A stretch of DNA of 64,000 bases from NCBI RefSeq assembly GCF_009735645.1, contig NZ_CP032550.1, forward strand, positions 186,001 to 250,000. Reading direction: 5' to 3'. This DNA is from Microbacterium oryzae. Lineage in GTDB: Bacteria; Actinomycetota; Actinomycetes; Actinomycetales; Microbacteriaceae. Both the position numbers and the translations under genes were made by a program. The notes under the pieces are model-generated. The model saw only the letters and a list, made by a program, of their open reading frames with translations, searched no databases and was not told the origin of the DNA. How positions within the stretch are numbered: position 1 is the first letter of the stretch; the number at the start of each line of letters is the position of its first letter. Positions 1 through 64,000 of the stretch are shown here, piece after piece.

Positions 1-1061
1 CCTCGGTTGGTGCCGAAGATCTCTCCCGACTCGGGGGAGTTCACGAGGAAGTCCACGAGTGTGGCCGCCGCCTCCGGGTGATCGGTCGACGCGGCGATCG
101 AGTGCAGCATGGAGGGCTTGAGATACAGATCCTGCGCGCCCTCGACGGTGACGGGGGGAGCGGCGAGCCCCAGCTCCGGGTAGCCCTCGCCGAGGTTGCC
201 GAGGTACCCGGCGCCGAAGTTGTCCCACGTCAGCTCGCTCGCGGTGAGAGCGGAGTCGAAGCCGGACAGGGGATAGACCTCTTCGAGCTGCTGGGCGCGG
301 ATGATGGCGTCCGAGTCCCGCAGCTCGGCGCCCTGCTCCCAGAACGCGCGCAGGTCGTCCTCGGTGAAGTTCGGCTCGCCCTCCTCCGTGAAGAGGTCCT
401 CGCCATTCGCGCGCTGCTGGATCTCGAAGTTCTGGATGCGTCCGGTCCAGTCCGTGCCGCCGAAGAACTCCTCGCCGGCCGCCGCGGCGCCCTCCGAGAT
501 GTCGCCCATCCAGGCGTTGTAGTCGTCCCAGCTGCCGCCGGCGAAGTCCTCGACGCCCGCCTTCTCGAGCAGCACGGGGTTGGTGTAGAGACCCCACGCG
601 TTCGTCGACGTGGGGATGCCGTACGTGCCGTCGGCGACCTCGCCGATGGCGAGGATGTCGTCGGAGAGCGGCTCGTCGTCGATGAGTCCGCCCAGGAAGG
701 GCTTGAGGTCGAGGAGCAGACCGTTCTCCGAGTACTGGCGCAGGTACGAGTAGTCGAACTGCATGACGTCGGGGAGTCCGCCGCCGGCCGCCTCGGTCTG
801 GCGCTTCTCCCAGAAGGCGGGGAAGTCGAGGAACGAGCTCTGGATGGTGATGTTGGGGTATTCCTCGTTGAAGGCGGCGAAGGCCTTGTCGTAGAGGTCG
901 GCGCGCACGTCGTTGCCCCAGAAGGCGAACGTGAGCGTCACCTCCTCGTTCGGGTCGAGCGTCTCCGCGGCCTCCTCCTGGGAGCCCGAGCAGCCGGCGA
1001 GCGTGAGCCCGCCGATCGTGACCAGGGCCGCCGCGGCGGCCATCCTCTTGGTGCGGAACAT
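1..1061 (-). CDS. Sugar ABC transporter substrate-binding lipoprotein (partial, 3' end off window)
   Basis: This is a family-1 type extracellular solute-binding protein that should capture an oligosaccharide outside the membrane for an ABC importer. About 353 codons are visible; the C-terminus lies beyond the left edge. The N-terminus MFRTKRMAAAAALVTIGGL runs into a lipobox LAGC, so it is a lipoprotein. The segment EKRQTEAAGGGLPD is shared exactly with the next gene upstream, and both have NEEYPNIT or NEEHPNIT before it, showing tandem paralogy. No permease gene is visible; on this strand permeases would lie further downstream, off the window. The ligand is inferred from the locus to be a pectin fragment. 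Confidence 0.9.
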   Translation of the reverse strand, partial: MFRTKRMAAAAALVTIGGLTLAGCSGSQEEAAETLDPNEEVTLTFAFWGNDVRADLYDKAFAAFNEEYPNITIQSSFLDFPAFWEKRQTEAAGGGLPDVMQFDYSYLRQYSENGLLLDLKPFLGGLIDDEPLSDDILAIGEVADGTYGIPTSTNAWGLYTNPVLLEKAGVEDFAGGSWDDYNAWMGDISEGAAAAGEEFFGGTDWTGRIQNFEIQQRANGEDLFTEEGEPNFTEDDLRAFWEQGAELRDSDAIIRAQQLEEVYPLSGFDSALTASELTWDNFGAGYLGNLGEGYPELGLAAPPVTVEGAQDLYLKPSMLHSIAASTDHPEAAATLVDFLVNSPESGEIFGTNR

Positions 1062-1111
1062 CGATGTCCTCTCAGAACGACGTCGTTCGAGCCCAGATGG
1101 GCGAGCGTCAG

Positions 1112-1159
1112 GGGAAAACGCTTGCCCACGACCCTAGCGTGCGAAAAAACGTTTCTCAA
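1112..1159 (-). promoter_or_regulatory. Promoter with two LacI-type operators for the first binding protein
   Basis: Read on the minus strand, a -35 box TTGAGA (1154-1159) and a -10 box TAGGGT (1131-1136) are separated by 17 bp. A 16-bp pseudo-palindrome, GGGGAAAACGCTTGCC on the plus strand (about 1112-1127), begins 3 bp downstream of the -10 box. A second element with core AAACGTTT (1147-1154) touches the -35 box. The layout matches the paralogous promoter near 2556-2605. The repressor is inferred to be the LacI protein encoded near 13 kb. Confidence 0.7.
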
Positions 1160-1216
1160 GTGCGGAAGTGAACGGGCCCCGCGCCGTTGTCATTCTGTGA
1201 CGCGGGGCCGCGTCGA

Positions 1217-2503
1217 TCAGCTGCCGAGGATGACGTCGGCCTCGGCGAAGAACTGCGAGACCGCGTCGTCGACGTTCACGGTGCCCAGGCCGAGCTCCTT
1301 GCCGAGGTCCCAGAACTTCTGCTCGAGCGATCCGTAACCCACCACGGGCGCGGGCGGGGCGTCGCCGATGCGGTCCTCGACCGACGCGATGAAGTCGGCG
1401 ACCTGCTTGTCCGGTCCTTCGAGCGTGGCCCCCTCGAGCTTCGTCTCCGACGCGGGGAAGCCCAGCGACGTGCCGAAGATCTCGCCCGCGTCGGGGCTGT
1501 TCACGACGAAGTCGAGGAAGATGGCGGCGGCTTCGGGGTGGTCGCTGGACTCGGAGACGGCCATCTGCAGGCCGGCCTGACGGTAGAGGTCCGCCGAGCC
1601 TTCCTCATCCGTGGGCGGCGCCACCATCGAGATGCTGGACGCGCCCGAGTCGCCGAGGTATGCGGCGATGAAGTTGCTCCAGCTGGCCTCGCTCGCGGTC
1701 ACGTTGCCGCCGAACCCGGAGACCGGGCTCAGCTCCTCGAGGCGCTGTTGAGGAACCACGACGCCGTCGCGGTCCGCGGCGCCGCGCTCCCAGAACGCGC
1801 GCAGGTCGTCCTCGTCGAAGCCGAGTTCGCCCTCCTCCGTGAAGAGGTTGCCGCCCTGCGCGCGCAGCACGTTCTCGAAGTTCTGGATGCGCTGCGTGTA
1901 GTCGGTGCCGCCGAAGACCGCGCCATCCGTCGCCTCGGTGACCTCTGCCATCCACGCGGAGTAGTCCTCGAAGCTCGTCCCGCCCGCATACGGCTCGATG
2001 CCGTACTCCGCGAGGATGTCGTCGTTGAGGAAGACCGACCAGGTGCTGAAGCCGAGCGGCAGCGAGTACTGCGTGCCGTCGAGCTCGCCGGTGCCCAGCA
2101 GGCCCTCGTCGATGGCGGACGTGTCGATGTAGTCCCCGTACTCGCTCAGGTCGGCGAGGAGGCCGTTCTGCGCGTACTGGCGCAGGTAGGTGTCCGAGAA
2201 CTGCCAGACGTCCGGGAGGCCGCCGCCCGCCGCCTCGGTCTGCCGCTTCTCCCAGTAGGAGGGGAAGTCGCTGAACGACCCGTTGACCGTGATGTTCGGG
2301 TGCTCCTCGTTGAACGCGTCGATGAGCTGCTGGTACCGCTGCGCGCGGTCGTCGTTGCCCCACCAGGTGAAGGTGAGCTCGACCTCCTCCTCCGGGTCGT
2401 ACTCGCCCGACCCGCCGGCCGCTCCCGAACATCCCGCCAGTGCGAGGGATGCGATCCCGATCCCTGCCGTGGCCGTGGCCATCCGCATGATCCGTCGCTT
2501 CAT
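1217..2503 (-). CDS. Sugar ABC transporter substrate-binding lipoprotein
   Basis: This second family-1 type solute-binding lipoprotein (428 aa) has a signal peptide starting MKRRIMRMATATAGIGIA and a lipobox LAGC, followed by the mature region with FTWWGNDDRAQRY and EKRQTEAAGGGLPD. The ATG chosen is preceded by AGGAG about 8 nt upstream; a longer reading frame exists but would put 25 residues before the signal peptide. It is complete and paralogous to the truncated protein downstream, and each gene has its own promoter. It probably delivers rhamnogalacturonan or related oligosaccharides to permeases encoded outside the window. Specificity is inferred from the neighbouring pectinolytic genes. 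Confidence 0.93.
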   Translation of the reverse strand: MKRRIMRMATATAGIGIASLALAGCSGAAGGSGEYDPEEEVELTFTWWGNDDRAQRYQQLIDAFNEEHPNITVNGSFSDFPSYWEKRQTEAAGGGLPDVWQFSDTYLRQYAQNGLLADLSEYGDYIDTSAIDEGLLGTGELDGTQYSLPLGFSTWSVFLNDDILAEYGIEPYAGGTSFEDYSAWMAEVTEATDGAVFGGTDYTQRIQNFENVLRAQGGNLFTEEGELGFDEDDLRAFWERGAADRDGVVVPQQRLEELSPVSGFGGNVTASEASWSNFIAAYLGDSGASSISMVAPPTDEEGSADLYRQAGLQMAVSESSDHPEAAAIFLDFVVNSPDAGEIFGTSLGFPASETKLEGATLEGPDKQVADFIASVEDRIGDAPPAPVVGYGSLEQKFWDLGKELGLGTVNVDDAVSQFFAEADVILGS

Positions 2504-2555
2504 CGCCGTGCTCCTGTCTGCTTCGTCGCTGTGTCGCGGAAGCGCATTCCATCGA

Positions 2556-2605
2556 TGGAAAACGCTTCCCGCGTTCACGCTAACGGGAGCAGAAACGTTT
2601 CACAA
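2556..2605 (-). promoter_or_regulatory. Promoter with two LacI-type operators for the second binding protein
   Basis: On the minus strand a -35 box TTGTGA (2600-2605) and -10 box TAGCGT (2577-2582) are 17 bp apart. The pseudo-palindrome TGGAAAACGCTTCCCG (2556-2571) lies 5 bp downstream of the -10 box. A perfect 10-bp palindrome GAAACGTTTC (2592-2601) overlaps the -35 box and the stop codon of the upstream PmoA-like gene. The centres of the two operators are 33 bp apart, about three helical turns. Confidence 0.72.
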
Positions 2606-3529
2606 GCCGACGCCGAGATCCTCGGCCAGCAGTGCCAGCTCCGCCGCGTCCCGCTCGCGATCGAGGAACGCGAACCGATGCGCGAGGTGGAGCTCGGCGC
2701 CCGGGGCGAGGACGACGGTCTCGGAGAACGTCGGGGACGGCGCGAGCGTGGGGAACGGCTCCGACCGGACGAACCACCGCACCTCGGGCTCGCCGCTCGA
2801 GCGCCCGGCGAAGGCGAGCACGGTGGCGCCGCCGTCGAGCTCGTCGAGGGGGCCGGAGAGCGCGAGCCAGGGCGTTGCCGCCCCCATCGCGGCGTCGGCG
2901 GCCGCGCCGCTGCGGGTCACCGGTCCGTCCGCCTCCGGCACGGTGACGGCCCCGCCGGTGAACGAGCGGGCCAGGCGGAGGAAGACGCCGGAGTAGCCCG
3001 CGTTCTCGCGTCCGTTGGTCGTCGGGCTCCCCAGCACGAGATCCTGGTCGGAGACGTTGCGCAGCACGGTCGTGAGATCCAGCACCCACCGGCTGTCGGC
3101 GACGTCGAGGGAGTGGAATCGCATCGTGCGTCGCTCGCGCAGCCATTCCGATCCCGCCTGCGTCACCCACGTGAGCTCCTCCTCAACGACCGCGGCATCG
3201 CCATCCGCGAGCGTCGTGAAGGCGTCGTGGCGGATGCGGCCGACATTGTCGAGCGGGATGTAGCCCTCGCCGTGCACGTAGGTGTTGCCGCCCCAGAAGT
3301 TCTCGCCGGAGACGTCGGTGAGCGTCATCTGCAGGCCCTTGTGCCAGCGATGGTCCCAGGGGCGGAAGCCCGTGAGCGGTGCGCCCGCCAGGGTGCGGAT
3401 CGGGTGCAGATACGGCTTCGGGCCCTCGAACGCCGGCGCGTCCTCGTCGTAGACGTAGCGGGCGAGCTCCACGCCGTCGGCGGAGACGGTGACCGCGGTG
3501 GCGGACCGGGCGATGGTGAAATCAGGCAT
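2600..3529 (-). CDS. PmoA-like (DUF6807) family protein
   Basis: The 309-residue protein belongs to the family annotated PmoA (methane oxygenase PmoA-like, DUF6807), recognisable from PYLHPIRTLAGAPLTGFRP followed by DHRWHKGLQ and the ENFWGG motif. There is no signal peptide or membrane segment, so it should be cytoplasmic; it is not a real methane mono-oxygenase subunit. Such proteins commonly sit in carbohydrate loci next to sugar dehydrogenases, and their biochemical role is not settled. The start overlaps the end of the dehydrogenase gene by 8 bp and has GAGGAGG in front of it, so the two are translationally coupled. A role in processing an imported pectin sugar is inference. Confidence 0.85.
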   Translation of the reverse strand: MPDFTIARSATAVTVSADGVELARYVYDEDAPAFEGPKPYLHPIRTLAGAPLTGFRPWDHRWHKGLQMTLTDVSGENFWGGNTYVHGEGYIPLDNVGRIRHDAFTTLADGDAAVVEEELTWVTQAGSEWLRERRTMRFHSLDVADSRWVLDLTTVLRNVSDQDLVLGSPTTNGRENAGYSGVFLRLARSFTGGAVTVPEADGPVTRSGAAADAAMGAATPWLALSGPLDELDGGATVLAFAGRSSGEPEVRWFVRSEPFPTLAPSPTFSETVVLAPGAELHLAHRFAFLDRERDAAELALLAEDLGVGL

Positions 3530-4661
3530 CCGCCGCCTCCTCTCGGGTCGAGCGGATGGTGCCCGCGTGGATGAGCGCGGTGGCGCGCGCGGCGTCGGGG
3601 CCGGCCATCGAGGCGTAGAAGTCGTCGCCGGGCACGAGCTCGCCGCGGGCGACGGAGCGGCCGGTCAGCGCCGACTTGTACATGCCGGCTGCGAGCTCCA
3701 TGACGCGGCGGCCGTCGTCGCCGGACGCCCGCGGACGCTCGCCCCGCTCCATGCAGTCGACGACGTGCGTGAACTGCGGCACGTGCGTCGAGCTCGACAC
3801 GTCCTCTGCGGGCGCCCAGCTCGCCGCCGTCTCCGCATCCACGCCGGGTGCGGGCGTCCACGTCCAGTGCGAGTTGTCGTATCCGTAGAGGTGCTCGACC
3901 TCGACCGTGGCCCGCTCGAAGTCCACGCGCACGCGGCTGGTCTCGCGCGGCGACAGCAGGCTGTTGGAGATCGAGCAGAGCGCGCCGGAGGCGAAGCGCA
4001 CGACGGCGAAGGAGACGTCCTCCGTCTCGGTGTCGCGGGCGAGCGTGGACATGATGGCGGTGACGTCGGTCCACTCGCCGAGGAGCGAGAGCAGCGTGTC
4101 CATCTGGTGGATGCCGTGGCCCATGGTGGGTCCGCCGCCCTCGGTCGCCCACTTCCCGCGCCACGGTACGGCGAAGTAGTCGGGCGTGCGGTACCAGAGG
4201 GTGTCGCACTGCGCCACGAGCGGACGGCCGAGCGAGCCATCCGCGATCAGTGCGCGCAGGCGCTCGGCCGCGCTGCCGAACCGGTGCTGGAAGACGTACG
4301 AGGCGAACGGCCCGTTCTCGCCCTCGTGTGCGGCGATCTCGTCGTAGTCGGCGAGAGACAGGGTCGGCGGCTTCTCCGACAGCACCCACGCGCCGGCCTC
4401 CAGAGCGGCGATCGCGGCGTCCTTGTGGGCGATCGGGGGAGTGGCGAGGGTCACGAGGTCCGGCTTCTCGGCCGCGAGGAGTTCGGCGAGATCGGTGTGC
4501 CAGGCGGGGATGCCGAACTCGCTCGCCGCCGCCTCGGCGGCGCTCGCGTTCACGTCCGCCACGGCGACCACCTCGACGCGGTCGCCCAGGGCGGCGAGGC
4601 TCGGGAGGTGCTGGCCGCGGGAGATGGCTCCCGTTCCGATGACGGCGACGCGGATGGGCAT
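3522..4661 (-). CDS. Gfo/Idh/MocA family NAD(P)-dependent oxidoreductase
   Basis: The 379-residue protein starts with a Rossmann nucleotide-binding motif (VAVIGTGAISRGQHLPSL) and carries the family motif EKPP near residue 118, where the lysine is the usual catalytic residue. The family oxidises or isomerises sugars, inositols and their derivatives with NAD(P). AGGAG lies at a good distance before the ATG. It is the first gene of a two-gene unit with the PmoA-like gene and is preceded by an operator of the local regulon, which ties it to rhamnogalacturonan or galacturonate catabolism. The substrate cannot be read from the sequence. Confidence 0.92.
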   Translation of the reverse strand: MPIRVAVIGTGAISRGQHLPSLAALGDRVEVVAVADVNASAAEAAASEFGIPAWHTDLAELLAAEKPDLVTLATPPIAHKDAAIAALEAGAWVLSEKPPTLSLADYDEIAAHEGENGPFASYVFQHRFGSAAERLRALIADGSLGRPLVAQCDTLWYRTPDYFAVPWRGKWATEGGGPTMGHGIHQMDTLLSLLGEWTDVTAIMSTLARDTETEDVSFAVVRFASGALCSISNSLLSPRETSRVRVDFERATVEVEHLYGYDNSHWTWTPAPGVDAETAASWAPAEDVSSSTHVPQFTHVVDCMERGERPRASGDDGRRVMELAAGMYKSALTGRSVARGELVPGDDFYASMAGPDAARATALIHAGTIRSTREEAADA

Positions 4662-4691
4662 GGTGCTCCTTTGCAGGGGGTGGCGCGGGTG

Positions 4692-4737
4692 CGGAAAGCG
4701 CTTGCCGCTACGCTACCGCAGATCGCGGCGAGGTCAG
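4692..4737 (-). promoter_or_regulatory. Promoter and LacI-type operator for the dehydrogenase unit
   Basis: The operator CGGAAAGCGCTTGCCG (4692-4707) is a 16-bp pseudo-palindrome centred on CG. On the minus strand it starts 2 bp after a -10 box TAGCGT (4710-4715); a -35-like CTGACC (4732-4737) lies 16 bp further up, overlapping the stop codon of the exporter gene. The placement over the start of transcription is typical of repression. Confidence 0.7.
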
Positions 4738-6509
4738 AGGGCCTGCGTGAGATGAAGTTCGGCGTAGCGGCCGCCCTGCGCGAGGAGCGCATCGTGGGAC
4801 CCCTGCTCCACGACGCGGCCGCGCTCGAGCACGACGATGCGGTCGGCGCTGCGGACCGTGGAGAGACGGTGCGCGACGACGAGGGTGGTGCGCCCCGTCA
4901 TCAGCCGATCGAGAGCCTGCTTCACGAGCTGCTCCGATTCGGGATCGAGAGCGCTCGTCGCCTCGTCGAGGAGCAGGATGCGCGGGTCGCGGACCAGGGC
5001 ACGCGCGATGGCGATGCGCTGTCGCTGCCCACCCGAGAGCCGCGCCCCGCGCTCGCCGACGACGGTGTGCCATCCGTCGGGCAGGTCGTCGACGAACTGC
5101 AGGGCGTTCGCGTCGCGGAGCGCGGCGCGCACGCGCGCGTCGTCGGCGTCGTCCAAGCCGTAGGCGACGTTGTCGCGGATCGTGCCCTCGAAGAGCACCG
5201 ACTCCTGCGGCACGACGGACACATGGCGGCGGACGCTGCGCAGGTCCAGCTCGCGCGTGTCCTGCCCGTCGAGGAGGATGCGGCCGGAGGTGGGGCGCAC
5301 GAAGCCGAGGACGAGGTTCAGCATGGTCGACTTGCCCGAGCCGGACGAGCCGACGAACGCGACGGTCTCGCCCGCGGGGATCGTGAGGGACACGTCGCGG
5401 ATGGCGTCGCCGGCGGCCTCCGGGTAGCGGTGCGTGACCCGGTCGAGCTCGATCCGTCCGGTCACGCTCGAGACGTGTCGGCGCCCTTCGTTGATCTCGA
5501 CGTCGGGCTCCTCGAGCACCTCCGCGATCGACCGCGCCGACTCGATGCCGCGCGCGGCGACGGGTAGGAGCATGAGCAGCTGGGTGAGGCCCTGCGTGAG
5601 GAGGGTGAAGTACGACGACAGCATGACGACCTCGCCCGGCGTGATCGGCACGATCCCGGTCAGGGAGAAGATCGCCGCGAGCACGAGGCAGGCGGCGCCC
5701 AGCAGCTGCATGGCGACCCAGGACATCGACGCGATGCGCCCGTTGAGGAGGTCGAGGACGAAGCCCGCGCGGCGGACCTCGTCGGCGCCGGCGGCCACGC
5801 GGGTCACGGCCGTCTCCTCCAGGCCGTGGGCGCGCGTGATCGGGATGAGCGAAGCCATCTCGCCCACCCGCGCGGAGAACCCCTCGACCTCGCGTCGAAA
5901 CCGCTCGTTGCTCGCTCGCATGCGGCGCGCCGTCGTCCAGCGGATGAGCACGGCCACCGGGACGGCGAGCAGATAGACGGGGAGGAACTCGGGCACGACG
6001 ACCGCGGTCATCGTGACGGCGCCGACGAGCACCATCGTGGCCGACAGCAGCGGATGCATGACCTGCTGCAGCATCACCTCGATGTTCTCGACGTCGCGCA
6101 CCACCTTCGTCTGCACGACCGAGGCGCTCGCACGGGTGTGGAAGCCGATCGACAGCTGCTGCAGATGAGCGGCGAGGCTGTTGCGGAGCTCGGCGCCGGT
6201 GTCGCGGACGACGCGCGCGAACATCCGCGTGTAGAGGATGTGGTTCGGATAGTTCTGCAGCAGGAGGACGGCGGCCAGCGCGAACCAGCCGATGACCGCC
6301 ATGACGTCGCCGTCGTCCGCGACGATGTCGACGATCGCGGCCGTGATCACCGGGAGTGCCCACATCGGGATCTCCTTGAGCGTGAAGGCGGCGACCGCGA
6401 CGGCCATCCGCCCGGGGCGCCGCCCGAGGAGCCTGATGACCGAGCGCGTCGGATGCGCCCCGTCGATGCGGACGGGCCGCAAGCGGCGGGGAAGCGTTTT
6501 CTCGGTCAC
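4734..6509 (-). CDS. ABC exporter, fused permease and ATP-binding protein
   Basis: This 591-residue half-transporter has an N-terminal six-helix exporter domain and a C-terminal ATPase domain. The Walker A motif GSSGSGKST contains K393, the signature is LSGGQRQR, Walker B is ILLLDEATSALD and the H-loop is AHRLST. It should work as a homodimer moving substrate outward or, in some subfamilies, act on lipids or drugs. The GTG start is supported by a TAGCAT box exactly 6 nt upstream, indicating a leaderless mRNA. A LacI-type operator covers codons 3-8, placing this exporter in the pectin regulon, which is unusual. No partner half-transporter is adjacent. The substrate is unknown. Confidence 0.88.
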   Translation of the reverse strand: MTEKTLPRRLRPVRIDGAHPTRSVIRLLGRRPGRMAVAVAAFTLKEIPMWALPVITAAIVDIVADDGDVMAVIGWFALAAVLLLQNYPNHILYTRMFARVVRDTGAELRNSLAAHLQQLSIGFHTRASASVVQTKVVRDVENIEVMLQQVMHPLLSATMVLVGAVTMTAVVVPEFLPVYLLAVPVAVLIRWTTARRMRASNERFRREVEGFSARVGEMASLIPITRAHGLEETAVTRVAAGADEVRRAGFVLDLLNGRIASMSWVAMQLLGAACLVLAAIFSLTGIVPITPGEVVMLSSYFTLLTQGLTQLLMLLPVAARGIESARSIAEVLEEPDVEINEGRRHVSSVTGRIELDRVTHRYPEAAGDAIRDVSLTIPAGETVAFVGSSGSGKSTMLNLVLGFVRPTSGRILLDGQDTRELDLRSVRRHVSVVPQESVLFEGTIRDNVAYGLDDADDARVRAALRDANALQFVDDLPDGWHTVVGERGARLSGGQRQRIAIARALVRDPRILLLDEATSALDPESEQLVKQALDRLMTGRTTLVVAHRLSTVRSADRIVVLERGRVVEQGSHDALLAQGGRYAELHLTQAL

Positions 6510-6525
6510 GATGTCATGCTAGGGA
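6488..6525. promoter_or_regulatory. Shared LacI-type operator between exporter and esterase, with flanking -10 boxes
   Basis: GGGGAAGCGTTTTCTC (6488-6503) is the degenerate member of the operator family. For the minus-strand exporter it lies just inside the coding start, below a -10 box TAGCAT (6516-6521) that is 6 nt from the GTG. For the plus-strand esterase it would cover the -35 position of a promoter whose -10 is TAGGGA (6520-6525). One bound repressor could block both directions. Confidence 0.55.
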
Positions 6526-6551
6526 CTTCTCACCCCCGGAAGGAACTCGAC

Positions 6552-7220
6552 ATGACGTATCACCTCGTCGGCGATTCGACCGTCGCCGCCTGCCCGGCCG
6601 TCGAGCGCCCCATGTCGGGGTGGGGAGCGCATCTCGCGCCCTTCGTCGGTGCGCCCGTCGACAACCGGGCGGTGGGCGGCTCGACGACGGAGGACTGCCT
6701 GCGCGAGGTCTGGCCGGGACTGCTCCCCGAGATCGCTGCGGACGACACCGTGCTCATCCAGTTCGGACACAACGACCAGAAGCTGCCCCACCTCGACGCG
6801 CGCGGCGGCTATGCCGAGCGGCTGCGCACGATGGTCGCGGATGTGCGCGATCGAGGCGCGGCGCCCGTGCTCTGCACGTCGGTGGAGCGGCGCTGGTTCG
6901 AGGGCGACCGGGTGACCCCCACCCACGGCGACTACCCGAACGCCGTGCGAGATCTCGCGCACGAGCTCGATGTGCCGCTCATCGACCTCAACGCGTTCAC
7001 GACCTGGCTCTACGAGGACCTCGGTCCGGAGGGATCGGTCGCGCTCCTGTGCCACTTCGCCCCGGGCGAGCACCCGCACTGGCCCGACGGACTCGCCGAC
7101 GACACGCATTTCCACGAGCGCGGCGCCCGGCGGATCGCGGCCTTCGTCGCGCGCTCGCTGCGGGCGATCGAGCGACGCGATGGCGATCAGCCCGCGCGCG
7201 GCACACAGCTCGTCAGCTGA
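6552..7220 (+). CDS. Rhamnogalacturonan acetylesterase-like SGNH/GDSL hydrolase (CE12 type)
   Basis: The 222-residue protein is a one-domain SGNH hydrolase: the nucleophile block is HLVGDST with Ser9, the QFGHND block follows, and the DDTHFHERGA block supplies Asp183 and His186. This pattern is that of rhamnogalacturonan acetylesterases (CE12), which remove acetyl groups from galacturonic acid in the RG-I backbone. GGAAGGA precedes the ATG at a good distance. There is no signal peptide, so unlike the CE12 domain in the neighbouring giant enzyme it should act inside the cell on imported oligosaccharides. It is convergent with the lyase gene and divergent from the exporter. Confidence 0.88.
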   Translation: MTYHLVGDSTVAACPAVERPMSGWGAHLAPFVGAPVDNRAVGGSTTEDCLREVWPGLLPEIAADDTVLIQFGHNDQKLPHLDARGGYAERLRTMVADVRDRGAAPVLCTSVERRWFEGDRVTPTHGDYPNAVRDLAHELDVPLIDLNAFTTWLYEDLGPEGSVALLCHFAPGEHPHWPDGLADDTHFHERGARRIAAFVARSLRAIERRDGDQPARGTQLVS

Positions 7221-7228
7221 ACCGAGGG

Positions 7229-7265
7229 GAGCGGCCCCGGGCGGGACGACAGTCCGGGGCCGCTC
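7229..7265. terminator. Bidirectional terminator hairpin
   Basis: Inverted repeat of 12 bp (GAGCGGCCCCGG and its complement) with a 13-nt loop between the convergent CE12 esterase and the lyase gene. Confidence 0.7.
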
Positions 7266-7271
7266 GCTTCC

Positions 7272-10200
7272 TCACTTGACGCGGACGGTGATCTCCTTCG
7301 TCTCGGTCTCGCCGGCGGCATTGGTCAGCACCGCGCGGTACACGTACTCACCGGATGCACGTTCGGAGATCTCGGTCGACACGGACTGCGCCCGGGGTGT
7401 TGCCGCCGTCAGCTCCTGCTCATCGACGAGCTCGCCGTTCTCGTAGAGGCGGTACGCCGTGGCGTTCGTGCCCCACCACAGGTTCGCGGTGACGGTGTAG
7501 CCGCCGTCGCGATCCCAGTTGTCGTGCGAGAGCACGGCCTTCCCCGGGTTCGCGTCGGTCACCTTGACCGTCACCGGCTTGCACGGCGTGGCGCCGTGCT
7601 GGTTGACGAGCTCGCACGTGTACTCGTAGGTGCCGTTCGCCCGTCCGCTCACCTCGAACGAGAACTCCTGCGCCTGCGGCGTGACGTCGGCCAGGTGCGC
7701 TTGCGTGAGCAGCCCTCCGTTCTCGTACAGACGGATGGTGTGGGCGTTCTGCCCGTGCCACAGGTTCATCGTCACGGTGTGGTCGCCGTCCTTCAGCCCG
7801 TGCGTCCATCCGCTCGTCGTGGACAGGACCCCCGTGCCGGGAGCCGCGGTCGCGGGGCCGGGGACGACCTCCGCCGCCGGCGCCTCCGTCGTGTACGCCA
7901 GGCGCGGCGCCGCGGGGGTCTCCATGCCCTCGCCGAGGTAGTAGCTCGTGTGCGGGGGCTGGTTGTAGCCGCTCAGCTGCCAGGCGATCGACAGTCGATA
8001 CTGCGGGTCCGACAGGAGCGTGCGCAGACGGTGCTCGGTGACGTCCGTGGTGGTGAACATCCGCAGGGCCGACGAGTCGACCGTGCGGTACACGAGCTCC
8101 TCGCGCCAATCGCCGAGGAGATCCGCCTGCAGAGCGGGATTGCCCTTCGTGTCGTTGTTCGTGAGCACGCCCTCCGGCTCGAAGATCGGCACCTCGCGCT
8201 CGTTCTCGTAGTCCCACTTCGACACGACCGGCGTGCCGGTGCGCGTCGCCGTGTCGAACGAGTGGTCGACGATCTCGCTCAGGAGGTCGCCGTCCCACTG
8301 CGCGACGAAGTTCGCCGCCGGGATGGCCGTGGCGATCTCCTCGCCGGAGACGTTGCGCAGCGACCCCTCCCGGGAGTCCCACGCGGCCGTCCCGCCGATG
8401 TTCCATCCCTCGGCCCCGTCGTACCGCGGGTCGATGTCGGCCATCGCGGCGCGCCCGGTGTCCTTCTCGGCGGGGACGCTCCAGAGCACCTCTCCCGTGG
8501 CGGCGTCACGGAAGGTGGCGCCGGTGTCGCCGGACGCGCCCATGTCCTCGTGCGCGGAGTACACCTCGAGGCCCGGACGAGACGGATCGAAGTCGCTCAC
8601 GTGCTGAGCGTCGCCGTGCCCGAGGCCCGTGGAGTACAGGCCGGTGCCGTCATCATCGATCGCAGCCGAGCCGAAGACGATCTCGTCCTTGCCGTCGGCG
8701 TCGACGTCGGCCATGGTCAGGCCGTGGTTGCCCTGACCGGCGTAATCGCCGTTCCCCTTCGCCGAGGAGTCGAAGACCCACCGCCGGGTGAGGCTCGCCC
8801 CGTCGAAGTCGAAGGCCGCGATCACCGCGCGCGTGTAGTAGCCGCGCGAGAACACCGCACTCGGGTGCTCGCCATCGAGGTACGCGACCCCCGCGAGGAA
8901 GCGGTCGACGCGGTTGCCGTACGTGTCGCCCCAGGAGCCGACGTCGCCGCGACCCGGCACGTAGTCGATGGTGTCGATCGCGCGCCCGGTCGTGCCCTCG
9001 AAGACCGTGAGGTACTCCGGTCCCGTGAGGATGTAGCCGGATGAGTTGCGCCAGTCCTTGCTGCCGTCCCCGATCACCGTGCCCTGGCCGTCCATCGTGC
9101 CGTCGGCGGTCTTGACCACCACCTCGGCTCGGCCGTCCGAGTCGAAGTCGTAGACCTGCGGCTGGGAGTAGTGCGCGCCCGCGCGGATGTTGATGCCGAG
9201 ATCGATGCGCCAGAGCTGCGTCCCGTCGAGCTCGTAGGCGTCGAGGTAGACGTTGCCGGTGTAACCCGCCTTGGAGTTGTCCTGCGAGTTCGTCGGGTCC
9301 CACTTGACGACGTACTCGAGCTGGCCGTCGCCGTCGAGGTCCGCGACCGACACGTCGTTCGCGCGGTACGAGTACGGCTGGCCGTCCTTCGTGTAGGCAT
9401 CCGCCGGCTTGTTCAACGGGATGTCGAGGGACTGCCCGTCCCACGGGGTGAACTCGTCCGTCGCCCAGAGTTCGGCGTCGCCGTCGACGAGCGCGACGCG
9501 GTACGTCGAGTCCGCCGTGCCGTCGGGGTCGACGAGGTTCGTCGAATCGACGACGGGTTCGGCCGTGATCCGCTTCCCGTCTCGATAGACGTGGAACGCT
9601 GCGTCCTGCGCGTCGTCGCCGAGCAGCCGCCAGCCGATGTAGACCCCGTCGCCCTGCGCGACCGCCACGGGCGCGCGATCCAGACGTTCGGCGGCACGGT
9701 CGAGGGCGGTGACGGCAGGGGTGGAGACCGGATCGGATGGGTCGGACGGACCGCCCGCATTCACCGCCTGTACGCGGTACGTGTAGGACACGGTCGTGAG
9801 GACGTCCTCATCGACGTACACGGGCTCATCCGCCCGCCCGATGACGGCGGAGTCGCCGTTCTTGTCCTCGCGGCTGACGAGATAGAACAGCGCGTCGTCG
9901 CTCTCGTCCCAGGAGAGCGCGACCGAATTCTTCAGCACGTCGCCGTGAGCGAGGCCCGTCGGCGGCGCCGGCGCATCGACCTCGGGGTCGATCAGCTCGA
10001 CGTCGACGCCGACCGACGGCACCGATTCGGCGCCGCGGGCCGTCACCGTCGTCACCGCGTAGGTCACGCTCGATCCCGGCTGGGCGGTCTCGTCGACGAG
10101 GGACGTGCCCTCGGTCTCCCCGACGAGCGCGGTGCCCTCGGGCGCGGTGCGGTAGACGCGGTAGCTCGCCGCCTCCGGCGCCGCGTCCCAGGACAGCGAG

Positions 10201-12260
10201 GTCGAGGCGCCGGCACCCTCGAACGCGATGTCGTCGAGCCGGATGGTCGCGGGCGCGACGAGGAGCGGAGTGAGGGTGAGCCCGTTCAGGTGCCCCGTCT
10301 GCCCGGTGATGACGGTGTTCAGCTGGCCGTCGCTCACGGTGATGCCGTCGAGCACCTGCTCGCGGGACCCTCGGCTGACGGAGATCCCGCCGTAGTCGCG
10401 CCCCTCGACCTCCACCGAGGTGCGCACGGTGCCGAGGGAGTCCCCGACGGTCGCCGTCGCCGAGTAGGTGCCGTTGGGCACGTCCGCCGCGAACTCGTAG
10501 CGGCCGCCGAAGTACGCCACGAAGTCGCGCGCGATCTCGTCGCCGGCCGAGGCGCCGCGATCGCGGTCGATCATGCCGGTGGCGTCGAGCAGCCCGAAGC
10601 CCCGGTCAGCGGAGTAGGTCGTCGAGCGGTTGACCTCCGTGTAGCCGTCGGCGACGGGGGCGCCCGCGGGCTGGAAGTCGTAGCGGTACGCGGCCGCCCG
10701 CGTCGTGGCCGAGGCGATGTCGCTCACCGCTCCCTCGCCGCGGCCGTTGACGGCGCTCACGCGGAAGTCGTAGACGTCGCCCTCGTCGAGGCCGCCGACG
10801 GTCGCCTGCGGGATCGTGGAGGTGGCCGCGAGCGCGAACGCTTCCTCACCCGCGGGGCTCCGGTACACGCGGTAGATGTCGGCGCCCTCGGTGGCGTCCC
10901 AGGTGAGGGAGACCGACGAACTGGATGTCTCGGAGACCACGAGTCCGCCGACGGCGGCCGGCACCGCATCGGGAGCCGTGACCTCGACGGCCCCCGAGAT
11001 CGGCAGGCCGAGTCCGGCGACGTCGAGCGCTACCAGGCGCGCCATCTGGATCGCGCCGTACTCCTGGAGATGCGTGTTGTCCTGCACGCCCGCCGGCCGG
11101 TTCGGGTAGACGCCGGCGTCGGCGTAGAGGAAGACCGACTTCGCCGCCTCCGCTCCGATCTCATCGAGGTAGGCGCGGCTGGACGCCGACAGGTCGACGA
11201 GTGCCACGTCGAGCTCCGCGGCGACGGCCTTCATCGCCTGCACGTACTCGGGGAAGCTCTCGTTGAACGCGCCCGTCTCGGCGTCGACATCGAGACGGTT
11301 CATCGGAGTGACGAGCACCGGAGTCCCGCCGCGCTGCCGCGTCCCGTTCACGAGGGTGCGGAGGTAGCCCTGGTACTGCTCGGGGGTCGTGTACCGCTCG
11401 GGAACGGACGCGGTGGCGTCGTTGTGCCCGAACTGCGCGAACACGTAGTCCTCCGGCCGCACCGCGCGCAGCACGCTGTCGAGACGCCCCTCCGTGACGA
11501 AGGTGCGCGACGATCGGCCGCCGATGGACTGATTGTCCACGGCGACGTCGTCGGTGAGGAAGCGATCGAGCATCTGACCCCATCCCGCCTGGGGCTCCCA
11601 GTAGGGGTCGTACGTCTGAACGGTCGAGTCGCCGGTGAGGTACGCCGTGGGCTGATCGGCCGCCTCCCGGGCGGGCTGAGGGGTGATGACGATGGCGTTG
11701 ATGTTCGGCGCCGCGCCGGTGAAGCCGAATGACAGCTGCCCGTCGACGAGCGCGATGTCGTAGTTCATCTCGAGGTACTGGCCCGCGGGCTTCGAGGTGG
11801 TCTGGACCTTCTGGATCTCCTCGCTGCTGATCGCGATCTCGGTCGCCGCGCCGGTGTCCCCGGCGATGATGGAGACCGTGTAGTCGACGCTTCCGAGGTC
11901 GACGACGAAGGTCGAGTCGACGGGGGTGACGAAGTCGCCGCGGAGGGCGTCGCCGCCGCGGTCGGTCTCGGTCGCCGTCGCGCCCTCTGCGAAGCCGAAG
12001 CCGCGCTCGGCCGAGTAGGGCGTATCGGCCGCGACGGGGAGATACCCCTCCGCCACAGCGCCTGAGCCGAAGTCGAAGCGGACGGGCGAGCCCGCCGCCG
12101 CCATCTCCGCCGGCGTCTGCGTCGCGGCGTGCGCGCCGCCTGCCGAGAGACATCCGAATGCGACCGCCGCCGCCGTCGCGAGCGCGAGCGGCCGCACCGG
12201 CCGTCCGCTCCGACCATCCGCGTCGGCGGGTCCGCCGGCGTATGGGATTCTGCCCTTCAC
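7272..12260 (-). CDS. Secreted multidomain rhamnogalacturonan lyase (PL11) with CE12 acetylesterase domain
   Basis: This roughly 1662-residue exoenzyme has, in order: a signal peptide (LALATAAAVAFGC to GGAHAA); a beta-sandwich starting FDFGSGAVAEGYLP; a CE12 SGNH domain with nucleophile Ser212 in LTGDST, QFGHND, and D394-N-T-H397; an FN3 domain (about 434-520); a second beta-sandwich with FDFQPAGAPVADGYTE; two more FN3 domains (about 670-850); a PL11 rhamnogalacturonan lyase (about 857-1457) with the hallmark DLDGDGQLEYVVKWDPTNSQ; and two C-terminal repeats containing NLW.G.NA.....LYENG. It should deacetylate and cleave RG-I outside the cell. I chose the GTG preceded by GGAGCAGAT; another GTG is 13 codons upstream. 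No sortase motif is visible. Confidence 0.92.
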   Translation of the reverse strand: MKGRIPYAGGPADADGRSGRPVRPLALATAAAVAFGCLSAGGAHAATQTPAEMAAAGSPVRFDFGSGAVAEGYLPVAADTPYSAERGFGFAEGATATETDRGGDALRGDFVTPVDSTFVVDLGSVDYTVSIIAGDTGAATEIAISSEEIQKVQTTSKPAGQYLEMNYDIALVDGQLSFGFTGAAPNINAIVITPQPAREAADQPTAYLTGDSTVQTYDPYWEPQAGWGQMLDRFLTDDVAVDNQSIGGRSSRTFVTEGRLDSVLRAVRPEDYVFAQFGHNDATASVPERYTTPEQYQGYLRTLVNGTRQRGGTPVLVTPMNRLDVDAETGAFNESFPEYVQAMKAVAAELDVALVDLSASSRAYLDEIGAEAAKSVFLYADAGVYPNRPAGVQDNTHLQEYGAIQMARLVALDVAGLGLPISGAVEVTAPDAVPAAVGGLVVSETSSSSVSLTWDATEGADIYRVYRSPAGEEAFALAATSTIPQATVGGLDEGDVYDFRVSAVNGRGEGAVSDIASATTRAAAYRYDFQPAGAPVADGYTEVNRSTTYSADRGFGLLDATGMIDRDRGASAGDEIARDFVAYFGGRYEFAADVPNGTYSATATVGDSLGTVRTSVEVEGRDYGGISVSRGSREQVLDGITVSDGQLNTVITGQTGHLNGLTLTPLLVAPATIRLDDIAFEGAGASTSLSWDAAPEAASYRVYRTAPEGTALVGETEGTSLVDETAQPGSSVTYAVTTVTARGAESVPSVGVDVELIDPEVDAPAPPTGLAHGDVLKNSVALSWDESDDALFYLVSREDKNGDSAVIGRADEPVYVDEDVLTTVSYTYRVQAVNAGGPSDPSDPVSTPAVTALDRAAERLDRAPVAVAQGDGVYIGWRLLGDDAQDAAFHVYRDGKRITAEPVVDSTNLVDPDGTADSTYRVALVDGDAELWATDEFTPWDGQSLDIPLNKPADAYTKDGQPYSYRANDVSVADLDGDGQLEYVVKWDPTNSQDNSKAGYTGNVYLDAYELDGTQLWRIDLGINIRAGAHYSQPQVYDFDSDGRAEVVVKTADGTMDGQGTVIGDGSKDWRNSSGYILTGPEYLTVFEGTTGRAIDTIDYVPGRGDVGSWGDTYGNRVDRFLAGVAYLDGEHPSAVFSRGYYTRAVIAAFDFDGASLTRRWVFDSSAKGNGDYAGQGNHGLTMADVDADGKDEIVFGSAAIDDDGTGLYSTGLGHGDAQHVSDFDPSRPGLEVYSAHEDMGASGDTGATFRDAATGEVLWSVPAEKDTGRAAMADIDPRYDGAEGWNIGGTAAWDSREGSLRNVSGEEIATAIPAANFVAQWDGDLLSEIVDHSFDTATRTGTPVVSKWDYENEREVPIFEPEGVLTNNDTKGNPALQADLLGDWREELVYRTVDSSALRMFTTTDVTEHRLRTLLSDPQYRLSIAWQLSGYNQPPHTSYYLGEGMETPAAPRLAYTTEAPAAEVVPGPATAAPGTGVLSTTSGWTHGLKDGDHTVTMNLWHGQNAHTIRLYENGGLLTQAHLADVTPQAQEFSFEVSGRANGTYEYTCELVNQHGATPCKPVTVKVTDANPGKAVLSHDNWDRDGGYTVTANLWWGTNATAYRLYENGELVDEQELTAATPRAQSVSTEISERASGEYVYRAVLTNAAGETETKEITVRVK

Positions 12261-12309
12261 ATCTGCTCCGATCGTGGGGGAATGTGTGCGACGTCGCACC
12301 GCAGCGCGT

Positions 12310-12378
12310 AGGAAAGCGCTTCCCGCGAAACTAGCGGCGGGAGCGGGGCTCGGTCAAGGGCCGCGCGAAACGTGTCGC
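12310..12378 (-). promoter_or_regulatory. Promoter and LacI-type operators for the lyase gene
   Basis: The best operator copy in the locus, AGGAAAGCGCTTCCCG (12310-12325), begins 2 bp after a minus-strand -10 box TAGTTT (12328-12333); the -35 box TTGACC (12352-12357) is 18 bp away. A further 14-bp near-palindrome GCGAAACGTGTCGC (12365-12378) lies just upstream and resembles the AAACGTTT elements at the binding-protein promoters. Confidence 0.7.
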
Positions 12379-12522
12379 CTTCATGAGCTCCGCTGCCGTC
12401 GGCGCGGCCGACAGCGGGACGTCGGACGCGGTGTGGGACCATCCGCTCGACCGTGGCCGCGGCGACGGCGGATGGCCAGGGCCGCGTGGCCGGACGTCGC
12501 GTCGAGCGGACGGTCCGCCCGC
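12379..12522. other. Intergenic region between lyase promoter and lacI stop
   Basis: No gene is supported here. It contains short inverted repeats, including GTCGGC/GCCGAC around 12398-12412 and GCGGAC/GTCCGC (12506-12518) just after the regulator stop codon, which may help terminate regulator transcription. Confidence 0.35.
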
Positions 12523-13527
12523 TCAGCCCACGGTCGAGGCGCGCACGACGAGCTCCGCGGCGAAGACCTCCGTCGCGGGCGGCTGCTCGCCCTCGCCGCG
12601 CAGCAGCGACACGAGCATCTCGCCCGCGCGGCGGCCCATGGCGCGTGCGGGCTGACGCACGGAGGTGAGCGGCACGGCGGCGATGGAGGCGAACGGGATG
12701 TCGTCGTACCCCACCACGGCGACATCGTCCGGCACGCGGAGCCCGGCGGTGAGGAGCCCATGCACGATGCCGCACGCCAGCATGTCGTTGGCGGCGAACA
12801 CGGCATCGGGGCGCTCGTGCGCGGGCATGCCGGCGATGCGCGCGCCGATCTCGCTGCCGAGGCGCGGGGTGGTGCGCAGGCCGATCGTGACGTCGAGGGG
12901 AACGCCGGCCTCCTCCGCGAAGGACGCCGCGCCCCGCAGCCGGTCTCGCGTCTGGCGCACCTCCTCGCGGGCGCCGACGAACGCGAGGCGGCGCCGGCCG
13001 ATCTCGACGAGGTGGCGGACGGCCATCCGCCCGCCCTGCACATTGTCGAGCGAGACCGACGGCGTGAGGCCCTGCTCATCGATGCCGTCGACGAGCGTGA
13101 CGGGGATCTGCTGCGCTCGCAGCCGCTTGAGCGCGGGCGCCACGTCTCCGAAGGGGGAGACGATGACGCCCTCGACGTGGGCGAGCTCGAACAGCTCGAG
13201 GTAGCTGCTCTCCCGCTGCGCGCTGTCGTCGCTGTTGCCGAGCATGACCTGGTAGCCGGCGGCGGAGGTGGCCTCCTCGGCGCCCTCGAGCATCTCGGCG
13301 AAGAACGGGTTGCCGATGCTGATCACCGTCATGCCGATGAGTCCACTGCGCCCGGCGCGCAGCTGCTGGGCGGCGCGGAGCGGGACGTACCCCAGCTGGT
13401 CGGCCGCCGCGCGCACGCGGGTGCGGAGCTGCTCGCTGACCGCGTCGGGCCGATTGAGGGCGTTCGACACCGAGCTGATGGAGACGCCCGCGAGATCGGC
13501 GACGTCACGGATGCCCGCTCGCCTCAT
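12523..13527 (-). CDS. LacI-family transcriptional regulator of the pectin locus
   Basis: The 334-residue repressor has an N-terminal LacI helix-turn-helix (IRDVADLAGVSISSVSNALN, residues about 6-25), a hinge region, and a periplasmic-binding-protein-like effector domain (GLIGMTVISIGNPFFAEMLE). The recognition helix reads SISSVSN, with Asn where most LacI proteins have Arg. GAGGAGG precedes the ATG. It sits among the pectinolytic genes, several of which carry the same CG-centred operator, so it is the likely local repressor released by a pectin breakdown product. A variant operator lies in front of its own start, suggesting autoregulation. Confidence 0.93.
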   Translation of the reverse strand: MRRAGIRDVADLAGVSISSVSNALNRPDAVSEQLRTRVRAAADQLGYVPLRAAQQLRAGRSGLIGMTVISIGNPFFAEMLEGAEEATSAAGYQVMLGNSDDSAQRESSYLELFELAHVEGVIVSPFGDVAPALKRLRAQQIPVTLVDGIDEQGLTPSVSLDNVQGGRMAVRHLVEIGRRRLAFVGAREEVRQTRDRLRGAASFAEEAGVPLDVTIGLRTTPRLGSEIGARIAGMPAHERPDAVFAANDMLACGIVHGLLTAGLRVPDDVAVVGYDDIPFASIAAVPLTSVRQPARAMGRRAGEMLVSLLRGEGEQPPATEVFAAELVVRASTVG

Positions 13528-13562
13528 CCCCGCCTCCTCGCAGCGCCGGCCGCCCTGACCGG

Positions 13563-13575
13563 GTAAACGCTTTAC
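13563..13575 (-). promoter_or_regulatory. Putative autoregulatory LacI-type operator
   Basis: GTAAACGCTTTAC is a 13-bp inverted repeat located 36 bp upstream of the lacI start. It shares the ACGCTT core of the other operators but has odd spacing and lacks the flanking GG/CC, so binding may be weaker. Confidence 0.5.
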
Positions 13576-13611
13576 GGGATCAGTCTCCCACAGCGCGCGG
13601 AGGCGAGAGCG

Positions 13612-14577
13612 TCACGCGAGGCGGTCGCGCAGCCACCGCAGCTGGGCGGCGCGCTGGTGCCCGCCGCCGCCCTCGTGGTTGTTGAACGGGTACACCTCGA
13701 GCGCGCGATCCTCCCCGCCCCACGCGTTGTACGCCGCGAAGACGGTCGACGGCGGGCACACGGTGTCCATCAGCGCGACCGAGAAGAGCGCGGGCGCCGT
13801 GGCGCGCGAAGCGAGGATGGCGCCGTCGAAGTACGACAGGGTGCGGTACACCTCGTCGACGCGCTCGCGGTGAGCGGCGAGGTAGGTGCGGACCTCGGCA
13901 TAGGGCATGGAGTCGACGAGGGTCGTCGCGCGGGGGAAGTCGCAGAGGAACGGCACGTCGGGCATCGCCCCTGCCACATCGCCCGCGAGTGCGGCGGCCG
14001 CGATCGACAGCCCGCCGCCCTGGCTGCCGCCCGTGACGAACACCGGCAGTCCGGGCGCGAGCGCGCGGGCGGCGTCCACCGCGAGGGCGGCGTCGGTGTA
14101 GGCACGCCGGTAGTAGTAGGTCTCGGGGCTCTCGATGCCGCGGGTGAGCACGCCGGGCGCGTGGGAGCCGCTGCCGTACGGATCGGGCGTCGCCCCGCCG
14201 CCGCTGCCGTGATTCCACCCCTGCCCGCGGGTGTCGACGACGAGCCGCGCGACGCCCGCCATCGGGAATGCGCCGGTGTCGTGCGCGTGTCCACGGCCGC
14301 CGGAGTACCCGATGGACTCCACCACGACCGCGCGCGGCTCCTGACCGACGGGCACCTGCCACCACGCCGCGATCGCGTCGCCGCCGAAGCCCGCGAAGGC
14401 GACGTCGAAGACGTCCACGAGTGAGAGCCCGGCGTCCACACGCTCGACGCGCGGCGCCCATCCGGCCGCGCGGGACTCGGAGAGGGTGCGCGCCCAGAAG
14501 TCGTCGAAGTCGTCGGGAACGGGAAGGTCCGGTCGATAAGAGCGGAGCTGGTCGAGCGGAAGGTCGAAGTGCGCCAT
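13612..14577 (-). CDS. Acetylxylan esterase / cephalosporin-C deacetylase family hydrolase (CE7-like)
   Basis: The 321-residue alpha/beta hydrolase begins FDLPLDQLRSYRPDLPVPDD and has the RGQGWNH and nucleophile VTGGSQGG blocks with Ser185; a late histidine occurs in NNHEGGGGHQ. These are hallmarks of CE7 esterases, which deacetylate short sugar oligomers. No signal peptide is present, so it should act on imported oligosaccharides. GAGGAGG precedes the ATG. It is followed 84 bp later by the LacI regulator on the same strand. No operator of the regulon is obvious before it, so co-regulation is inferred from position only. Confidence 0.9.
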   Translation of the reverse strand: MAHFDLPLDQLRSYRPDLPVPDDFDDFWARTLSESRAAGWAPRVERVDAGLSLVDVFDVAFAGFGGDAIAAWWQVPVGQEPRAVVVESIGYSGGRGHAHDTGAFPMAGVARLVVDTRGQGWNHGSGGGATPDPYGSGSHAPGVLTRGIESPETYYYRRAYTDAALAVDAARALAPGLPVFVTGGSQGGGLSIAAAALAGDVAGAMPDVPFLCDFPRATTLVDSMPYAEVRTYLAAHRERVDEVYRTLSYFDGAILASRATAPALFSVALMDTVCPPSTVFAAYNAWGGEDRALEVYPFNNHEGGGGHQRAAQLRWLRDRLA

Positions 14578-14635
14578 CGTCGGCGGTCCTCCTCGGTGCG
14601 AGCGTTCAGGGCCGTCGCGAGCCTAGCGTGCAGAC

Positions 14636-14674
14636 GACGATGCCCGGCCCCCGTGGTGGGGGCCGGGCATCGTC
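14636..14674 (-). terminator. Strong intrinsic terminator of icd
   Basis: A perfect 17-bp stem (GACGATGCCCGGCCCCC and complement) with a 5-nt loop lies just downstream of the icd stop codon on the minus strand. Confidence 0.85.
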
Positions 14675-14684
14675 GAGCGGATGG

Positions 14685-16969
<2,285 letters not shown>

Positions 16970-17005
16970 CCCGGTGCCGCCAGGCGGGGCGAAAGCGGGG
17001 GCGTC

Positions 17006-20000
17006 TCAGCCCTTCAGGGCCTTGGCGATCCGCTGCAGGGAGACCGCCTCGGCGGTGCCGAGCCGCTGCGCGAACAGGCTCACGCGGAACTCCTCCAGCA
17101 GCCACCGCGCGCGCACGAGCTGCGCGGGCGCATCCGACGGCAGCGGGATGGCACCGCCCGCCTCGTCGAACGCGGCGCGCGCGCGCTCGAGCTCGGTCAT
17201 CCACGCCCGGTCGCGGCCCGGGGCGTCCGGCAGCGCCTCGAGGCGGATGCGCGCACCCTCGAGGTAGCGGGGGAGGTGGGCGAGCCGCTCCACGCCGGTG
17301 GCGAGGACGAAGCCGCGGAAGATCAGCCCGCCGAGCTGCCCGCGCACGTCGTTGAGCGCGCCGAGCAGCGCCATCGAGGTGGCGCCCTTCATGGCGCGCT
17401 CGACGTCGCGCGAGAGGGTGAGGATGCGCGCGACGAGCGACACGCACGCGAACACGTCCTCGACCGATCCGCGCGACACCTCGTCGCGCAGCCGCTCGAA
17501 CGCCGCGCGGTCGCGCACGGCGCCGTGCCTCGCCAGCACGGCGTCGGCGACCGCCGCGCGGCAGTCCTCGATGAGCGCCTTCGTCGACGCGTAGGGCGAC
17601 GTGGCGAGGGCGAGCTTCTCGTGCGCCGTCAGGTGCTGCTGCACGTACGACACCGGCGACGGCACCTGCAGCAGCACCAGGCGCCGCAGGCCCGCGCGGG
17701 TGAGGCGCTCCGCCGACTCGGGCGTCGCCTCGACGCGGACCGCCACGGTCTGCCCCTCGTCGACGAGGGCGGGGTAGCCGCGGACCACACCGCCCGCGAC
17801 GCGCGTGTCGACGACGGGCGGGAGGTCGCCGAACGTCCAGTCGGCGAGGCCGGTCCGCTCGATGCCGCCCGCGGGCGCCGCGATGCCGGAGGCCGCCGCG
17901 ACGGACGCCTCCCCGCGTCGGCGTCGCCCGTCGCCGCCCTGGGCGATCTGGCGCGCCACGCTGTCGCGCGTGCGCTCGGACAGGCGCGTCTGCAGCGCGG
18001 CGAGCTCGCGGTCCGATGCGATGGCGCGCCCTCGAGCGTCGACCGCGCGGAACGACATCCGCAGGTGCGACGGCACGCGCGCGAGATCGAAGTCGGCGGG
18101 CGTCACCGGCTGGCTGGCCGCGCGCTGCACGAGGCGGGAGAGCGCGTCGAGCAGGGTGTCCGACGGCAGGCCGGCGGTGTCCTCCGGTCCGCGCCCGGCG
18201 AGCTCCTCCGAGAAGCGCGCGGCCCAGTCCGCGGCGGGCACGACATGCCGGCGGATGGCCTTGGGCAGCGCCTTGAGGAGAGCCGTCACCAGCTCGTCGC
18301 GGAACCCGGGCACCTGCCAGTCGAAGCCATCCGGGCGCAGCGAGGCGAGCAGGGGGAGCGGCACCACCACGGTGACCCCGTCGTCGGGCGAGCCCGGCTC
18401 GAAGCGGTAGGCGAGGTTGAGCGTCTGGTCGCCCTGCGTCCAGCGGGTGGGGAAGTCGCGGGCGTCGGCGGTCGCCGCCCCGTCGACGAGGTCGGCCTCG
18501 CGCATCGTGAGGAGCTTCGGCGTGCGCTTCAGCGCCTCCGCCCACCACGCCTCGAACGAGCGCACGTCGAACACGTCGGCGGGGATCCGCGCGTCGTAGA
18601 ATGCGTACACGGCCTCATCGCCCGCGAGGATGTCGCGGCGCCGCTCGCGGTCTTCGAGGCGCTCGAGGCGACGCCGCAGGTCGGCGTTCTGCCGCAGGAA
18701 CGCCGTCACCTGCTGCGGCAGCGCGTGCGGGTCCCAGTCGCCCTCGACCAGCGCGTGCTGCAGGAACAGCTCGCGCGCGGCCGGCCGGTCGACGCGCGAG
18801 AACTGGATGCGGCGACGCGGCACGATCTCGACGCCGTACAGCGTCACCTTCTCGTAGGCGATGGCGGCGCCGGAGTCCTTCGACCAGTGCGGCTCCGACA
18901 CCTGGCGCTTGGCGAGATCGCCCGCGAGCGCCTCGGCCCAGGCGGGGTCGATGGTCGCCGCGGTGCGCGCGAACAGGCGCGAGGTCTCCACGAGCTCGGC
19001 GGCCATGACCGCCTGCGGCCGGCGCTTGCGCAGCACGGAACCGGGGAAGATCGAGAAGCGCACCCCGCGTGCGCCGCGGTACTCGGCGCCGCGGCCACGG
19101 CCATCCTTCTTCGCCTCGCGCTCGTCGAGGATGCCGATCTGCGACAGCAGGCCCGAGAGGATGGCGCGGTGCACGGCGGCGGGATCGGCCGCGCCGGCGC
19201 TCGGCCGATCCGCAGAGCGCTCCTCGCGCTCGCCGCGCTCGCGCTTCCCGAGTCCGCGCGTGAGGGACTGCAGCTGCCGGTGCACGTCGAACCACTCGCG
19301 CACGCGGACGTAGTTGAGGAACTCCGCGCGGCACAGGCGCCGGAACGCGCTCGAGCCGAGCTCCCGCTGCTGCTCCTGGAGGTGATCCCACAGGGCGAGC
19401 AGCGTGAGGAAGTCGCTGGTCGGGTCGGCGAAGCGGGCGTGCGCCTGGTCGGCCTGCTCGCGCTGCTCCTCCGGCCGCTCGCGCACGTCCTGGATGGAGA
19501 GGCCCGCGACGATCGCCATCACCTCGCGCAGGGTGCCGGTGCGCTGCGCCTCGATGAGCATCCGCGCGAAGCGGGGGTCGATGGGCAGGCGGGCGATGTC
19601 GCGGCCGATCCGGGTGAGGCGCGGCTGCGCGCCCTCGCGGGTCGGGTGGACGGCGCCGAGCTCGACGAGGAGGTCGAGGGCCGCGCGCACGCCGCGGGAG
19701 TCGGGCGGCGTGAGGAAGGGGAACTCCGAGATGTCGCCGAACCCGAGCGAGAGCATCTGCAGGATCACCGACGCGAGGCTGGTGCGGAGGATCTCCGGCT
19801 CCGTGAACTCCGGGCGACGCTGGAAGTCGTCGTGCGCATAGAGGCGGATGGCGATGCCGGGGCTCGTGCGCCCCGCGCGCCCCGACCGCTGCTGAGCCGA
19901 CGCCTGCGACACGGCCTCGATAGGGAGGCGCTGCACCTTCGCGCGGTTGCTGTACCGCGAGATGCGCGCGGTGCCGGTGTCGACGACGTACTTGATGCCG

Positions 20001-21010
20001 GGCACCGTGAGCGAGGTCTCGGCCACGTTGGTGGCGAGGATCACGCGGCGCTTCAGGCCGGCGACCGTGGAGCGCTCGAAGACGCGGTGCTGCTCGGCCG
20101 AGCTCAGCCGCCCGTACAGGGGCAGCACCTCGACCGGCGCGGTCTGGCTGCGGAACGCGCCGCGCACGGCATCCGCGGCGTCGCGGATCTCCGCCTCGCC
20201 GGGCAGGAACACAAGCACGTCGCCCGGCGCCTCGCGCTCGAGCTCGCGGAGCGCGGCGACGATAGCGGACACGTCGTCCTCCACGTCGTAGGAGCGCTCG
20301 TCGACCCGGACATCCCGCAGGAGATCCTCGTCGCCCTCGGCTTCCGCCGCCCGGGATCCCGGGGCGTCGAGGTCGGCGTCGTCGCGATTCTCCTGCGTCG
20401 TGTCCGCCACGAGCGGGCGATAGCGGATGTCGACGGGGAACGTGCGCCCCGACACCTCGATCACCGGCGCCGGAGTGCCATCCGGCTCGGCGAAGTGCTT
20501 CGCGAACGACTCGGGGTCGATGGTCGCCGAGGTGATGACGACCTTCAGGTCCGGACGCTCGGGGAGGATGCGCTTGAGGTACCCGAGGAGGAAGTCGACG
20601 TTGAGCGACCGCTCGTGCGCCTCGTCGACGATGACGGTGTCATAGCGGCGCAGGAGCCGGTCGCGGTGGATCTCGTTGAGGAGGATGCCGTCGGTCATGA
20701 GCGCGATCCGCGTCGCGTCGGAGACCTGGTCGGTGAAGCGCACCTTGTAGCCGACGAGCCCGCCGAGCTCGACCTGCAGCTCCTCGGCGACGCGCTCGGC
20801 GATGGTGCGCGCGGCGAGCCGGCGCGGCTGCGTGTGCGCGATCGACGTGCGGCCGAGCTCGAGCGCGATCTTCGGCAGCTGCGTGGTCTTCCCCGAGCCG
20901 GTCGCGCCCGCGACGATGACGACCTGATGGTCGCGGATGGCCGCGGCGATCTCGTCGCGCGCGGCGCTGACGGGCAGCTCGGCCGGGTAGACGATGACGG
21001 GGGAAGACAT
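17006..21010 (-). CDS. hrpA: ATP-dependent RNA helicase HrpA
   Basis: This 1334-residue DEAH-box helicase has Walker [13 protein letters not shown] near residue 36, the DEAH box in [10 protein letters not shown] near residue 126, motif [14 protein letters not shown], the helicase-associated domain and the long C-terminal region typical of HrpA (usually about 1300 residues). It remodels RNA and rescues stalled ribosomes in bacteria studied so far. An acidic insertion around residues 205-240 ([20 protein letters not shown]) is probably a surface loop. A TAGACT box lies 8 nt before the ATG, so the leader is very short or absent. RNase HI lies 31 bp upstream on the same strand. Confidence 0.97.
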
Positions 21011-21018
21011 AGCCTTCC

Positions 21019-21024
21019 AGTCTA
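21019..21024 (-). promoter_or_regulatory. -10 box TAGACT for hrpA
   Basis: TAGACT on the minus strand is 8 nt before the hrpA ATG, implying a transcript with essentially no leader. Confidence 0.45.
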
Positions 21025-21041
21025 GACCGGCTCCTGGGGCG

Positions 21042-22622
<1,581 letters not shown>

Positions 22623-22628
22623 GCGCGC

Positions 22629-22655
22629 GGCGCCGCGGCCCCGAGCCGCGGCGCC
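22629..22655 (+). terminator. Terminator hairpin after the aldo/keto reductase
   Basis: An 11-bp GC-only stem (GGCGCCGCGGC) with a 5-nt loop starts 7 nt after the stop codon. Confidence 0.7.
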
Positions 22656-22727
22656 CGCTCGTCCTCCGACGCCGCGCTACCCTGGACACCGCCCGGGGCG
22701 GCCGGGCGCGTGCGGGAGGAGCAGGCT

Positions 22728-23834
22728 GTGTCGAAGGCGCCCACCGTGTACGACGTCGCCGACCGCGCCGCCGTCTCCATCGCGACCGTCTCGCGCGTGC
22801 TGCGCACTCCCGATGCCGTGCGGCCGGAGACGCGCGACCGCGTCCTCCACGCGGTCTCCGAGCTGGGCTACGTCCCGAGCGGCAGCGCCCGCGGCCTCGC
22901 GGAGCGCCGGACGGGTGTCGTCGGCCTGTACTTCCCCGGATTCGACGCCGTCGACGAGATCGCCGACCTCGACGTGCTGGCGGGCGACGGGCGCCCGGAT
23001 CGCCCCTTCACCGTGGTGCGCGGCGCGGGCCCGCGCGAGGACGGCCACGCCTCGAAGCTCTTCCAGGACGAGGTGCTGCGCGGAGCGGAGCTCGAGGCGT
23101 GGCGGCGCGGCCTCGTGCTCATGGTGGGCGTGGGGCGCGGGGATCCGGAGGCGTCCATCGTGCGGGACATGGCGGGCCGCGTCGACGGCCTCGTCGTCCT
23201 CGCCAGCAGCATCCCCGACGACGCGCTGGAGCGGCTCGCGCGCCGGGTGCCCGTCGTGGTGCTGTCGGGCCCCCGGGTCGGCGACCGCCACGACCACGTC
23301 ACCGTGAGCAACACCGAGGCGATGGCCGAGCTCACCCGCCACGTGCTCGCCCAGACCGGCGGCCGTGCGCCGACCTACCTCGCCGGGCCCGAGGACTCGC
23401 CCGACGGCGGGCAGCGGTGGCAGGGCTTCCGAGAGGCGATCGCCGCGGCGGGCCTCTCCGTCGATGACGTCCAGGTGCTGCGCGGCGACCACACCCGCGC
23501 CTCGGGGCGGCGCGTGGGGGAGGGTCTCGTCGGGAGGGGTCTGCCCCCTGCGCTCATGTCGTCGAACGACCAGATGGCGCTCGGCGTCCTGGACGCGTTC
23601 CGCGGAGCCGGCGTCCGCGTTCCCCATGACGTGGTCGTCACGGGGTTCGACGGGATCGACGCCGCCGCGCTGTCGAGCCCGCCCCTCACGACCGTGCGCC
23701 AGCCGATGCTGGAACTCGGCCGCGCGGCCATCCAGGTGCTCGCGCGCCGACTGACGGCGCCCGCCGCCGCGCCGATGTCGGTCAGCCTGCCCGTCGAGGT
23801 GCTGCTGCGCGACAGCTCCGACCGCGGGCGCTGA
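22728..23834 (+). CDS. LacI-family transcriptional regulator (beta-glucoside operon)
   Basis: The 368-residue regulator has a LacI helix-turn-helix at its N-terminus (TVYDVADRAAVSIATVSRVL), the hinge GSARGLAERR, and an effector-binding domain with VTGFDGIDAAALSSPPLTTV near the C-terminus. The GTG used is preceded by GGAGGA; another GTG 6 codons upstream lacks this. It lies directly before an oligosaccharide ABC transporter and a GH1 glycosidase, and a 14-bp LacI-type operator overlaps their promoter, so it most likely represses that operon. Its recognition helix SIATVSR differs from those of the other two LacI proteins in this window. Confidence 0.94.
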   Translation: MSKAPTVYDVADRAAVSIATVSRVLRTPDAVRPETRDRVLHAVSELGYVPSGSARGLAERRTGVVGLYFPGFDAVDEIADLDVLAGDGRPDRPFTVVRGAGPREDGHASKLFQDEVLRGAELEAWRRGLVLMVGVGRGDPEASIVRDMAGRVDGLVVLASSIPDDALERLARRVPVVVLSGPRVGDRHDHVTVSNTEAMAELTRHVLAQTGGRAPTYLAGPEDSPDGGQRWQGFREAIAAAGLSVDDVQVLRGDHTRASGRRVGEGLVGRGLPPALMSSNDQMALGVLDAFRGAGVRVPHDVVVTGFDGIDAAALSSPPLTTVRQPMLELGRAAIQVLARRLTAPAAAPMSVSLPVEVLLRDSSDRGR

Positions 23835-23849
23835 GGTCCGGCGCGCACC

Positions 23850-23863
23850 TTCCGCAAGCGGAA
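23850..23863. promoter_or_regulatory. Inverted repeat downstream of the regulator
   Basis: TTCCGC-AA-GCGGAA lies between the regulator stop and the operon promoter. It could be a secondary operator or a weak hairpin; the 2-nt centre is too short for a good terminator loop. Confidence 0.35.
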
Positions 23864-23871
23864 CACGGCTC

Positions 23872-23901
23872 TTGCGCTCGCCGAATGTATGCGCTTACAC
23901 T
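23872..23901 (+). promoter_or_regulatory. Promoter and LacI-type operator of the beta-glucoside transport operon
   Basis: A -35-like TTGCGC (23872-23877) and -10 TACACT (23896-23901) are 18 bp apart. The imperfect palindrome TGTATGCGCTTACA (23886-23899), with a GCGC centre typical of LacI-family sites, covers the -10 box. Confidence 0.65.
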
Positions 23902-23976
23902 CGACGAGCGGCTCGCGCCGCGGGTGCCTCCTCTCCGGTCGCGCCCCTTGTGACAGAGACGACATGAGGTCATACC

Positions 23977-25638
23977 GTGCCGAAGACGCGCACCTTCCGC
24001 CGCTGGCGCAGAGCCGCCCTCGCGGGAATCGCAGCGGCCGCGCTCGCCGTGAGCGGCTGCAGCATCCAGATCACCTCGCAGCCCGATCCCTCCATCGGCG
24101 ACGACACGATGCTCATCAACGCCGACCACGGCAATCCGCTGTTCTCCCGCAACTTCAACCCGTACCTCACCAACACGCGCACGGCCGCGCGCTGGATGTA
24201 CGAGCCGCTCATCCTCGTGAACCCCCTCGACGGGTCGCTCACGCCGTGGCTCGCCTCGGAGTGGGAGCAGCCGGACGCCGAGACCATCGTGATGACGGTG
24301 CGCGAGGGCGTCACGTGGAGCGACGGCACCCCCTTCACCGCCGAGGACGTCGCCTTCACGTTCGAGATGCTGAAGGAGACGCCCGCCAACGACATCTACG
24401 GCGCCTGGCAGCACCTCGCCGGCGTCGAGACCGACGACGACACCGTCACCTTCCACCTGCAGGGCGAGGACGCCCCGGCGCTGTCGATCATCGGGAAGAC
24501 CTTCATGGTGCCCGAGCACATCTGGGCCGACGTCGACGATCCCGGCACGTGGCGCAACGAGGAGCCGGTGGGCACGGGCCCGTTCGTACTCGGCAACTAC
24601 AACGACCAGCAGTACTCGATGGACCGCAACCCCGACTACTGGCAGGCGGACTCGATCGAGATCGAGCACATCATCCTCCCCGCCACCAACACGCAGCTCG
24701 ACACGGTGACGCGCGGCTACGACTGGGCGTACTCCTTCATCTCCGACGTCGAGGGCACCTGGGGCGCCGCGAGCGAGCACAACCGGTTCTGGTTCCCGCC
24801 GGTCGGCATCATCTCGCTCATGCCCAACCTCGAGCAGGCGCCGTTCGACGACGTCGACGTACGGCGCGGCATCGCGCTGGCACTCGACCGCGACGAGATC
24901 GCGGAGACCGCCTCCGAGGGGTACATGGAGCCCGCGGGACAGACCGGCCTCATCCTTCCGAACCAGGAGGAGCACCTCGACCCCGCCATCCCCGACGGCG
25001 GCATCATCGCGCAGGATCGCGATGCGGCGCTGGAGTCGTTCGCCGACGCCGGCTACACCCTCGAGGGCGAGCGGCTCGTCGACGGCTCGGGCGAGCAGCT
25101 CTCCTTCTCCCTCACGACGGCGAACGGATACTCCGACTGGACGCGCGCGGCCCAGGCCGTGCAGCGCCAGCTCGGCGAGGTGGGCATCGACGTCTCCCTC
25201 GAGCTGCCGCAGCCCGCCGGCTACCAGTCGGCCATCGCGAACGGGGACTTCGAGATGGCGATCGGCGGCATGGGCAACGGCGAGGTCTATCAGGCCTTCA
25301 ACAGCCTGCTCTCCAGCGACTTCTACGTGCCGATCGGCGAGACGACCGCGAACAACTTCGAGCGCTTCCGGTCCGACGAGGCCGACGCGCTGCTGAGGGA
25401 GTACCGCTCGACCGTCGACGAGGAGCGGCAGACCGAGATCGTGCACGAGCTGCAGGGCATCGTCTACGAGGAGATGCCCGTCATCGGCCTCTACTACGGC
25501 GGCAGCTGGGGCCTGTTCAACGACGCCAAGTTCACCGGATGGCCGAGCGCCGAGGACCCCTACATGATCCCGCAGAACTACGACTCCGCCCCGCTCATGA
25601 TCTTCACGCGGCTCGAGCGGGTGGAGGACGACAAGTGA
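23977..25638 (+). CDS. Family-5 substrate-binding lipoprotein (peptide/oligosaccharide type)
   Basis: This 553-residue SBP_bac_5 protein starts with GTG, has a charged N-terminus (MPKTRTFRRWRRAALAG), a hydrophobic stretch and the lipobox VSGC. The mature part shows the family pattern YEPLILVNPLDGSLTPWLAS followed by VREGVTWSDGTPFTAEDVAF. Members bind peptides or, in several bacteria, cello- and other beta-oligosaccharides. The adjoining GH1 glycosidase and LacI regulator argue for a beta-glucoside or cello-oligosaccharide ligand here rather than peptides. It is the first gene of a five-gene operon, with the permease start overlapping its stop. Confidence 0.94.
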   Translation: MPKTRTFRRWRRAALAGIAAAALAVSGCSIQITSQPDPSIGDDTMLINADHGNPLFSRNFNPYLTNTRTAARWMYEPLILVNPLDGSLTPWLASEWEQPDAETIVMTVREGVTWSDGTPFTAEDVAFTFEMLKETPANDIYGAWQHLAGVETDDDTVTFHLQGEDAPALSIIGKTFMVPEHIWADVDDPGTWRNEEPVGTGPFVLGNYNDQQYSMDRNPDYWQADSIEIEHIILPATNTQLDTVTRGYDWAYSFISDVEGTWGAASEHNRFWFPPVGIISLMPNLEQAPFDDVDVRRGIALALDRDEIAETASEGYMEPAGQTGLILPNQEEHLDPAIPDGGIIAQDRDAALESFADAGYTLEGERLVDGSGEQLSFSLTTANGYSDWTRAAQAVQRQLGEVGIDVSLELPQPAGYQSAIANGDFEMAIGGMGNGEVYQAFNSLLSSDFYVPIGETTANNFERFRSDEADALLREYRSTVDEERQTEIVHELQGIVYEEMPVIGLYYGGSWGLFNDAKFTGWPSAEDPYMIPQNYDSAPLMIFTRLERVEDDK

Positions 25639-26615
25639 AGTACGTGCTGCAGAAGCTCGGCCTGTTCGCGCTCACCCTGTGGGCCGCGATCACCCTGAAC
25701 TTCTTCCTGCCCCGGCTCATGCCGGGCTCGCCGGCCGACGCCGCGCTCGCCAAGCTGTCGCAGAACGGCCCGGTCTCGGACGCGACCCGGCTCGCCATCG
25801 AGGCCCAGCTCGGCGTGCCGACGGGCTCGCTCTGGGACCAGTACGTGTCGTACCTGGGGCAGGTCGTGCGCCTCGACTTCGGCGTCTCGTACACCTTCTA
25901 CCCGCAGTCCGTGTCGAGCATGGTCTCCACGGCGCTGCCGTACACGATCGGGCTCGTCGGGATCGTCACCGTCCTCGCCTTCGTCATCGGGACGCTGATC
26001 GGCGTCGCCGCCGCCTGGCGCCGGGGCGGATGGCTCGACTCGCTGCCGACGCTCACCGGCTCGTTCCTCAGCACCTTCCCCTACTTCTGGACCGCGCTGC
26101 TGCTGCTGTTCTTCCTCGGCTACGTCTTGCACTGGTTCCCGACCACGGGGGCGTACGCCGCCACCACCACCCCGGGCTTCACCCTGGCGTTCATCGGCGA
26201 CCTCGTCCGTCATGCCGTGCTGCCGGCGCTGACGATCCTCCTCACCTCGCTCGGCGGCTGGATCATCGGCATGCGCAACGCCATGATCAACACGCTCGGC
26301 GACGACTACGTCACCTTCGCCGAGGCCAACGGCCTGCGCGGCCGCACCATCGCCATCCGCTACGCCGCGCGGAACGCCATCCTGCCGAACCTCACCGGCT
26401 TCGGGCTCACGCTCGGCGGAGTCGTGGGCGGATCGATCCTCGTCGAGCAGGTGTTCGGGTACCCCGGAATCGGCTACCTGCTCTTCAACGCCGTGATCGG
26501 GCAGGACTACCCGCTCATGCAGGCGCTCTTCCTGATGATCACCGTGAGCGTGCTCATCGCCAACTTCCTCGTCGACATCCTGTACGGCGTGCTGGACCCA
26601 AGGACCCGCCGATGA
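25635..26615 (+). CDS. ABC transporter permease (DppB/OppB type)
   Basis: The 326-residue inner-membrane permease has a first helix after MKYVLQKLGLFALTLWAAI, the family motif FFLPRLMPGSPAD, about six helices, and the coupling-loop EAA region (DDYVTFAEANGLRGRTIAIRY) that contacts the ATPase. The GTG start overlaps the stop of the binding-protein gene in GTGA fashion. Together with the following permease it forms the membrane channel of the importer. Confidence 0.94.
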   Translation: MKYVLQKLGLFALTLWAAITLNFFLPRLMPGSPADAALAKLSQNGPVSDATRLAIEAQLGVPTGSLWDQYVSYLGQVVRLDFGVSYTFYPQSVSSMVSTALPYTIGLVGIVTVLAFVIGTLIGVAAAWRRGGWLDSLPTLTGSFLSTFPYFWTALLLLFFLGYVLHWFPTTGAYAATTTPGFTLAFIGDLVRHAVLPALTILLTSLGGWIIGMRNAMINTLGDDYVTFAEANGLRGRTIAIRYAARNAILPNLTGFGLTLGGVVGGSILVEQVFGYPGIGYLLFNAVIGQDYPLMQALFLMITVSVLIANFLVDILYGVLDPRTRR

Positions 26616-27526
26616 CCACCACCATGACCGTCAAGACGCCCGAGCGCCGGATCGCGTCGCCCAGCCGCTGGCGCTCCCTCGGCCGGATGGCCCAGACGCT
26701 GTGGGCCAACGGCAAGGCGCGCATCGGCCTCTGCATCCTCGGCTTCTTCGTGCTCGTCGCCGTGCTCGCGCCGGTGATCGCCCCGTACGGACCGAAGGAC
26801 AACGGCTTCGAGCGCAACGCCGACGCGTCGCCGGCGCACTGGCTCGGAACGACCGCGGCCGGCGAGGACGTGCTCAGCCAGCTCATCCACGGCACGCAGA
26901 TCAGCCTCGTCGTCGGCTTCGCCGCCGGCATCCTCTCGACGATCGTCGCCGTGCTGGTCGGGCTCAGCTGGGGCTACCTCCGCGGCTTCGCGTCCGAGGC
27001 GGTGGGCTTCGTCGTGAACCTGTTCCTCGTGATCCCGGGGCTGCCGCTCATGATCGTCATCGCGGCGTACCTGCAGAACGGCGGCATGCTGATGATCATC
27101 GCCGTGATCGTCGTGACGGGATGGGCGTGGGGCGCGCGCGTGCTGCGCAGCCAGACGCAATCCCTCCGCGGCCGCGACTTCGTCGCCTCCGCGCAGTTCT
27201 CCGGAGACAGCCCGGCCCGGATCGTCTTCCACGAGATCCTGCCCAACATGACCTCGATCATCGCCGGCACCCTCTTCGGCGCCGCGACCGCGGCCATCCT
27301 CGCCGAGGCGGGCCTGGAGTTCCTCGGGCTCGGCGACTCCAGCATCGTCAGCTGGGGCACGATGCTCTACTGGGCGCAGAACTCCAACTCCCTCCTCACC
27401 GGCCAGTGGCTGCTGCTGTTCGCGCCCGGCCTCTGCATCGCCCTCCTCGCCCTGAGCCTCACGCTCATCAACTTCGGCGTCGACGGCATCTCCAACCCGC
27501 GCCTGCGCGAAGGAAAGGGACGATGA
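26612..27526 (+). CDS. ABC transporter permease (DppC/OppC type)
   Basis: The 304-residue permease begins with a cytoplasmic N-terminal tail and a first helix around GLCILGFFVLVAVLAPVIAP, followed by the HWLGTTAAGEDVLSQLIHG segment diagnostic of OppC/DppC partners and an EAA loop near GRDFVASAQFSGDSPARIVF. Its ATG overlaps the preceding stop (ATGA), so translation is coupled. Confidence 0.94.
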   Translation: MTTTMTVKTPERRIASPSRWRSLGRMAQTLWANGKARIGLCILGFFVLVAVLAPVIAPYGPKDNGFERNADASPAHWLGTTAAGEDVLSQLIHGTQISLVVGFAAGILSTIVAVLVGLSWGYLRGFASEAVGFVVNLFLVIPGLPLMIVIAAYLQNGGMLMIIAVIVVTGWAWGARVLRSQTQSLRGRDFVASAQFSGDSPARIVFHEILPNMTSIIAGTLFGAATAAILAEAGLEFLGLGDSSIVSWGTMLYWAQNSNSLLTGQWLLLFAPGLCIALLALSLTLINFGVDGISNPRLREGKGR

Positions 27527-29226
27527 GCATGGCACCCGAGATCCTGCTGGATGTCCAGGGCCTGTCGGTCGAGTACGCCTCCCCGGGCGCGACGCCGGTC
27601 ACCGCGGTCTCCGACGTCTCGTTCACGCTGCGGCGCGGCGAGTTCGTCGGCCTCGTCGGGGAGTCCGGGTCGGGCAAGTCCACGCTCGGCTTCGCCCTCA
27701 CCCGGCTGCAGAAGCCGCCGGCGCGGATCAGCGACGGCCGCATCCTCTTCGGAGGCCGCGACATCCGGGAGCTCGACGCCGAAGAGCTGCGCCGCCAGCG
27801 GCAGGGCGGCTTCGCCATGGTGCTGCAGTCGGGCATGAACGCGCTGAACCCGGTGCGCACGGTGCGCCGGCACTTCTTCGACGTCTTCGCCGCGCACGAC
27901 CACGTCACGGGCGACGCCCGCGAGGCGCGCGCACGGGACCTCGCCGCGAAGGTGGGCCTGAAGCCCGAGACGCTCGACCGCTACCCCGACGAGCTCTCGG
28001 GCGGCATGCGCCAGCGCGCGTCCATCGCGATCGCCCTCGCGCTCGAGCCGCAGCTCATGGTGTTCGACGAGCCGACGACCGCCCTCGACGTGCTCGTGCA
28101 GCACGCCGTGATGGACACCATCGCGTCCCTGCAGCGCAGCGAGCAGTTCACGGCCATCCTCATCAGCCACGACCTCGGCATCGTCCTCGAGGCGACCGAC
28201 CGCGTCATGGTCATGCACGAGGGCCGCATCGTCGAGGACGCGCCCAGCCGCGACATCCTCGAGCGGCCGCAGGACCCGTACACGCGCATGCTGCTGAGCC
28301 ACTACGCCGACCCGCGCGCGGAGACGATCAGCATCCCCGGCTTCGTCGACCTCGGCACGCGTCGGCGGGAGGGGCGGCAGCGAGCCGACCTGACCGAGAC
28401 CGTCCCGACGGTGGGTCATCGCGACTCCCGCCGCGCCGACGCGGCCGTCGTCGTGGCGGGCGTCTCGAAGGTCTATCCCGCCCCGCGTCGAGGAGCCGAC
28501 CGCGTCACGGCGGTCGACGACGTCTCGTTCCGCCTCGAACCGGGGGAGTCGCTCGCGCTCGTCGGCGCCTCGGGCTCGGGCAAGTCCACGCTCGCGAAGC
28601 TCATCACCGGCGTGGAGAAGCCGACGTCGGGCACCGTGCGCTTCGGCGACGTCGACGTGGCGGGACTCCGCCGCCGGGGGCTCCGCGACCTGCGGAAGGA
28701 CGTGCAGATGGTCTTCCAGGACCCGTACGCCGCGCTCAACCCGCTGCACACCGTCGAGTACACGCTCACCCGTCCGGTCGTGAACCATACGGGGCTCCGC
28801 GGTCGCGACGCGCGGCGGCGCGTGCTGGAGCTGCTGGAGACGGTCGGGCTCGCTCCCGTGGAGCAGTTCGCCGCGAAGCTCCCGCACCAGCTCTCCGGCG
28901 GCCAGCGGCAGCGCGTGGTGATCGCCCGGGCGCTCGCGAGCGACCCGCAGGTGCTCATCGCCGACGAACCGGTGTCGATGCTCGACGTGTCGCTGCGCGC
29001 GGGCGTGCTCGCGCTCCTCGAGGACCTGCGCGAGCGCTGGGGGATCAGCATGCTCTACATCACGCACGACCTGCTGAGCGCGCGGCTGGTGACCGAGAAC
29101 ATCCTCGTCCTCAACCAGGGCAGGGTCGTCGAGCGCGGCGAGACGGCTCAGGTGCTGCGGCACCCCGAGGACCCCTACACCGTGGGGCTGCTCGACGCGG
29201 TCCCGAATCCCGCCAGGGCGCGCTGA
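27523..29226 (+). CDS. Fused double ATP-binding protein of the oligosaccharide importer (DppD-DppF type)
   Basis: The 567-residue protein contains two complete ABC ATPase domains, corresponding to the usually separate OppD and OppF subunits. Domain 1 has Walker A GESGSGKST and signature LSGGMRQR; domain 2 (from about residue 308) has Walker A GASGSGKST and signature LSGGQRQR. It powers uptake of the ligand bound by the upstream lipoprotein. The ATG overlaps the permease stop; another ATG lies two codons later. AAGGAAAGGGA gives a good ribosome binding site. Confidence 0.95.
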   Translation: MSMAPEILLDVQGLSVEYASPGATPVTAVSDVSFTLRRGEFVGLVGESGSGKSTLGFALTRLQKPPARISDGRILFGGRDIRELDAEELRRQRQGGFAMVLQSGMNALNPVRTVRRHFFDVFAAHDHVTGDAREARARDLAAKVGLKPETLDRYPDELSGGMRQRASIAIALALEPQLMVFDEPTTALDVLVQHAVMDTIASLQRSEQFTAILISHDLGIVLEATDRVMVMHEGRIVEDAPSRDILERPQDPYTRMLLSHYADPRAETISIPGFVDLGTRRREGRQRADLTETVPTVGHRDSRRADAAVVVAGVSKVYPAPRRGADRVTAVDDVSFRLEPGESLALVGASGSGKSTLAKLITGVEKPTSGTVRFGDVDVAGLRRRGLRDLRKDVQMVFQDPYAALNPLHTVEYTLTRPVVNHTGLRGRDARRRVLELLETVGLAPVEQFAAKLPHQLSGGQRQRVVIARALASDPQVLIADEPVSMLDVSLRAGVLALLEDLRERWGISMLYITHDLLSARLVTENILVLNQGRVVERGETAQVLRHPEDPYTVGLLDAVPNPARAR

Positions 29227-29242
29227 GCGCCCATCCGACCGC

Positions 29243-29262
29243 CGGCGCGGAGAAGCGCGCCG
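29243..29262 (+). terminator. Intra-operon hairpin before the glycosidase gene
   Basis: CGGCGCG/CGCGCCG, a 7-bp stem with a 6-nt loop, sits in the 59-bp gap between the ATPase and GH1 genes. It may lower read-through or protect the upstream mRNA; no T-run follows. Confidence 0.4.
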
Positions 29263-29285
29263 TCATCGTCACGAGAGGAGCCCCT

Positions 29286-30458
29286 GTGCTCGCATTCCCC
29301 GAAGGCTTCCTCTGGGGGGCCGCCACGGCGGCCCATCAGGTGGAGGGGAACAACATCGGCAGCAACTGGTGGGTCATGGAGCACGCGGAGGGGACGACGA
29401 TCGTCGAGCCCTCCGGCGACGCCGCCGACCACTACCACCGGTACCCGGAGGACATGCGCCTCCTCGCGGCCGCCGGCCTGAACTCGTATCGCTTCTCGAT
29501 CGAGTGGGCCCGCATCGAGCCCGAGCGCGGCCACGTGTCGCGCGCGGCGCTCGACCACTACCGGCGCATGATCGACACCGCCCGCGAGGTCGGCCTCGAT
29601 CCCACGGTCACGCTCATGCACTTCACCGTGCCGCGCTGGTTCCAGGACGACGGGTTCTGGCGTGCAGCCGATGCGGTCGACCTCTTCGCCCGGTACACCG
29701 AGACGGTGCTGCCGCTCCTCGAGGGCGTCGGCTACGTCTGCACGATCAACGAGCCGAACATCGCCGCCATGCTGGCCGGCGGCGAAGACGCGGCGAACCT
29801 CGTCGCGTACGGGCTGCCGAACCCCGATCTCGCGGTGGCCGACACGCTGCTCGCCGCGCACCGACGCTCGTCGGAGATCCTCCACAGCGTGCCCGGCATC
29901 CGCGCCGGGTGGACGATCGCGACGCAGGCGTTCCACTCGACGGGCGAGCCCGGTGCCGACGAGAAGCTGCACGAGTACGGCCATCCGCGCGACTTCTGGT
30001 ACCTCGAGCAGTCGGCGGGCGACGACTTCGTCGGCGTGCAGGCGTACACGCGCACGTTCATCGGGCCGGATGGCCCCCGTCCGGTCGCCGAGGACGTCGA
30101 GACGACGCTGACGGGGTGGGAGTTCTTCCCCGAGGCGCTCGAGCTGGGCGTCCGCAGCGCGTGGGAGCTCTCCGGAGGCGTCCCGGTCCTCGTGACGGAG
30201 AACGGCATCGCCACCGCCGACGACACCCGTCGCATCGCCTATACGCGCGGCGCCCTCGAGGGGCTCCACCGCGCGATGGCCGACGGCATCGACGTGCGCG
30301 GCTACCAGCACTGGAGCGCGCTCGACAACTACGAGTGGGCGAGCGGATACCGGCCCACCTTCGGGCTCATCGCGTTCGACCGCGAGACGTTCGCGCGCAC
30401 CCCGAAGCCGAGCCTCGGCTGGCTCGGCGACGTCGCCCGACGGGGTGGCCTCGACTGA
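29286..30458 (+). CDS. Glycoside hydrolase family 1 beta-glycosidase
   Basis: The 390-residue enzyme starts FPEGFLWGAATAAHQVEGNN, the standard GH1 opening. The acid/base glutamate is Glu156 in TINEPN and the nucleophile is Glu305 in VTENG; the aglycone-side motif HWSALDNYEWASGY is intact. It cleaves terminal beta-linked glucose or related sugars inside the cell. At 390 residues it is shorter than most GH1 enzymes (430-480), so some loops are trimmed. GAGAGGAG precedes the GTG start. It ends the transporter operon and would hydrolyse the imported beta-oligosaccharide. Confidence 0.95.
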   Translation: MLAFPEGFLWGAATAAHQVEGNNIGSNWWVMEHAEGTTIVEPSGDAADHYHRYPEDMRLLAAAGLNSYRFSIEWARIEPERGHVSRAALDHYRRMIDTAREVGLDPTVTLMHFTVPRWFQDDGFWRAADAVDLFARYTETVLPLLEGVGYVCTINEPNIAAMLAGGEDAANLVAYGLPNPDLAVADTLLAAHRRSSEILHSVPGIRAGWTIATQAFHSTGEPGADEKLHEYGHPRDFWYLEQSAGDDFVGVQAYTRTFIGPDGPRPVAEDVETTLTGWEFFPEALELGVRSAWELSGGVPVLVTENGIATADDTRRIAYTRGALEGLHRAMADGIDVRGYQHWSALDNYEWASGYRPTFGLIAFDRETFARTPKPSLGWLGDVARRGGLD

Positions 30459-30492
30459 GCCCGCCGGATCGAGCAGCCAGTCCGAGCACGCG

Positions 30493-30522
30493 GTCTGACG
30501 GCGGGGTCTCCCGCCGTCAGAC
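30493..30522. terminator. Bidirectional terminator between GH1 and mannosyltransferase genes
   Basis: A perfect 13-bp stem (GTCTGACGGCGGG) with a 4-nt loop; its right arm contains the stop codon of the convergent mannosyltransferase gene. Confidence 0.8.
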
Positions 30523-32058
30523 CCAGCTCGGCATCCAGCTGTGCAGGCGCCAGAGTCCGTACGGCTCCGGGATGCCCAGCGCGAGCGGCAGGTAGAACAA
30601 CGCCACGGCGATCGCGACGACGAGGAAGACGGCGACGACCGCGCGCCACCTTCCGCGGGCGCGCCGAGCGGCATCCGCGGCGAACGCGATCTCGAGCTCC
30701 GTCGGATCGGGCAGCAGCACGCTCTCGCGCACCCGCGTGAGATGCTGCAGCGCGAGCGCGAGCGACAGGATGACGAACGGCAGCATCGTCACCGTGTAGA
30801 ACTGGAACACCGTGCGCTCGGGATAGAGCAGCCACGGCAGGTAGGTGACGGCGAGCCCGGCGAGCGGGAACGCGTACCGCGCGCGGCGCGTGCGGATCAC
30901 GAGCCACAGCAGATACAGCGCGGCGGCGAAGCCCGCGTACCAGACGACCGGATTCGGGATGCTGGAGATCTCCGCCATGCAGTCGTCGGACCATCCGCAC
31001 GTCGTCGAGCCGACCTCGGGGCGCGAGACCCACATGGCGGTGGGGCGCAGGAGCAGCGGCCACTGCCACGCGGGGCTGGCATACGGATGGCTCGCGCTCA
31101 GCTGCACGTGGAATCCGTAGATCGCCTCGTGGTAGTTCCACAGGGCCGCGAGCGGATTCTCCGCGCTGAGCCGGTCGTACCCGCCGGTCGTGCGCAGCCA
31201 TCCGGTCCAGGAGACGAGGTAGACAACCGCGGCGGCGGGCACCAGCAGCAGGAAGGTCGCTGGGGCCTGACGCGCGATCGCGGAGACGTACCACTCGCGC
31301 ACGCCGGCCCGGCGCCGCCACAGGGCGTCCATCGCGACGAGGCCGAGGCCGGCCCCTGCGAGCACGTAGAGCCCCGACCACTTCACGGCGCTCGCGGCGC
31401 CGAACGAGACGCCCGCCGCGACGAGCCAGGGGCGGCTCCAGATCACGGGGCCCCACGTGGCGGGCCCTGCGCGCAGGATGCGGTCCCGAGCCGCCGGGCC
31501 GTCGATCGCGAGGAACCAGAACCCCAGCAGCACGAAGAAGGCGAGGATCCCGTCGAGAAGCGAGACGCGGCTGAGGGCGACGGCCAGCGGGTCGATGGCG
31601 AGGAGGAGCCCGGCGACGCCCGCCACCGCCATGGATCCGCTCACGCGCTTGGCCACGAGGGTCAGCAGCGGCACGAGCAGCGTGCCCACGACCGCGGTGC
31701 CCATGCGCCAGCCCCAGCCGGTGTCGGCTCCGAAGACCGCGAGGCCGAGCGCGATGATCCACTTCCCGAGCGGCGGGTGCACGACGAAGGAGCCCTCCGT
31801 CGTGTAGACCCCCGGGTCGCCGGCGAGGAAGGCCTCGTTCGCCCCGTCGCCCCACTGCCCCTCGTAGCCGAGGTTCAGCAGGGTCCACGCATCTTTCACG
31901 TAGTACGTCTCGTCGAAGACGAGCTCGTGCGGATGGCCGAGGCCGACGATGCGCAGGAGGCCGGCGAGCACGGCGAGGGCGGCGGGCAGGAGCCACGAGG
32001 AGTGGCGGCGGATGGCCAGGACCGCGCGGTCGCGAGGGGCGGTCGGCGCAGGCGTCAC
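30517..32058 (-). CDS. Dolichyl-phosphate-mannose-type protein O-mannosyltransferase (GT39, Pmt)
   Basis: The 513-residue polytopic membrane protein transfers mannose from polyprenyl-phosphate mannose to secreted proteins. The N-terminal catalytic acidic pair is in FDETYYVKDA on the first external loop, followed by HPPLGKWI and about ten hydrophobic helices, the length usual for actinobacterial Pmt. The GTG start chosen is 6 nt after a TACGCT box, a leaderless arrangement that fixes the start; the upstream open frame is non-coding antisense to DUF4407. It is divergent from DUF4407 with an 81-bp gap. Confidence 0.93.
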   Translation of the reverse strand: MTPAPTAPRDRAVLAIRRHSSWLLPAALAVLAGLLRIVGLGHPHELVFDETYYVKDAWTLLNLGYEGQWGDGANEAFLAGDPGVYTTEGSFVVHPPLGKWIIALGLAVFGADTGWGWRMGTAVVGTLLVPLLTLVAKRVSGSMAVAGVAGLLLAIDPLAVALSRVSLLDGILAFFVLLGFWFLAIDGPAARDRILRAGPATWGPVIWSRPWLVAAGVSFGAASAVKWSGLYVLAGAGLGLVAMDALWRRRAGVREWYVSAIARQAPATFLLLVPAAAVVYLVSWTGWLRTTGGYDRLSAENPLAALWNYHEAIYGFHVQLSASHPYASPAWQWPLLLRPTAMWVSRPEVGSTTCGWSDDCMAEISSIPNPVVWYAGFAAALYLLWLVIRTRRARYAFPLAGLAVTYLPWLLYPERTVFQFYTVTMLPFVILSLALALQHLTRVRESVLLPDPTELEIAFAADAARRARGRWRAVVAVFLVVAIAVALFYLPLALGIPEPYGLWRLHSWMPSWV

Positions 32059-32064
32059 GACTTC

Positions 32065-32070
32065 AGCGTA
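32065..32070 (-). promoter_or_regulatory. Leaderless -10 box for the mannosyltransferase
   Basis: TACGCT, then GAAGTC, then the GTG start; no ribosome binding site is present. Confidence 0.6.
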
Positions 32071-32127
32071 GTCGGGGCTCGCGGCGCGCTCCGAGCCTGC
32101 TGACACTGCTCCCACAGGAGGGCTTCG

Positions 32128-32133
32128 TACGTT
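32128..32133 (+). promoter_or_regulatory. Leaderless -10 box for the DUF4407 gene
   Basis: TACGTT is followed by GGCGGG and the ATG. The spacer is identical to that before rnhA and rsmI. Confidence 0.6.
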
Positions 32134-32139
32134 GGCGGG

Positions 32140-33675
32140 ATGTCCTATTCCGCGCATCGCCCGGGGCGCTACGACTCGCAGGGGCGCATCATCCTCCACG
32201 ACGACGACCCCGCCGCCGACGAGCCGCGCTACCACGAGCGGGAGTTCGTCCCGTCGACCGGAGCGACCCCCGCGGACGCGCTCGCGACCGAGCCCATCGC
32301 GGTCACCACGGCGACCGCCGTGCTGGAGCGGGAGCCGGAGGGCGTCGACGGGCTCGACCTCGACGAGCACGACCTCGACGGGGACCGCGACGAGCGCCCT
32401 GCCGACGAGCGCCCTGGCCGGTCGCGCGTCCCGCGCGTTCGGCCCGAGCGGCGACCGCGCACGCCGGGGTCGACGCTGCGTCGCCTCGCGATCCTCGGCG
32501 GCGCCGACGGACACGTGCTCGACGAGGTGCCGACCGAGACGCCGCGATTCGTGCAGATGTTCTTCGTGCTCCTCGGCACCGCGCTCGTGTCCGCGCTGTC
32601 GATGCTGTTCGCCCTCATGACGGGCGTGCAGGTGTCGGTGTGGCTGGCCATCCCGCTCGCCCTCGTGTGGGCCGGCATCGTGTTCAACCTCGACCGGTTC
32701 CTCACCTCGACGATGACCGCGACTCGCAGCATCGGCAAGCTCATCGGCCTGGCCATCCCGCGGATCATCCTCGCCACCCTCATCGGCCTCGTCGTCGCCG
32801 AGCCGGTGGTGCTGCAGGCGTTCCACAACGACATCGCCCGCGAGGTCGCGACGACCAACCTCGCGCAGGCGCAGGACGACCAGACGAGCCTCGACGAGGG
32901 GCCCGAGAAGATCGCGCTCGATGAGGCCACCGCGCGCCTGAGCGATCTGCAGAACCAGGCGGCGACGGGCGTCGTCTCGGGCACGGAGTCGGGCTCGGCG
33001 TCGCAGGCCGCCGCGCAGAGCGCCGTCGACGGGCTCACCGAGAAGCTCGCCGCGCAGCAGCAGGTCATCGACGACGCGCGCGCCCTCTACCAGTGCGAGC
33101 TCGACGGCACCGGCGCGGGCGACGTCGCCGGCTGCACGGGCGTGCAGGGCGAGGGCGCGAGCTCCGACGCCGCGCAGGCGCAGCTGCAGGCCGCTCAGGC
33201 GACCTACGACGACCTCGCCGCGCAGCTGCGCGACGCGAACGCTGCGCTCGCGACGGCCGAGACCGCTGCGGGCGAGCAGGCCTCGGCCTCCGAGGCGCAG
33301 AACCGCCGGGCCGCGGAGGACCAGCTCCCGGCCGCGCAGGCCACCTACGACCAGGCGCTCGCCGCGTACGACGCGCGAGCCAGCGCGGTCGCCGAGGGCA
33401 ACGCCGACGCGAGCGGGCTCCTCAGCCAGATCAGCGCTCTGAACCGCCTCGCCGATCGCGAGCCGGCGATCTGGTGGGCGCACCTGCTGATCGCCGCGCT
33501 GTTCTTCATGATCGAGCTGCTCCCCGTCGTGGTGAAGGTGCTCACCGGCTACGGCGAGCCGTCGCTGTACGAGAAGGCCGCGGCCATCCGCCGAGAGGTG
33601 CACCTCGATCGCGTGACGACGGCGGGCTTCGCGGACCGGGCGGCCATCCTCTCCGGCTCCTCGGCGCGCGCCTAG
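32140..33675 (+). CDS. DUF4407 domain-containing membrane protein
   Basis: The 511-residue protein has a charged, disordered N-terminal region of about 120 residues rich in Asp, Glu and Arg, two hydrophobic hairpins (MFFVLLGTALVSALSMLFAL and the next, then IPRIILATLIGLVVAEPVVL), a long Ala/Gln/Asp-rich coiled coil (about 230-440) with two cysteines in CELDGTGAGDVAGC, and a last helix near HLLIAALFFMIELLPVVVKV. This is the DUF4407 layout. The family has no established function; the topology suggests an external or cytoplasmic coiled-coil stalk between membrane anchors. It is divergent from the mannosyltransferase, and rsmI starts 10 bp after it. Confidence 0.88.
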   Translation: MSYSAHRPGRYDSQGRIILHDDDPAADEPRYHEREFVPSTGATPADALATEPIAVTTATAVLEREPEGVDGLDLDEHDLDGDRDERPADERPGRSRVPRVRPERRPRTPGSTLRRLAILGGADGHVLDEVPTETPRFVQMFFVLLGTALVSALSMLFALMTGVQVSVWLAIPLALVWAGIVFNLDRFLTSTMTATRSIGKLIGLAIPRIILATLIGLVVAEPVVLQAFHNDIAREVATTNLAQAQDDQTSLDEGPEKIALDEATARLSDLQNQAATGVVSGTESGSASQAAAQSAVDGLTEKLAAQQQVIDDARALYQCELDGTGAGDVAGCTGVQGEGASSDAAQAQLQAAQATYDDLAAQLRDANAALATAETAAGEQASASEAQNRRAAEDQLPAAQATYDQALAAYDARASAVAEGNADASGLLSQISALNRLADREPAIWWAHLLIAALFFMIELLPVVVKVLTGYGEPSLYEKAAAIRREVHLDRVTTAGFADRAAILSGSSARA

Positions 33676-33678
33676 GCT
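33673..33678 (+). promoter_or_regulatory. Leaderless -10 box for rsmI
   Basis: TAGGCT includes the stop codon of the DUF4407 gene and is followed by GGCGGG and the GTG start. rsmI may thus be transcribed separately. Confidence 0.55.
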
Positions 33679-33684
33679 GGCGGG

Positions 33685-34503
33685 GTGATCATCCTCGCCG
33701 CGACCCCCATCGGCAACCTCGGCGACGCGTCGCGCCGGCTCGTCGAGCTGCTCGAGTCGGCCTCGGTCGTCGCCGCGGAGGACACGCGGATGACGCAGCG
33801 TCTGCTGGCGGGGCTCGGCGTCGCCAACCGGCCGCGGCTCATCGCGCTCCACGACCACAACGAGCGGCAGAAGTCCGCCGAGCTCGTCGAGCTCGCGCGG
33901 GAGGACGACCTCGTCGTGCTCACCGACGCCGGCATGCCGACCGTGAGCGACCCCGGCTACGCGCTCGTGCAGACGGCCGCCGCCGCCGGCGTGCTCGTCA
34001 CGGTCGTGCCGGGACCGTCCGCCGTGCTCACGGCGCTCGCGGTCTCGGGTCTCCCCACCGACCGCTTCACGTTCGAGGGGTTCGTCGCGCGCAAGCCCGG
34101 AGACCGACGCAGGGCGCTCGCGGCGCTCGCCGCGGAGCCGCGCACCATGGTGTTCTTCGAGGCGCCCACCCGCGTCGCCCAGACGCTGGCCGACATGGCG
34201 ACCGCGTTCGGCGACGACCGTCGGGCCGTGGTCGCGCGCGAGCTGACGAAGCTGCACGAGGAGGTCGCGCGCGGCACCCTCGCCGAGCTCGTCACGTGGG
34301 CCGGGGGCGGCGTGCGCGGCGAGCTCGTCATCGTGGTGGCGGGATCCGCGCGCACCGAGACGCCCATCGAGGACGCGGTCGGCCAGGTGCTGGCGCTGGT
34401 CTCGGCCGGCGGTCGGCTGAAGGACGCGGCCGCCGAGGTGGCGGCGGCGACCGGACGGTCGTCGCGCGAGCTGTACCAGGCCGCCCTCGCCGCGCGGTCC
34501 TGA
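33685..34503 (+). CDS. rsmI: 16S rRNA (cytidine-1402 2'-O)-methyltransferase RsmI
   Basis: The 272-residue SAM-dependent tetrapyrrole-methylase-fold enzyme starts IILAATPIGNLGDASRR and contains the family motifs AAEDTRMTQRLL, TDAGMPTVSDPGY and the PGPSAVLTAL loop. It methylates C1402 in the ribosomal P-site region. It uses GTG with no ribosome binding site, matching a leaderless promoter. The C-terminal segment GRSSRELYQAALAA is usual for the family. It precedes metG by 61 bp. Confidence 0.97.
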   Translation: MIILAATPIGNLGDASRRLVELLESASVVAAEDTRMTQRLLAGLGVANRPRLIALHDHNERQKSAELVELAREDDLVVLTDAGMPTVSDPGYALVQTAAAAGVLVTVVPGPSAVLTALAVSGLPTDRFTFEGFVARKPGDRRRALAALAAEPRTMVFFEAPTRVAQTLADMATAFGDDRRAVVARELTKLHEEVARGTLAELVTWAGGGVRGELVIVVAGSARTETPIEDAVGQVLALVSAGGRLKDAAAEVAAATGRSSRELYQAALAARS

Positions 34504-34552
34504 ACGGCCCGCCCGTGGATCGGCGGCGGCGCGGAGGACGCGCGGCCCGCAA

Positions 34553-34558
34553 TAGACT
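34553..34558 (+). promoter_or_regulatory. Leaderless -10 box for metG
   Basis: TAGACT is 6 nt before the GTG of metG. No T-box or other leader structure can fit. Confidence 0.6.
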
Positions 34559-34564
34559 CTCCAG

Positions 34565-36142
34565 GTGACTTCCGGCCGTTCCTTCTACATCACCACGCCG
34601 ATCTACTACCCGAGCGATGTGCCGCACATCGGGCACGGGTACACGACCGTGGCGGTGGACACGCTCGCGCGCTGGCACCGTCAGGCCGGAGACGACACCT
34701 GGATGCTGACCGGCACCGACGAGCACGGTCAGAAGATGATCCGCGCGGCGGCCGCCAACGGCGCCACTCCGCAGGAGTGGGTCGACAAGCTCGTGGCCGA
34801 GTCGTGGCAGCCGCTGCTGCGGACCCTCGACGTCGCGAACGACGACTTCATCCGCACCACGCAGGAGCGTCACGAGAAGAGCGTGCAGCTCTTCCTCCAG
34901 GCCGTGTACGACCGCGGCTACATCTACGCGGGCGAGTACGAGGCGCTGTACTGCGTCGGCTGCGAGGAGTTCAAGCCCGAGAGCGAGATCGTCGACGGCG
35001 CGGGACCCTTCGAGGGGCTGAAGGTCTGCGCGATCCACTCGAAGCCCCTCGAGCTGCTGCAGGAGAAGAACTACTTCTTCAAGCTCAGCGAGTTCCAGGA
35101 CCGCCTGCTCGCGCTCTACCGCGAGCGCCCCGACTTCGTGCAGCCGGAGTCCGCTCGCAACGAGGTCGTCGCGTTCGTGCAGCAGGGGCTGAAGGACCTC
35201 TCCATCTCGCGCTCCACCTTCGACTGGGGCATCACCGTGCCGTGGGACGAGTCCCACGTCATCTACGTGTGGGTCGACGCGCTGCTGAACTACGCCACCG
35301 CGGTCGGCTACGGATCCGACACCGAGGGCTTCGAGCGCCGCTGGCCCGCGCACCACGTCGTGGGCAAGGACATCCTCCGCTTCCACGCCGTCATCTGGCC
35401 GGCCATGCTGATGGCGGCCGGCATCGAGGTGCCCGAGAACGTCTTCGCGCACGGATGGCTGCTGGTCGGCGGCGAGAAGATGTCGAAGTCCAAGCTCACC
35501 GGCATCGCCCCGAATGCGATCACCGACGTGTTCGGCTCCGACGCCTACCGCTTCTACTTCCTGTCGGCGATCGCCTTCGGTCAGGACGGGTCGTTCTCGT
35601 GGGAGGACCTCTCCGCCCGCTACCAGGCCGAGCTCGCCAACGGCTTCGGCAACCTCGCCTCGCGCGCCATCGCCATGGTCGGCAAGTACTTCGACGGCGC
35701 CGTGCCCGAGCCGGGTGCGTACACGGAGGCGGATCTCGCCATCCAGCAGATCGTCGCCGACGCCGCCGCCCACGCGGACGCCGCGATCGACCGGTTCCGG
35801 ATCGACGAGGCCATCCGCTCGATCTGGACGATCGTCGACGAGCTCAACGGCTACATCACGCTGAACGAGCCGTGGGCGCTCGCGAAGGACGAGGCGCAGC
35901 GCGAGCGGCTGGGCACGGTGCTCTACACCTGCGTGGAGGGGCTCCGCGCGCTGGCCGTGCTGCTCTCGCCCGTCATGCCGCAGGCGACCGCCAAGCTGTG
36001 GGATGCCCTCGGGGTGTCGGGAGCGCTGGGTGCGCTCCTCGAGCAGCCCGTGCGCGAGGCCGGTGCCTGGGGCGGCGTGCCCGCCGGCACGAAGACCGGG
36101 GCGCTGCAGCCGCTCTTCCCGCGGGTCGAGCAGCCGGAGTGA
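34565..36142 (+). CDS. metG: Methionyl-tRNA synthetase
   Basis: This 525-residue class I synthetase charges tRNA-Met. It shows the HIGH motif in VPHIGHGYTT (about residue 22), the KMSKS motif in GEKMSKSKL (about 307), a zinc-knuckle-like YCVGCEEF insertion (about 130) and a C-terminal anticodon-binding helical bundle. The dimerising tRNA-binding extension of the longer bacterial forms is absent, as in other actinobacterial enzymes. It starts the run metG-tatD-rsmA-ispE. Confidence 0.98.
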   Translation: MTSGRSFYITTPIYYPSDVPHIGHGYTTVAVDTLARWHRQAGDDTWMLTGTDEHGQKMIRAAAANGATPQEWVDKLVAESWQPLLRTLDVANDDFIRTTQERHEKSVQLFLQAVYDRGYIYAGEYEALYCVGCEEFKPESEIVDGAGPFEGLKVCAIHSKPLELLQEKNYFFKLSEFQDRLLALYRERPDFVQPESARNEVVAFVQQGLKDLSISRSTFDWGITVPWDESHVIYVWVDALLNYATAVGYGSDTEGFERRWPAHHVVGKDILRFHAVIWPAMLMAAGIEVPENVFAHGWLLVGGEKMSKSKLTGIAPNAITDVFGSDAYRFYFLSAIAFGQDGSFSWEDLSARYQAELANGFGNLASRAIAMVGKYFDGAVPEPGAYTEADLAIQQIVADAAAHADAAIDRFRIDEAIRSIWTIVDELNGYITLNEPWALAKDEAQRERLGTVLYTCVEGLRALAVLLSPVMPQATAKLWDALGVSGALGALLEQPVREAGAWGGVPAGTKTGALQPLFPRVEQPE

Positions 36143-36161
36143 TCCGGGCGAGGGGGATGGC

Positions 36162-37055
36162 GTGAAGGACGAAGCGGCGGACGCGAGCGTCTACGTGCGC
36201 GAGCGCAGCAGGGACGGCCGGAAGGACCTCAGGTACCCGGCGGCCCCCGAGCCGCTCGCGGTGCCCGTCTACGACAACCACTGCCACCTGGAGATCGAGG
36301 ACGGCGAGGAGCCGCTGTCGCTCGGGGAGCAGCTCGACCGCGCGAGCGCGGCCGGCATCGCCGGCGTCGTGCAGTCCTCCGGCGACATCGACTCGTCGCG
36401 CTGGGCCGTCCACGCGGCCGAGTCCGATCCGCGCGTGCTCGCGGCCGTGGCCATCCACCCGAACGATGCGCCCACCTACGCCGAGCAGGGGCGGCTCGAC
36501 GAGGCGATCGCCGTGATCGACGCGCTGGCCGCGCACCCGCGCGTGCGCGCAGTGGGGGAGACCGGGCTCGACTTCTTCCGCACCGGCGCGGAGGGGCGCC
36601 CCGCGCAGCTGGCGTCGTTCGAGGCGCACATCGCGATCGCGAAGCGGCACGACATCGCGCTGCAGATCCACGACCGCGACGCGCATCGGGAGGTGCTCGA
36701 CACCCTCCACCGCGTCGGAGCGCCCGAGCGGACCGTGTTCCACTGCTTCTCGGGAGACGAGGCGGTCGCGCGCGAGGCGAGCGAGGCCGGCTGCTGGCTC
36801 TCCTTCGCGGGCAATGTGACGTTCAAGAACGCGCAGAACCTCCGCGACGCGCTGCGGGTGACGCCGCGCGAGCGGATCCTCGTCGAGACCGACGCGCCGT
36901 TCCTCACGCCGACACCGCATCGCGGTCGGCCGAACGCGCCCTACCTGGTGCCGGTCACCGTGCGCTTCATGGCCGCCGAGCTCGACATCGAGCTCGACGA
37001 GCTGTGCGCGCAGCTGGCCGCCAACACCGTCGCCGTCTACGGGGAGTGGTCATGA
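36162..37055 (+). CDS. TatD family metal-dependent hydrolase
   Basis: The 297-residue TIM-barrel hydrolase shows the metal ligands in [21 protein letters not shown] and HCFSGD, and ends with ETDAPFLTP; these are the TatD signatures. Family members are 3'-5' DNases or deoxyribonucleases in quality control. The GTG chosen is preceded by AGGGGG; an N-terminal extension of about 35 residues before the barrel is present, and a longer open frame upstream overlaps metG and is rejected. It lies between metG and rsmA, a conserved order in Actinobacteria. Confidence 0.95.
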
Positions 37056-37909
37056 CCGTCCGGCTGCTGGGCGCGGGAGACATCCGCGAGCTCGCCGCGG
37101 AGCTCGACGTCACGCCGACGAAGAAGCTCGGGCAGAACTTCGTCGTCGACGCCAACACGGTCCGCCGCATCGTGCAGATCGCGCGCGTGCAGGCGGGAGA
37201 GCGCGTCGTCGAGGTCGGGCCCGGCCTCGGATCGCTGACCCTGGCCATCCTCGAGACCGGCGCGCGGGTGACCGCCGTCGAGATCGACCACCGGCTCGCC
37301 GAGCGGCTGCCGCGCACCGCGCAGGAGCGCGGGGTGCCCGACGGCGATCTCACCGTCGTCGACGCCGACGCGCTGCGGGTGACGGAGCTGCCGGGCGACC
37401 CGACCATCCTCGTCGCGAACCTGCCCTACAACGTGTCGGTGCCGGTGCTGCTGCACTTCCTCGAGACGTTCGCGCAGCTCGACCGAGGTGTCGTCATGGT
37501 CCAGTCGGAGGTGGGGGAGCGCCTCGCCGCCCCTCCCGGAAGCAAGGTCTACGGCGCGCCCAGCGTGAAGGCCGCGTGGTACGGCGACTGGCGGCTCGCG
37601 GGCAACGTCTCCCGCCAGGTGTTCTGGCCCGTGCCGAACGTCGACAGCGTGCTCGTCGCGTTCCAGCGCGCGGCCGACCCCCGTGGCACCGAGGAGGAGC
37701 GGCGGCGGACCTTCCGCATCGTCGACCTCGCATTCCAGCAGCGGCGCAAGATGCTGCGGCAGGCGCTGTCGGCGGAGCTCGGCGGCTCGGCGGCCGCGAG
37801 CGAGGTCCTCGAGCGCGCGGGCGTCGCGCCGACCGCCCGCGGCGAGTCGCTCGTGGTGGACGACTTCCAGCGCATCGCCCGCGAGATCGCCGCGACGAGC
37901 GCATCATGA
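37052..37909 (+). CDS. rsmA: 16S rRNA dimethyladenosine transferase RsmA (KsgA)
   Basis: The 285-residue SAM-dependent enzyme dimethylates A1518 and A1519 in 16S r[21 protein letters not shown], the SAM loop [15 protein letters not shown] and the catalytic NLPYNVS motif are intact. The ATG overlaps the tatD stop by 4 bp and its own stop overlaps ispE in the same way, so the three genes are translationally coupled. Confidence 0.98.
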
Positions 37910-38838
37910 CCGTCGCGTCGTCGGAGCCCACCGTCCGCGTCCGCGCGCCGGGCAAGATCAACCTCTTCCTCGAGGTCGGTCCGCTGCAGGGCGACGGCTA
38001 CCACCAGCTCGCGACGGCGTTCCAGGCGGTGTCGCTGTACGAGGACGTCGTGGCCACCGCCTCCGACGACTTCACGATGTCGGTCGCCGGGTCGATCGAC
38101 GTGTCCGGCGTGCCGGTGGACGAGACGAACCTCGCCCTGCGCGCGGCGCGGCTCCTCGCGGCGGAGACCGGCTACTCCGGCGGCGTGCACCTCGACGTCT
38201 TCAAGGAGGTGCCGGTCGCGGGCGGCATGGGCGGCGGCTCGGCCGACGCCGCGGCAGCCCTCGTCGCCTGCGACACGCTGTGGGGCACGCGACTCGGATC
38301 GGCGGAGTTGCACCGGCTCGCCGCGCGGCTCGGCGCGGATGTGCCGTTCGCGCTCAAGGGCGGCACCGCGATCGGCACGGGGCGCGGCGACGAGCTCAGC
38401 CCCGCCCTCGCCCGCGGCCGGTTCGACTGGGTGCTCGTCGTGAACGAGGAGGGGCTGTCGACGCCCGAGGTGTACGCCGCGCTCGACCGGCACCGCGACC
38501 GCCATCGCGTCGACATCAGCCCCGCGCGCACGCTGCCGGAGGTCGACGCCGGGGTGCTGCACGCGCTGCGGGCGGGCGACCCCGCGATGCTCGCGGAGGC
38601 GCTGCGCAACGACCTGCAGGTGGCTGCTCTCGGCCTGCGCCCCGACCTCGCGGAGACGCTGGAGCTGGGGGAGTCCTCCGGAGCCCTCGCCGGCCTGGTG
38701 TCCGGATCGGGCCCCACGGTCGCCTTCCTCGCGGCATCGCCGGAGGCGGCGGTCGAGCTGCACGACATGCTCGACGCGTCGGGGCGCGACGTGCTCCTCG
38801 CGCACGGCCCCGTGAAGGGCGCCCGGGTCATCTCCTGA
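37906..38838 (+). CDS. ispE: 4-diphosphocytidyl-2-C-methyl-D-erythritol kinase
   Basis: The 310-residue GHMP kinase phosphorylates CDP-ME in the MEP isoprenoid pathway. It begins [14 protein letters not shown], carries the ATP loop [17 protein letters not shown] near residue 105 and the C-terminal GSGPTVAFL loop. Its presence shows that the organism uses the MEP route. The stop codon lies within the first copy of a tandem hairpin-forming repeat that likely terminates the operon. Confidence 0.98.
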
Positions 38839-38890
38839 CCGTCGCCCGACCGGCGACTGCCCGTCGTCTGACCGTCGCCCGACCGGCGAC
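38835..38890. repeat. Two direct 23-bp repeats forming tandem hairpins (terminator)
   Basis: CTGACCGTCGCCCGACCGGC plus GAC occurs twice (38835-38857 and 38868-38890) with a 10-bp gap, a 33-bp period. Each copy contains GTCGCC-CGACC-GGCGAC, a 6-bp stem with a 5-nt loop. It fills the whole space between convergent ispE and the FUSC gene and probably terminates both. Confidence 0.75.
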
Positions 38891-38892
38891 CG

Positions 38893-39924
38893 TCAGACCA
38901 CGTCGTCGCTCAGGGCCTCGTGGATGCGGCGCAGGTCCTCCAGAAGCGAGCCCACGAGGATCCAGCGCAAGCCCGACGGCGCGGAGACCATCAGCGGCGA
39001 CGTGAGGGCGGCCTCGTCGTGCGGCGGCTCGCCCGCCGTCGCGTGGTGGAGGCGCAGCCGCACGTCATGGGCAGCGCGGCGCAGCTGGACGGAGATGTCG
39101 CGCACGGCGGGCTCGCCGCTGAGATCGTCGTCGTAGTGGTCGTAGAACGCGCGGGTCATCCCGATGATCTGCGTGACGATCGGGCCGAGGCGATCGACGA
39201 TCGCGCTGAGCCGTGCGAGGTCGTCGCGGTGCCGCGCGCCGCGCGGATTGAGCGCGAGCGACTCCGACGCCGCCAGGATCGCCGCATCCGACGCGTCGCG
39301 CATGGGTCGCAACAGCCGTGCGGTGAGCATGAGCTCCTCGAGCTCGGTGCGACCCCGCGGCGCCGACAGCGCGTCGGCCAGGCGCTCGAGCGCGCGCGCG
39401 ACCTCCTCGCCGAGCGCGTCCACCGACGCGCGTGCGGGGGCGAGCGCGATCGGCGGCACCAGCACGATGTTCACGACGACGCCGATCGCGGCGCCGATCA
39501 CGGTCTCGATCACCCGGTCGAGCGCGTAGTCCGGCGTCGACGGACCGAGGACCAGCACGAGGAGCGCGCTGATGGCGACCTGGTTCGCCGTCCCCGGAGT
39601 CATCCGCAGGAGCCAGGCGAAGGCCATGGCCGCGACGATCGCGATGATCACGACCCACGCCGCATCGCCGAGCAGGATGGCGACGGCCGAGGCGATGACG
39701 ACGCCCGCGATGACGCCGACGCTGCGCTCGACCGCCTTGGCGAGGGACTGGTTGAGGCTCGGCTGCACGACGAGCAGCGCCGCGATGGCCGCGAACACCG
39801 GGGGCGGCCCCTCGGGGATGAGCGACCCGGCGATGAACCAGGCGGCGACCGTCGCGAGCGCGGACTTCGCCGCCTGCAGCGCGGGCGGGCGCCGCGGTGC
39901 GCGGATCGCAGCGGTCAGTCGCAT
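38893..39924 (-). CDS. FUSC family membrane protein (aromatic-acid exporter-like)
   Basis: The 343-residue protein has six hydrophobic helices in its first 170 residues (for example ALATVAAWFIAGSLIP and VIAGVVIASAVAILLGD) followed by a soluble helical domain of about 160 residues, the half-size FUSC/ArAE layout. The motif VQPSLNQSLAKAVERSVGVI is typical of the family. Some members export aromatic acids or fusaric acid; the substrate here is unknown. The ATG sits 6 nt after a TACGGT box, indicating a leaderless mRNA. Confidence 0.88.
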   Translation of the reverse strand: MRLTAAIRAPRRPPALQAAKSALATVAAWFIAGSLIPEGPPPVFAAIAALLVVQPSLNQSLAKAVERSVGVIAGVVIASAVAILLGDAAWVVIIAIVAAMAFAWLLRMTPGTANQVAISALLVLVLGPSTPDYALDRVIETVIGAAIGVVVNIVLVPPIALAPARASVDALGEEVARALERLADALSAPRGRTELEELMLTARLLRPMRDASDAAILAASESLALNPRGARHRDDLARLSAIVDRLGPIVTQIIGMTRAFYDHYDDDLSGEPAVRDISVQLRRAAHDVRLRLHHATAGEPPHDEAALTSPLMVSAPSGLRWILVGSLLEDLRRIHEALSDDVV

Positions 39925-39930
39925 GCGTCC

Positions 39931-39936
39931 ACCGTA
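39931..39936 (-). promoter_or_regulatory. Leaderless -10 box for the FUSC gene
   Basis: TACGGT, then GGACGC, then the ATG start on the minus strand. Confidence 0.55.
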
Positions 39937-40001
39937 TTCCCCTGCAGGTGTCGGCCGGCCGCCCTGTCAAGCTCCGAGCAGGAGTGGCGTCGACGGGGCC
40001 G

Positions 40002-40840
<839 letters not shown>

Positions 40841-40844
<4 letters not shown>

Positions 40845-41503
40845 CCTGGGTCGCCGACAACGTCGGGCTCATCCTGCAGCTGACCGCCGAGCATCTCCGC
40901 CAGAGTGCGCCGCCCATCCTGTGGGGGCTCCTCCTCGCGCTGCCGCTCGGATGGCTCGCGCACCGCAGCCGCGTGCTGCGCACGCCCATCGTCGTGACGA
41001 CGGGGCTGCTCTACACGCTGCCGTCGCTCGCGCTCCTGCCGATCCTCCCCGTCGTCTTCGGCTTCAGCGCGCTCAGCGAGGCCAATCTCGTCGTCGCGCT
41101 GACGATCTACGCCGTCGCGATCCTCGTCCGCTCGGTCGTCGACGGGCTCGACTCCGTGGACGACGACACCCGCCGCTCGGCGGTGGCCCTCGGATACGGG
41201 CCGGCGCGGCGCTTCCTCGCCGTGGAGCTGCCGCTCGCGGGCCCCGTCATCCTGGCCGGGCTCCGCGTGGCGGCCGTGAGCACCATCTCGCTCGCGACCG
41301 TCGGCATCCTCATCGGGGTCACCAACCTCGGCTACCTCTTCACGAACGGGTTCCAGCGGCGCATCGTGCCGGAGATCCTCGCCGGCGTCGTGGCCGTGGC
41401 GGTGGTCGCGCTCATCGTGGATCTCGTGCTCCAGATCCTCGGCCGACTGCTCATGCCGTGGACGCGCGCGACGCTGCCGCTGCAGGCGGGGGCGCCCGCA
41501 TGA
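40841..41503 (+). CDS. Osmoprotectant ABC transporter permease
   Basis: The 220-residue permease has five to six helices and the ProW/OpuCB-type segment LYTLPSLALLPILP and DDDTRRSAVALGYGPARRFL coupling loop, followed by GILIGVTNLGYLF. Its ATG overlaps the ATPase stop by 4 bp. It forms the channel with the next gene. Confidence 0.93.
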
Positions 41504-42237
41504 ACCTCCTCCTCGACGCGCTGGCGTGGCTGGCGTCGCCCGAGCGCCTGAGCGGAAGCCATCCGCTGCCACGCGCGTTCGCCGAGCACCTCGCGCTCAC
41601 CTTCGGCTCGGTGGCGATCGCCGCGCTCATCGCCATCCCCGTGGGCTGGCTCATCGGCCACACCGGCCGCGGGCGCGGCATCGCGGTCGCATTGGCGGGA
41701 GCGGCGCGCGCGGTGCCGTCGTTCGGGCTCATCCTGCTGCTCGTCCTCCTCGTCGGCGTGCTGCACAAGGTCGAGGCGGCGGTCATCGCGTTCGTGCTGC
41801 TGTCGATCCCGTCGATCCTTGCGGGGGCCTACGCCGGCTTCGAGGCGATCGACCGGCGCACCGTCGACGCGGCGCGCGCCACCGGGATGAGCGAGGCGCA
41901 GATCCTGTGGCGCGTGGAGGCGCGCCTGGGCCTGCCGCTCCTCGTCGGCGGCGTCCGGGCCGCCGTGCTGCAGGTGGTCGCGACGGCCACGCTCGCCGCC
42001 TGGGTGAACGTGGGCGGGCTGGGCTTCGATATCCTGCAGGGCATCCAGCTGCGCCGGTTCGATCAGGTGCTCGGCGGCGCCATCGCGGTGGCCGTGCTCG
42101 CCCTCGTCCTCGACGCGGCCTTCGCGCTCCTGCAGCGACGAGCCGTCCCGGCGGGTATCCTCGCGTCCACCTCCCGCCGCCCCCGACGCGCGTCGCGCAC
42201 GCGACGCTCCACCGAGAAGGAAGCACTCACGACATGA
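41500..42237 (+). CDS. Osmoprotectant ABC transporter permease
   Basis: The 245-residue partner permease contains ARAVPSFGLILLLVLLVG, the coupling loop DRRTVDAARATGMSEAQILW and NVGGLGFDILQGIQ, characteristic of the OpuCD/YehW side of the pair. It overlaps its neighbours by 4 bp at both ends. An arginine-rich tail precedes the stop. Confidence 0.93.
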   Translation: MNLLLDALAWLASPERLSGSHPLPRAFAEHLALTFGSVAIAALIAIPVGWLIGHTGRGRGIAVALAGAARAVPSFGLILLLVLLVGVLHKVEAAVIAFVLLSIPSILAGAYAGFEAIDRRTVDAARATGMSEAQILWRVEARLGLPLLVGGVRAAVLQVVATATLAAWVNVGGLGFDILQGIQLRRFDQVLGGAIAVAVLALVLDAAFALLQRRAVPAGILASTSRRPRRASRTRRSTEKEALTT

Positions 42238-43157
42238 AGCACAGCACCCGGACGGCTCTCGCGGCCGCCTTCGCCTCCGTCGCCGTCCTCGCGCTCGCGG
42301 GGTGCGGGTCGTCGGACCCCCTCGAGGAGGACACCCCCGCGGCCGAGGAGAGCGGCTCCGCGGCGAGCGACGCGATCGTCGTGGGCTCGCAGGCGTACTA
42401 CTCCAACGAGATCATCGCGGAGATCTACGCGCAGGCGCTCGAGGGCGCCGGCTACGAAGTGGAGCGCAGCTTCAACATCGGGCAGCGCGACGCGTACCTG
42501 CCGTCGCTCGAGAGCGGCGAGATCGACCTCTTCCCGGAGTACAGCGGCAGCCTCCTGCAGCAGGCGTACGACCCGGAGACCGAGGCGCGCACCCCCGACG
42601 ACGTCTACGCGGCGCTCGTCGACGCGCTGCCGGAGGGGCTCACCGCGCTCGAGCAGTCCACCGCCTCCGACCAGGACTCGTACACCGTCACGGCGGCCTT
42701 CGCGGAGGAGAACGATCTCGAGGAGATCGGCGACCTCGCCGACGTCGACACGCCGCTCACGCTGGGCGGACCGGCGGAGCTCGAGGAGCGCCCGTACGGG
42801 CCGGATGGCGTGAAGGACGTCTACGGGGTGGACGTCGCCTTCTCGGCGACCGGCGACACGACCGTCGAGGAGCTGGTGGCGGGGACGATCCAGGTCGGCA
42901 ACGTGTTCACCGCCGACCCGCGCATCGAGACCGAGGACCTCGTCCCGCTCGACGACCCCGAGGGGCTGTTCCTCGCCGCCAACGTCGTGCCGATCGCGTC
43001 GACCGACGTGGCGGACGAGATCGCCGAGGTCATCGACCCGGTGAGCGCCGCGCTCACGCCCGAGGGACTGGTGAGCCTGAACGTGCAGAGCACCGAGGAC
43101 CAGCGCTCGCCGGAGGACATCGCCGCCGACTGGCTGGCCGAGAACGACCTCGCCTGA
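42234..43157 (+). CDS. Osmoprotectant-binding lipoprotein (OpuAC/OsmF type)
   Basis: The 307-residue substrate-binding lipoprotein has a signal peptide MKHSTRTALAAAFASVAVLA with lipobox LAGC, an acidic linker, then VVGSQAYYSNEIIAEIYAQ and LFPEYSGSLLQQAYD, which mark the glycine-betaine/choline-binding class. GAGAAGGAAG precedes the ATG. It is the last gene of the operon and is followed by a strong terminator. The ligand is a quaternary ammonium osmolyte by family. Confidence 0.95.
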   Translation: MKHSTRTALAAAFASVAVLALAGCGSSDPLEEDTPAAEESGSAASDAIVVGSQAYYSNEIIAEIYAQALEGAGYEVERSFNIGQRDAYLPSLESGEIDLFPEYSGSLLQQAYDPETEARTPDDVYAALVDALPEGLTALEQSTASDQDSYTVTAAFAEENDLEEIGDLADVDTPLTLGGPAELEERPYGPDGVKDVYGVDVAFSATGDTTVEELVAGTIQVGNVFTADPRIETEDLVPLDDPEGLFLAANVVPIASTDVADEIAEVIDPVSAALTPEGLVSLNVQSTEDQRSPEDIAADWLAENDLA

Positions 43158-43168
43158 CCCGCCCGTCT

Positions 43169-43204
43169 CACCGGCGCCCTGCCCTCTGGGGCAGGGCGCC
43201 GGTG
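43169..43204 (+). terminator. Strong intrinsic terminator of the osmoprotectant operon
   Basis: A perfect 16-bp stem (CACCGGCGCCCTGCCC) with a 4-nt TCTG loop, 12 nt after the stop codon. Confidence 0.88.
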
Positions 43205-43248
43205 TCGTCCGGATGGCCTCGCCACCGCCGATCCGGCATACTGAATGG

Positions 43249-43270
43249 GCGATGTGACCGTGCGCATCGC
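43249..43270 (+). promoter_or_regulatory. Candidate operator upstream of the third LacI gene
   Basis: GCGATG and CATCGC arms frame a 10-bp centre; overall 8 of 11 base pairs are symmetric. A CATACT -10-like box lies just upstream at about 43236-43241. Autoregulation is possible. Confidence 0.4.
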
Positions 43271-43294
43271 CCCGACAGTGAGGATGAGACGGCA

Positions 43295-44311
43295 GTGGCG
43301 AACGCGACGGAGCGGCCCAGGATGCCCAGCATCCGCGATGTCGCGCGCCTGGCGGGCGTCTCGCATCAGACCGTCTCCCGGGTGCTCAACGACCACCCCA
43401 GCATCCGCGTCGAGACGAAGCAGCGCGTGCTCGACGCCATCCGGCAGCTCGACTACCGCCCCAACGCCGCGGCCCGAGCGCTCGTCACGAGCAAGCTGAA
43501 CCTCATCGGCATCCTGTCCGCATCGGTCGGGGAGTTCGGGCCCACCGCGTCGATCGCCGCCATCGAGGAGGCCGCCCGCAGCGAGGGCTATTCGGCGACG
43601 ACGCTGAACCTCCCCGACACGTCTCCCGAGGCGATCGGCGCCGCGGTGCGCCAGCTTCTGCGGGAGCAGGTCGACGGGATCGTCGTGATCGCCCCGCAGG
43701 TGCGCGTCTTCCATGTCCTGCGCGGGATGGCCATCGACGTGCCGTTCGTGAGCCTGCAGACCTCGTCAGGGCAGGGGAGCGACAGCGTGGCCGCCGACCA
43801 GCTGGAGGGAGCGCGGCTCGCGACCCAGCACCTCATCGAACTCGGCCACGCCGACATCCTCCACCTGTCGGGACCCCAGGACTGGATCGAGGCGGATTCG
43901 CGCATGCGCGGCTACCTGCAGGCGCTGCGCGATGCGGATCTGCCGACGATCCCGCCCATCCGCGGGGACTGGACCGCCGACTTCGGCCACTACGCGGGGC
44001 GCGAGCTCGCGCGCCGACAGGACTTCACGGCGATCTTCGCCGCGAACGACCTCATGGCGATCGGCCTCATGCACGGCTTCCGCGACGCCGGCATCGACGT
44101 GCCGGGCGACGTCAGCGTGGTGGGCTTCGATGACATTCCGGTAGCGGCACATGTCTGGCCCCCGCTGACCACCGTGCACATCGATTTCGCCGAACTGGGG
44201 CGACGCGCCATCGCGCGACTGCTCGCGACGCTGCGCGGCGCCGACGACGACGTTCCGCAGCGGGAGGCGCCCGCTCTCGTCGTGCGGGATTCCGCTGCGA
44301 CGCGCCGTTAG
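43295..44311 (+). CDS. LacI-family transcriptional regulator (monosaccharide importer)
   Basis: The 338-residue repressor has the helix-turn-helix IRDVARLAGVSHQTVSRVLN, with the classic HQTVSR recognition helix, and an effector domain containing AIFAANDLMAIGLMHGFRD and VVGFDDIPVAAHVWPPLTTV. It directly precedes chvE-mmsA-mmsB, and a TGTGA/TCACA operator lies at their promoter, so it probably controls sugar uptake. The GTG start is preceded by AGGATGAG; an ATG nine codons later is an alternative. Confidence 0.93.
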   Translation: MANATERPRMPSIRDVARLAGVSHQTVSRVLNDHPSIRVETKQRVLDAIRQLDYRPNAAARALVTSKLNLIGILSASVGEFGPTASIAAIEEAARSEGYSATTLNLPDTSPEAIGAAVRQLLREQVDGIVVIAPQVRVFHVLRGMAIDVPFVSLQTSSGQGSDSVAADQLEGARLATQHLIELGHADILHLSGPQDWIEADSRMRGYLQALRDADLPTIPPIRGDWTADFGHYAGRELARRQDFTAIFAANDLMAIGLMHGFRDAGIDVPGDVSVVGFDDIPVAAHVWPPLTTVHIDFAELGRRAIARLLATLRGADDDVPQREAPALVVRDSAATRR

Positions 44312-44317
44312 CGGAAT
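44289..44317 (+). terminator. Hairpin spanning the lacI stop codon
   Basis: ATTCCGCT and AGCGGAAT arms (8 bp) enclose 13 nt and overlap the TAG stop, likely ending regulator transcription before the chvE promoter. Confidence 0.55.
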
Positions 44318-44333
44318 GTGACACGGTGTCGGC

Positions 44334-44386
44334 TTGACACCCGGCCTGGCGCGGGTGCACGATGAGACGCGATGTGAACGGTCACA
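44334..44386 (+). promoter_or_regulatory. chvE promoter with LacI-type operator
   Basis: A consensus -35 TTGACA (44334-44339) is 18 bp from a weak -10 CACGAT (44358-44363). The palindrome TGTGAACGGTCACA (44373-44386) lies on the expected transcription start, a blocking position for the adjacent LacI protein. About 115 nt of leader follow before the GTG. Confidence 0.65.
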
Positions 44387-44501
44387 CGAACGAAGTGAGA
44401 CCGCGACGAGGCAGTCCCGGCATTTCCCGACCATGACTCCTCGTCGATGCATCCCTCCGCTGGGGCGGAGGAACAAAGTCCTGGATTCAGAGGAGAAACC
44501 C

Positions 44502-45626
44502 GTGAAGAAGCACCTTCTGCTCGTCGGCATCGTCGCCGTCGGCGGCCTGGCCCTCGCCGGCTGCAGCGGCGACCGCACCGGAGGCGGCGCCGCCGCCCCC
44601 GAGGAGGGCGGCGAGGTCGACACCAGCTCGATGACGATCGGCGTCGCGATGCCGACTCAGCAGTCCGAGCGCTGGATCGCCGACGGCGACAACGTCAAGG
44701 CGACCCTGGAGGAGATGGGCTACCAGGTCGACCTCCAGTACGCGAACGACGACATCCCCACGCAGGTCTCGCAGATCGAGAACATGATCTCGAGCGGCGC
44801 GAACGCCCTCATCGTCGCCTCGATCGACGGCACCACCCTGACCGACGTGCTGCAGACGGCCGCCGACCAGGACATTCCCGTCATCGCATACGACCGTCTC
44901 ATCAACGGCACCGAGAACGTCGACTACTACACGACGTTCGACAACTACCAGGTCGGCGTGCAGCAGGCGACGAGCCTCCTCACCGGCCTCGGCGTGCTCG
45001 ACGAGAACGGCGACGAGACCGGCGAGAAGGGCCCGTACAACGTCGAGCTGTTCGCCGGCAGCCCCGACGACAACAACGCGACCTTCTTCTGGGAGGGCGC
45101 CATGGACACCCTCAAGCCCTTCATGGACTCGGGCGTTCTCGAGGTGCCGTCGGGTCAGACCGACTTCGACCAGGCCGCGATCCTGCGCTGGCTGCCGGAG
45201 ACGGCCCAGGAGCGCATGGAGAACATCCTCACGATCATCGGCGACACCAAGCTCGACGGCGTGCTCTCGCCCTACGACGGCCTCTCCATCGGCATCATCT
45301 CCGCTCTCACCAGCGGCGGCTACTCGGCCGACGACCTCCCGGTCGTCACCGGTCAGGACGCCGAGGTCGGCAGCGTGAAGTCGATCCTCGCCGGCGAGCA
45401 GTACTCGACGATCTTCAAGGACACGCGCCTCCTCGGTGAGACGGCGGCCGACATGGTCGACGCGCTCATGCACGGCGACGAGCCCGAGGTCAACGACACC
45501 GAGACCTACGACAACGGCGAGAAGGTCGTGCCGTCGTACCTCCACGAGTCGACCATCGTCACCGCCGACAACTACGAGGAAGTCCTCGTGGACAGCGGCT
45601 ACTACGAGGCCGACGAGCTCAAGTAG
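44502..45626 (+). CDS. chvE: Multiple-monosaccharide-binding lipoprotein ChvE
   Basis: The 374-residue periplasmic-binding-type lipoprotein has [20 protein letters not shown] and the lipobox LAGC, then [19 protein letters not shown] and [20 protein letters not shown], the conserved signature of ChvE/xylose-binding proteins. It binds aldoses such as arabinose, galactose, glucose or xylose. AGGAG precedes the GTG. A stable hairpin separates it from the ATPase gene, probably giving more binding protein than transporter. Confidence 0.95.
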
Positions 45627-45634
45627 CAGGACCA

Positions 45635-45671
45635 GCGAGCCCGCCGTCGCCGACCGGCGCGGCGGGCTCGC
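45635..45671 (+). terminator. Attenuator hairpin between chvE and mmsA
   Basis: A 12-bp stem (GCGAGCCCGCCG) with a 13-nt loop, 8 nt after the chvE stop; no T-run, so partial read-through is expected. Confidence 0.65.
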
Positions 45672-45713
45672 GTCCGCCACGACCCACCATCCTCACAGCG
45701 AGAGAGCGAACCT

Positions 45714-47258
45714 GTGAACACCATCCTCGAGATGCGCGACATCACCAAGGAGTTCCCGGGCGTCAAGGCACTGCAGAACGTGACGCTCGAGGTCGAGCGC
45801 GGCACCGTCCACGCCATCTGCGGCGAGAACGGGGCCGGGAAGTCGACCCTCATGAAGGTGCTGTCGGGCGTCTACCCGCACGGCACCTACGACGGCGAGA
45901 TCGTGCTGGAGGGCGAGACCGCGGAGTTCCGCGACATCCGCGACTCCGAGCGCGCGGGCGTCGTCATCATCCACCAGGAGCTCGCGCTGAGCCCCTACCT
46001 CTCCATCGCCGAGAACATCTTCCTCGGCAACGAGCGGCAGAAAAGCGGCTTCATCGACTGGCACGAGACGAACGTCGAGGCGCAGAAGCTCCTCGCGCGC
46101 GTCGGTCTCGGCGACAACCCCGCCACGCCCGTCAACGAGATCGGCGTCGGCAAGCAGCAGCTCGTGGAGATCGCCAAGGCGCTCTCCAAGCGCGTGAAGC
46201 TGCTCATCCTCGACGAGCCGACCGCGGCGCTGAACGACGAGGACTCCGCCCACCTGCTCGACCTGATCCGGCACCTCAAGGGCCAGGGGATCACGTCGAT
46301 CATCATCAGCCACAAGCTCAACGAGATCAAGGCGATCGCCGATCGCGTGACGATCATCCGCGACGGCCGCACCATCGAGACCCTCGAGCTGGCCGCCGAC
46401 GAGGTGTCGGAGAACCGCATCATCAAGGGGATGGTCGGCCGCGACCTCGAGAACCGGTACCCCGACCGCACGGTCGACATCGGCGAGGAGGTCTTCCGCG
46501 TCGAGGACTGGTGGGTCGGCCATCCGACCGAGCCCGGTCGCACCGTCATCCACGGCGCGAACCTCAGCGTGCGCGCGGGCGAGGTCGTCGGCATCGCCGG
46601 CCTCATGGGCGCGGGCCGCACCGAGCTCGGCATGAGCATCTTCGGGCGCTCCTACGGGTCGAACATCTCCGGTCGCGTGTTCGTGCGCGGCAAGGAGGTC
46701 AACACGAAGACCGTGTCCGACGCCATCGCCGCCGGCATCGCATACGCGACGGAGGACCGGAAGGTCTTCGGCCTCAACCTCATCGAGGACATCAAGCGGA
46801 ACATCTCGCTGGCGTCGCTCGGCAAGCTCGCCCGCCGCGGCTGGGTGAACGCGCAGGAGGAGTACGTCGTCGCGGAGCGCTACCGCAAGAGCATGAACAT
46901 CAAGGCGCCGTCGGTCGCCTCGGTCGTCGGGAAGCTCTCGGGAGGGAACCAGCAGAAGGTCGTCCTCTCGAAGTGGCTGTTCTCCGACCCCGAGGTGCTC
47001 ATCCTCGACGAGCCCACGCGCGGCATCGACGTCGGCGCGAAGTACGAGATCTACTCCCTCATCAACGAGCTGGCGGCGCAGGGCAAGGCCATCATCGTCA
47101 TCTCGTCCGAGCTGCCCGAGCTGCTCGGCATCAGCGATCGCGTCTACGCGATCTCGGAGGGACACATCACCGGCGAGCTGCCCATCGAGAAGGCGACACC
47201 CGAGTCGCTCATGCAGCTCATGACCAAGGAGAAGGAAGCCGACCATGTCCTCAGCTAG
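45714..47258 (+). CDS. mmsA: Multiple monosaccharide ABC transporter ATP-binding protein
   Basis: The 514-residue sugar-type ATPase carries two ABC domains: the first has Walker [10 protein letters not shown], Walker [11 protein letters not shown] and a variant signature VGKQQ; the second has signature LSGGNQQK and Walker [12 protein letters not shown]. This asymmetry is usual for carbohydrate importers of the AraG/XylG/GguA class. It starts with GTG. The permease start overlaps its end by 14 bp. Confidence 0.95.
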
Positions 47259-48462
47259 CGCCACCGCCTCGCCCGCGCGCGGTGCGATCGCGTTCCTGAC
47301 CTCACGGCTCCGGCAGATCGGCATCTTCATCGCGCTCATCGCGATCGTGCTGTTCTTCCAGATCGTGACGAGCGGTCGCCTGCTGACCGCCGGCAACGTC
47401 TCGAACATCATCGTCCAGAACAGCTACATCCTCATCCTCGCCATCGGCATGGTGATGATCATCATCGCCGGGCACATCGACCTGTCCGTCGGATCGGTCG
47501 CCGCGTTCGTCGGCGCGGTCTCCGGCGTGATGATCGTGCACTGGGGATGGCCGTGGTGGGCCGGCATCATCGTGTCGCTGCTCATCGGCGCGGTGGTCGG
47601 AGCCTGGCAGGGCTTCTGGGTCGCCTTCGTGGGCATCCCGGCGTTCATCGTGACGCTGGCGGGCATGCTCCTCTTCCGCGGTCTCACGCAGATCGTGCTC
47701 GGCAACACGCAGATCACGCCGTTCCCGACCGAGTACCGCCAGCTCGGCGGCGGCTACCTCTTCCCGCAGCTCTTCCCCGCGTCGAGCTCGCCCGCGGAGT
47801 GGATCACGGTCGGCCTCGGCGTCCTCGCGCTGCTGCTCTACATCGGCAACTCGCTGCGCGAGCGCGGCAAGCGCGTCAAGCTCGGTCTCGAGAGCGAGCC
47901 GGCGTCGTGGTTCTACACGAAGCTCGTCTTCATCTCGGCGCTCATCGCGTACATGACGTACCTGCTGGGCGTGGCTCCCGGGTCGCGCGGCACGCCGATC
48001 GTACTCATCGTGCTCGCGGTGCTCATCCTCGCGTACTCGCTCGTCATGAGCCGCTCGGTGTTCGGCCGTCACGTCTACGCGATCGGCGGCAACCGGCACG
48101 CGGCCGACCTGTCGGGCATCAAGTCGAAGAAGGTGGACTTCTACCTCTTCGTCAACATGGGCGTGCTGGCGGCGCTGGCGGGCCTCGTGTTCACCGGCCG
48201 CCTCAACTCCGCCGGCCCCGGCGCGGGAAACCTGTTCGAGCTCGACGCCATCGCGGCGGCGTTCATCGGCGGCGCCGCGGTGCAGGGCGGTGTCGGCACC
48301 GTGATCGGCGCCATCACCGGTGGTCTCATCATGGGTGTGCTGAACAACGGCATGTCGCTCCTCGGCATCGGAACCGACTACCAGCAGTTCATCAAGGGCC
48401 TCGTGCTGCTGCTGGCCGTCGCCTTCGACGTCTGGAACAAGCGCCGCACGCGCGCCAGCTGA
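47245..48462 (+). CDS. mmsB: Multiple monosaccharide ABC transporter permease
   Basis: The 405-residue permease has about ten helices, with the family segments [19 protein letters not shown] and [19 protein letters not shown] coupling loop, and [20 protein letters not shown] near the end. It pairs with itself to form the channel fed by ChvE. The 14-bp overlap with mmsA implies coupled translation. Confidence 0.95.
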
Positions 48463-48486
48463 CGGCCATCCGCATCGGCAGATGAG

Positions 48487-48517
48487 AGGCCGGGACGTCT
48501 TCGAGACGTCCCGGCCT
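48487..48517 (+). terminator. Intrinsic terminator of the chvE-mmsAB operon
   Basis: A perfect 14-bp stem (AGGCCGGGACGTCT) with a 3-nt TCG loop, followed by a short T-rich stretch. Confidence 0.88.
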
Positions 48518-48524
48518 TTCGCTG

Positions 48525-48553
48525 TTGCCGACAGCGCGCCTGGCGCGCATACT
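48525..48553 (+). promoter_or_regulatory. Putative promoter of the ScyD/ScyE-like gene
   Basis: TTGCCG and CATACT are 17 bp apart and lie about 105 bp upstream of the ATG. Confidence 0.45.
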
Positions 48554-48658
48554 GTGCGTGGATCGTCGATGACGACGGTTCACGGAGACCGGACGCACGG
48601 GGGTCGCCCGGGATGGATCGGCCTCGCGAAGGAGCGGGGTCGGGAATCGGAGTGACCC

Positions 48659-49822
48659 ATGCGCAAGATCCCCGCGCTCGCCGCGCTCGTCGCGGCCGCA
48701 GCGCTCGCCCTCTCGTCATCCGCCGCCGCATCGGCGACCGGAGATGTCGCGTTGAAGCGGACCCCCAAGGTGTACGAATGGCCCACCGAGGTGGGCAACC
48801 CGTTCAGCCTCGTCGTCGACGGCAAGCGGGTGCTCGTCACCGACACCAGCTTCGAGACCAACGCCGGTGCGATCAGCCAGCTGCAGCGTGACGGCTCGCT
48901 CACGCCCCTCATCGAGGACGTGCCGGGGCTCGCGGGACTGGCTGTCCGCGGCGCCTGGATGGCCTACGGCTCGACCGTGACCGACTTCGGCACCTTCGAG
49001 AACGTCGAGGGAGGATTGAACATCCGCTCGCCTCGTGGCGGCACCGTCTACGCCGACATCCACGCCTACGAGGTCGCGAACAACCCCGACGGAGATGTGC
49101 AGTACGGGGTCGAGAACCCGAGCGCCTGCGTCACGGAGGCGCTCGGCGGACTGGGCATCCCCGCCAGCTACACGGGCATCGTCGACGCGCACCCGTACAG
49201 CGTGGCGAGCTGGAAGGGGAAGTGGCTCGTCGCGGATGCCGGCGCGAACGCGATCTTCACCGTGACCGACTCCGGGCAGGTGAGCACCCTCGCCGTCCTG
49301 CCCGCGCAGCCGACGGTGATCACGGCGGAGCTCGCCGCGGAGCTGGGGGTCCCGGACTGCGTGATCGGGGTCACCTACGCGTTCGAGGCCGTGCCGACCT
49401 CCGTCGCGGTCGGGCGGGGCGGCACCATTCTCGTCTCCACGCTGCCCGGAGGACCGGAGGGCCCCGCGGCCGGCGCCCGAGGGTCCCTGTGGGAGGTGAA
49501 CCCCCGCAGCGGAGACGTCACGCTCGTCGCGTCGGGGCTCGCCGGGCCGACGAGCATCGCGACCGCGAAGGACGTCGTATACGTCGCCGAGCTGTCGGGC
49601 GGGCGCATCTCGCAGGTGCGCGACGGCCAGGTCTCGCTGGTGAGGGAGCTGCCCGGCGCGCTCTCGGTCGCCACCGGCGCCGACGGCACACTCTGGGCGG
49701 CCACCATGGCGCAGGAGCAGCCCGGGAAGATCATCACCATCTCGAAGGGCAAGGTGAAGGTCCAGGGGCGCTGGAAGGGCCACGACCACGGCCATCACGG
49801 CCACGGCGGCGGGCACCGGTAG
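48659..49822 (+). CDS. Secreted ScyD/ScyE family protein with His-rich tail
   Basis: The 387-residue protein has a Sec signal peptide (MRKIPALAALVAAAALALSS, cleavage near SAAASA) and a beta-propeller-like body with repeated strands such as GNPFSLVVDGKRVLVTD and PTSIATAKDVVYVAELSGG, matching the ScyD/ScyE family first noted in cyanobacterial scytonemin clusters. The last residues contain eight histidines in GHDHGHHGHGGGH, a likely metal-binding tail. No cell-wall anchor motif is seen. Function in Actinobacteria is unknown to me. Confidence 0.88.
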   Translation: MRKIPALAALVAAAALALSSSAAASATGDVALKRTPKVYEWPTEVGNPFSLVVDGKRVLVTDTSFETNAGAISQLQRDGSLTPLIEDVPGLAGLAVRGAWMAYGSTVTDFGTFENVEGGLNIRSPRGGTVYADIHAYEVANNPDGDVQYGVENPSACVTEALGGLGIPASYTGIVDAHPYSVASWKGKWLVADAGANAIFTVTDSGQVSTLAVLPAQPTVITAELAAELGVPDCVIGVTYAFEAVPTSVAVGRGGTILVSTLPGGPEGPAAGARGSLWEVNPRSGDVTLVASGLAGPTSIATAKDVVYVAELSGGRISQVRDGQVSLVRELPGALSVATGADGTLWAATMAQEQPGKIITISKGKVKVQGRWKGHDHGHHGHGGGHR

Positions 49823-49841
49823 CTGCGCGTTCACCTGTCCT

Positions 49842-49876
49842 GCGGGGCTCCCATCCTCTCCGGGTGGGAGCCCCGC
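49842..49876 (+). terminator. Intrinsic terminator after the ScyD/ScyE-like gene
   Basis: A perfect 12-bp stem (GCGGGGCTCCCA) with an 11-nt loop, followed by TTCCTGT. Confidence 0.8.
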
Positions 49877-49911
49877 TTCCTGTGAGGTGCGTCGCCTACC
49901 CTGGTAGGGAC

Positions 49912-51699
49912 ATGGCGCATCTTCTCGGGGCCGAGGCCCTTCATCTCGAGTTCCCCACCCGCATCGTCTTCGACTCCGTCACGCTCGGGGTGAACGAGGG
50001 CGACCGCATCGGCATCGTCGGCCGCAACGGCGACGGCAAGTCGAGCCTCCTCGCGATGCTCGCCGGTCGCCGCGAGCCCGACGGCGGCCGCGTCACCGTG
50101 CGCGGCGGCGTGACCATCGGCGTGCTCGATCAGGCCGACACCCTCGACGACGACGACACCATCGCGGGCGCGGTCGTAGGCGACACCCCCGAGCACGAGT
50201 GGGCAGGCGACCCGAAGGTGCGAGACGTCATCGCGGGTCTTCTCGGCGAGCTCCCGTGGGAGGCGCGCCTCGGTGAGCTCTCGGGCGGCCAGCGTCGCCG
50301 TGTGGCACTCGCGCGTCTCCTCGCCGGCGACTGGGACATCCTGGCCCTTGACGAGCCCACCAACCACCTCGACGTCGAGGCGATCGCGTGGCTGGCCGCG
50401 CACCTCAAGAAGCGCTGGTCCGCATCCAGCGGCGGCCTGCTCGTCGTCACGCACGACCGGTGGTTCCTCGACGAGGTCTGCACGGCCACCTGGGAGGTGC
50501 ACGACCGCATCGTCGAGCCCTTCGAGGGCGGCTACGCGGCGTACATCCTGCAGCGCGTGGAGCGCGACCGGCAGGCGGCGGCCGTCGAGCAGCGCCGCCA
50601 GAACCTCGCCCGCAAGGAGCTGGCCTGGCTGCGCCGCGGCGCGCCCGCCCGCACCTCGAAGCCGAAGTTCCGCATCGACGCCGCCAACGAGCTCATCGCC
50701 GACGTCCCCGACGTCCGCGACAAGGTGGCGCTGCAGTCGCTCGCCGTCTCCCGCCTCGGCAAGGACGTCGTCGACCTCCTCGATGCCTCCGTGTCGTACG
50801 GCGACCGCGAAGTCCTCCGCCGTGTGGAGTGGCGCATCGCGCCCGGCGAGCGCACGGGCATCCTCGGGGTCAACGGAGCCGGCAAGTCCACCCTCCTCGG
50901 CCTCGTCTCGGGAACGGTCGAACCGACATCCGGCCGGGTGAAGCGCGGCAAGACCGTGAAGGTCGCCACGCTGACGCAGCGGATGGACGAGCTCGACCAG
51001 TACATGCAGGACCCGGTGCGGGTGGTCATCTCGAACCTCCGCACGAGCTACACGGTCGGCGCCGGATCGAAGGCGCAGGAGCTGACCCCCGGGCAGCTTC
51101 TCGAGCGGATGGGCTTCTCGTCCGTGCAGCTCTCGACTCAGGTGAAGGATCTGTCGGGCGGGCAGAAGCGCCGCCTGCAGCTGCTGCTGATCCTCCTCGA
51201 CCAGCCGAACGTGCTGATCCTCGACGAGCCGACCAACGACCTCGACACCGACATGCTCGCCGCGATGGAGGACCTGCTCGACTCCTGGGCGGGCACGCTG
51301 CTCGTCGTCTCGCATGACCGGTACTTCCTCGAGCGCGTCACCGACCAGCAGTACGCGGTGCTCGAGGGGCGGCTGCGTCATCTGCCGGGCGGCGTCGACG
51401 AGTACCTCAAGCTCCGCCACGCGCAGGATGGCGCGCGCGAGACGAAGACGGCGGCTCCCGTCGCGACATCCGGACTCTCCGGCGCGGAGCTGCGCGCCGC
51501 GCAGAAGGAGCTCGCGGCCGCCGAGCGGAAGCTCGAGAAGCTGGCGGGCGACATCAAGAAGGTGCACGACCGGATGGCGGCGCACGATCAGGGCGACTAC
51601 GAGGGCCTGGGCGCGCTGTCGGCGGAGATCCGCGCGCTGCAGGAGCAGACGGATCAGGTCGAGGAGCGCTGGCTGGAGCTGTCCGAGCAGATCGGCTGA
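49912..51699 (+). CDS. ABC-F family ATP-binding protein
   Basis: The 595-residue soluble protein holds two ABC domains and no membrane domain. Domain 1 has Walker A GRNGDGKSS and signature LSGGQRRRVA; domain 2 has GVNGAGKST and LSGGQKRRLQ, and both have LDEPTN. An interdomain linker (about 205-270) and a C-terminal charged coiled coil (ELRAAQKELAAAERKLEKLA) resemble Uup. ABC-F proteins act on the ribosome in translation or antibiotic protection. The target is not clear from sequence; a housekeeping Uup-like role is more likely than resistance. Confidence 0.93.
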   Translation: MAHLLGAEALHLEFPTRIVFDSVTLGVNEGDRIGIVGRNGDGKSSLLAMLAGRREPDGGRVTVRGGVTIGVLDQADTLDDDDTIAGAVVGDTPEHEWAGDPKVRDVIAGLLGELPWEARLGELSGGQRRRVALARLLAGDWDILALDEPTNHLDVEAIAWLAAHLKKRWSASSGGLLVVTHDRWFLDEVCTATWEVHDRIVEPFEGGYAAYILQRVERDRQAAAVEQRRQNLARKELAWLRRGAPARTSKPKFRIDAANELIADVPDVRDKVALQSLAVSRLGKDVVDLLDASVSYGDREVLRRVEWRIAPGERTGILGVNGAGKSTLLGLVSGTVEPTSGRVKRGKTVKVATLTQRMDELDQYMQDPVRVVISNLRTSYTVGAGSKAQELTPGQLLERMGFSSVQLSTQVKDLSGGQKRRLQLLLILLDQPNVLILDEPTNDLDTDMLAAMEDLLDSWAGTLLVVSHDRYFLERVTDQQYAVLEGRLRHLPGGVDEYLKLRHAQDGARETKTAAPVATSGLSGAELRAAQKELAAAERKLEKLAGDIKKVHDRMAAHDQGDYEGLGALSAEIRALQEQTDQVEERWLELSEQIG

Positions 51700-51739
51700 C
51701 CGCACGCCCTCGGCTGCGGCGGCCTGGGAGGATGACGAC

Positions 51740-52558
51740 ATGCTCATCTCTCACCGCGACATCGACGGCGTCGGCCTGGGCACGGCGCCGTTCGCCTTCC
51801 GCGACGGCTCCCTGGAGGACTCGCTGGCGACGGTGCACGCCGCCCTCGACGCCGGAGTCGAGCTGATCGACACCGCGCTCGCGTACACCCGGCCCGACGT
51901 CGAGTCGTACGCGGAGGCCGTCGTCGCGACCGCGCTGCGCGGCGTCGCGAACCCGCCGCTCGTGGCGACGAAGGGCGGACACTGGCGCGAAGGCGACCGC
52001 TTCCCGGTGGACGGCCGACCCGAGACGCTGCGTGCCCACTGCGAGATCAGCCTCCGCAGTCTCGACGTGGAGCGCATCGACCTGTACCAGCTGCATCACG
52101 TCGACCCCGAGGTGCCGATCACGGAGAGCATCGCCGCGCTCGCCGCGATGCAGGCCGAGGGGCTCATCGGCGCGATCGGCCTCTCGAATGTCACCGAGGA
52201 GCAGCTGGACGAGGCCGGCGCGGTCGCGGAGATCGCATCCGTGCAGAACCGCCTCTCGTACGCGCGCCCGGACGATCTCCGGCTGGCGCAGCTCTGCGCG
52301 GAGCGGGGGATCGCGTATCTGGCCTACATGCCGTTCGACGGCGGCGGCGCTCCCGTCGCTCCGGCGATCGAGGAGGTCGCGCGACGGCGCGAGGTGAGTC
52401 CGCAGCGCGTCATGGTCGGATGGCTGCGCGCGATGTCGCCGTCGATCGTGCCGTTGGTCGGCGCGAGCCGTCCCGCGTCGATCGCGGACTCGGCCGACCT
52501 GCTCGATCTCACCTCCGACGACCTGTATCTGCTGGGCAGCGGCGTCCCCGGGCGTTGA
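51740..52558 (+). CDS. Aldo/keto reductase
   Basis: The 272-residue NADPH-dependent reductase has GVELIDTALAYTRPD with catalytic Asp and Tyr, the lysine in LVATKGGHW, YQLHHVDPEVP and GLIGAIGLSNVTEE, and a C-terminal VPLVGASRPASI cofactor loop. It is only distantly like the reductase near 22 kb. GGGAGGATG precedes the ATG. The stop codon lies right at the edge of the tandem repeat array, so transcription must run into it. Confidence 0.92.
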   Translation: MLISHRDIDGVGLGTAPFAFRDGSLEDSLATVHAALDAGVELIDTALAYTRPDVESYAEAVVATALRGVANPPLVATKGGHWREGDRFPVDGRPETLRAHCEISLRSLDVERIDLYQLHHVDPEVPITESIAALAAMQAEGLIGAIGLSNVTEEQLDEAGAVAEIASVQNRLSYARPDDLRLAQLCAERGIAYLAYMPFDGGGAPVAPAIEEVARRREVSPQRVMVGWLRAMSPSIVPLVGASRPASIADSADLLDLTSDDLYLLGSGVPGR

Positions 52559-52936
52559 CCGAGCGGAGCGGGTCGAAACGCCGCGACCTGCTCTCGGGGA
52601 CTCGCGTCTTCTCGGACGTTGAGCGAGCGGAGCGAGTCGAAGCGCGGCGACCCGCTCTCGGGGACTCGCGTCTTCTCGGACGTTGAGCGAGCGAAGCGAG
52701 ACGAACGCGGCGACCCGCTCTCCGAAACCCGCGCCCCCTCGGACGTTGAGCGAGCGGAGCGAGACGAAATGCGGCGACCCGTCCTCCGAAACCCGCGCCC
52801 CCCTCGGACGTTGAGCGAGCGGAGCGAGTCGAAGCGCGGCGACCCGCTCTCGGGAACTCGCGTCTTCTCGGACGTTGAGCGAGCGAAGCGAGACGAAACG
52901 CGGCGACCCGCTCTCGAAGTCCCGCCCCCGGCTCAT
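52553..52936. repeat. Tandem array of six units of about 64 bp (REP-like)
   Basis: Units start at 52553, 52617, 52681, 52744, 52809 and 52873, with spacing of 63-65 bp. Each begins CGTTGAGCGAGCGGAGCGAG or a close variant. Units 1, 2 and 5 are one subtype (about GTCGAAGCGCGGCGACCC then GGGACTCGCGTCTTCTC); units 3 and 4 are another (GACGAA then CCGAAACCCGCGCCCC); unit 6 is mixed. In the first subtype GCGAGTC and GACTCGC form inverted arms, so each unit can fold. The array fills most of the gap between the reductase and the HNH gene; it is non-coding. Confidence 0.9.
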
Positions 52937-52948
52937 CCGCTCGGGGGC
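52924..52948 (+). terminator. Hairpin at the end of the repeat array
   Basis: GCCCCCG/CGGGGGC, a 7-bp stem with an 11-nt loop, could terminate read-through from the reductase. Confidence 0.45.
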
Positions 52949-52970
52949 GCCACCGCGCACCCTCCGCGCC

Positions 52971-52987
52971 CGGGATCCCAGATCCCG
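52971..52987. promoter_or_regulatory. Palindrome upstream of the HNH gene
   Basis: CGGGATC-CCA-GATCCCG, perfect 7-bp arms, 82 bp before the start codon. It may be an operator or a short hairpin. The remaining intergenic sequence up to the start holds nothing else I can identify. Confidence 0.35.
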
Positions 52988-53068
52988 ATCCGGCACACGG
53001 AGTCGGCGGGTGATCCACCTGCTTCGTCCTCGTGTTCGAATGTCCGTGGTCCCTGGGATGATGAGGGT

Positions 53069-54754
53069 ATGAGATCCAACGAGGGGTCGGGTTCACGCAG
53101 TTTCTGGATGGAGCCTGCCGAAGAGGCGCTCATGCGAGAGCTGCTGGATGGCGTCGTGGCGACGCGACGCGCGGTGGCGGTCCTCGAGGCACGCCAGGTC
53201 GAGCTGGTCGCACAACTGGGGGAGATCTCGTTCCGGCAGTACGAGCGGGAGGTGGCCGCGGCCGGGGGAGTGCATGGGGAGACATGGGTGTTCCGGTCGA
53301 TGGCCGAGGAGCTCGCGGCGGCGGTGGGGTCCACGCGTGGCAAGGCGGAGCGTGACCTCGCCGATGCGGAGGCGCTGACAGGGTCGTTTCCGACGGTGTT
53401 CGCGGCGGTGGAGGCGGGGGAGGTGACGCTGCCGCAGGCGCATCTGATCATCGAGCACGGAACAGGGCTCGACGACGAGACCCGAGCCGTCTACGAGCGG
53501 GTCGTGCTGGACAAGCTCGCAGCGCAGCCGCTGTCGCAACCGCAGCTGGGACAGATGGCGGAGTCCGTAGCGCAGGAGCTGCACCCGGTGCCGTTGCCGG
53601 ATCGATTCGCGAGCGAGCACGCGAAGCGGTCGGTCGCGGTGCGGCGGGGGCGGGATGGGATGGCGCACGTCGACATCTACATGTCGCTGCTGCAGGCGGC
53701 GGGCGTGCTGGACCGGGTGCAGCAGCTCGCGCAGGCGGTGAAGGATGCGGCCGGCCCGGATGGGGACGACACCCGCACCGCCGCGCAGCGACAGGCGGAC
53801 GTCGCGGCGGATCTGCTCCTGGCCGGAGCGCCGACCGCCGGTCCGCACGGCGTGCCGACCGGGACGGCGGGCGTCCGCGGCACCGTGCAGGTCACCATCC
53901 CCGCGCGAGCTCTCACCGCCGAGACGCAGGGCGATGACACCGAGGAGGGGCGCGACGGGGGCGAGACGCGCGACGAGAGCGAGAGAGCGCCCGCCCGAGA
54001 GCCGGCGCCCGCCCCCGGGGAGCTCGACTTCGACAGCATCGGGGATGATGACCCAGCCGATGATGACCCGGATGAGGACGACCCGGATGAGGTCTGGTCA
54101 GGCGAGGCCGGATTCGAAGATGAGCCCGACGAGGTCCCCCCGCCGGCGACGACGACGGGTTCGTTCGAGCGGCCGCCTGAATCACCACCCGAGCCGGAGA
54201 AGCCATCCGACGACGAGCTGCGGCGTCGAGCGAGGACTCGCGCGGCGCATTCCGGGGTGGCGACGCTGTGCGGGCACGGGGTGATCCCCGCCATCCAGGC
54301 GTGCGAGCTCGCGGCGGTCGCCACCGCCTGGGTGCGGCTGTTTCAAGACGCGCGCACCGGAGCGCTGCTGACAGTGGACCTGCGATTCCCGACTGCCGCG
54401 CAACGACGGTTCCTCAAGGCCCGCGATGAGCACTGCCGATTTCCCGGATGCCGCCGCCCGATCCGCAAACGCGTGTCCGACGCCGACCACACGATCGACC
54501 ATGCCCTCGGTGGCCCGACCTGCGTGTGCAACCTCGCCTACCTCTGCGAAGGCCACCACACGTTGAAGCACCATTCCGCCTGGACCGTGGAGCAGAAGCC
54601 CGGTGGGGTGCTCGAGTGGACATCCCCCGCCGGACGCCGCTACGAGAACATGCCGGCGCCCATGGTCCGCTTCCTCCCCGACGAACACGACGCGAGCGCC
54701 GATGATCGCGCCAGCGCAGCACCACAGGAGCCGGTCGGGCCGTTCCCGTTCTGA
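53069..54754 (+). CDS. DUF222 / HNH endonuclease domain protein (13E12 repeat family)
   Basis: The 561-residue protein has an N-terminal DUF222 helical domain (about 1-280, with VAVLEARQVELVAQLGEISF and GEVTLPQAHLIIEHG), a highly acidic low-complexity linker (about 290-380, runs of Asp, Glu and Pro), and a C-terminal HNH nuclease motif: CRFPGCRRP then DADHTIDHALGG and LCEGHHTLKHH, with zinc-type cysteines and catalytic His. This family is multicopy in Actinobacteria and its role is uncertain; mobile or intron-like behaviour has been suggested. The reading frame is open through the upstream repeats, but the ATG just after GATGAGGG is preferred. Confidence 0.9.
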   Translation: MRSNEGSGSRSFWMEPAEEALMRELLDGVVATRRAVAVLEARQVELVAQLGEISFRQYEREVAAAGGVHGETWVFRSMAEELAAAVGSTRGKAERDLADAEALTGSFPTVFAAVEAGEVTLPQAHLIIEHGTGLDDETRAVYERVVLDKLAAQPLSQPQLGQMAESVAQELHPVPLPDRFASEHAKRSVAVRRGRDGMAHVDIYMSLLQAAGVLDRVQQLAQAVKDAAGPDGDDTRTAAQRQADVAADLLLAGAPTAGPHGVPTGTAGVRGTVQVTIPARALTAETQGDDTEEGRDGGETRDESERAPAREPAPAPGELDFDSIGDDDPADDDPDEDDPDEVWSGEAGFEDEPDEVPPPATTTGSFERPPESPPEPEKPSDDELRRRARTRAAHSGVATLCGHGVIPAIQACELAAVATAWVRLFQDARTGALLTVDLRFPTAAQRRFLKARDEHCRFPGCRRPIRKRVSDADHTIDHALGGPTCVCNLAYLCEGHHTLKHHSAWTVEQKPGGVLEWTSPAGRRYENMPAPMVRFLPDEHDASADDRASAAPQEPVGPFPF

Positions 54755-54763
54755 GCCGTTGGT

Positions 54764-54784
54764 CGGCGGCACAGAGGGCCGCCG
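54764..54784. terminator. Bidirectional terminator between HNH and HxlR genes
   Basis: CGGCGGC/GCCGCCG, a 7-bp stem with a 7-nt loop, in the 40-bp convergent gap. Confidence 0.6.
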
Positions 54785-54794
54785 GCCGCGCCGA

Positions 54795-55076
54795 TCAGGT
54801 CTCCGCTGCCGCCCAGCGTGCGAGCGCCGCGATGGGCTCCCGCAGCGCGAGGCCGCGATCGGTCAGCGCGTAGGCCCTGGTGTTGTGCCGCAGCGGCAGT
54901 CGGCGGATGACGCCCGCCGCTTCGAGTTCGCGCAGGCGGGTCGCCAGCATGTTCGTTCCCAAGCCGAGGTCGCGCTGCAGGTCGCCGTAGCGCTGCGGCC
55001 CGTCGAGAAGCCGCTCGACGATGAGCAGGGCCCATCGTGCTCCGACGAGGTCGAGGGCCGCGGCGAGGTCGCTCAT
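54795..55076 (-). CDS. HxlR-family winged-helix regulator (short)
   Basis: The 93-residue protein is a compact HxlR winged helix: LDLVGARWALLIVERLLDGP, QRYGDLQRDLGLGTNMLATR as helix-turn-helix, and RAYALTDRG as wing. It lacks extra N-terminal cysteines seen in redox-sensing members. Its ATG overlaps the stop of the upstream VOC gene by 4 bp, so both are made together, and a perfect AT-rich palindrome lies at their promoter. It likely represses this two-gene operon. Confidence 0.88.
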   Translation of the reverse strand: MSDLAAALDLVGARWALLIVERLLDGPQRYGDLQRDLGLGTNMLATRLRELEAAGVIRRLPLRHNTRAYALTDRGLALREPIAALARWAAAET

Positions 55077-55477
55077 GTCTGCGAAGCGATCTCCGGCTTC
55101 ATCCAGAACGGCGAGTAGTGGTAGCCGTCGAGGTCGTCGAACTGGCGCTGGTACATGAAGGGGTAGTCGTCGGTGTCGCCGATCCGCCCGCCCGCGGCTG
55201 CGGCGCGCTCGATGAGCGCGTCGACCGCCGCCCGGCTGTCGAGATCGAACGAGACGGTGACCTTCGAGGGGGTGTCCGGCTCTCCGACCAGCTCCTCGAC
55301 GCCGCCCACGCTCGCGTACATCTCTCGACTGCCGAGCATGACGTACTGCTCCGGCGCGATCGCGAAGCACGACACGTTGTGATCGGACATCTCGGCGTTG
55401 AGCGTCCAGCCGAGGGCGGTGTAGAAGGCGGTGGCGCGCTCGACGTCTTCGACGGGGCAGGTGATGAAGAGGCTCAT
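55073..55477 (-). CDS. VOC family protein (glyoxalase/bleomycin-resistance fold)
   Basis: The 134-residue protein has the paired beta-alpha-beta-beta-beta layout: SLFITCPVEDVERATAFYTA in module one and VTVSFDLDSRAAVDALIERA in module two, ending in DLDGYHYSPFWMKPE. Family members act as metal-dependent lyases or sequester toxic compounds. One usual metal position, in YHYSPFWM, is not the standard glutamate, so it may not be a true glyoxalase. It is co-transcribed with the HxlR regulator. Confidence 0.88.
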   Translation of the reverse strand: MSLFITCPVEDVERATAFYTALGWTLNAEMSDHNVSCFAIAPEQYVMLGSREMYASVGGVEELVGEPDTPSKVTVSFDLDSRAAVDALIERAAAAGGRIGDTDDYPFMYQRQFDDLDGYHYSPFWMKPEIASQT

Positions 55478-55486
55478 GGCGTGATG

Positions 55487-55512
55487 CTTTCAAAATGAAA
55501 GTGCGACGTCAA
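55487..55512 (-). promoter_or_regulatory. Promoter and HxlR-type operator of the VOC-hxlR pair
   Basis: The perfect palindrome CTTTCA-AAA-TGAAAG (55487-55501) is the most AT-rich spot nearby and sits 10 bp before the VOC start. A minus-strand -35 TTGACG (55507-55512) lies just above it; the palindrome would cover the spacer and -10 position. Confidence 0.7.
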
Positions 55513-55623
55513 GGGGAGTCCCGACGGAGGATCCGATCGCCTCGGACGCCGCTCTCGACAGGGCGCCTTCACATCGCGCCCGGATATAGTCCATGAGCTC
55601 GCACAGAGGAAGGCCGCACGGCA

Positions 55624-57138
55624 ATGAACGAGACCCGCAGCGGCCAGATCCGCAGCCCCTGGCCCGCCCTGTGGGCGCTCATCATCGGCTTCTTCATGAT
55701 CCTCGTCGACACGACGATCGTGTCGGTCGCGAATCCCGCGATCAAGGCCGCGCTCGATGCCGACACGAACAACCTCGACAACGTGGTGTGGGTCACGAGC
55801 GCCTACCTCCTCGCCTACGCGGTGCCGCTGCTCATCACGGGCCGCCTCGGCGATCGCTTCGGCCCAAAGAACATCTACCTCGTCGGCCTCTCGATCTTCA
55901 CGCTGTCCTCGCTCTGGTGCGGCCTCTCGACGACGCTCGGCGGGCTCATCCTCGCTCGCGTCGTACAGGGGCTCGGCGCGGCGTTCATGACGCCGCAGAC
56001 GATGGCCGTCATCACCCGGACCTTCCCGCCGAACCGCCGCGGCGCGGCGATGGGCCTGTGGGGCGCCACCGCGGGCGTCGCCACCCTGGTCGGCCCGCTC
56101 GCGGGCGGCCTGCTCGTGGACGGGCTCGGATGGGAGTGGATCTTCTTCGTCAACGTCCCCGTCGGCGTCATCGGCTTCGTCGCCGCATGGATCCTCGTGC
56201 CGAAGCTCGAGACCCATCCGCACCGGTTCGACATCCTCGGGGTCGTCCTCAGCGCGATCGCGGTGTTCCTCATCGTGTTCGGCTTGCAGGAGGGGGAGAA
56301 GTACGACTGGGGCGTCATCTGGGGCCCGGTGTCGGTGTGGGCGATGATCATCGCGGGCATCGTGGTGCTCGGGCTCTTCATCCTGCAGCAGGCCCGCACC
56401 CGCTCGGAGCCGCTCGTGCCGCTCGGCCTGTTCCGCGATCGCAACTTCTCCGGCGCGAACGTCGCGATCGCGGCGGTCGGCTTCACCGTCACCGCGCAGG
56501 CGCTGCCGCTGATGTTCTTCCTCCAGTCCGCGCGGGGCCTCACGCCCACCGAGGCCGCCCTTCTGATGATCCCGATGGCGGTCCTCTCCGGGGCGCTCGC
56601 CCCGGTCGCCGGACGCATCCTCGACCGCGTCGACCCCCGCGTGATCCTCGTGCCCGGCCTCCTCTGCGTCGCGGGCGGCCTGTTCTGGTACGCCGCGATC
56701 GTCGACATCGACACGCCGATCTGGATGTTCCTGCTCCCGTCGGCCCTGATGGGCGTCGGCAACGCCGGGATGTGGGGCCCCCTCGCGACGACCGCGACGC
56801 GCAAGCTGCCGCCGCGCCTCGCGGGAGCGGGTGCGGGCATCTACAACACGACCCGCACGATCGGCTCGGTCATCGGGTCGGCGGCCGTCGCCGCGTTCAT
56901 GCAGGCGCGCCTCGAGGCGAACCTGCCCGGTCTCCCGGATGCCCCGGCGATGTCAGACGGGGCGATGCCCGCGGCCGTCGCCGACGGCTTCGCCAGTGGG
57001 ATGGCCGAGGCCATCCTGCTGCCGGCCTGCGTCCTCCTCGTGGCGCTGGTCGCGTCGCTGTTCCTGCGCGGTGCGTCAGCCGGCGAAGGTGCCGTCGAAG
57101 CTCAGGCTGAGGCGGCGCAGCAGCGCGGCCAGGCGTGA
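55624..57138 (+). CDS. MFS drug exporter of the DHA2 (EmrB/QacA) family
   Basis: The 504-residue membrane transporter has 14 predicted helices and the DHA2 motifs: ALIIGFFMILVDTTIVSVA (motif D1), GRLGDRFGPKNIY (motif A) and the helix-5 motif C WGATAGVATLVGPLAGGLL. It likely extrudes toxic compounds using the proton gradient. AGAGGAAGG precedes the ATG and TATAGT at 55585-55590 is a likely -10. Its 3' end overlaps the opposite-strand MarR gene by 63 bp, suggesting local regulation of the pair. Confidence 0.95.
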   Translation: MNETRSGQIRSPWPALWALIIGFFMILVDTTIVSVANPAIKAALDADTNNLDNVVWVTSAYLLAYAVPLLITGRLGDRFGPKNIYLVGLSIFTLSSLWCGLSTTLGGLILARVVQGLGAAFMTPQTMAVITRTFPPNRRGAAMGLWGATAGVATLVGPLAGGLLVDGLGWEWIFFVNVPVGVIGFVAAWILVPKLETHPHRFDILGVVLSAIAVFLIVFGLQEGEKYDWGVIWGPVSVWAMIIAGIVVLGLFILQQARTRSEPLVPLGLFRDRNFSGANVAIAAVGFTVTAQALPLMFFLQSARGLTPTEAALLMIPMAVLSGALAPVAGRILDRVDPRVILVPGLLCVAGGLFWYAAIVDIDTPIWMFLLPSALMGVGNAGMWGPLATTATRKLPPRLAGAGAGIYNTTRTIGSVIGSAAVAAFMQARLEANLPGLPDAPAMSDGAMPAAVADGFASGMAEAILLPACVLLVALVASLFLRGASAGEGAVEAQAEAAQQRGQA

Positions 57139-57585
57139 GCGCTCCGAACTTGACAGCCGACCGAGGATCTCCGCCTCAGCATCCATGAGGCGCGTGATCG
57201 CAGCGTCGACGCGGGTGCGGCCGTCGTCGGTGAGGGTCACGAGCACGCTGCGGCCGTCGCCCGGGTCGGACTCGCGCCGCACGAATCCTCGGGTCACGAG
57301 CCGGTCGATCCGGTTCGTCATGGTGCCGCTGGAGACGAGCGTCTGCTGCAGCAGCTGCTTGGGGCTCAGCTGATACGGGGCGCCCGCACGACGCAGCGCG
57401 GAGAGGACGTCCCACTCCCAGGGCTCGATCTCGGTGCGGCTGAAGGCGTCTCGACGGGCGCGATCGAGGTGACGAGACAGCCGGTCGACGCGGGAGAGGA
57501 CCTCCATCGGGGAGAAGTCGAGGTCGGGGCGCTGCGCCGCCCACGCGCTGACGATGCGATCGACTTCATCGGTATCCGCGGCCAT
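57076..57585 (-). CDS. MarR-family transcriptional regulator
   Basis: The 169-residue winged-helix protein has LSPKQLLQQTLVSSGTMTNR as the DNA-recognition region and RRESDPGDGRSVLVTLTDDG as the wing, with dimerisation helices at both ends. It is convergent with the MFS exporter and shares 63 bp with its 3' end. A GATACT box 6 nt before the ATG suggests a leaderless transcript. It may respond to the exporter's substrate; this is inferred from proximity. Confidence 0.93.
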   Translation of the reverse strand: MAADTDEVDRIVSAWAAQRPDLDFSPMEVLSRVDRLSRHLDRARRDAFSRTEIEPWEWDVLSALRRAGAPYQLSPKQLLQQTLVSSGTMTNRIDRLVTRGFVRRESDPGDGRSVLVTLTDDGRTRVDAAITRLMDAEAEILGRLSSSERSRLAALLRRLSLSFDGTFAG

Positions 57586-57591
57586 CCGTTC

Positions 57592-57597
57592 AGTATC
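57592..57597 (-). promoter_or_regulatory. Candidate leaderless -10 box for marR
   Basis: GATACT followed by GAACGG and the ATG on the minus strand. Confidence 0.45.
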
Positions 57598-57692
57598 GCG
57601 CACCGGCCGGGTCTCCCGAGCGCGCGTCCGCGCGCGGGAATCGAGCGAGCGGGCGCCTCGTGGCAGACTTGTCGAGCGGCCGAGAGCCGTGG

Positions 57693-57764
57693 TCCGCCAT
57701 GGTGTAACGGCAGCACGACAGCCTTTGGAGCTGTGAGGACCAGGTTCGAATCCTGGTGGCGGAG
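57693..57764 (+). tRNA. tRNA-Gln (anticodon TTG)
   Basis: The acceptor stem TCCGCCA pairs with TGGCGGA, and G is the discriminator. The anticodon stem-loop is ACAGC-CTTTGGA-GCTGT giving anticodon TTG, and the T arm is CCAGG-TTCGAAT-CCTGG. CCA is not encoded. It lies just before glmU. Confidence 0.97.
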
Positions 57765-57795
57765 CGTGACGGACGATGACGTGACGGAGGCATAC

Positions 57796-59256
57796 GTGGC
57801 ACACAGCGAACTCGCGATCGTGATCCTGGCGGCAGGCCAGGGGACGCGCATGAAGTCCAAGCTCCCCAAGGTGCTGCATGAGATCGGCGGCCGCCCGCTC
57901 GTCGGCCACGTGCTGCACACGGCGCAGCAGCTGGACGCCGTGATCACGCGCGTCGTCGTGCGACACGAGCGCGACCGCGTCCTGGAGGCGATCGACGACT
58001 TCCCGGGCGTCGAGGCGATCGACCAGGACGACATCCCCGGCACCGGCCGCGCGGTGCAGATCGCCGTGGCCGCGCTGCCGGAGTCCTTCGCCGGCGACGT
58101 GCTCGTGCTGAGCGGCGATGTGCCGCTGCTCGACGTCGACACGCTCACATCCCTCCTCGGCACGCACCGCTCGGCGGGCGCCGAGGCGACGCTCCTCACA
58201 GCGTCGCTCGACGACCCCACCGGCTACGGGCGCGTCATCCGAGACGCCGACGGCACGGTCGCGCGCATCGTCGAGCAGAAGGACGCCACCGACGACGAGG
58301 CCGCCGTCGGCGAGATCAACGCGGGCGTCTACGTCTTCCGCGCTCCGTCGCTGCGCACGCAGCTCGCTCGCATCGGCACCGACAACGCGCAGGGCGAGAT
58401 GTACCTGACGGATGTCGTCCGCCTGCTCCGCGAGGACGGCCATCCGGTCGCCGCCGCGGAGGCGCCCGACGCGCGCATCGCCCTCGGCGTGAACGACCGC
58501 GTCCAGCTCGCAGATGCCGCGGCCATCCTCAACGCGCGCGTCATCCGCCGCTGGCAGCTGGAGGGCGCGACCATCCTCGACCCCACCACCACCTGGATCG
58601 ACGACACCGCATCGCTCGCCCCCGACGTCACCGTGCTGCCCGGCACGTTCGTGCTCGGCGCGACGAGCGTCGCCGAGGGCGCGACGATCGGCCCGGACAC
58701 GTCGCTCGTCGACTGCGAGGTGGGGGAGGGCGCGACCGTCCGCCGCACCGACGCGACGCTCGCCGTGATCGGCGCCGGCGCGACCGTCGGGCCGTTCGCG
58801 TTCCTCCGCCCCGGCGCGGAGCTCGCGACCGGAGCGAAGGTCGGCACGTTCGTGGAGGTCAAGAACTCCACGGTCGGCGAGGGCAGCAAGGTGCCGCACC
58901 TGTCGTACATCGGAGACACGACGATCGGACGCGGCGTCAACCTCGGCGCCGGCGCGATCACCGCGAACTACGACGACATCGCCAAGCACCGCACGGTGAT
59001 CGGCGACGAAGTCCACACCGGCTCGCACAACGTCTTCGTCGCCCCGGTTACACTGGGGGATGGCGCGAAGACGGGAGCGGGCGCGGTCATCCGCAAGGAT
59101 GTGCCGGCAGGCGCCCTCGCTCTGAGCGTGGCACCTCAGCGGAACATCGCGGGGTGGGTCGAGACGAACAGGGCGGGCACCGCAGCGGCAGAAGCCGTCG
59201 CTCGGGCCCGAGCGGCGGAGAAAGCAGCGGATGGCGCGCACCAGGAAGACCGTTGA
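57796..59256 (+). CDS. glmU: Bifunctional UDP-N-acetylglucosamine pyrophosphorylase / glucosamine-1-phosphate acetyltransferase
   Basis: The 486-residue enzyme makes UDP-GlcNAc for the cell wall. The N-terminal uridylyltransferase domain starts LAIVILAAGQGTRMKSKLPK, and the C-terminal left-handed beta-helix acetyltransferase has hexapeptide repeats with GPFAFLRPGAEL, KNSTVGEGSKVPHLSYIGD and NYDDIAKHRTVIGD. GGAGG lies 7 nt before the chosen GTG; a GTG 15 bp upstream is less suitable. The last 26 bp overlap prs. Confidence 0.98.
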   Translation: MAHSELAIVILAAGQGTRMKSKLPKVLHEIGGRPLVGHVLHTAQQLDAVITRVVVRHERDRVLEAIDDFPGVEAIDQDDIPGTGRAVQIAVAALPESFAGDVLVLSGDVPLLDVDTLTSLLGTHRSAGAEATLLTASLDDPTGYGRVIRDADGTVARIVEQKDATDDEAAVGEINAGVYVFRAPSLRTQLARIGTDNAQGEMYLTDVVRLLREDGHPVAAAEAPDARIALGVNDRVQLADAAAILNARVIRRWQLEGATILDPTTTWIDDTASLAPDVTVLPGTFVLGATSVAEGATIGPDTSLVDCEVGEGATVRRTDATLAVIGAGATVGPFAFLRPGAELATGAKVGTFVEVKNSTVGEGSKVPHLSYIGDTTIGRGVNLGAGAITANYDDIAKHRTVIGDEVHTGSHNVFVAPVTLGDGAKTGAGAVIRKDVPAGALALSVAPQRNIAGWVETNRAGTAAAEAVARARAAEKAADGAHQEDR

Positions 59257-60265
59257 CCTCGACCTCGAACGGGGTATCGCCCCGGGAGTCGTCACCAAGA
59301 CGAAGAAGCGACTGGTGGTGGTCGCGGGCCGTTCCCACCCGGAGCTGGCGCAGGCGGTAGGCGAGCAGCTCGGCATCGGCATCGCGCCGACCGAGCACCG
59401 CACCTTCGCGTCCGGCGAGATCTACACGCGCTTCGAGGTCTCGATGCGCGGCAGCGACGTGTTCCTCATCCAGTCGTTCAGCCAGAGCGTCAACGAGGAG
59501 CTCATGGAGATGCTCATCATGCTCGACGCGCTCAAGCGCGCGTCGGCCAAGCGCGTCACCGTGGTCGTGCCGTACTACCCCTACTCGCGTCAGGACAAGA
59601 AGGGCCGCGGCCGCGAGCCGATCTCGGCCCGCCTCGTCACCGACCTCATCGCGACGGCCGGCGCCGACCGCATCATGAGCGTCGACCTGCACGCCTCGCA
59701 GATCCAGGGCTTCTTCGACGGCCCCGTCGACCACCTCTTCGCGAAGCCCGTGCTCCTCGGTCACTTCCAGGAGACCCTGACGGCGGAGGAGCGCGAGACG
59801 CTCACGGTCGTCTCGCCCGACATGGGCCGCGTCCGCGTGGCCGACACGTGGTCGGAGAGCCTCGACGCGCCGCTTGCGATCATCCACAAGCGCCGCGACC
59901 CGAAGGTCGCCAACCAGGTGTCCGTGCACGAGATCGTGGGCCAGGTCGAGGGACGCACCTGCCTCCTCGTCGACGACATGATCGACACCGCGGGCACGAT
60001 CGTGAAGGCCGCTCAGGCCCTGAAGGCCAACGGCGCGAAGAAGGTCATCGTCGGCGCCACGCACGCGATCTTCAGCGGCCCCGCCGTGGAGCGTCTGCAG
60101 GACGCCGCCGTCGACCGCGTCGTCGTCACCGACACCGTGCCGATCCCGCAGGGCCGCCGCTTCGAGAAGCTCACGGTCCTGTCGGCCGCGCCGCTCCTGG
60201 CTCGGGCCATCCGCGAGGTGTTCGACGACGGCTCCGTCACGAGCATGTTCGACGGCGCGGCCTGA
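59231..60265 (+). CDS. prs: Ribose-phosphate pyrophosphokinase
   Basis: The 344-residue enzyme makes PRPP from ribose 5-phosphate and ATP. It contains the ATP flexible-loop region YYPYSRQDKKGRGREPISAR, the catalytic DLHASQIQGFFD and the PRPP-binding LLVDDMIDTAGTI. An N-terminal extension of about 25 residues (RTRKTVDLDLERGIAPG) precedes the core and accounts for the greater length. The start overlaps glmU by 26 bp, a common actinobacterial pairing. Confidence 0.98.
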   Translation: MARTRKTVDLDLERGIAPGVVTKTKKRLVVVAGRSHPELAQAVGEQLGIGIAPTEHRTFASGEIYTRFEVSMRGSDVFLIQSFSQSVNEELMEMLIMLDALKRASAKRVTVVVPYYPYSRQDKKGRGREPISARLVTDLIATAGADRIMSVDLHASQIQGFFDGPVDHLFAKPVLLGHFQETLTAEERETLTVVSPDMGRVRVADTWSESLDAPLAIIHKRRDPKVANQVSVHEIVGQVEGRTCLLVDDMIDTAGTIVKAAQALKANGAKKVIVGATHAIFSGPAVERLQDAAVDRVVVTDTVPIPQGRRFEKLTVLSAAPLLARAIREVFDDGSVTSMFDGAA

Positions 60266-60370
60266 TCGTCACAGCGCACGCATAGGCGATCCAGAAGCGC
60301 CTGCCGTCGAACGACCCCAGACTGACCTCATCGCCGCCGGACGCGCGGCACCGATGAACAGGGGACCGAG

Positions 60371-60814
60371 ATGAACCGATCCATCCGCAGCGGCAGCGCC
60401 CTCGCGGGCATCGCCGGGATGGCCGTGCTCGCGGGGTGCGGCGCGGTCACCGTGGGCGCTTCCTCCAACGGCGAGGACGGCGGCGGGAGCAGCGGCGGCG
60501 ACGCAAGCGCGGCGCCCGCCTACGCGGACGGCACCTACACCGCCGACGGCACCTACCAGACGCCCGAGACCCTGGAGAGCGTCACCGTCACGGTGACGCT
60601 CGAGGACGACATCGTGACCGCGGTCGAGGTGACGGGCGACCCGCAGGCGCCGGAGACCGAGCAGTACCAGTCGCAGTTCATCGATGGCATCGCCGATGAG
60701 GTCGTGGGCGTCGACATCGACGAGCTGTCGGTCAGCCGCGTCGCGGGCTCGTCGCTCACGAGCGGCGGATTCAACGCGGCGATCGACCGGATCAAGCAGG
60801 ACGCGGCGGTCTGA
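60371..60814 (+). CDS. FMN-binding domain lipoprotein (RnfG/NqrC-like)
   Basis: The 147-residue lipoprotein has the signal RSIRSGSALAGIAGMAVLAG with lipobox LAGC, a Gly/Ser-rich linker, and one FMN_bind domain (about 50-147) starting YADGTYTADGTYQTPE. The usual flavinylation motif [S/T]GA[S/T] is replaced by AGSS (125-128) in RVAGSSLTSGGF, leaving Ser128 as the possible acceptor. It is anchored outside the membrane and followed at once by apbE, whose product attaches FMN to such domains. AGGGGA precedes the ATG. Confidence 0.9.
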   Translation: MNRSIRSGSALAGIAGMAVLAGCGAVTVGASSNGEDGGGSSGGDASAAPAYADGTYTADGTYQTPETLESVTVTVTLEDDIVTAVEVTGDPQAPETEQYQSQFIDGIADEVVGVDIDELSVSRVAGSSLTSGGFNAAIDRIKQDAAV

Positions 60815-60815
60815 C

Positions 60816-61676
60816 ATGCCGGCCGTGTGGCGGTTCGACGCCATCGGCACGATGTGGGATATCGAGACGCCCGGCCCGCTGGGCGACAGGGCACGGGGTC
60901 TCGTCGCCCGGGAGGTCGAGACGTTCGACGCCGCCTGGTCGCGGTTCCGACCGGACTCGCTCGTGACGGCGCTCGCGCGGGAGGGCGGCGACGCCCCGGC
61001 GCCCGAGGATGCCGCGCCCATGCTCGACCTGTACCTCGAGCTGTCGCGCGAGACCGGGGGAGCGGTGAACCCGCTCGTCGGGGCGTCCCTCGAGCGCCTG
61101 GGATACGACGCGGCGTACCGGCTCGCCGCTGAAGCACCGATCTCGGCGCCCGCGGACTGGCGTGCGCGCCTGCGGTGGACCGGCGGGCGCCTCGCGCTCG
61201 ACGGGCCGGGCGTCATCGACGTCGGAGCCCTCGGCAAGGGGCGGCTCGTGGACCGCGTCGCGGCCCTGCTGCCGGACGCGACGACGGTCGATGCGAGCGG
61301 CGACATCCTCGTCCGCGGCGCCCCGCAGCGCATCGCCCTCGAGCATCCGCATGACGCGCGGCGCGCGATCGGCGTGGTGACCGTCGCCGACGAGGCGCTG
61401 TGCGCGTCGGCGGCGAACCGGCGCGCGTGGGGCGATGGGCTGCATCACGTGCTGGACGCGCGGACGGGCGAGCCGGTCCGCACGGTGGTCGCCACCTGGG
61501 CGATCGCGCGCACGGCGATGCTGGCCGACGCGGCGGCGACCGCGCTGTTCTTCGAGGGCGGCGAGCGGTTCGCGCACGCGCATGACGTCCATTGGGTGCG
61601 CATGCTGACGGATGGCCGCGCCGAGTGGTCCCTGGGATCCCGCCTCGAGCGGGGAGAGGCGGAGCTGTTCCGATGA
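60816..61676 (+). CDS. FAD:protein FMN transferase (ApbE family)
   Basis: The 286-residue enzyme covalently links FMN from FAD to Thr or Ser of target proteins. Family blocks are visible: NPLVGASLERLGYD, IDVGALGKGRLVD, VDASGDILVRG, HHVLDARTGEPV and TAMLADAAATALFFEG with the metal-binding Asp. The VDASGD block has Ala-Ser where most ApbE proteins have Asn-Ala-Gly or Ala-Gly. No signal peptide or lipobox is seen, so it may act inside or be shorter than periplasmic forms. It starts 1 nt after the FMN-protein stop and overlaps the next gene. Confidence 0.92.
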   Translation: MPAVWRFDAIGTMWDIETPGPLGDRARGLVAREVETFDAAWSRFRPDSLVTALAREGGDAPAPEDAAPMLDLYLELSRETGGAVNPLVGASLERLGYDAAYRLAAEAPISAPADWRARLRWTGGRLALDGPGVIDVGALGKGRLVDRVAALLPDATTVDASGDILVRGAPQRIALEHPHDARRAIGVVTVADEALCASAANRRAWGDGLHHVLDARTGEPVRTVVATWAIARTAMLADAAATALFFEGGERFAHAHDVHWVRMLTDGRAEWSLGSRLERGEAELFR

Positions 61677-63211
61677 CGTTCACGACCCTGCATCGACGCG
61701 GCCTGCGGCTGCTGGGCCGCCTCTCGATGTACCGGCTCGCGCTGATCGCTCTCGCACTGCTGGCCGTCGTCGCGCTCGCGCTGTCGTTCGCCGGTCTCGT
61801 GCTGCCGACGCCGCTCGAGCTCCTCGCGACCGCGGCCGTGCTGGTCGTCGTCGGCGCGGCAGTGGACGTCATCGGGCACCGTGTGATCCGGCGCCCGTGG
61901 CGACCGGAGTCGACGCTCATCACCTCCGCCATCCTGCTCTTCGTCGTCCGCCCGGGCCTCGACGCCGCGGCCCTCCTCGGCGTCGCGATCGCCGCGGCGG
62001 CCGCCGCCGCCTCGAAGTACCTCCTGGCGTGGCGCGGCCGGCACATCCTCAATCCCGCCGCGGTCGGTGCGACGATCGCGACGCTGTCGACCCTCGGCGG
62101 CTCCGCGTGGTGGGTGGGCACACCCGCGCTCTTCGCACCCCTCCTCGTGCTGGGACTCCTCGTCCTCTGGCGCACCGAGAAGCTGCGCGTCGCGGGGCTG
62201 TTCCTCGTGGTGGCGGTCGTCGTCGCCGCGGTGCGCACGATCACGCAGCTCGTCGCGGCCGGGCTGTCCCTGCCGCTGGAGACCCTGGTCACGGCGGTCG
62301 TGGTGCAGTCGCCGTTCCTCTTCCTCGCGGCGTTCATGCTCACCGAGCCCTTGACCCTGCCGCCGCGACGCCGGCAGCAGCTCCTGATCGCCGCGATCGT
62401 CGGCGTGCTCGCGGGCTGGCCCATCCCGCTCGGTGCGATCACGCTCGGGCAGGAGCGCGCGCTGCTCATCGGCAACCTCGTCGCTTTCGCCTTCGCGATG
62501 CGCGGCGCGGTGCGGCTGACGCTCGTCCGACGCGACCGGCCGACCCCCGCCATCCGCGAGCTGACCTTCACGGCCGACCGGGCCATCCGCTTCACCCCCG
62601 GTCAGTACCTCGAGCTCGAGGCGCCGCACCCGCGGCCCGACGCGCGGGGGACGCGGCGCGAGTTCTCGATCGTCTCGGCCCCCGCCGATCTGCCGATCGT
62701 CCGGATCGCGTACCGCGAGAGCTCCACCGCCGCGGTCTCCAGCTACAAGCGCGCGCTCGCCGCGGCGCAGCCTGGCGACGTGCTCGTCGCGACCGGCGTG
62801 TGGGGCGACTTCGCGCTGCCGCCGTCGCCGCAGCCGCTCCTCCTCGTCGCGGCCGGTATCGGCGTGACGCCCTTCGTGTCGCAGCTGCGCGATCTGCGCC
62901 TCGGCGGCGAGCGGCGCGACGTGGTGCTCGTCTACGTCGCCGGCAGCGCGGCGGACCTCGCGTACCGCGACGAGATCGAGCAGGCGGGCGTGCCGACCCT
63001 CGTCTTCACGCCCGACGAGCCGCCGGGGCTGCCCGCGCACTGGACGTGGGCCGGCGGCGAGCGGCTGACGGCGGATGGCCTCGCTCGCGCGGTGCCGGAT
63101 CTCCCGTCGCGACGTGCGCACGTGTCGGGTCCGCCCGCGCTCATCGCCGATCTCGCGCCGGCGCTCCGCACGGCGCGGTCGCTCCGCACCGACGCGTTCG
63201 CGGGCTACTGA
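61673..63211 (+). CDS. Fused RnfD/NqrB-like membrane domain and FNR-type flavin reductase
   Basis: The 512-residue protein combines about nine hydrophobic helices in residues 20-285 with a C-terminal ferredoxin-reductase module (about 290-512). The membrane part has HILNPAAVGATIA and FLAAFMLTEPLTLPP, like RnfD/NqrB. The reductase part has the FAD motif FTPGQYLELEAPH with RREFSIVSAP and the nucleotide motif LVAAGIGVTPF. It should pass electrons from NAD(P)H across the membrane to the FMN lipoprotein. No clear SGAT flavinylation site is present. The ATG overlaps the apbE stop by 4 bp. Confidence 0.9.
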   Translation: MTFTTLHRRGLRLLGRLSMYRLALIALALLAVVALALSFAGLVLPTPLELLATAAVLVVVGAAVDVIGHRVIRRPWRPESTLITSAILLFVVRPGLDAAALLGVAIAAAAAAASKYLLAWRGRHILNPAAVGATIATLSTLGGSAWWVGTPALFAPLLVLGLLVLWRTEKLRVAGLFLVVAVVVAAVRTITQLVAAGLSLPLETLVTAVVVQSPFLFLAAFMLTEPLTLPPRRRQQLLIAAIVGVLAGWPIPLGAITLGQERALLIGNLVAFAFAMRGAVRLTLVRRDRPTPAIRELTFTADRAIRFTPGQYLELEAPHPRPDARGTRREFSIVSAPADLPIVRIAYRESSTAAVSSYKRALAAAQPGDVLVATGVWGDFALPPSPQPLLLVAAGIGVTPFVSQLRDLRLGGERRDVVLVYVAGSAADLAYRDEIEQAGVPTLVFTPDEPPGLPAHWTWAGGERLTADGLARAVPDLPSRRAHVSGPPALIADLAPALRTARSLRTDAFAGY

Positions 63212-63903
63212 CGGGAGGTGGCGGGAACGGTGATGTCCTGCACCGTGCCGTGGTCGAGGCGCAGCCGCCGCCTGGCACGCCGGGCGACGGCGGAGTCGTG
63301 GGTGACGAGGACGAGGGTGAGCCCGTCGGCGTTGAGGCGCTCGAGGAGGTCCATGATCTCGTCCCGCGTACGCTCGTCGAGGTTGCCGGTCGGTTCGTCC
63401 GCGAGCAGCACGCGCGGGCGCTTGGCGATGGCGCGGGCGATGGCGACGCGCTGCTGCTGGCCGCCGGAGAGCTCGGCGGGGCGGTGGTCGGCTCGGTCGG
63501 CGAGCCCGACGTGCGCGAGCGCCTCCTGCACGCGCGCTTCCCGGTCCGCGCGGGGCAGTGCGAGCGGCTCGAGGCCCATGGACACGTTCTCCCGCGCCGA
63601 GAGGGTGGGGATGAGGTTGAAGCCCTGAAACACGAAGCCGATCTCGCTCGCGCACAGGGCGCCGAGCTGCTTCGCGCTCGCGCGCCCGAGCTCGGAGCCG
63701 GCGAGCGACACCGACCCGCCGGTGGGGGTGTCCAGGGCGCCGAGCAGCTGCAGCAGCGTCGACTTGCCGCCGCCGGTGGGCCCCTGGATCGTGACGAAGT
63801 CGCCCTGCTCGATCTCGAGGTCGACGCCGCGAAGCGCGCGCACCTCGCGCTCACGCCCGCGATAGGTCTTCTCGACGGCGGTGAGGGAATAGAGGATGGT
63901 CAT
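63205..63903 (-). CDS. ABC transporter ATP-binding protein (MacB/LolD type)
   Basis: The 232-residue ATPase has Walker [10 protein letters not shown], the [20 protein letters not shown]-loop region, signature [10 protein letters not shown], Walker [14 protein letters not shown] and VTHDSAVA, typical of the FtsX-associated MacB/LolD class of lipoprotein or peptide exporters. AAGGAGAA precedes the ATG. It follows the permease gene that enters from the right edge, and its 3' end overlaps the electron-transfer gene by 7 bp on the opposite strand. Confidence 0.95.
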
Positions 63904-63932
63904 GTCGTTCTCCTTGATGTGGTCGGTGAAGG

Positions 63933-64000
63933 TCAGGCGACGGATCGCAGCGCCTCGGCGGGGCTGAGCCGCGCGGCGCGCCAGCCGCCGATCGCTCCCG
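63933..64000 (-). CDS. FtsX-type ABC transporter permease (partial, C-terminal end only)
   Basis: Only the last 22 codons are visible; they read AIGGWRAARLSPAEALRSVA before TGA. This ending is the cytoplasmic tail typical of FtsX/MacB permeases (AxRxxPxEALR). The gene lies 29 bp upstream of the ATPase and would be its membrane partner. Most of it lies beyond the right edge. Confidence 0.85.
   Translation of the reverse strand, partial: GAIGGWRAARLSPAEALRSVA

Follow-up and report, generated by a model that had tools for sequence, protein, structure and literature searches.

Palindromes centred on CG recur in front of the genes of a rhamnogalacturonan cluster of Microbacterium oryzae, which raises the question of which repressor reads them, and whether one operator and one regulator account for the control of the cluster. 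We addressed this in a window of 64,000 nucleotides (the whole stretch of DNA that was analysed), in the rest of the genome (given as C1 coordinates) and in relatives of the genus.

Operator A across the gene cluster

Profile searches placed on the minus strand the genes of an ABC solute-binding protein (SBP1, 3..1061), a second solute-binding protein (SBP2, 1217..2503, scanned from 2518), a DUF6807 protein (2600..3529; PmoA in the original prediction), the Gfo/Idh/MocA oxidoreductase GFO1 (3522..4661) and an ABC exporter (4734..6509). They are followed by a plus-strand GDSL protein of CE12 type that resembles rhamnogalacturonan acetylesterase (6552..7220) and a minus-strand protein of 1675 aa (7272..12299), in which a domain search found galactose-binding, GDSL (CE12-like), fn3 and then PL11 rhamnogalacturonan lyase parts, with YesW and YesX as solved relatives of the PL11 part. 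LacI-A (12523..13527, minus strand, profile search), with the helix-turn-helix sequence VSISSVSNALN, is the regulator to which the original prediction gave control of the cluster. After SBP1, to the left of the window, lie two permeases, a DUF624-like protein (below the cut-off) and GH42. A second regulator gene, LacI2 (C1:176632-177660), lies outside the window, some 8.3 kb to its left; it comes after GFO2, DUF993 and a TIM-barrel gene, and gene order and strand suggest that these four genes form one transcript that begins with GFO2. Both LacI-A and LacI2 have a LacI helix-turn-helix (PF00356) and a periplasmic-binding-like domain.

The six palindromes that had been predicted are real, each within one base of its predicted position (five of them one base to the right, the variant one base to the left), and, as for LacI-type operators, they are CG-centred, even and located in promoters. 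Scanning the window for GGAAARCGCTTNCC gave four exact matches, in the minus-strand promoters of SBP1 (1113..1126, GGCAAGCGTTTTCC), SBP2 (2557..2570), GFO1-DUF6807 (4693..4706) and PL11 (12311..12324); from base composition, even the looser GGNAARCGYTTNCC is expected 0.014 times per 64 kb. The fifth site (6489..6502, one mismatch on the minus strand) lies between the exporter (minus) and CE12 (plus), just inside the GTG start of the exporter, and the variant (13562..13575, minus strand, two mismatches) lies upstream of the LacI-A gene. A weak A-like site 3′ of the SBP2 operator (2537..2550, minus; three mismatches on the plus and two on the minus strand) is uncertain, and with three mismatches allowed GGAAARCGCTTNCC is not enriched in the window (22 matches versus 21.3 in shuffles). 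The AARCGYTT core is absent from the promoter of the CE7-type esterase gene (13612-14577), which lies within the originally predicted interval. The gap from a -10-like hexamer to operator A is 4, 6, 3 and 3 bp at 1113, 2557, 4693 and 12311, so that the predicted distance of 2-5 bp is right for three of the four promoters but not for the site at 2557.

In the 3.04-Mb genome, exact GGNAARCGYTTNCC occurs five times, four times in the window and once 5 kb to its left. Of the 52 occurrences of the AARCGYTT core in the genome, nine lie in C1:181018-199575, where 0.32 are expected (binomial P 3e-11), and these nine are seven operator A sites and two copies of a second palindrome, AAACGTTT. Allowing at most one mismatch with an intact core, we found eight places in the genome, all before genes of the rhamnogalacturonan set. 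Site density is thus far from equal genome-wide, and a chance origin is ruled out by the genome scan, the local core density and the composition expectation. Two loci outside the interval are also preceded by operator A, the Gfo-DUF993-TIM-LacI2 operon to the left of the window (C1:181018) and another PL11 gene (C1:142356), so the regulon is not self-contained as had been proposed. The view of the cluster as one unit holds in that A precedes SBP1, SBP2, the GFO1-DUF6807 pair, the divergent exporter and CE12 genes and PL11, which places the PL11 lyase and the CE12-type esterase under a common operator, but it does not hold for the proposed regulator.

Furthermore, operator A recurs in relatives before SBP1, the exporter/CE12 pair and GFO2. 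It is present in 47 of 48 aligned SBP1 promoters (the alignment and the SBP1 tree cover 48 of the 49 SBP1 genomes; G010, with no match over the cut, was left out). Of 80 named loci, one (L033) was analysed. Among the LacI-A-containing relatives' loci, 16 of the 18 that hold the exporter gene have the core close to its start and all nine that hold CE12 have it upstream of that gene, and A is seldom found before GFO1 (2/17), DUF6807 (3/8) or PL11 (1/4). The tally leaves out its SBP2 row, since the queries for SBP2 match SBP1 as well. The system is best explained as a regulon with which a Microbacterium-like actinobacterium utilises rhamnogalacturonan-I.

LacI2 as the candidate regulator of operator A

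Across 149 genomes of the genus, an A site is present in 84 of the 89 genomes with LacI2 versus 8 of the 60 without. On a quick tree of one protein (IDH; 139 genomes had a match and 110 of the 149 were used), there are eight independent supported pairs in which one member has LacI2 and the other lacks it, and the presence of A agrees in six, opposes in none and is unchanged in two (median sign-test p 0.03, range 0.016-0.25). The operon of LacI2 itself, with A in the promoter of its first gene, shows the same association: the A core precedes GFO2 in all 23 loci with GFO2, and LacI2 is found inside 18 of these stretches and at most 4 kb beyond the stretch end in the other five. It also precedes GFO2 in 13 of 13 further loci, from genomes without LacI-A and without an SBP1 of at least 62% identity, making 36 of 36 GFO2 loci examined.

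These 13 come from 20 further LacI2 loci, chosen from the 39 genomes that have LacI2 and lack both LacI-A and SBP1, with the five that are without an A site included on purpose; the remaining 34 of the 39 have A. At seven of the 20 loci GFO2 is not a neighbour, and A is still present in two of the genomes concerned; paralogues may therefore be among the LacI2 genes counted. The recognition helix of LacI2 (SLATASRVLNG) resembles that of CcpA, and operator A a cre site. Both the co-occurrence and the promoter counts indicate that operator A is likely the operator of LacI2. Under this model, LacI2 would bind A (GGNAARCGYTTNCC) and control the regulon; with A starting 3-6 bp past the -10 box at the four window promoters, LacI2 bound there should prevent initiation until an inducing sugar releases it.

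Operator B and the possible role of LacI-A

The original prediction described a single operator, which is unsupported because, in the promoters of SBP1 and SBP2, a palindrome of another class overlaps the -35 box. This second palindrome, AAACGTTT, had been overlooked and occurs at only two places in the genome, 1147 and 2593; its position rather than its number is striking, because a reversed control pattern also occurs twice. Operator B overlaps the -35 box TTGAGA of SBP1 (GAAACGTTTTT, 1145..1155, minus strand, from pattern scan and promoter alignment) and the -35 box TTGTGA of SBP2 (GAAACGTTTC, 2592..2601, minus strand, from pattern scan), at a distance from operator A of 30-31 bp at SBP1 and 33 bp at SBP2. 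A promoter scan also found GCGAAACGTGTCGC (12365..12378, minus strand), a degenerate palindrome resembling B, upstream of PL11, and AAACGTTT lies at a similar distance upstream of PL11 in the relative G037.

We found GAAACGTTTTT in 20 of the 21 genomes with LacI-A versus 5 of the 128 without. In the SBP1 promoter, on the gene strand, the corresponding numbers are 19/20 and 0/28; three of the five exceptions (G015, G055 and G119) carry it in that promoter but in reverse orientation. This association is tested by only four independent supported pairs, of which three agree, none opposes and one is unchanged (p 0.25). LacI-A shares 43% identity with the rhaI-adjacent LacI and 30% with LacI2, according to an identity list of the 26 LacI loci of this genome from which six are absent for want of a clean frame. 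Scanning 17 stretches around AAACGTTT sites from five relatives for LacI genes and sites did not identify the binder of B, and we give LacI-A about an even chance of being that binder. The model for the transporter promoters is that a RhaR-like LacI, probably LacI-A, would also gate them through operator B, which has its AAACGTTT core at the -35 box. LacI-A is a paralogue of the rhaI-linked LacI (RhaR), and in relatives that lack it the B slot looks more RhaR-like. With A and B bound by separate regulators, uptake would then need two signals. The two operator classes are separable and the two-signal logic at the transporter promoter is testable. The B slot is also a case of a promoter element that varies within a genus according to whether a paralogous regulator is encoded.

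Another reading, which concerns B only and is compatible with LacI2 binding A, is that RhaR binds B in all genomes, so that the transporter would read rhamnose via RhaR and another sugar via LacI2. All 49 SBP1 genomes hold rhaI, and the rhaI-linked RhaR site TGAAACGATTCA (exact in 25 of 30 loci, with two variants and three loci without it) resembles the B slot, above all its form in genomes lacking LacI-A, TTGCGAAACGTTTCAA. However, the arm of B shifts with the presence of LacI-A, and AAACGTTT lies upstream of the LacI-A gene in 4 of 20 relatives, which leaves this reading unlikely, at perhaps half the weight we give to LacI-A. A less probable view is that LacI-A and LacI2 both bind A with overlapping specificity, and that B is an auxiliary site of these two proteins, roughly three helical turns from A, that aids cooperative binding. 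The spacing of 30-33 bp fits the LacI intersite peak at 32 bp reported in PMC4052901, and in three genomes without LacI-A (L240, L255 and L258) the upstream site combines GG..CC flanks with the AAACGTTT core. But at SBP1 the A site and the B slot are unlike in both core and flanks, and the occurrence of A and of B follows different regulator genes.

We also regard as improbable, slightly more so still, the original proposal that LacI-A binds all A sites and controls the cluster. Its gene lies within the cluster. In this genome, as in G037, an A-type rather than a B-type site precedes that gene, so that A might here be read by LacI-A. However, the A core precedes LacI-A in only 1 of 20 relatives, and A does not co-occur with LacI-A across genomes: SBP1-holding genomes carry 3.70 A sites with LacI-A versus 3.55 without. 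Control of A by LacI-A is therefore unsupported, because A is about equally frequent with or without it and yet tracks LacI2, including in the 34 genomes above that have neither LacI-A nor SBP1. The co-occurrence counts and the relatives' LacI-A promoters thus speak against LacI-A as the main binder of A; the original assignment was probably wrong, and the repressor gene governing operator A would be LacI2 rather than LacI-A. Finally, that B is a mere -35 element with a chance palindrome is highly improbable: B does include the TTGNGA hexamer, but the SBP1 promoter alignment counters this reading, the slot being AAACGTTT, beyond the hexamer, in 35 of 48 promoters and changing symmetrically to AATCGATT in three.

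A possible degradation route and comparison with known systems

Searching this genome for the GH88/GH105 family (PF07470, unsaturated rhamnogalacturonyl hydrolase) gave no match, with a positive B. subtilis control, and the genes under operator A include two Gfo/Idh/MocA oxidoreductases, DUF6807, DUF993 and a xylose-isomerase-like TIM barrel. On these two grounds we propose, as a rather doubtful possibility, that the regulon encodes a GH105-free route for rhamnogalacturonan-I disaccharides, in which the GFO proteins with DUF6807, DUF993 and the TIM barrel could first oxidise the products of the lyase and afterwards cleave them. Such oxidise-then-split logic is that of known 3-keto-glycoside pathways. 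Our literature search returned no paper on DUF993 and a single one that mentions DUF6807, in passing only; the location of both under the same operator as rhamnogalacturonan lyases is a lead to their function. The search did not find Microbacterium, LacI, pectin and regulon together.

The yes/rhg cluster of Bacillus subtilis combines PL11, a CE12-type esterase, an ABC transporter, GH42 and a DUF624-like gene, as here. Unlike that cluster, the present one has LacI regulators and no PF07470 match, with Gfo/Idh/MocA, DUF6807 and DUF993 proteins instead.

In PMC3870299, regulons for rhamnogalacturonan or rhamnogalacturonides are described for RhgR (Bacillales) and RhiR (Rhizobiales, Erwinia; LacI family). 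The substrate class is the same here and RhiR belongs to the same regulator family, whereas the lineage differs. The same paper describes RhaR of Actinomycetales as a LacI-family regulator, to which LacI-A relates through its 43% identity to the rhaI-adjacent LacI of this genome; unlike RhaR, LacI-A is encoded close to the exporter (18 of 20 relatives' loci), and its putative site differs from the rhaI site. Local LacI-family sugar regulons, as described by Ravcheev et al. (2014, PMC4052901), have CG-centred even palindromes, frequent autoregulation and tandem sites with the distance peak at 32 bp. The present system resembles them in these respects but differs in that two motif classes, tracking two regulator genes, are stacked on one promoter.

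Operator A and its gene set

Operator A is a recurring CG-centred palindrome with the core AARCGYTT, and the six copies that the original prediction had located within window positions 1-14577 are all present at their predicted coordinates, each at most one base off. In this genome, a single contig of 3,040,780 bases of which the window spans C1:186001-250000, we found GGNAARCGYTTNCC exactly at 5 places, 4 inside that interval and 1 at C1:181018, and at 15 places when one mismatch was allowed. The core is intact in 8 of these 15 (the six predicted sites, C1:181018 and C1:142356) and altered in the remaining 7; because the core is changed and a reversed control pattern of GGNAARCGYTTNCC gives 16 places at the same tolerance, these seven look like chance. 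Furthermore, the core octamer is strongly clustered in this region.

The minus strand of the window encodes the ABC solute-binding proteins SBP1 and SBP2, DUF6807, the Gfo/Idh/MocA oxidoreductase GFO1, an ABC exporter, a 1675-aa esterase-PL11 protein, the LacI regulator LacI-A (12523-13527) and an AXE1 (CE7-type) esterase; a CE12-type esterase is encoded on the plus strand. The genes that continue from SBP1 past the left edge of the window are those of two permeases, a DUF624-like protein (22.3 bits, under the 24.2 cut-off) and GH42, and past the A site at C1:181018 the order is a second Gfo/Idh/MocA protein (GFO2), DUF993, a TIM-barrel protein and the LacI regulator LacI2. Farther left are an L-rhamnose isomerase scoring above the TIGR02635 cut-off, with the LacI gene RhaR divergent from it, and a protein matching both aldolase and short-chain dehydrogenase. 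A second PL11 rhamnogalacturonan lyase of 828 aa lies some 44 kb to the left of the window, on the plus strand (C1:142406-144892; L017:8406-10892), with the A operator at C1:142356 in its promoter. From the gene content at the A sites, including C1:181018 and C1:142356, the A set of this genome thus contains two PL11 genes, two oxidoreductase operons, the exporter/CE12 pair, LacI-A and two binding-protein genes, one of them accompanied by permeases and GH42. Neither operator class was found in the promoter of the AXE1 esterase gene (13612-14577), which lies inside the interval of the original prediction.

The protein encoded at 7272-12299 has a galactose-binding and GDSL esterase module (CE12 type) at its N-terminus, joined with fn3 domains to a PL11 lyase, possibly two enzyme activities in one chain. 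Despite the two PL11 lyases, PF07470 (GH88/GH105) has no match in this genome; a control search finds one in B. subtilis. Judged by the PF07470 search alone, the PL11 products therefore seem to be without their usual hydrolase here, and the co-regulated oxidoreductases, DUF6807 and DUF993 are candidates for an alternative route, offered as a lead only.

LacI2 as the putative regulator at operator A

The original prediction assigned the whole unit to LacI-A. Across 149 genomes of the genus, LacI-A orthologues (at least 55% identity) occur in 21, SBP1 (at least 62%) in 49, LacI2 (E 1e-70 or better, at least 57%) in 89 and rhaI in 114; LacI2 and rhaI are present in every one of the 49 SBP1 genomes, and LacI-A in 20 of them. 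Of 48 SBP1 promoters aligned across the genus, 47 carry operator A. In relatives with LacI-A, the core lies upstream of SBP1 (18/18), the exporter (16/18), CE12 (9/9) and GFO2 (4/4), and is scarce before DUF6807 (3/8), PL11 (1/4), LacI-A itself (1/20) and GFO1 (2/17); in loci without LacI-A it precedes SBP1 (27/28), GFO2 (17/17), the exporter (4/6) and GFO1 (1/20), some GFO1 matches perhaps being paralogues.

Operator A was found in 84 of 89 genomes with LacI2 versus 8 of 60 without it (Fisher 1e-25, kinship ignored). In a quick tree built from IDH for 110 genomes, with 19 changes of LacI2 and 21 of A, six of eight independent supported pairs agree, none oppose and two show no difference (median p 0.03, range 0.016-0.25). 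The core precedes GFO2 in all 23 loci having GFO2, with LacI2 within the stretch in 18 and just past its end in 5. Among 20 further LacI2 loci, chosen from the 39 genomes without SBP1 or LacI-A, 13 hold GFO2, each of them with A; one of the 13, in G008, adjoins permease homologues, and that genome has an SBP1 homologue at 51%. The other seven lack a GFO2 neighbour, five of them being from the five LacI2-bearing genomes with no A site anywhere. This comparative pattern is what an autoregulated local repressor would be expected to leave, and would move control of A from LacI-A to LacI2.

Seven loci of relatives (L238, L251, L252 and L261, and L240, L255 and L258) carry an extra A-like site 54-56 bp upstream of the SBP1 operator A. 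One TGA lies within the match of the LacI2 copy at G033:C1:501554-502549, and one within that of a LacI paralogue of this genome (G000:C1:1766975-1767973).

Operator B and LacI-A

Operator B, a second palindrome class, lies over the -35 box of the SBP1 and SBP2 promoters. Its sequence AAACGTTT occurs exactly at 2 places in the genome, 1147 and 2593; at both it overlaps a TTGNGA -35 box with a 17-bp spacing to the -10 box. Among the 48 aligned SBP1 promoters, 35 have AAACGTTT in the B slot and the other 13 a related CG-centred sequence, which in three of these is the symmetric change AATCGATT. The A-B distance is 30-31 bp at SBP1 where the core is AAACGTTT, and 33 bp at the window's SBP2.

LacI-A has its nearest relative among named genomes in Microbacterium sp. 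2FI (63%; records very near this genome were possibly excluded). Among the 20 LacI proteins compared from its own genome, its nearest relatives are two that have RhaR-like helices (48% and 43%, the latter beside rhaI); it shares 30% identity with LacI2. GAAACGTTTTT occurs in 20 of 21 genomes with LacI-A versus 5 of 128 without it (Fisher 3e-19, kinship ignored), and on the gene strand of the SBP1 promoter in 19/20 versus 0/28; three SBP1 promoters without LacI-A carry it reversed. On the SBP1 protein tree LacI-A presence and GAAACGTTTTT change 10 times each, and on supported branches three of four independent pairs agree and none oppose (p 0.25), so that kinship may account for the link. The RhaR site is TGAAACGATTCA in 25 of 30 rhaI loci, takes variant forms in this genome and G037, and was not found in 3 of the 30. 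The B slot of many genomes without LacI-A is TTGCGAAACGTTTCAA, closer in look to the RhaR site. The nearness of LacI-A to RhaR-like proteins, its co-occurrence with GAAACGTTTTT and the RhaR-like slot where it is missing suggest, less firmly than for LacI2 and A, that B may be a slot for a RhaR-type LacI, occupied by LacI-A where present.

A model of transporter control

In four promoters A sits just 3′ of the -10 box (gaps of 3, 3, 4 and 6 bp); at the exporter it lies 13 bp after a -10-like hexamer, just within the start codon. At window positions 6489-6520, a -10-like TAGCAT stands a few bases ahead of the exporter GTG, and this transcript may be leaderless. A repressor bound to A just past the -10 box should block initiation, and one on B would cover the -35 box of the binding-protein promoters. 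With two such repressors, each presumably sensing a different breakdown product, transporter expression would become a two-signal decision.
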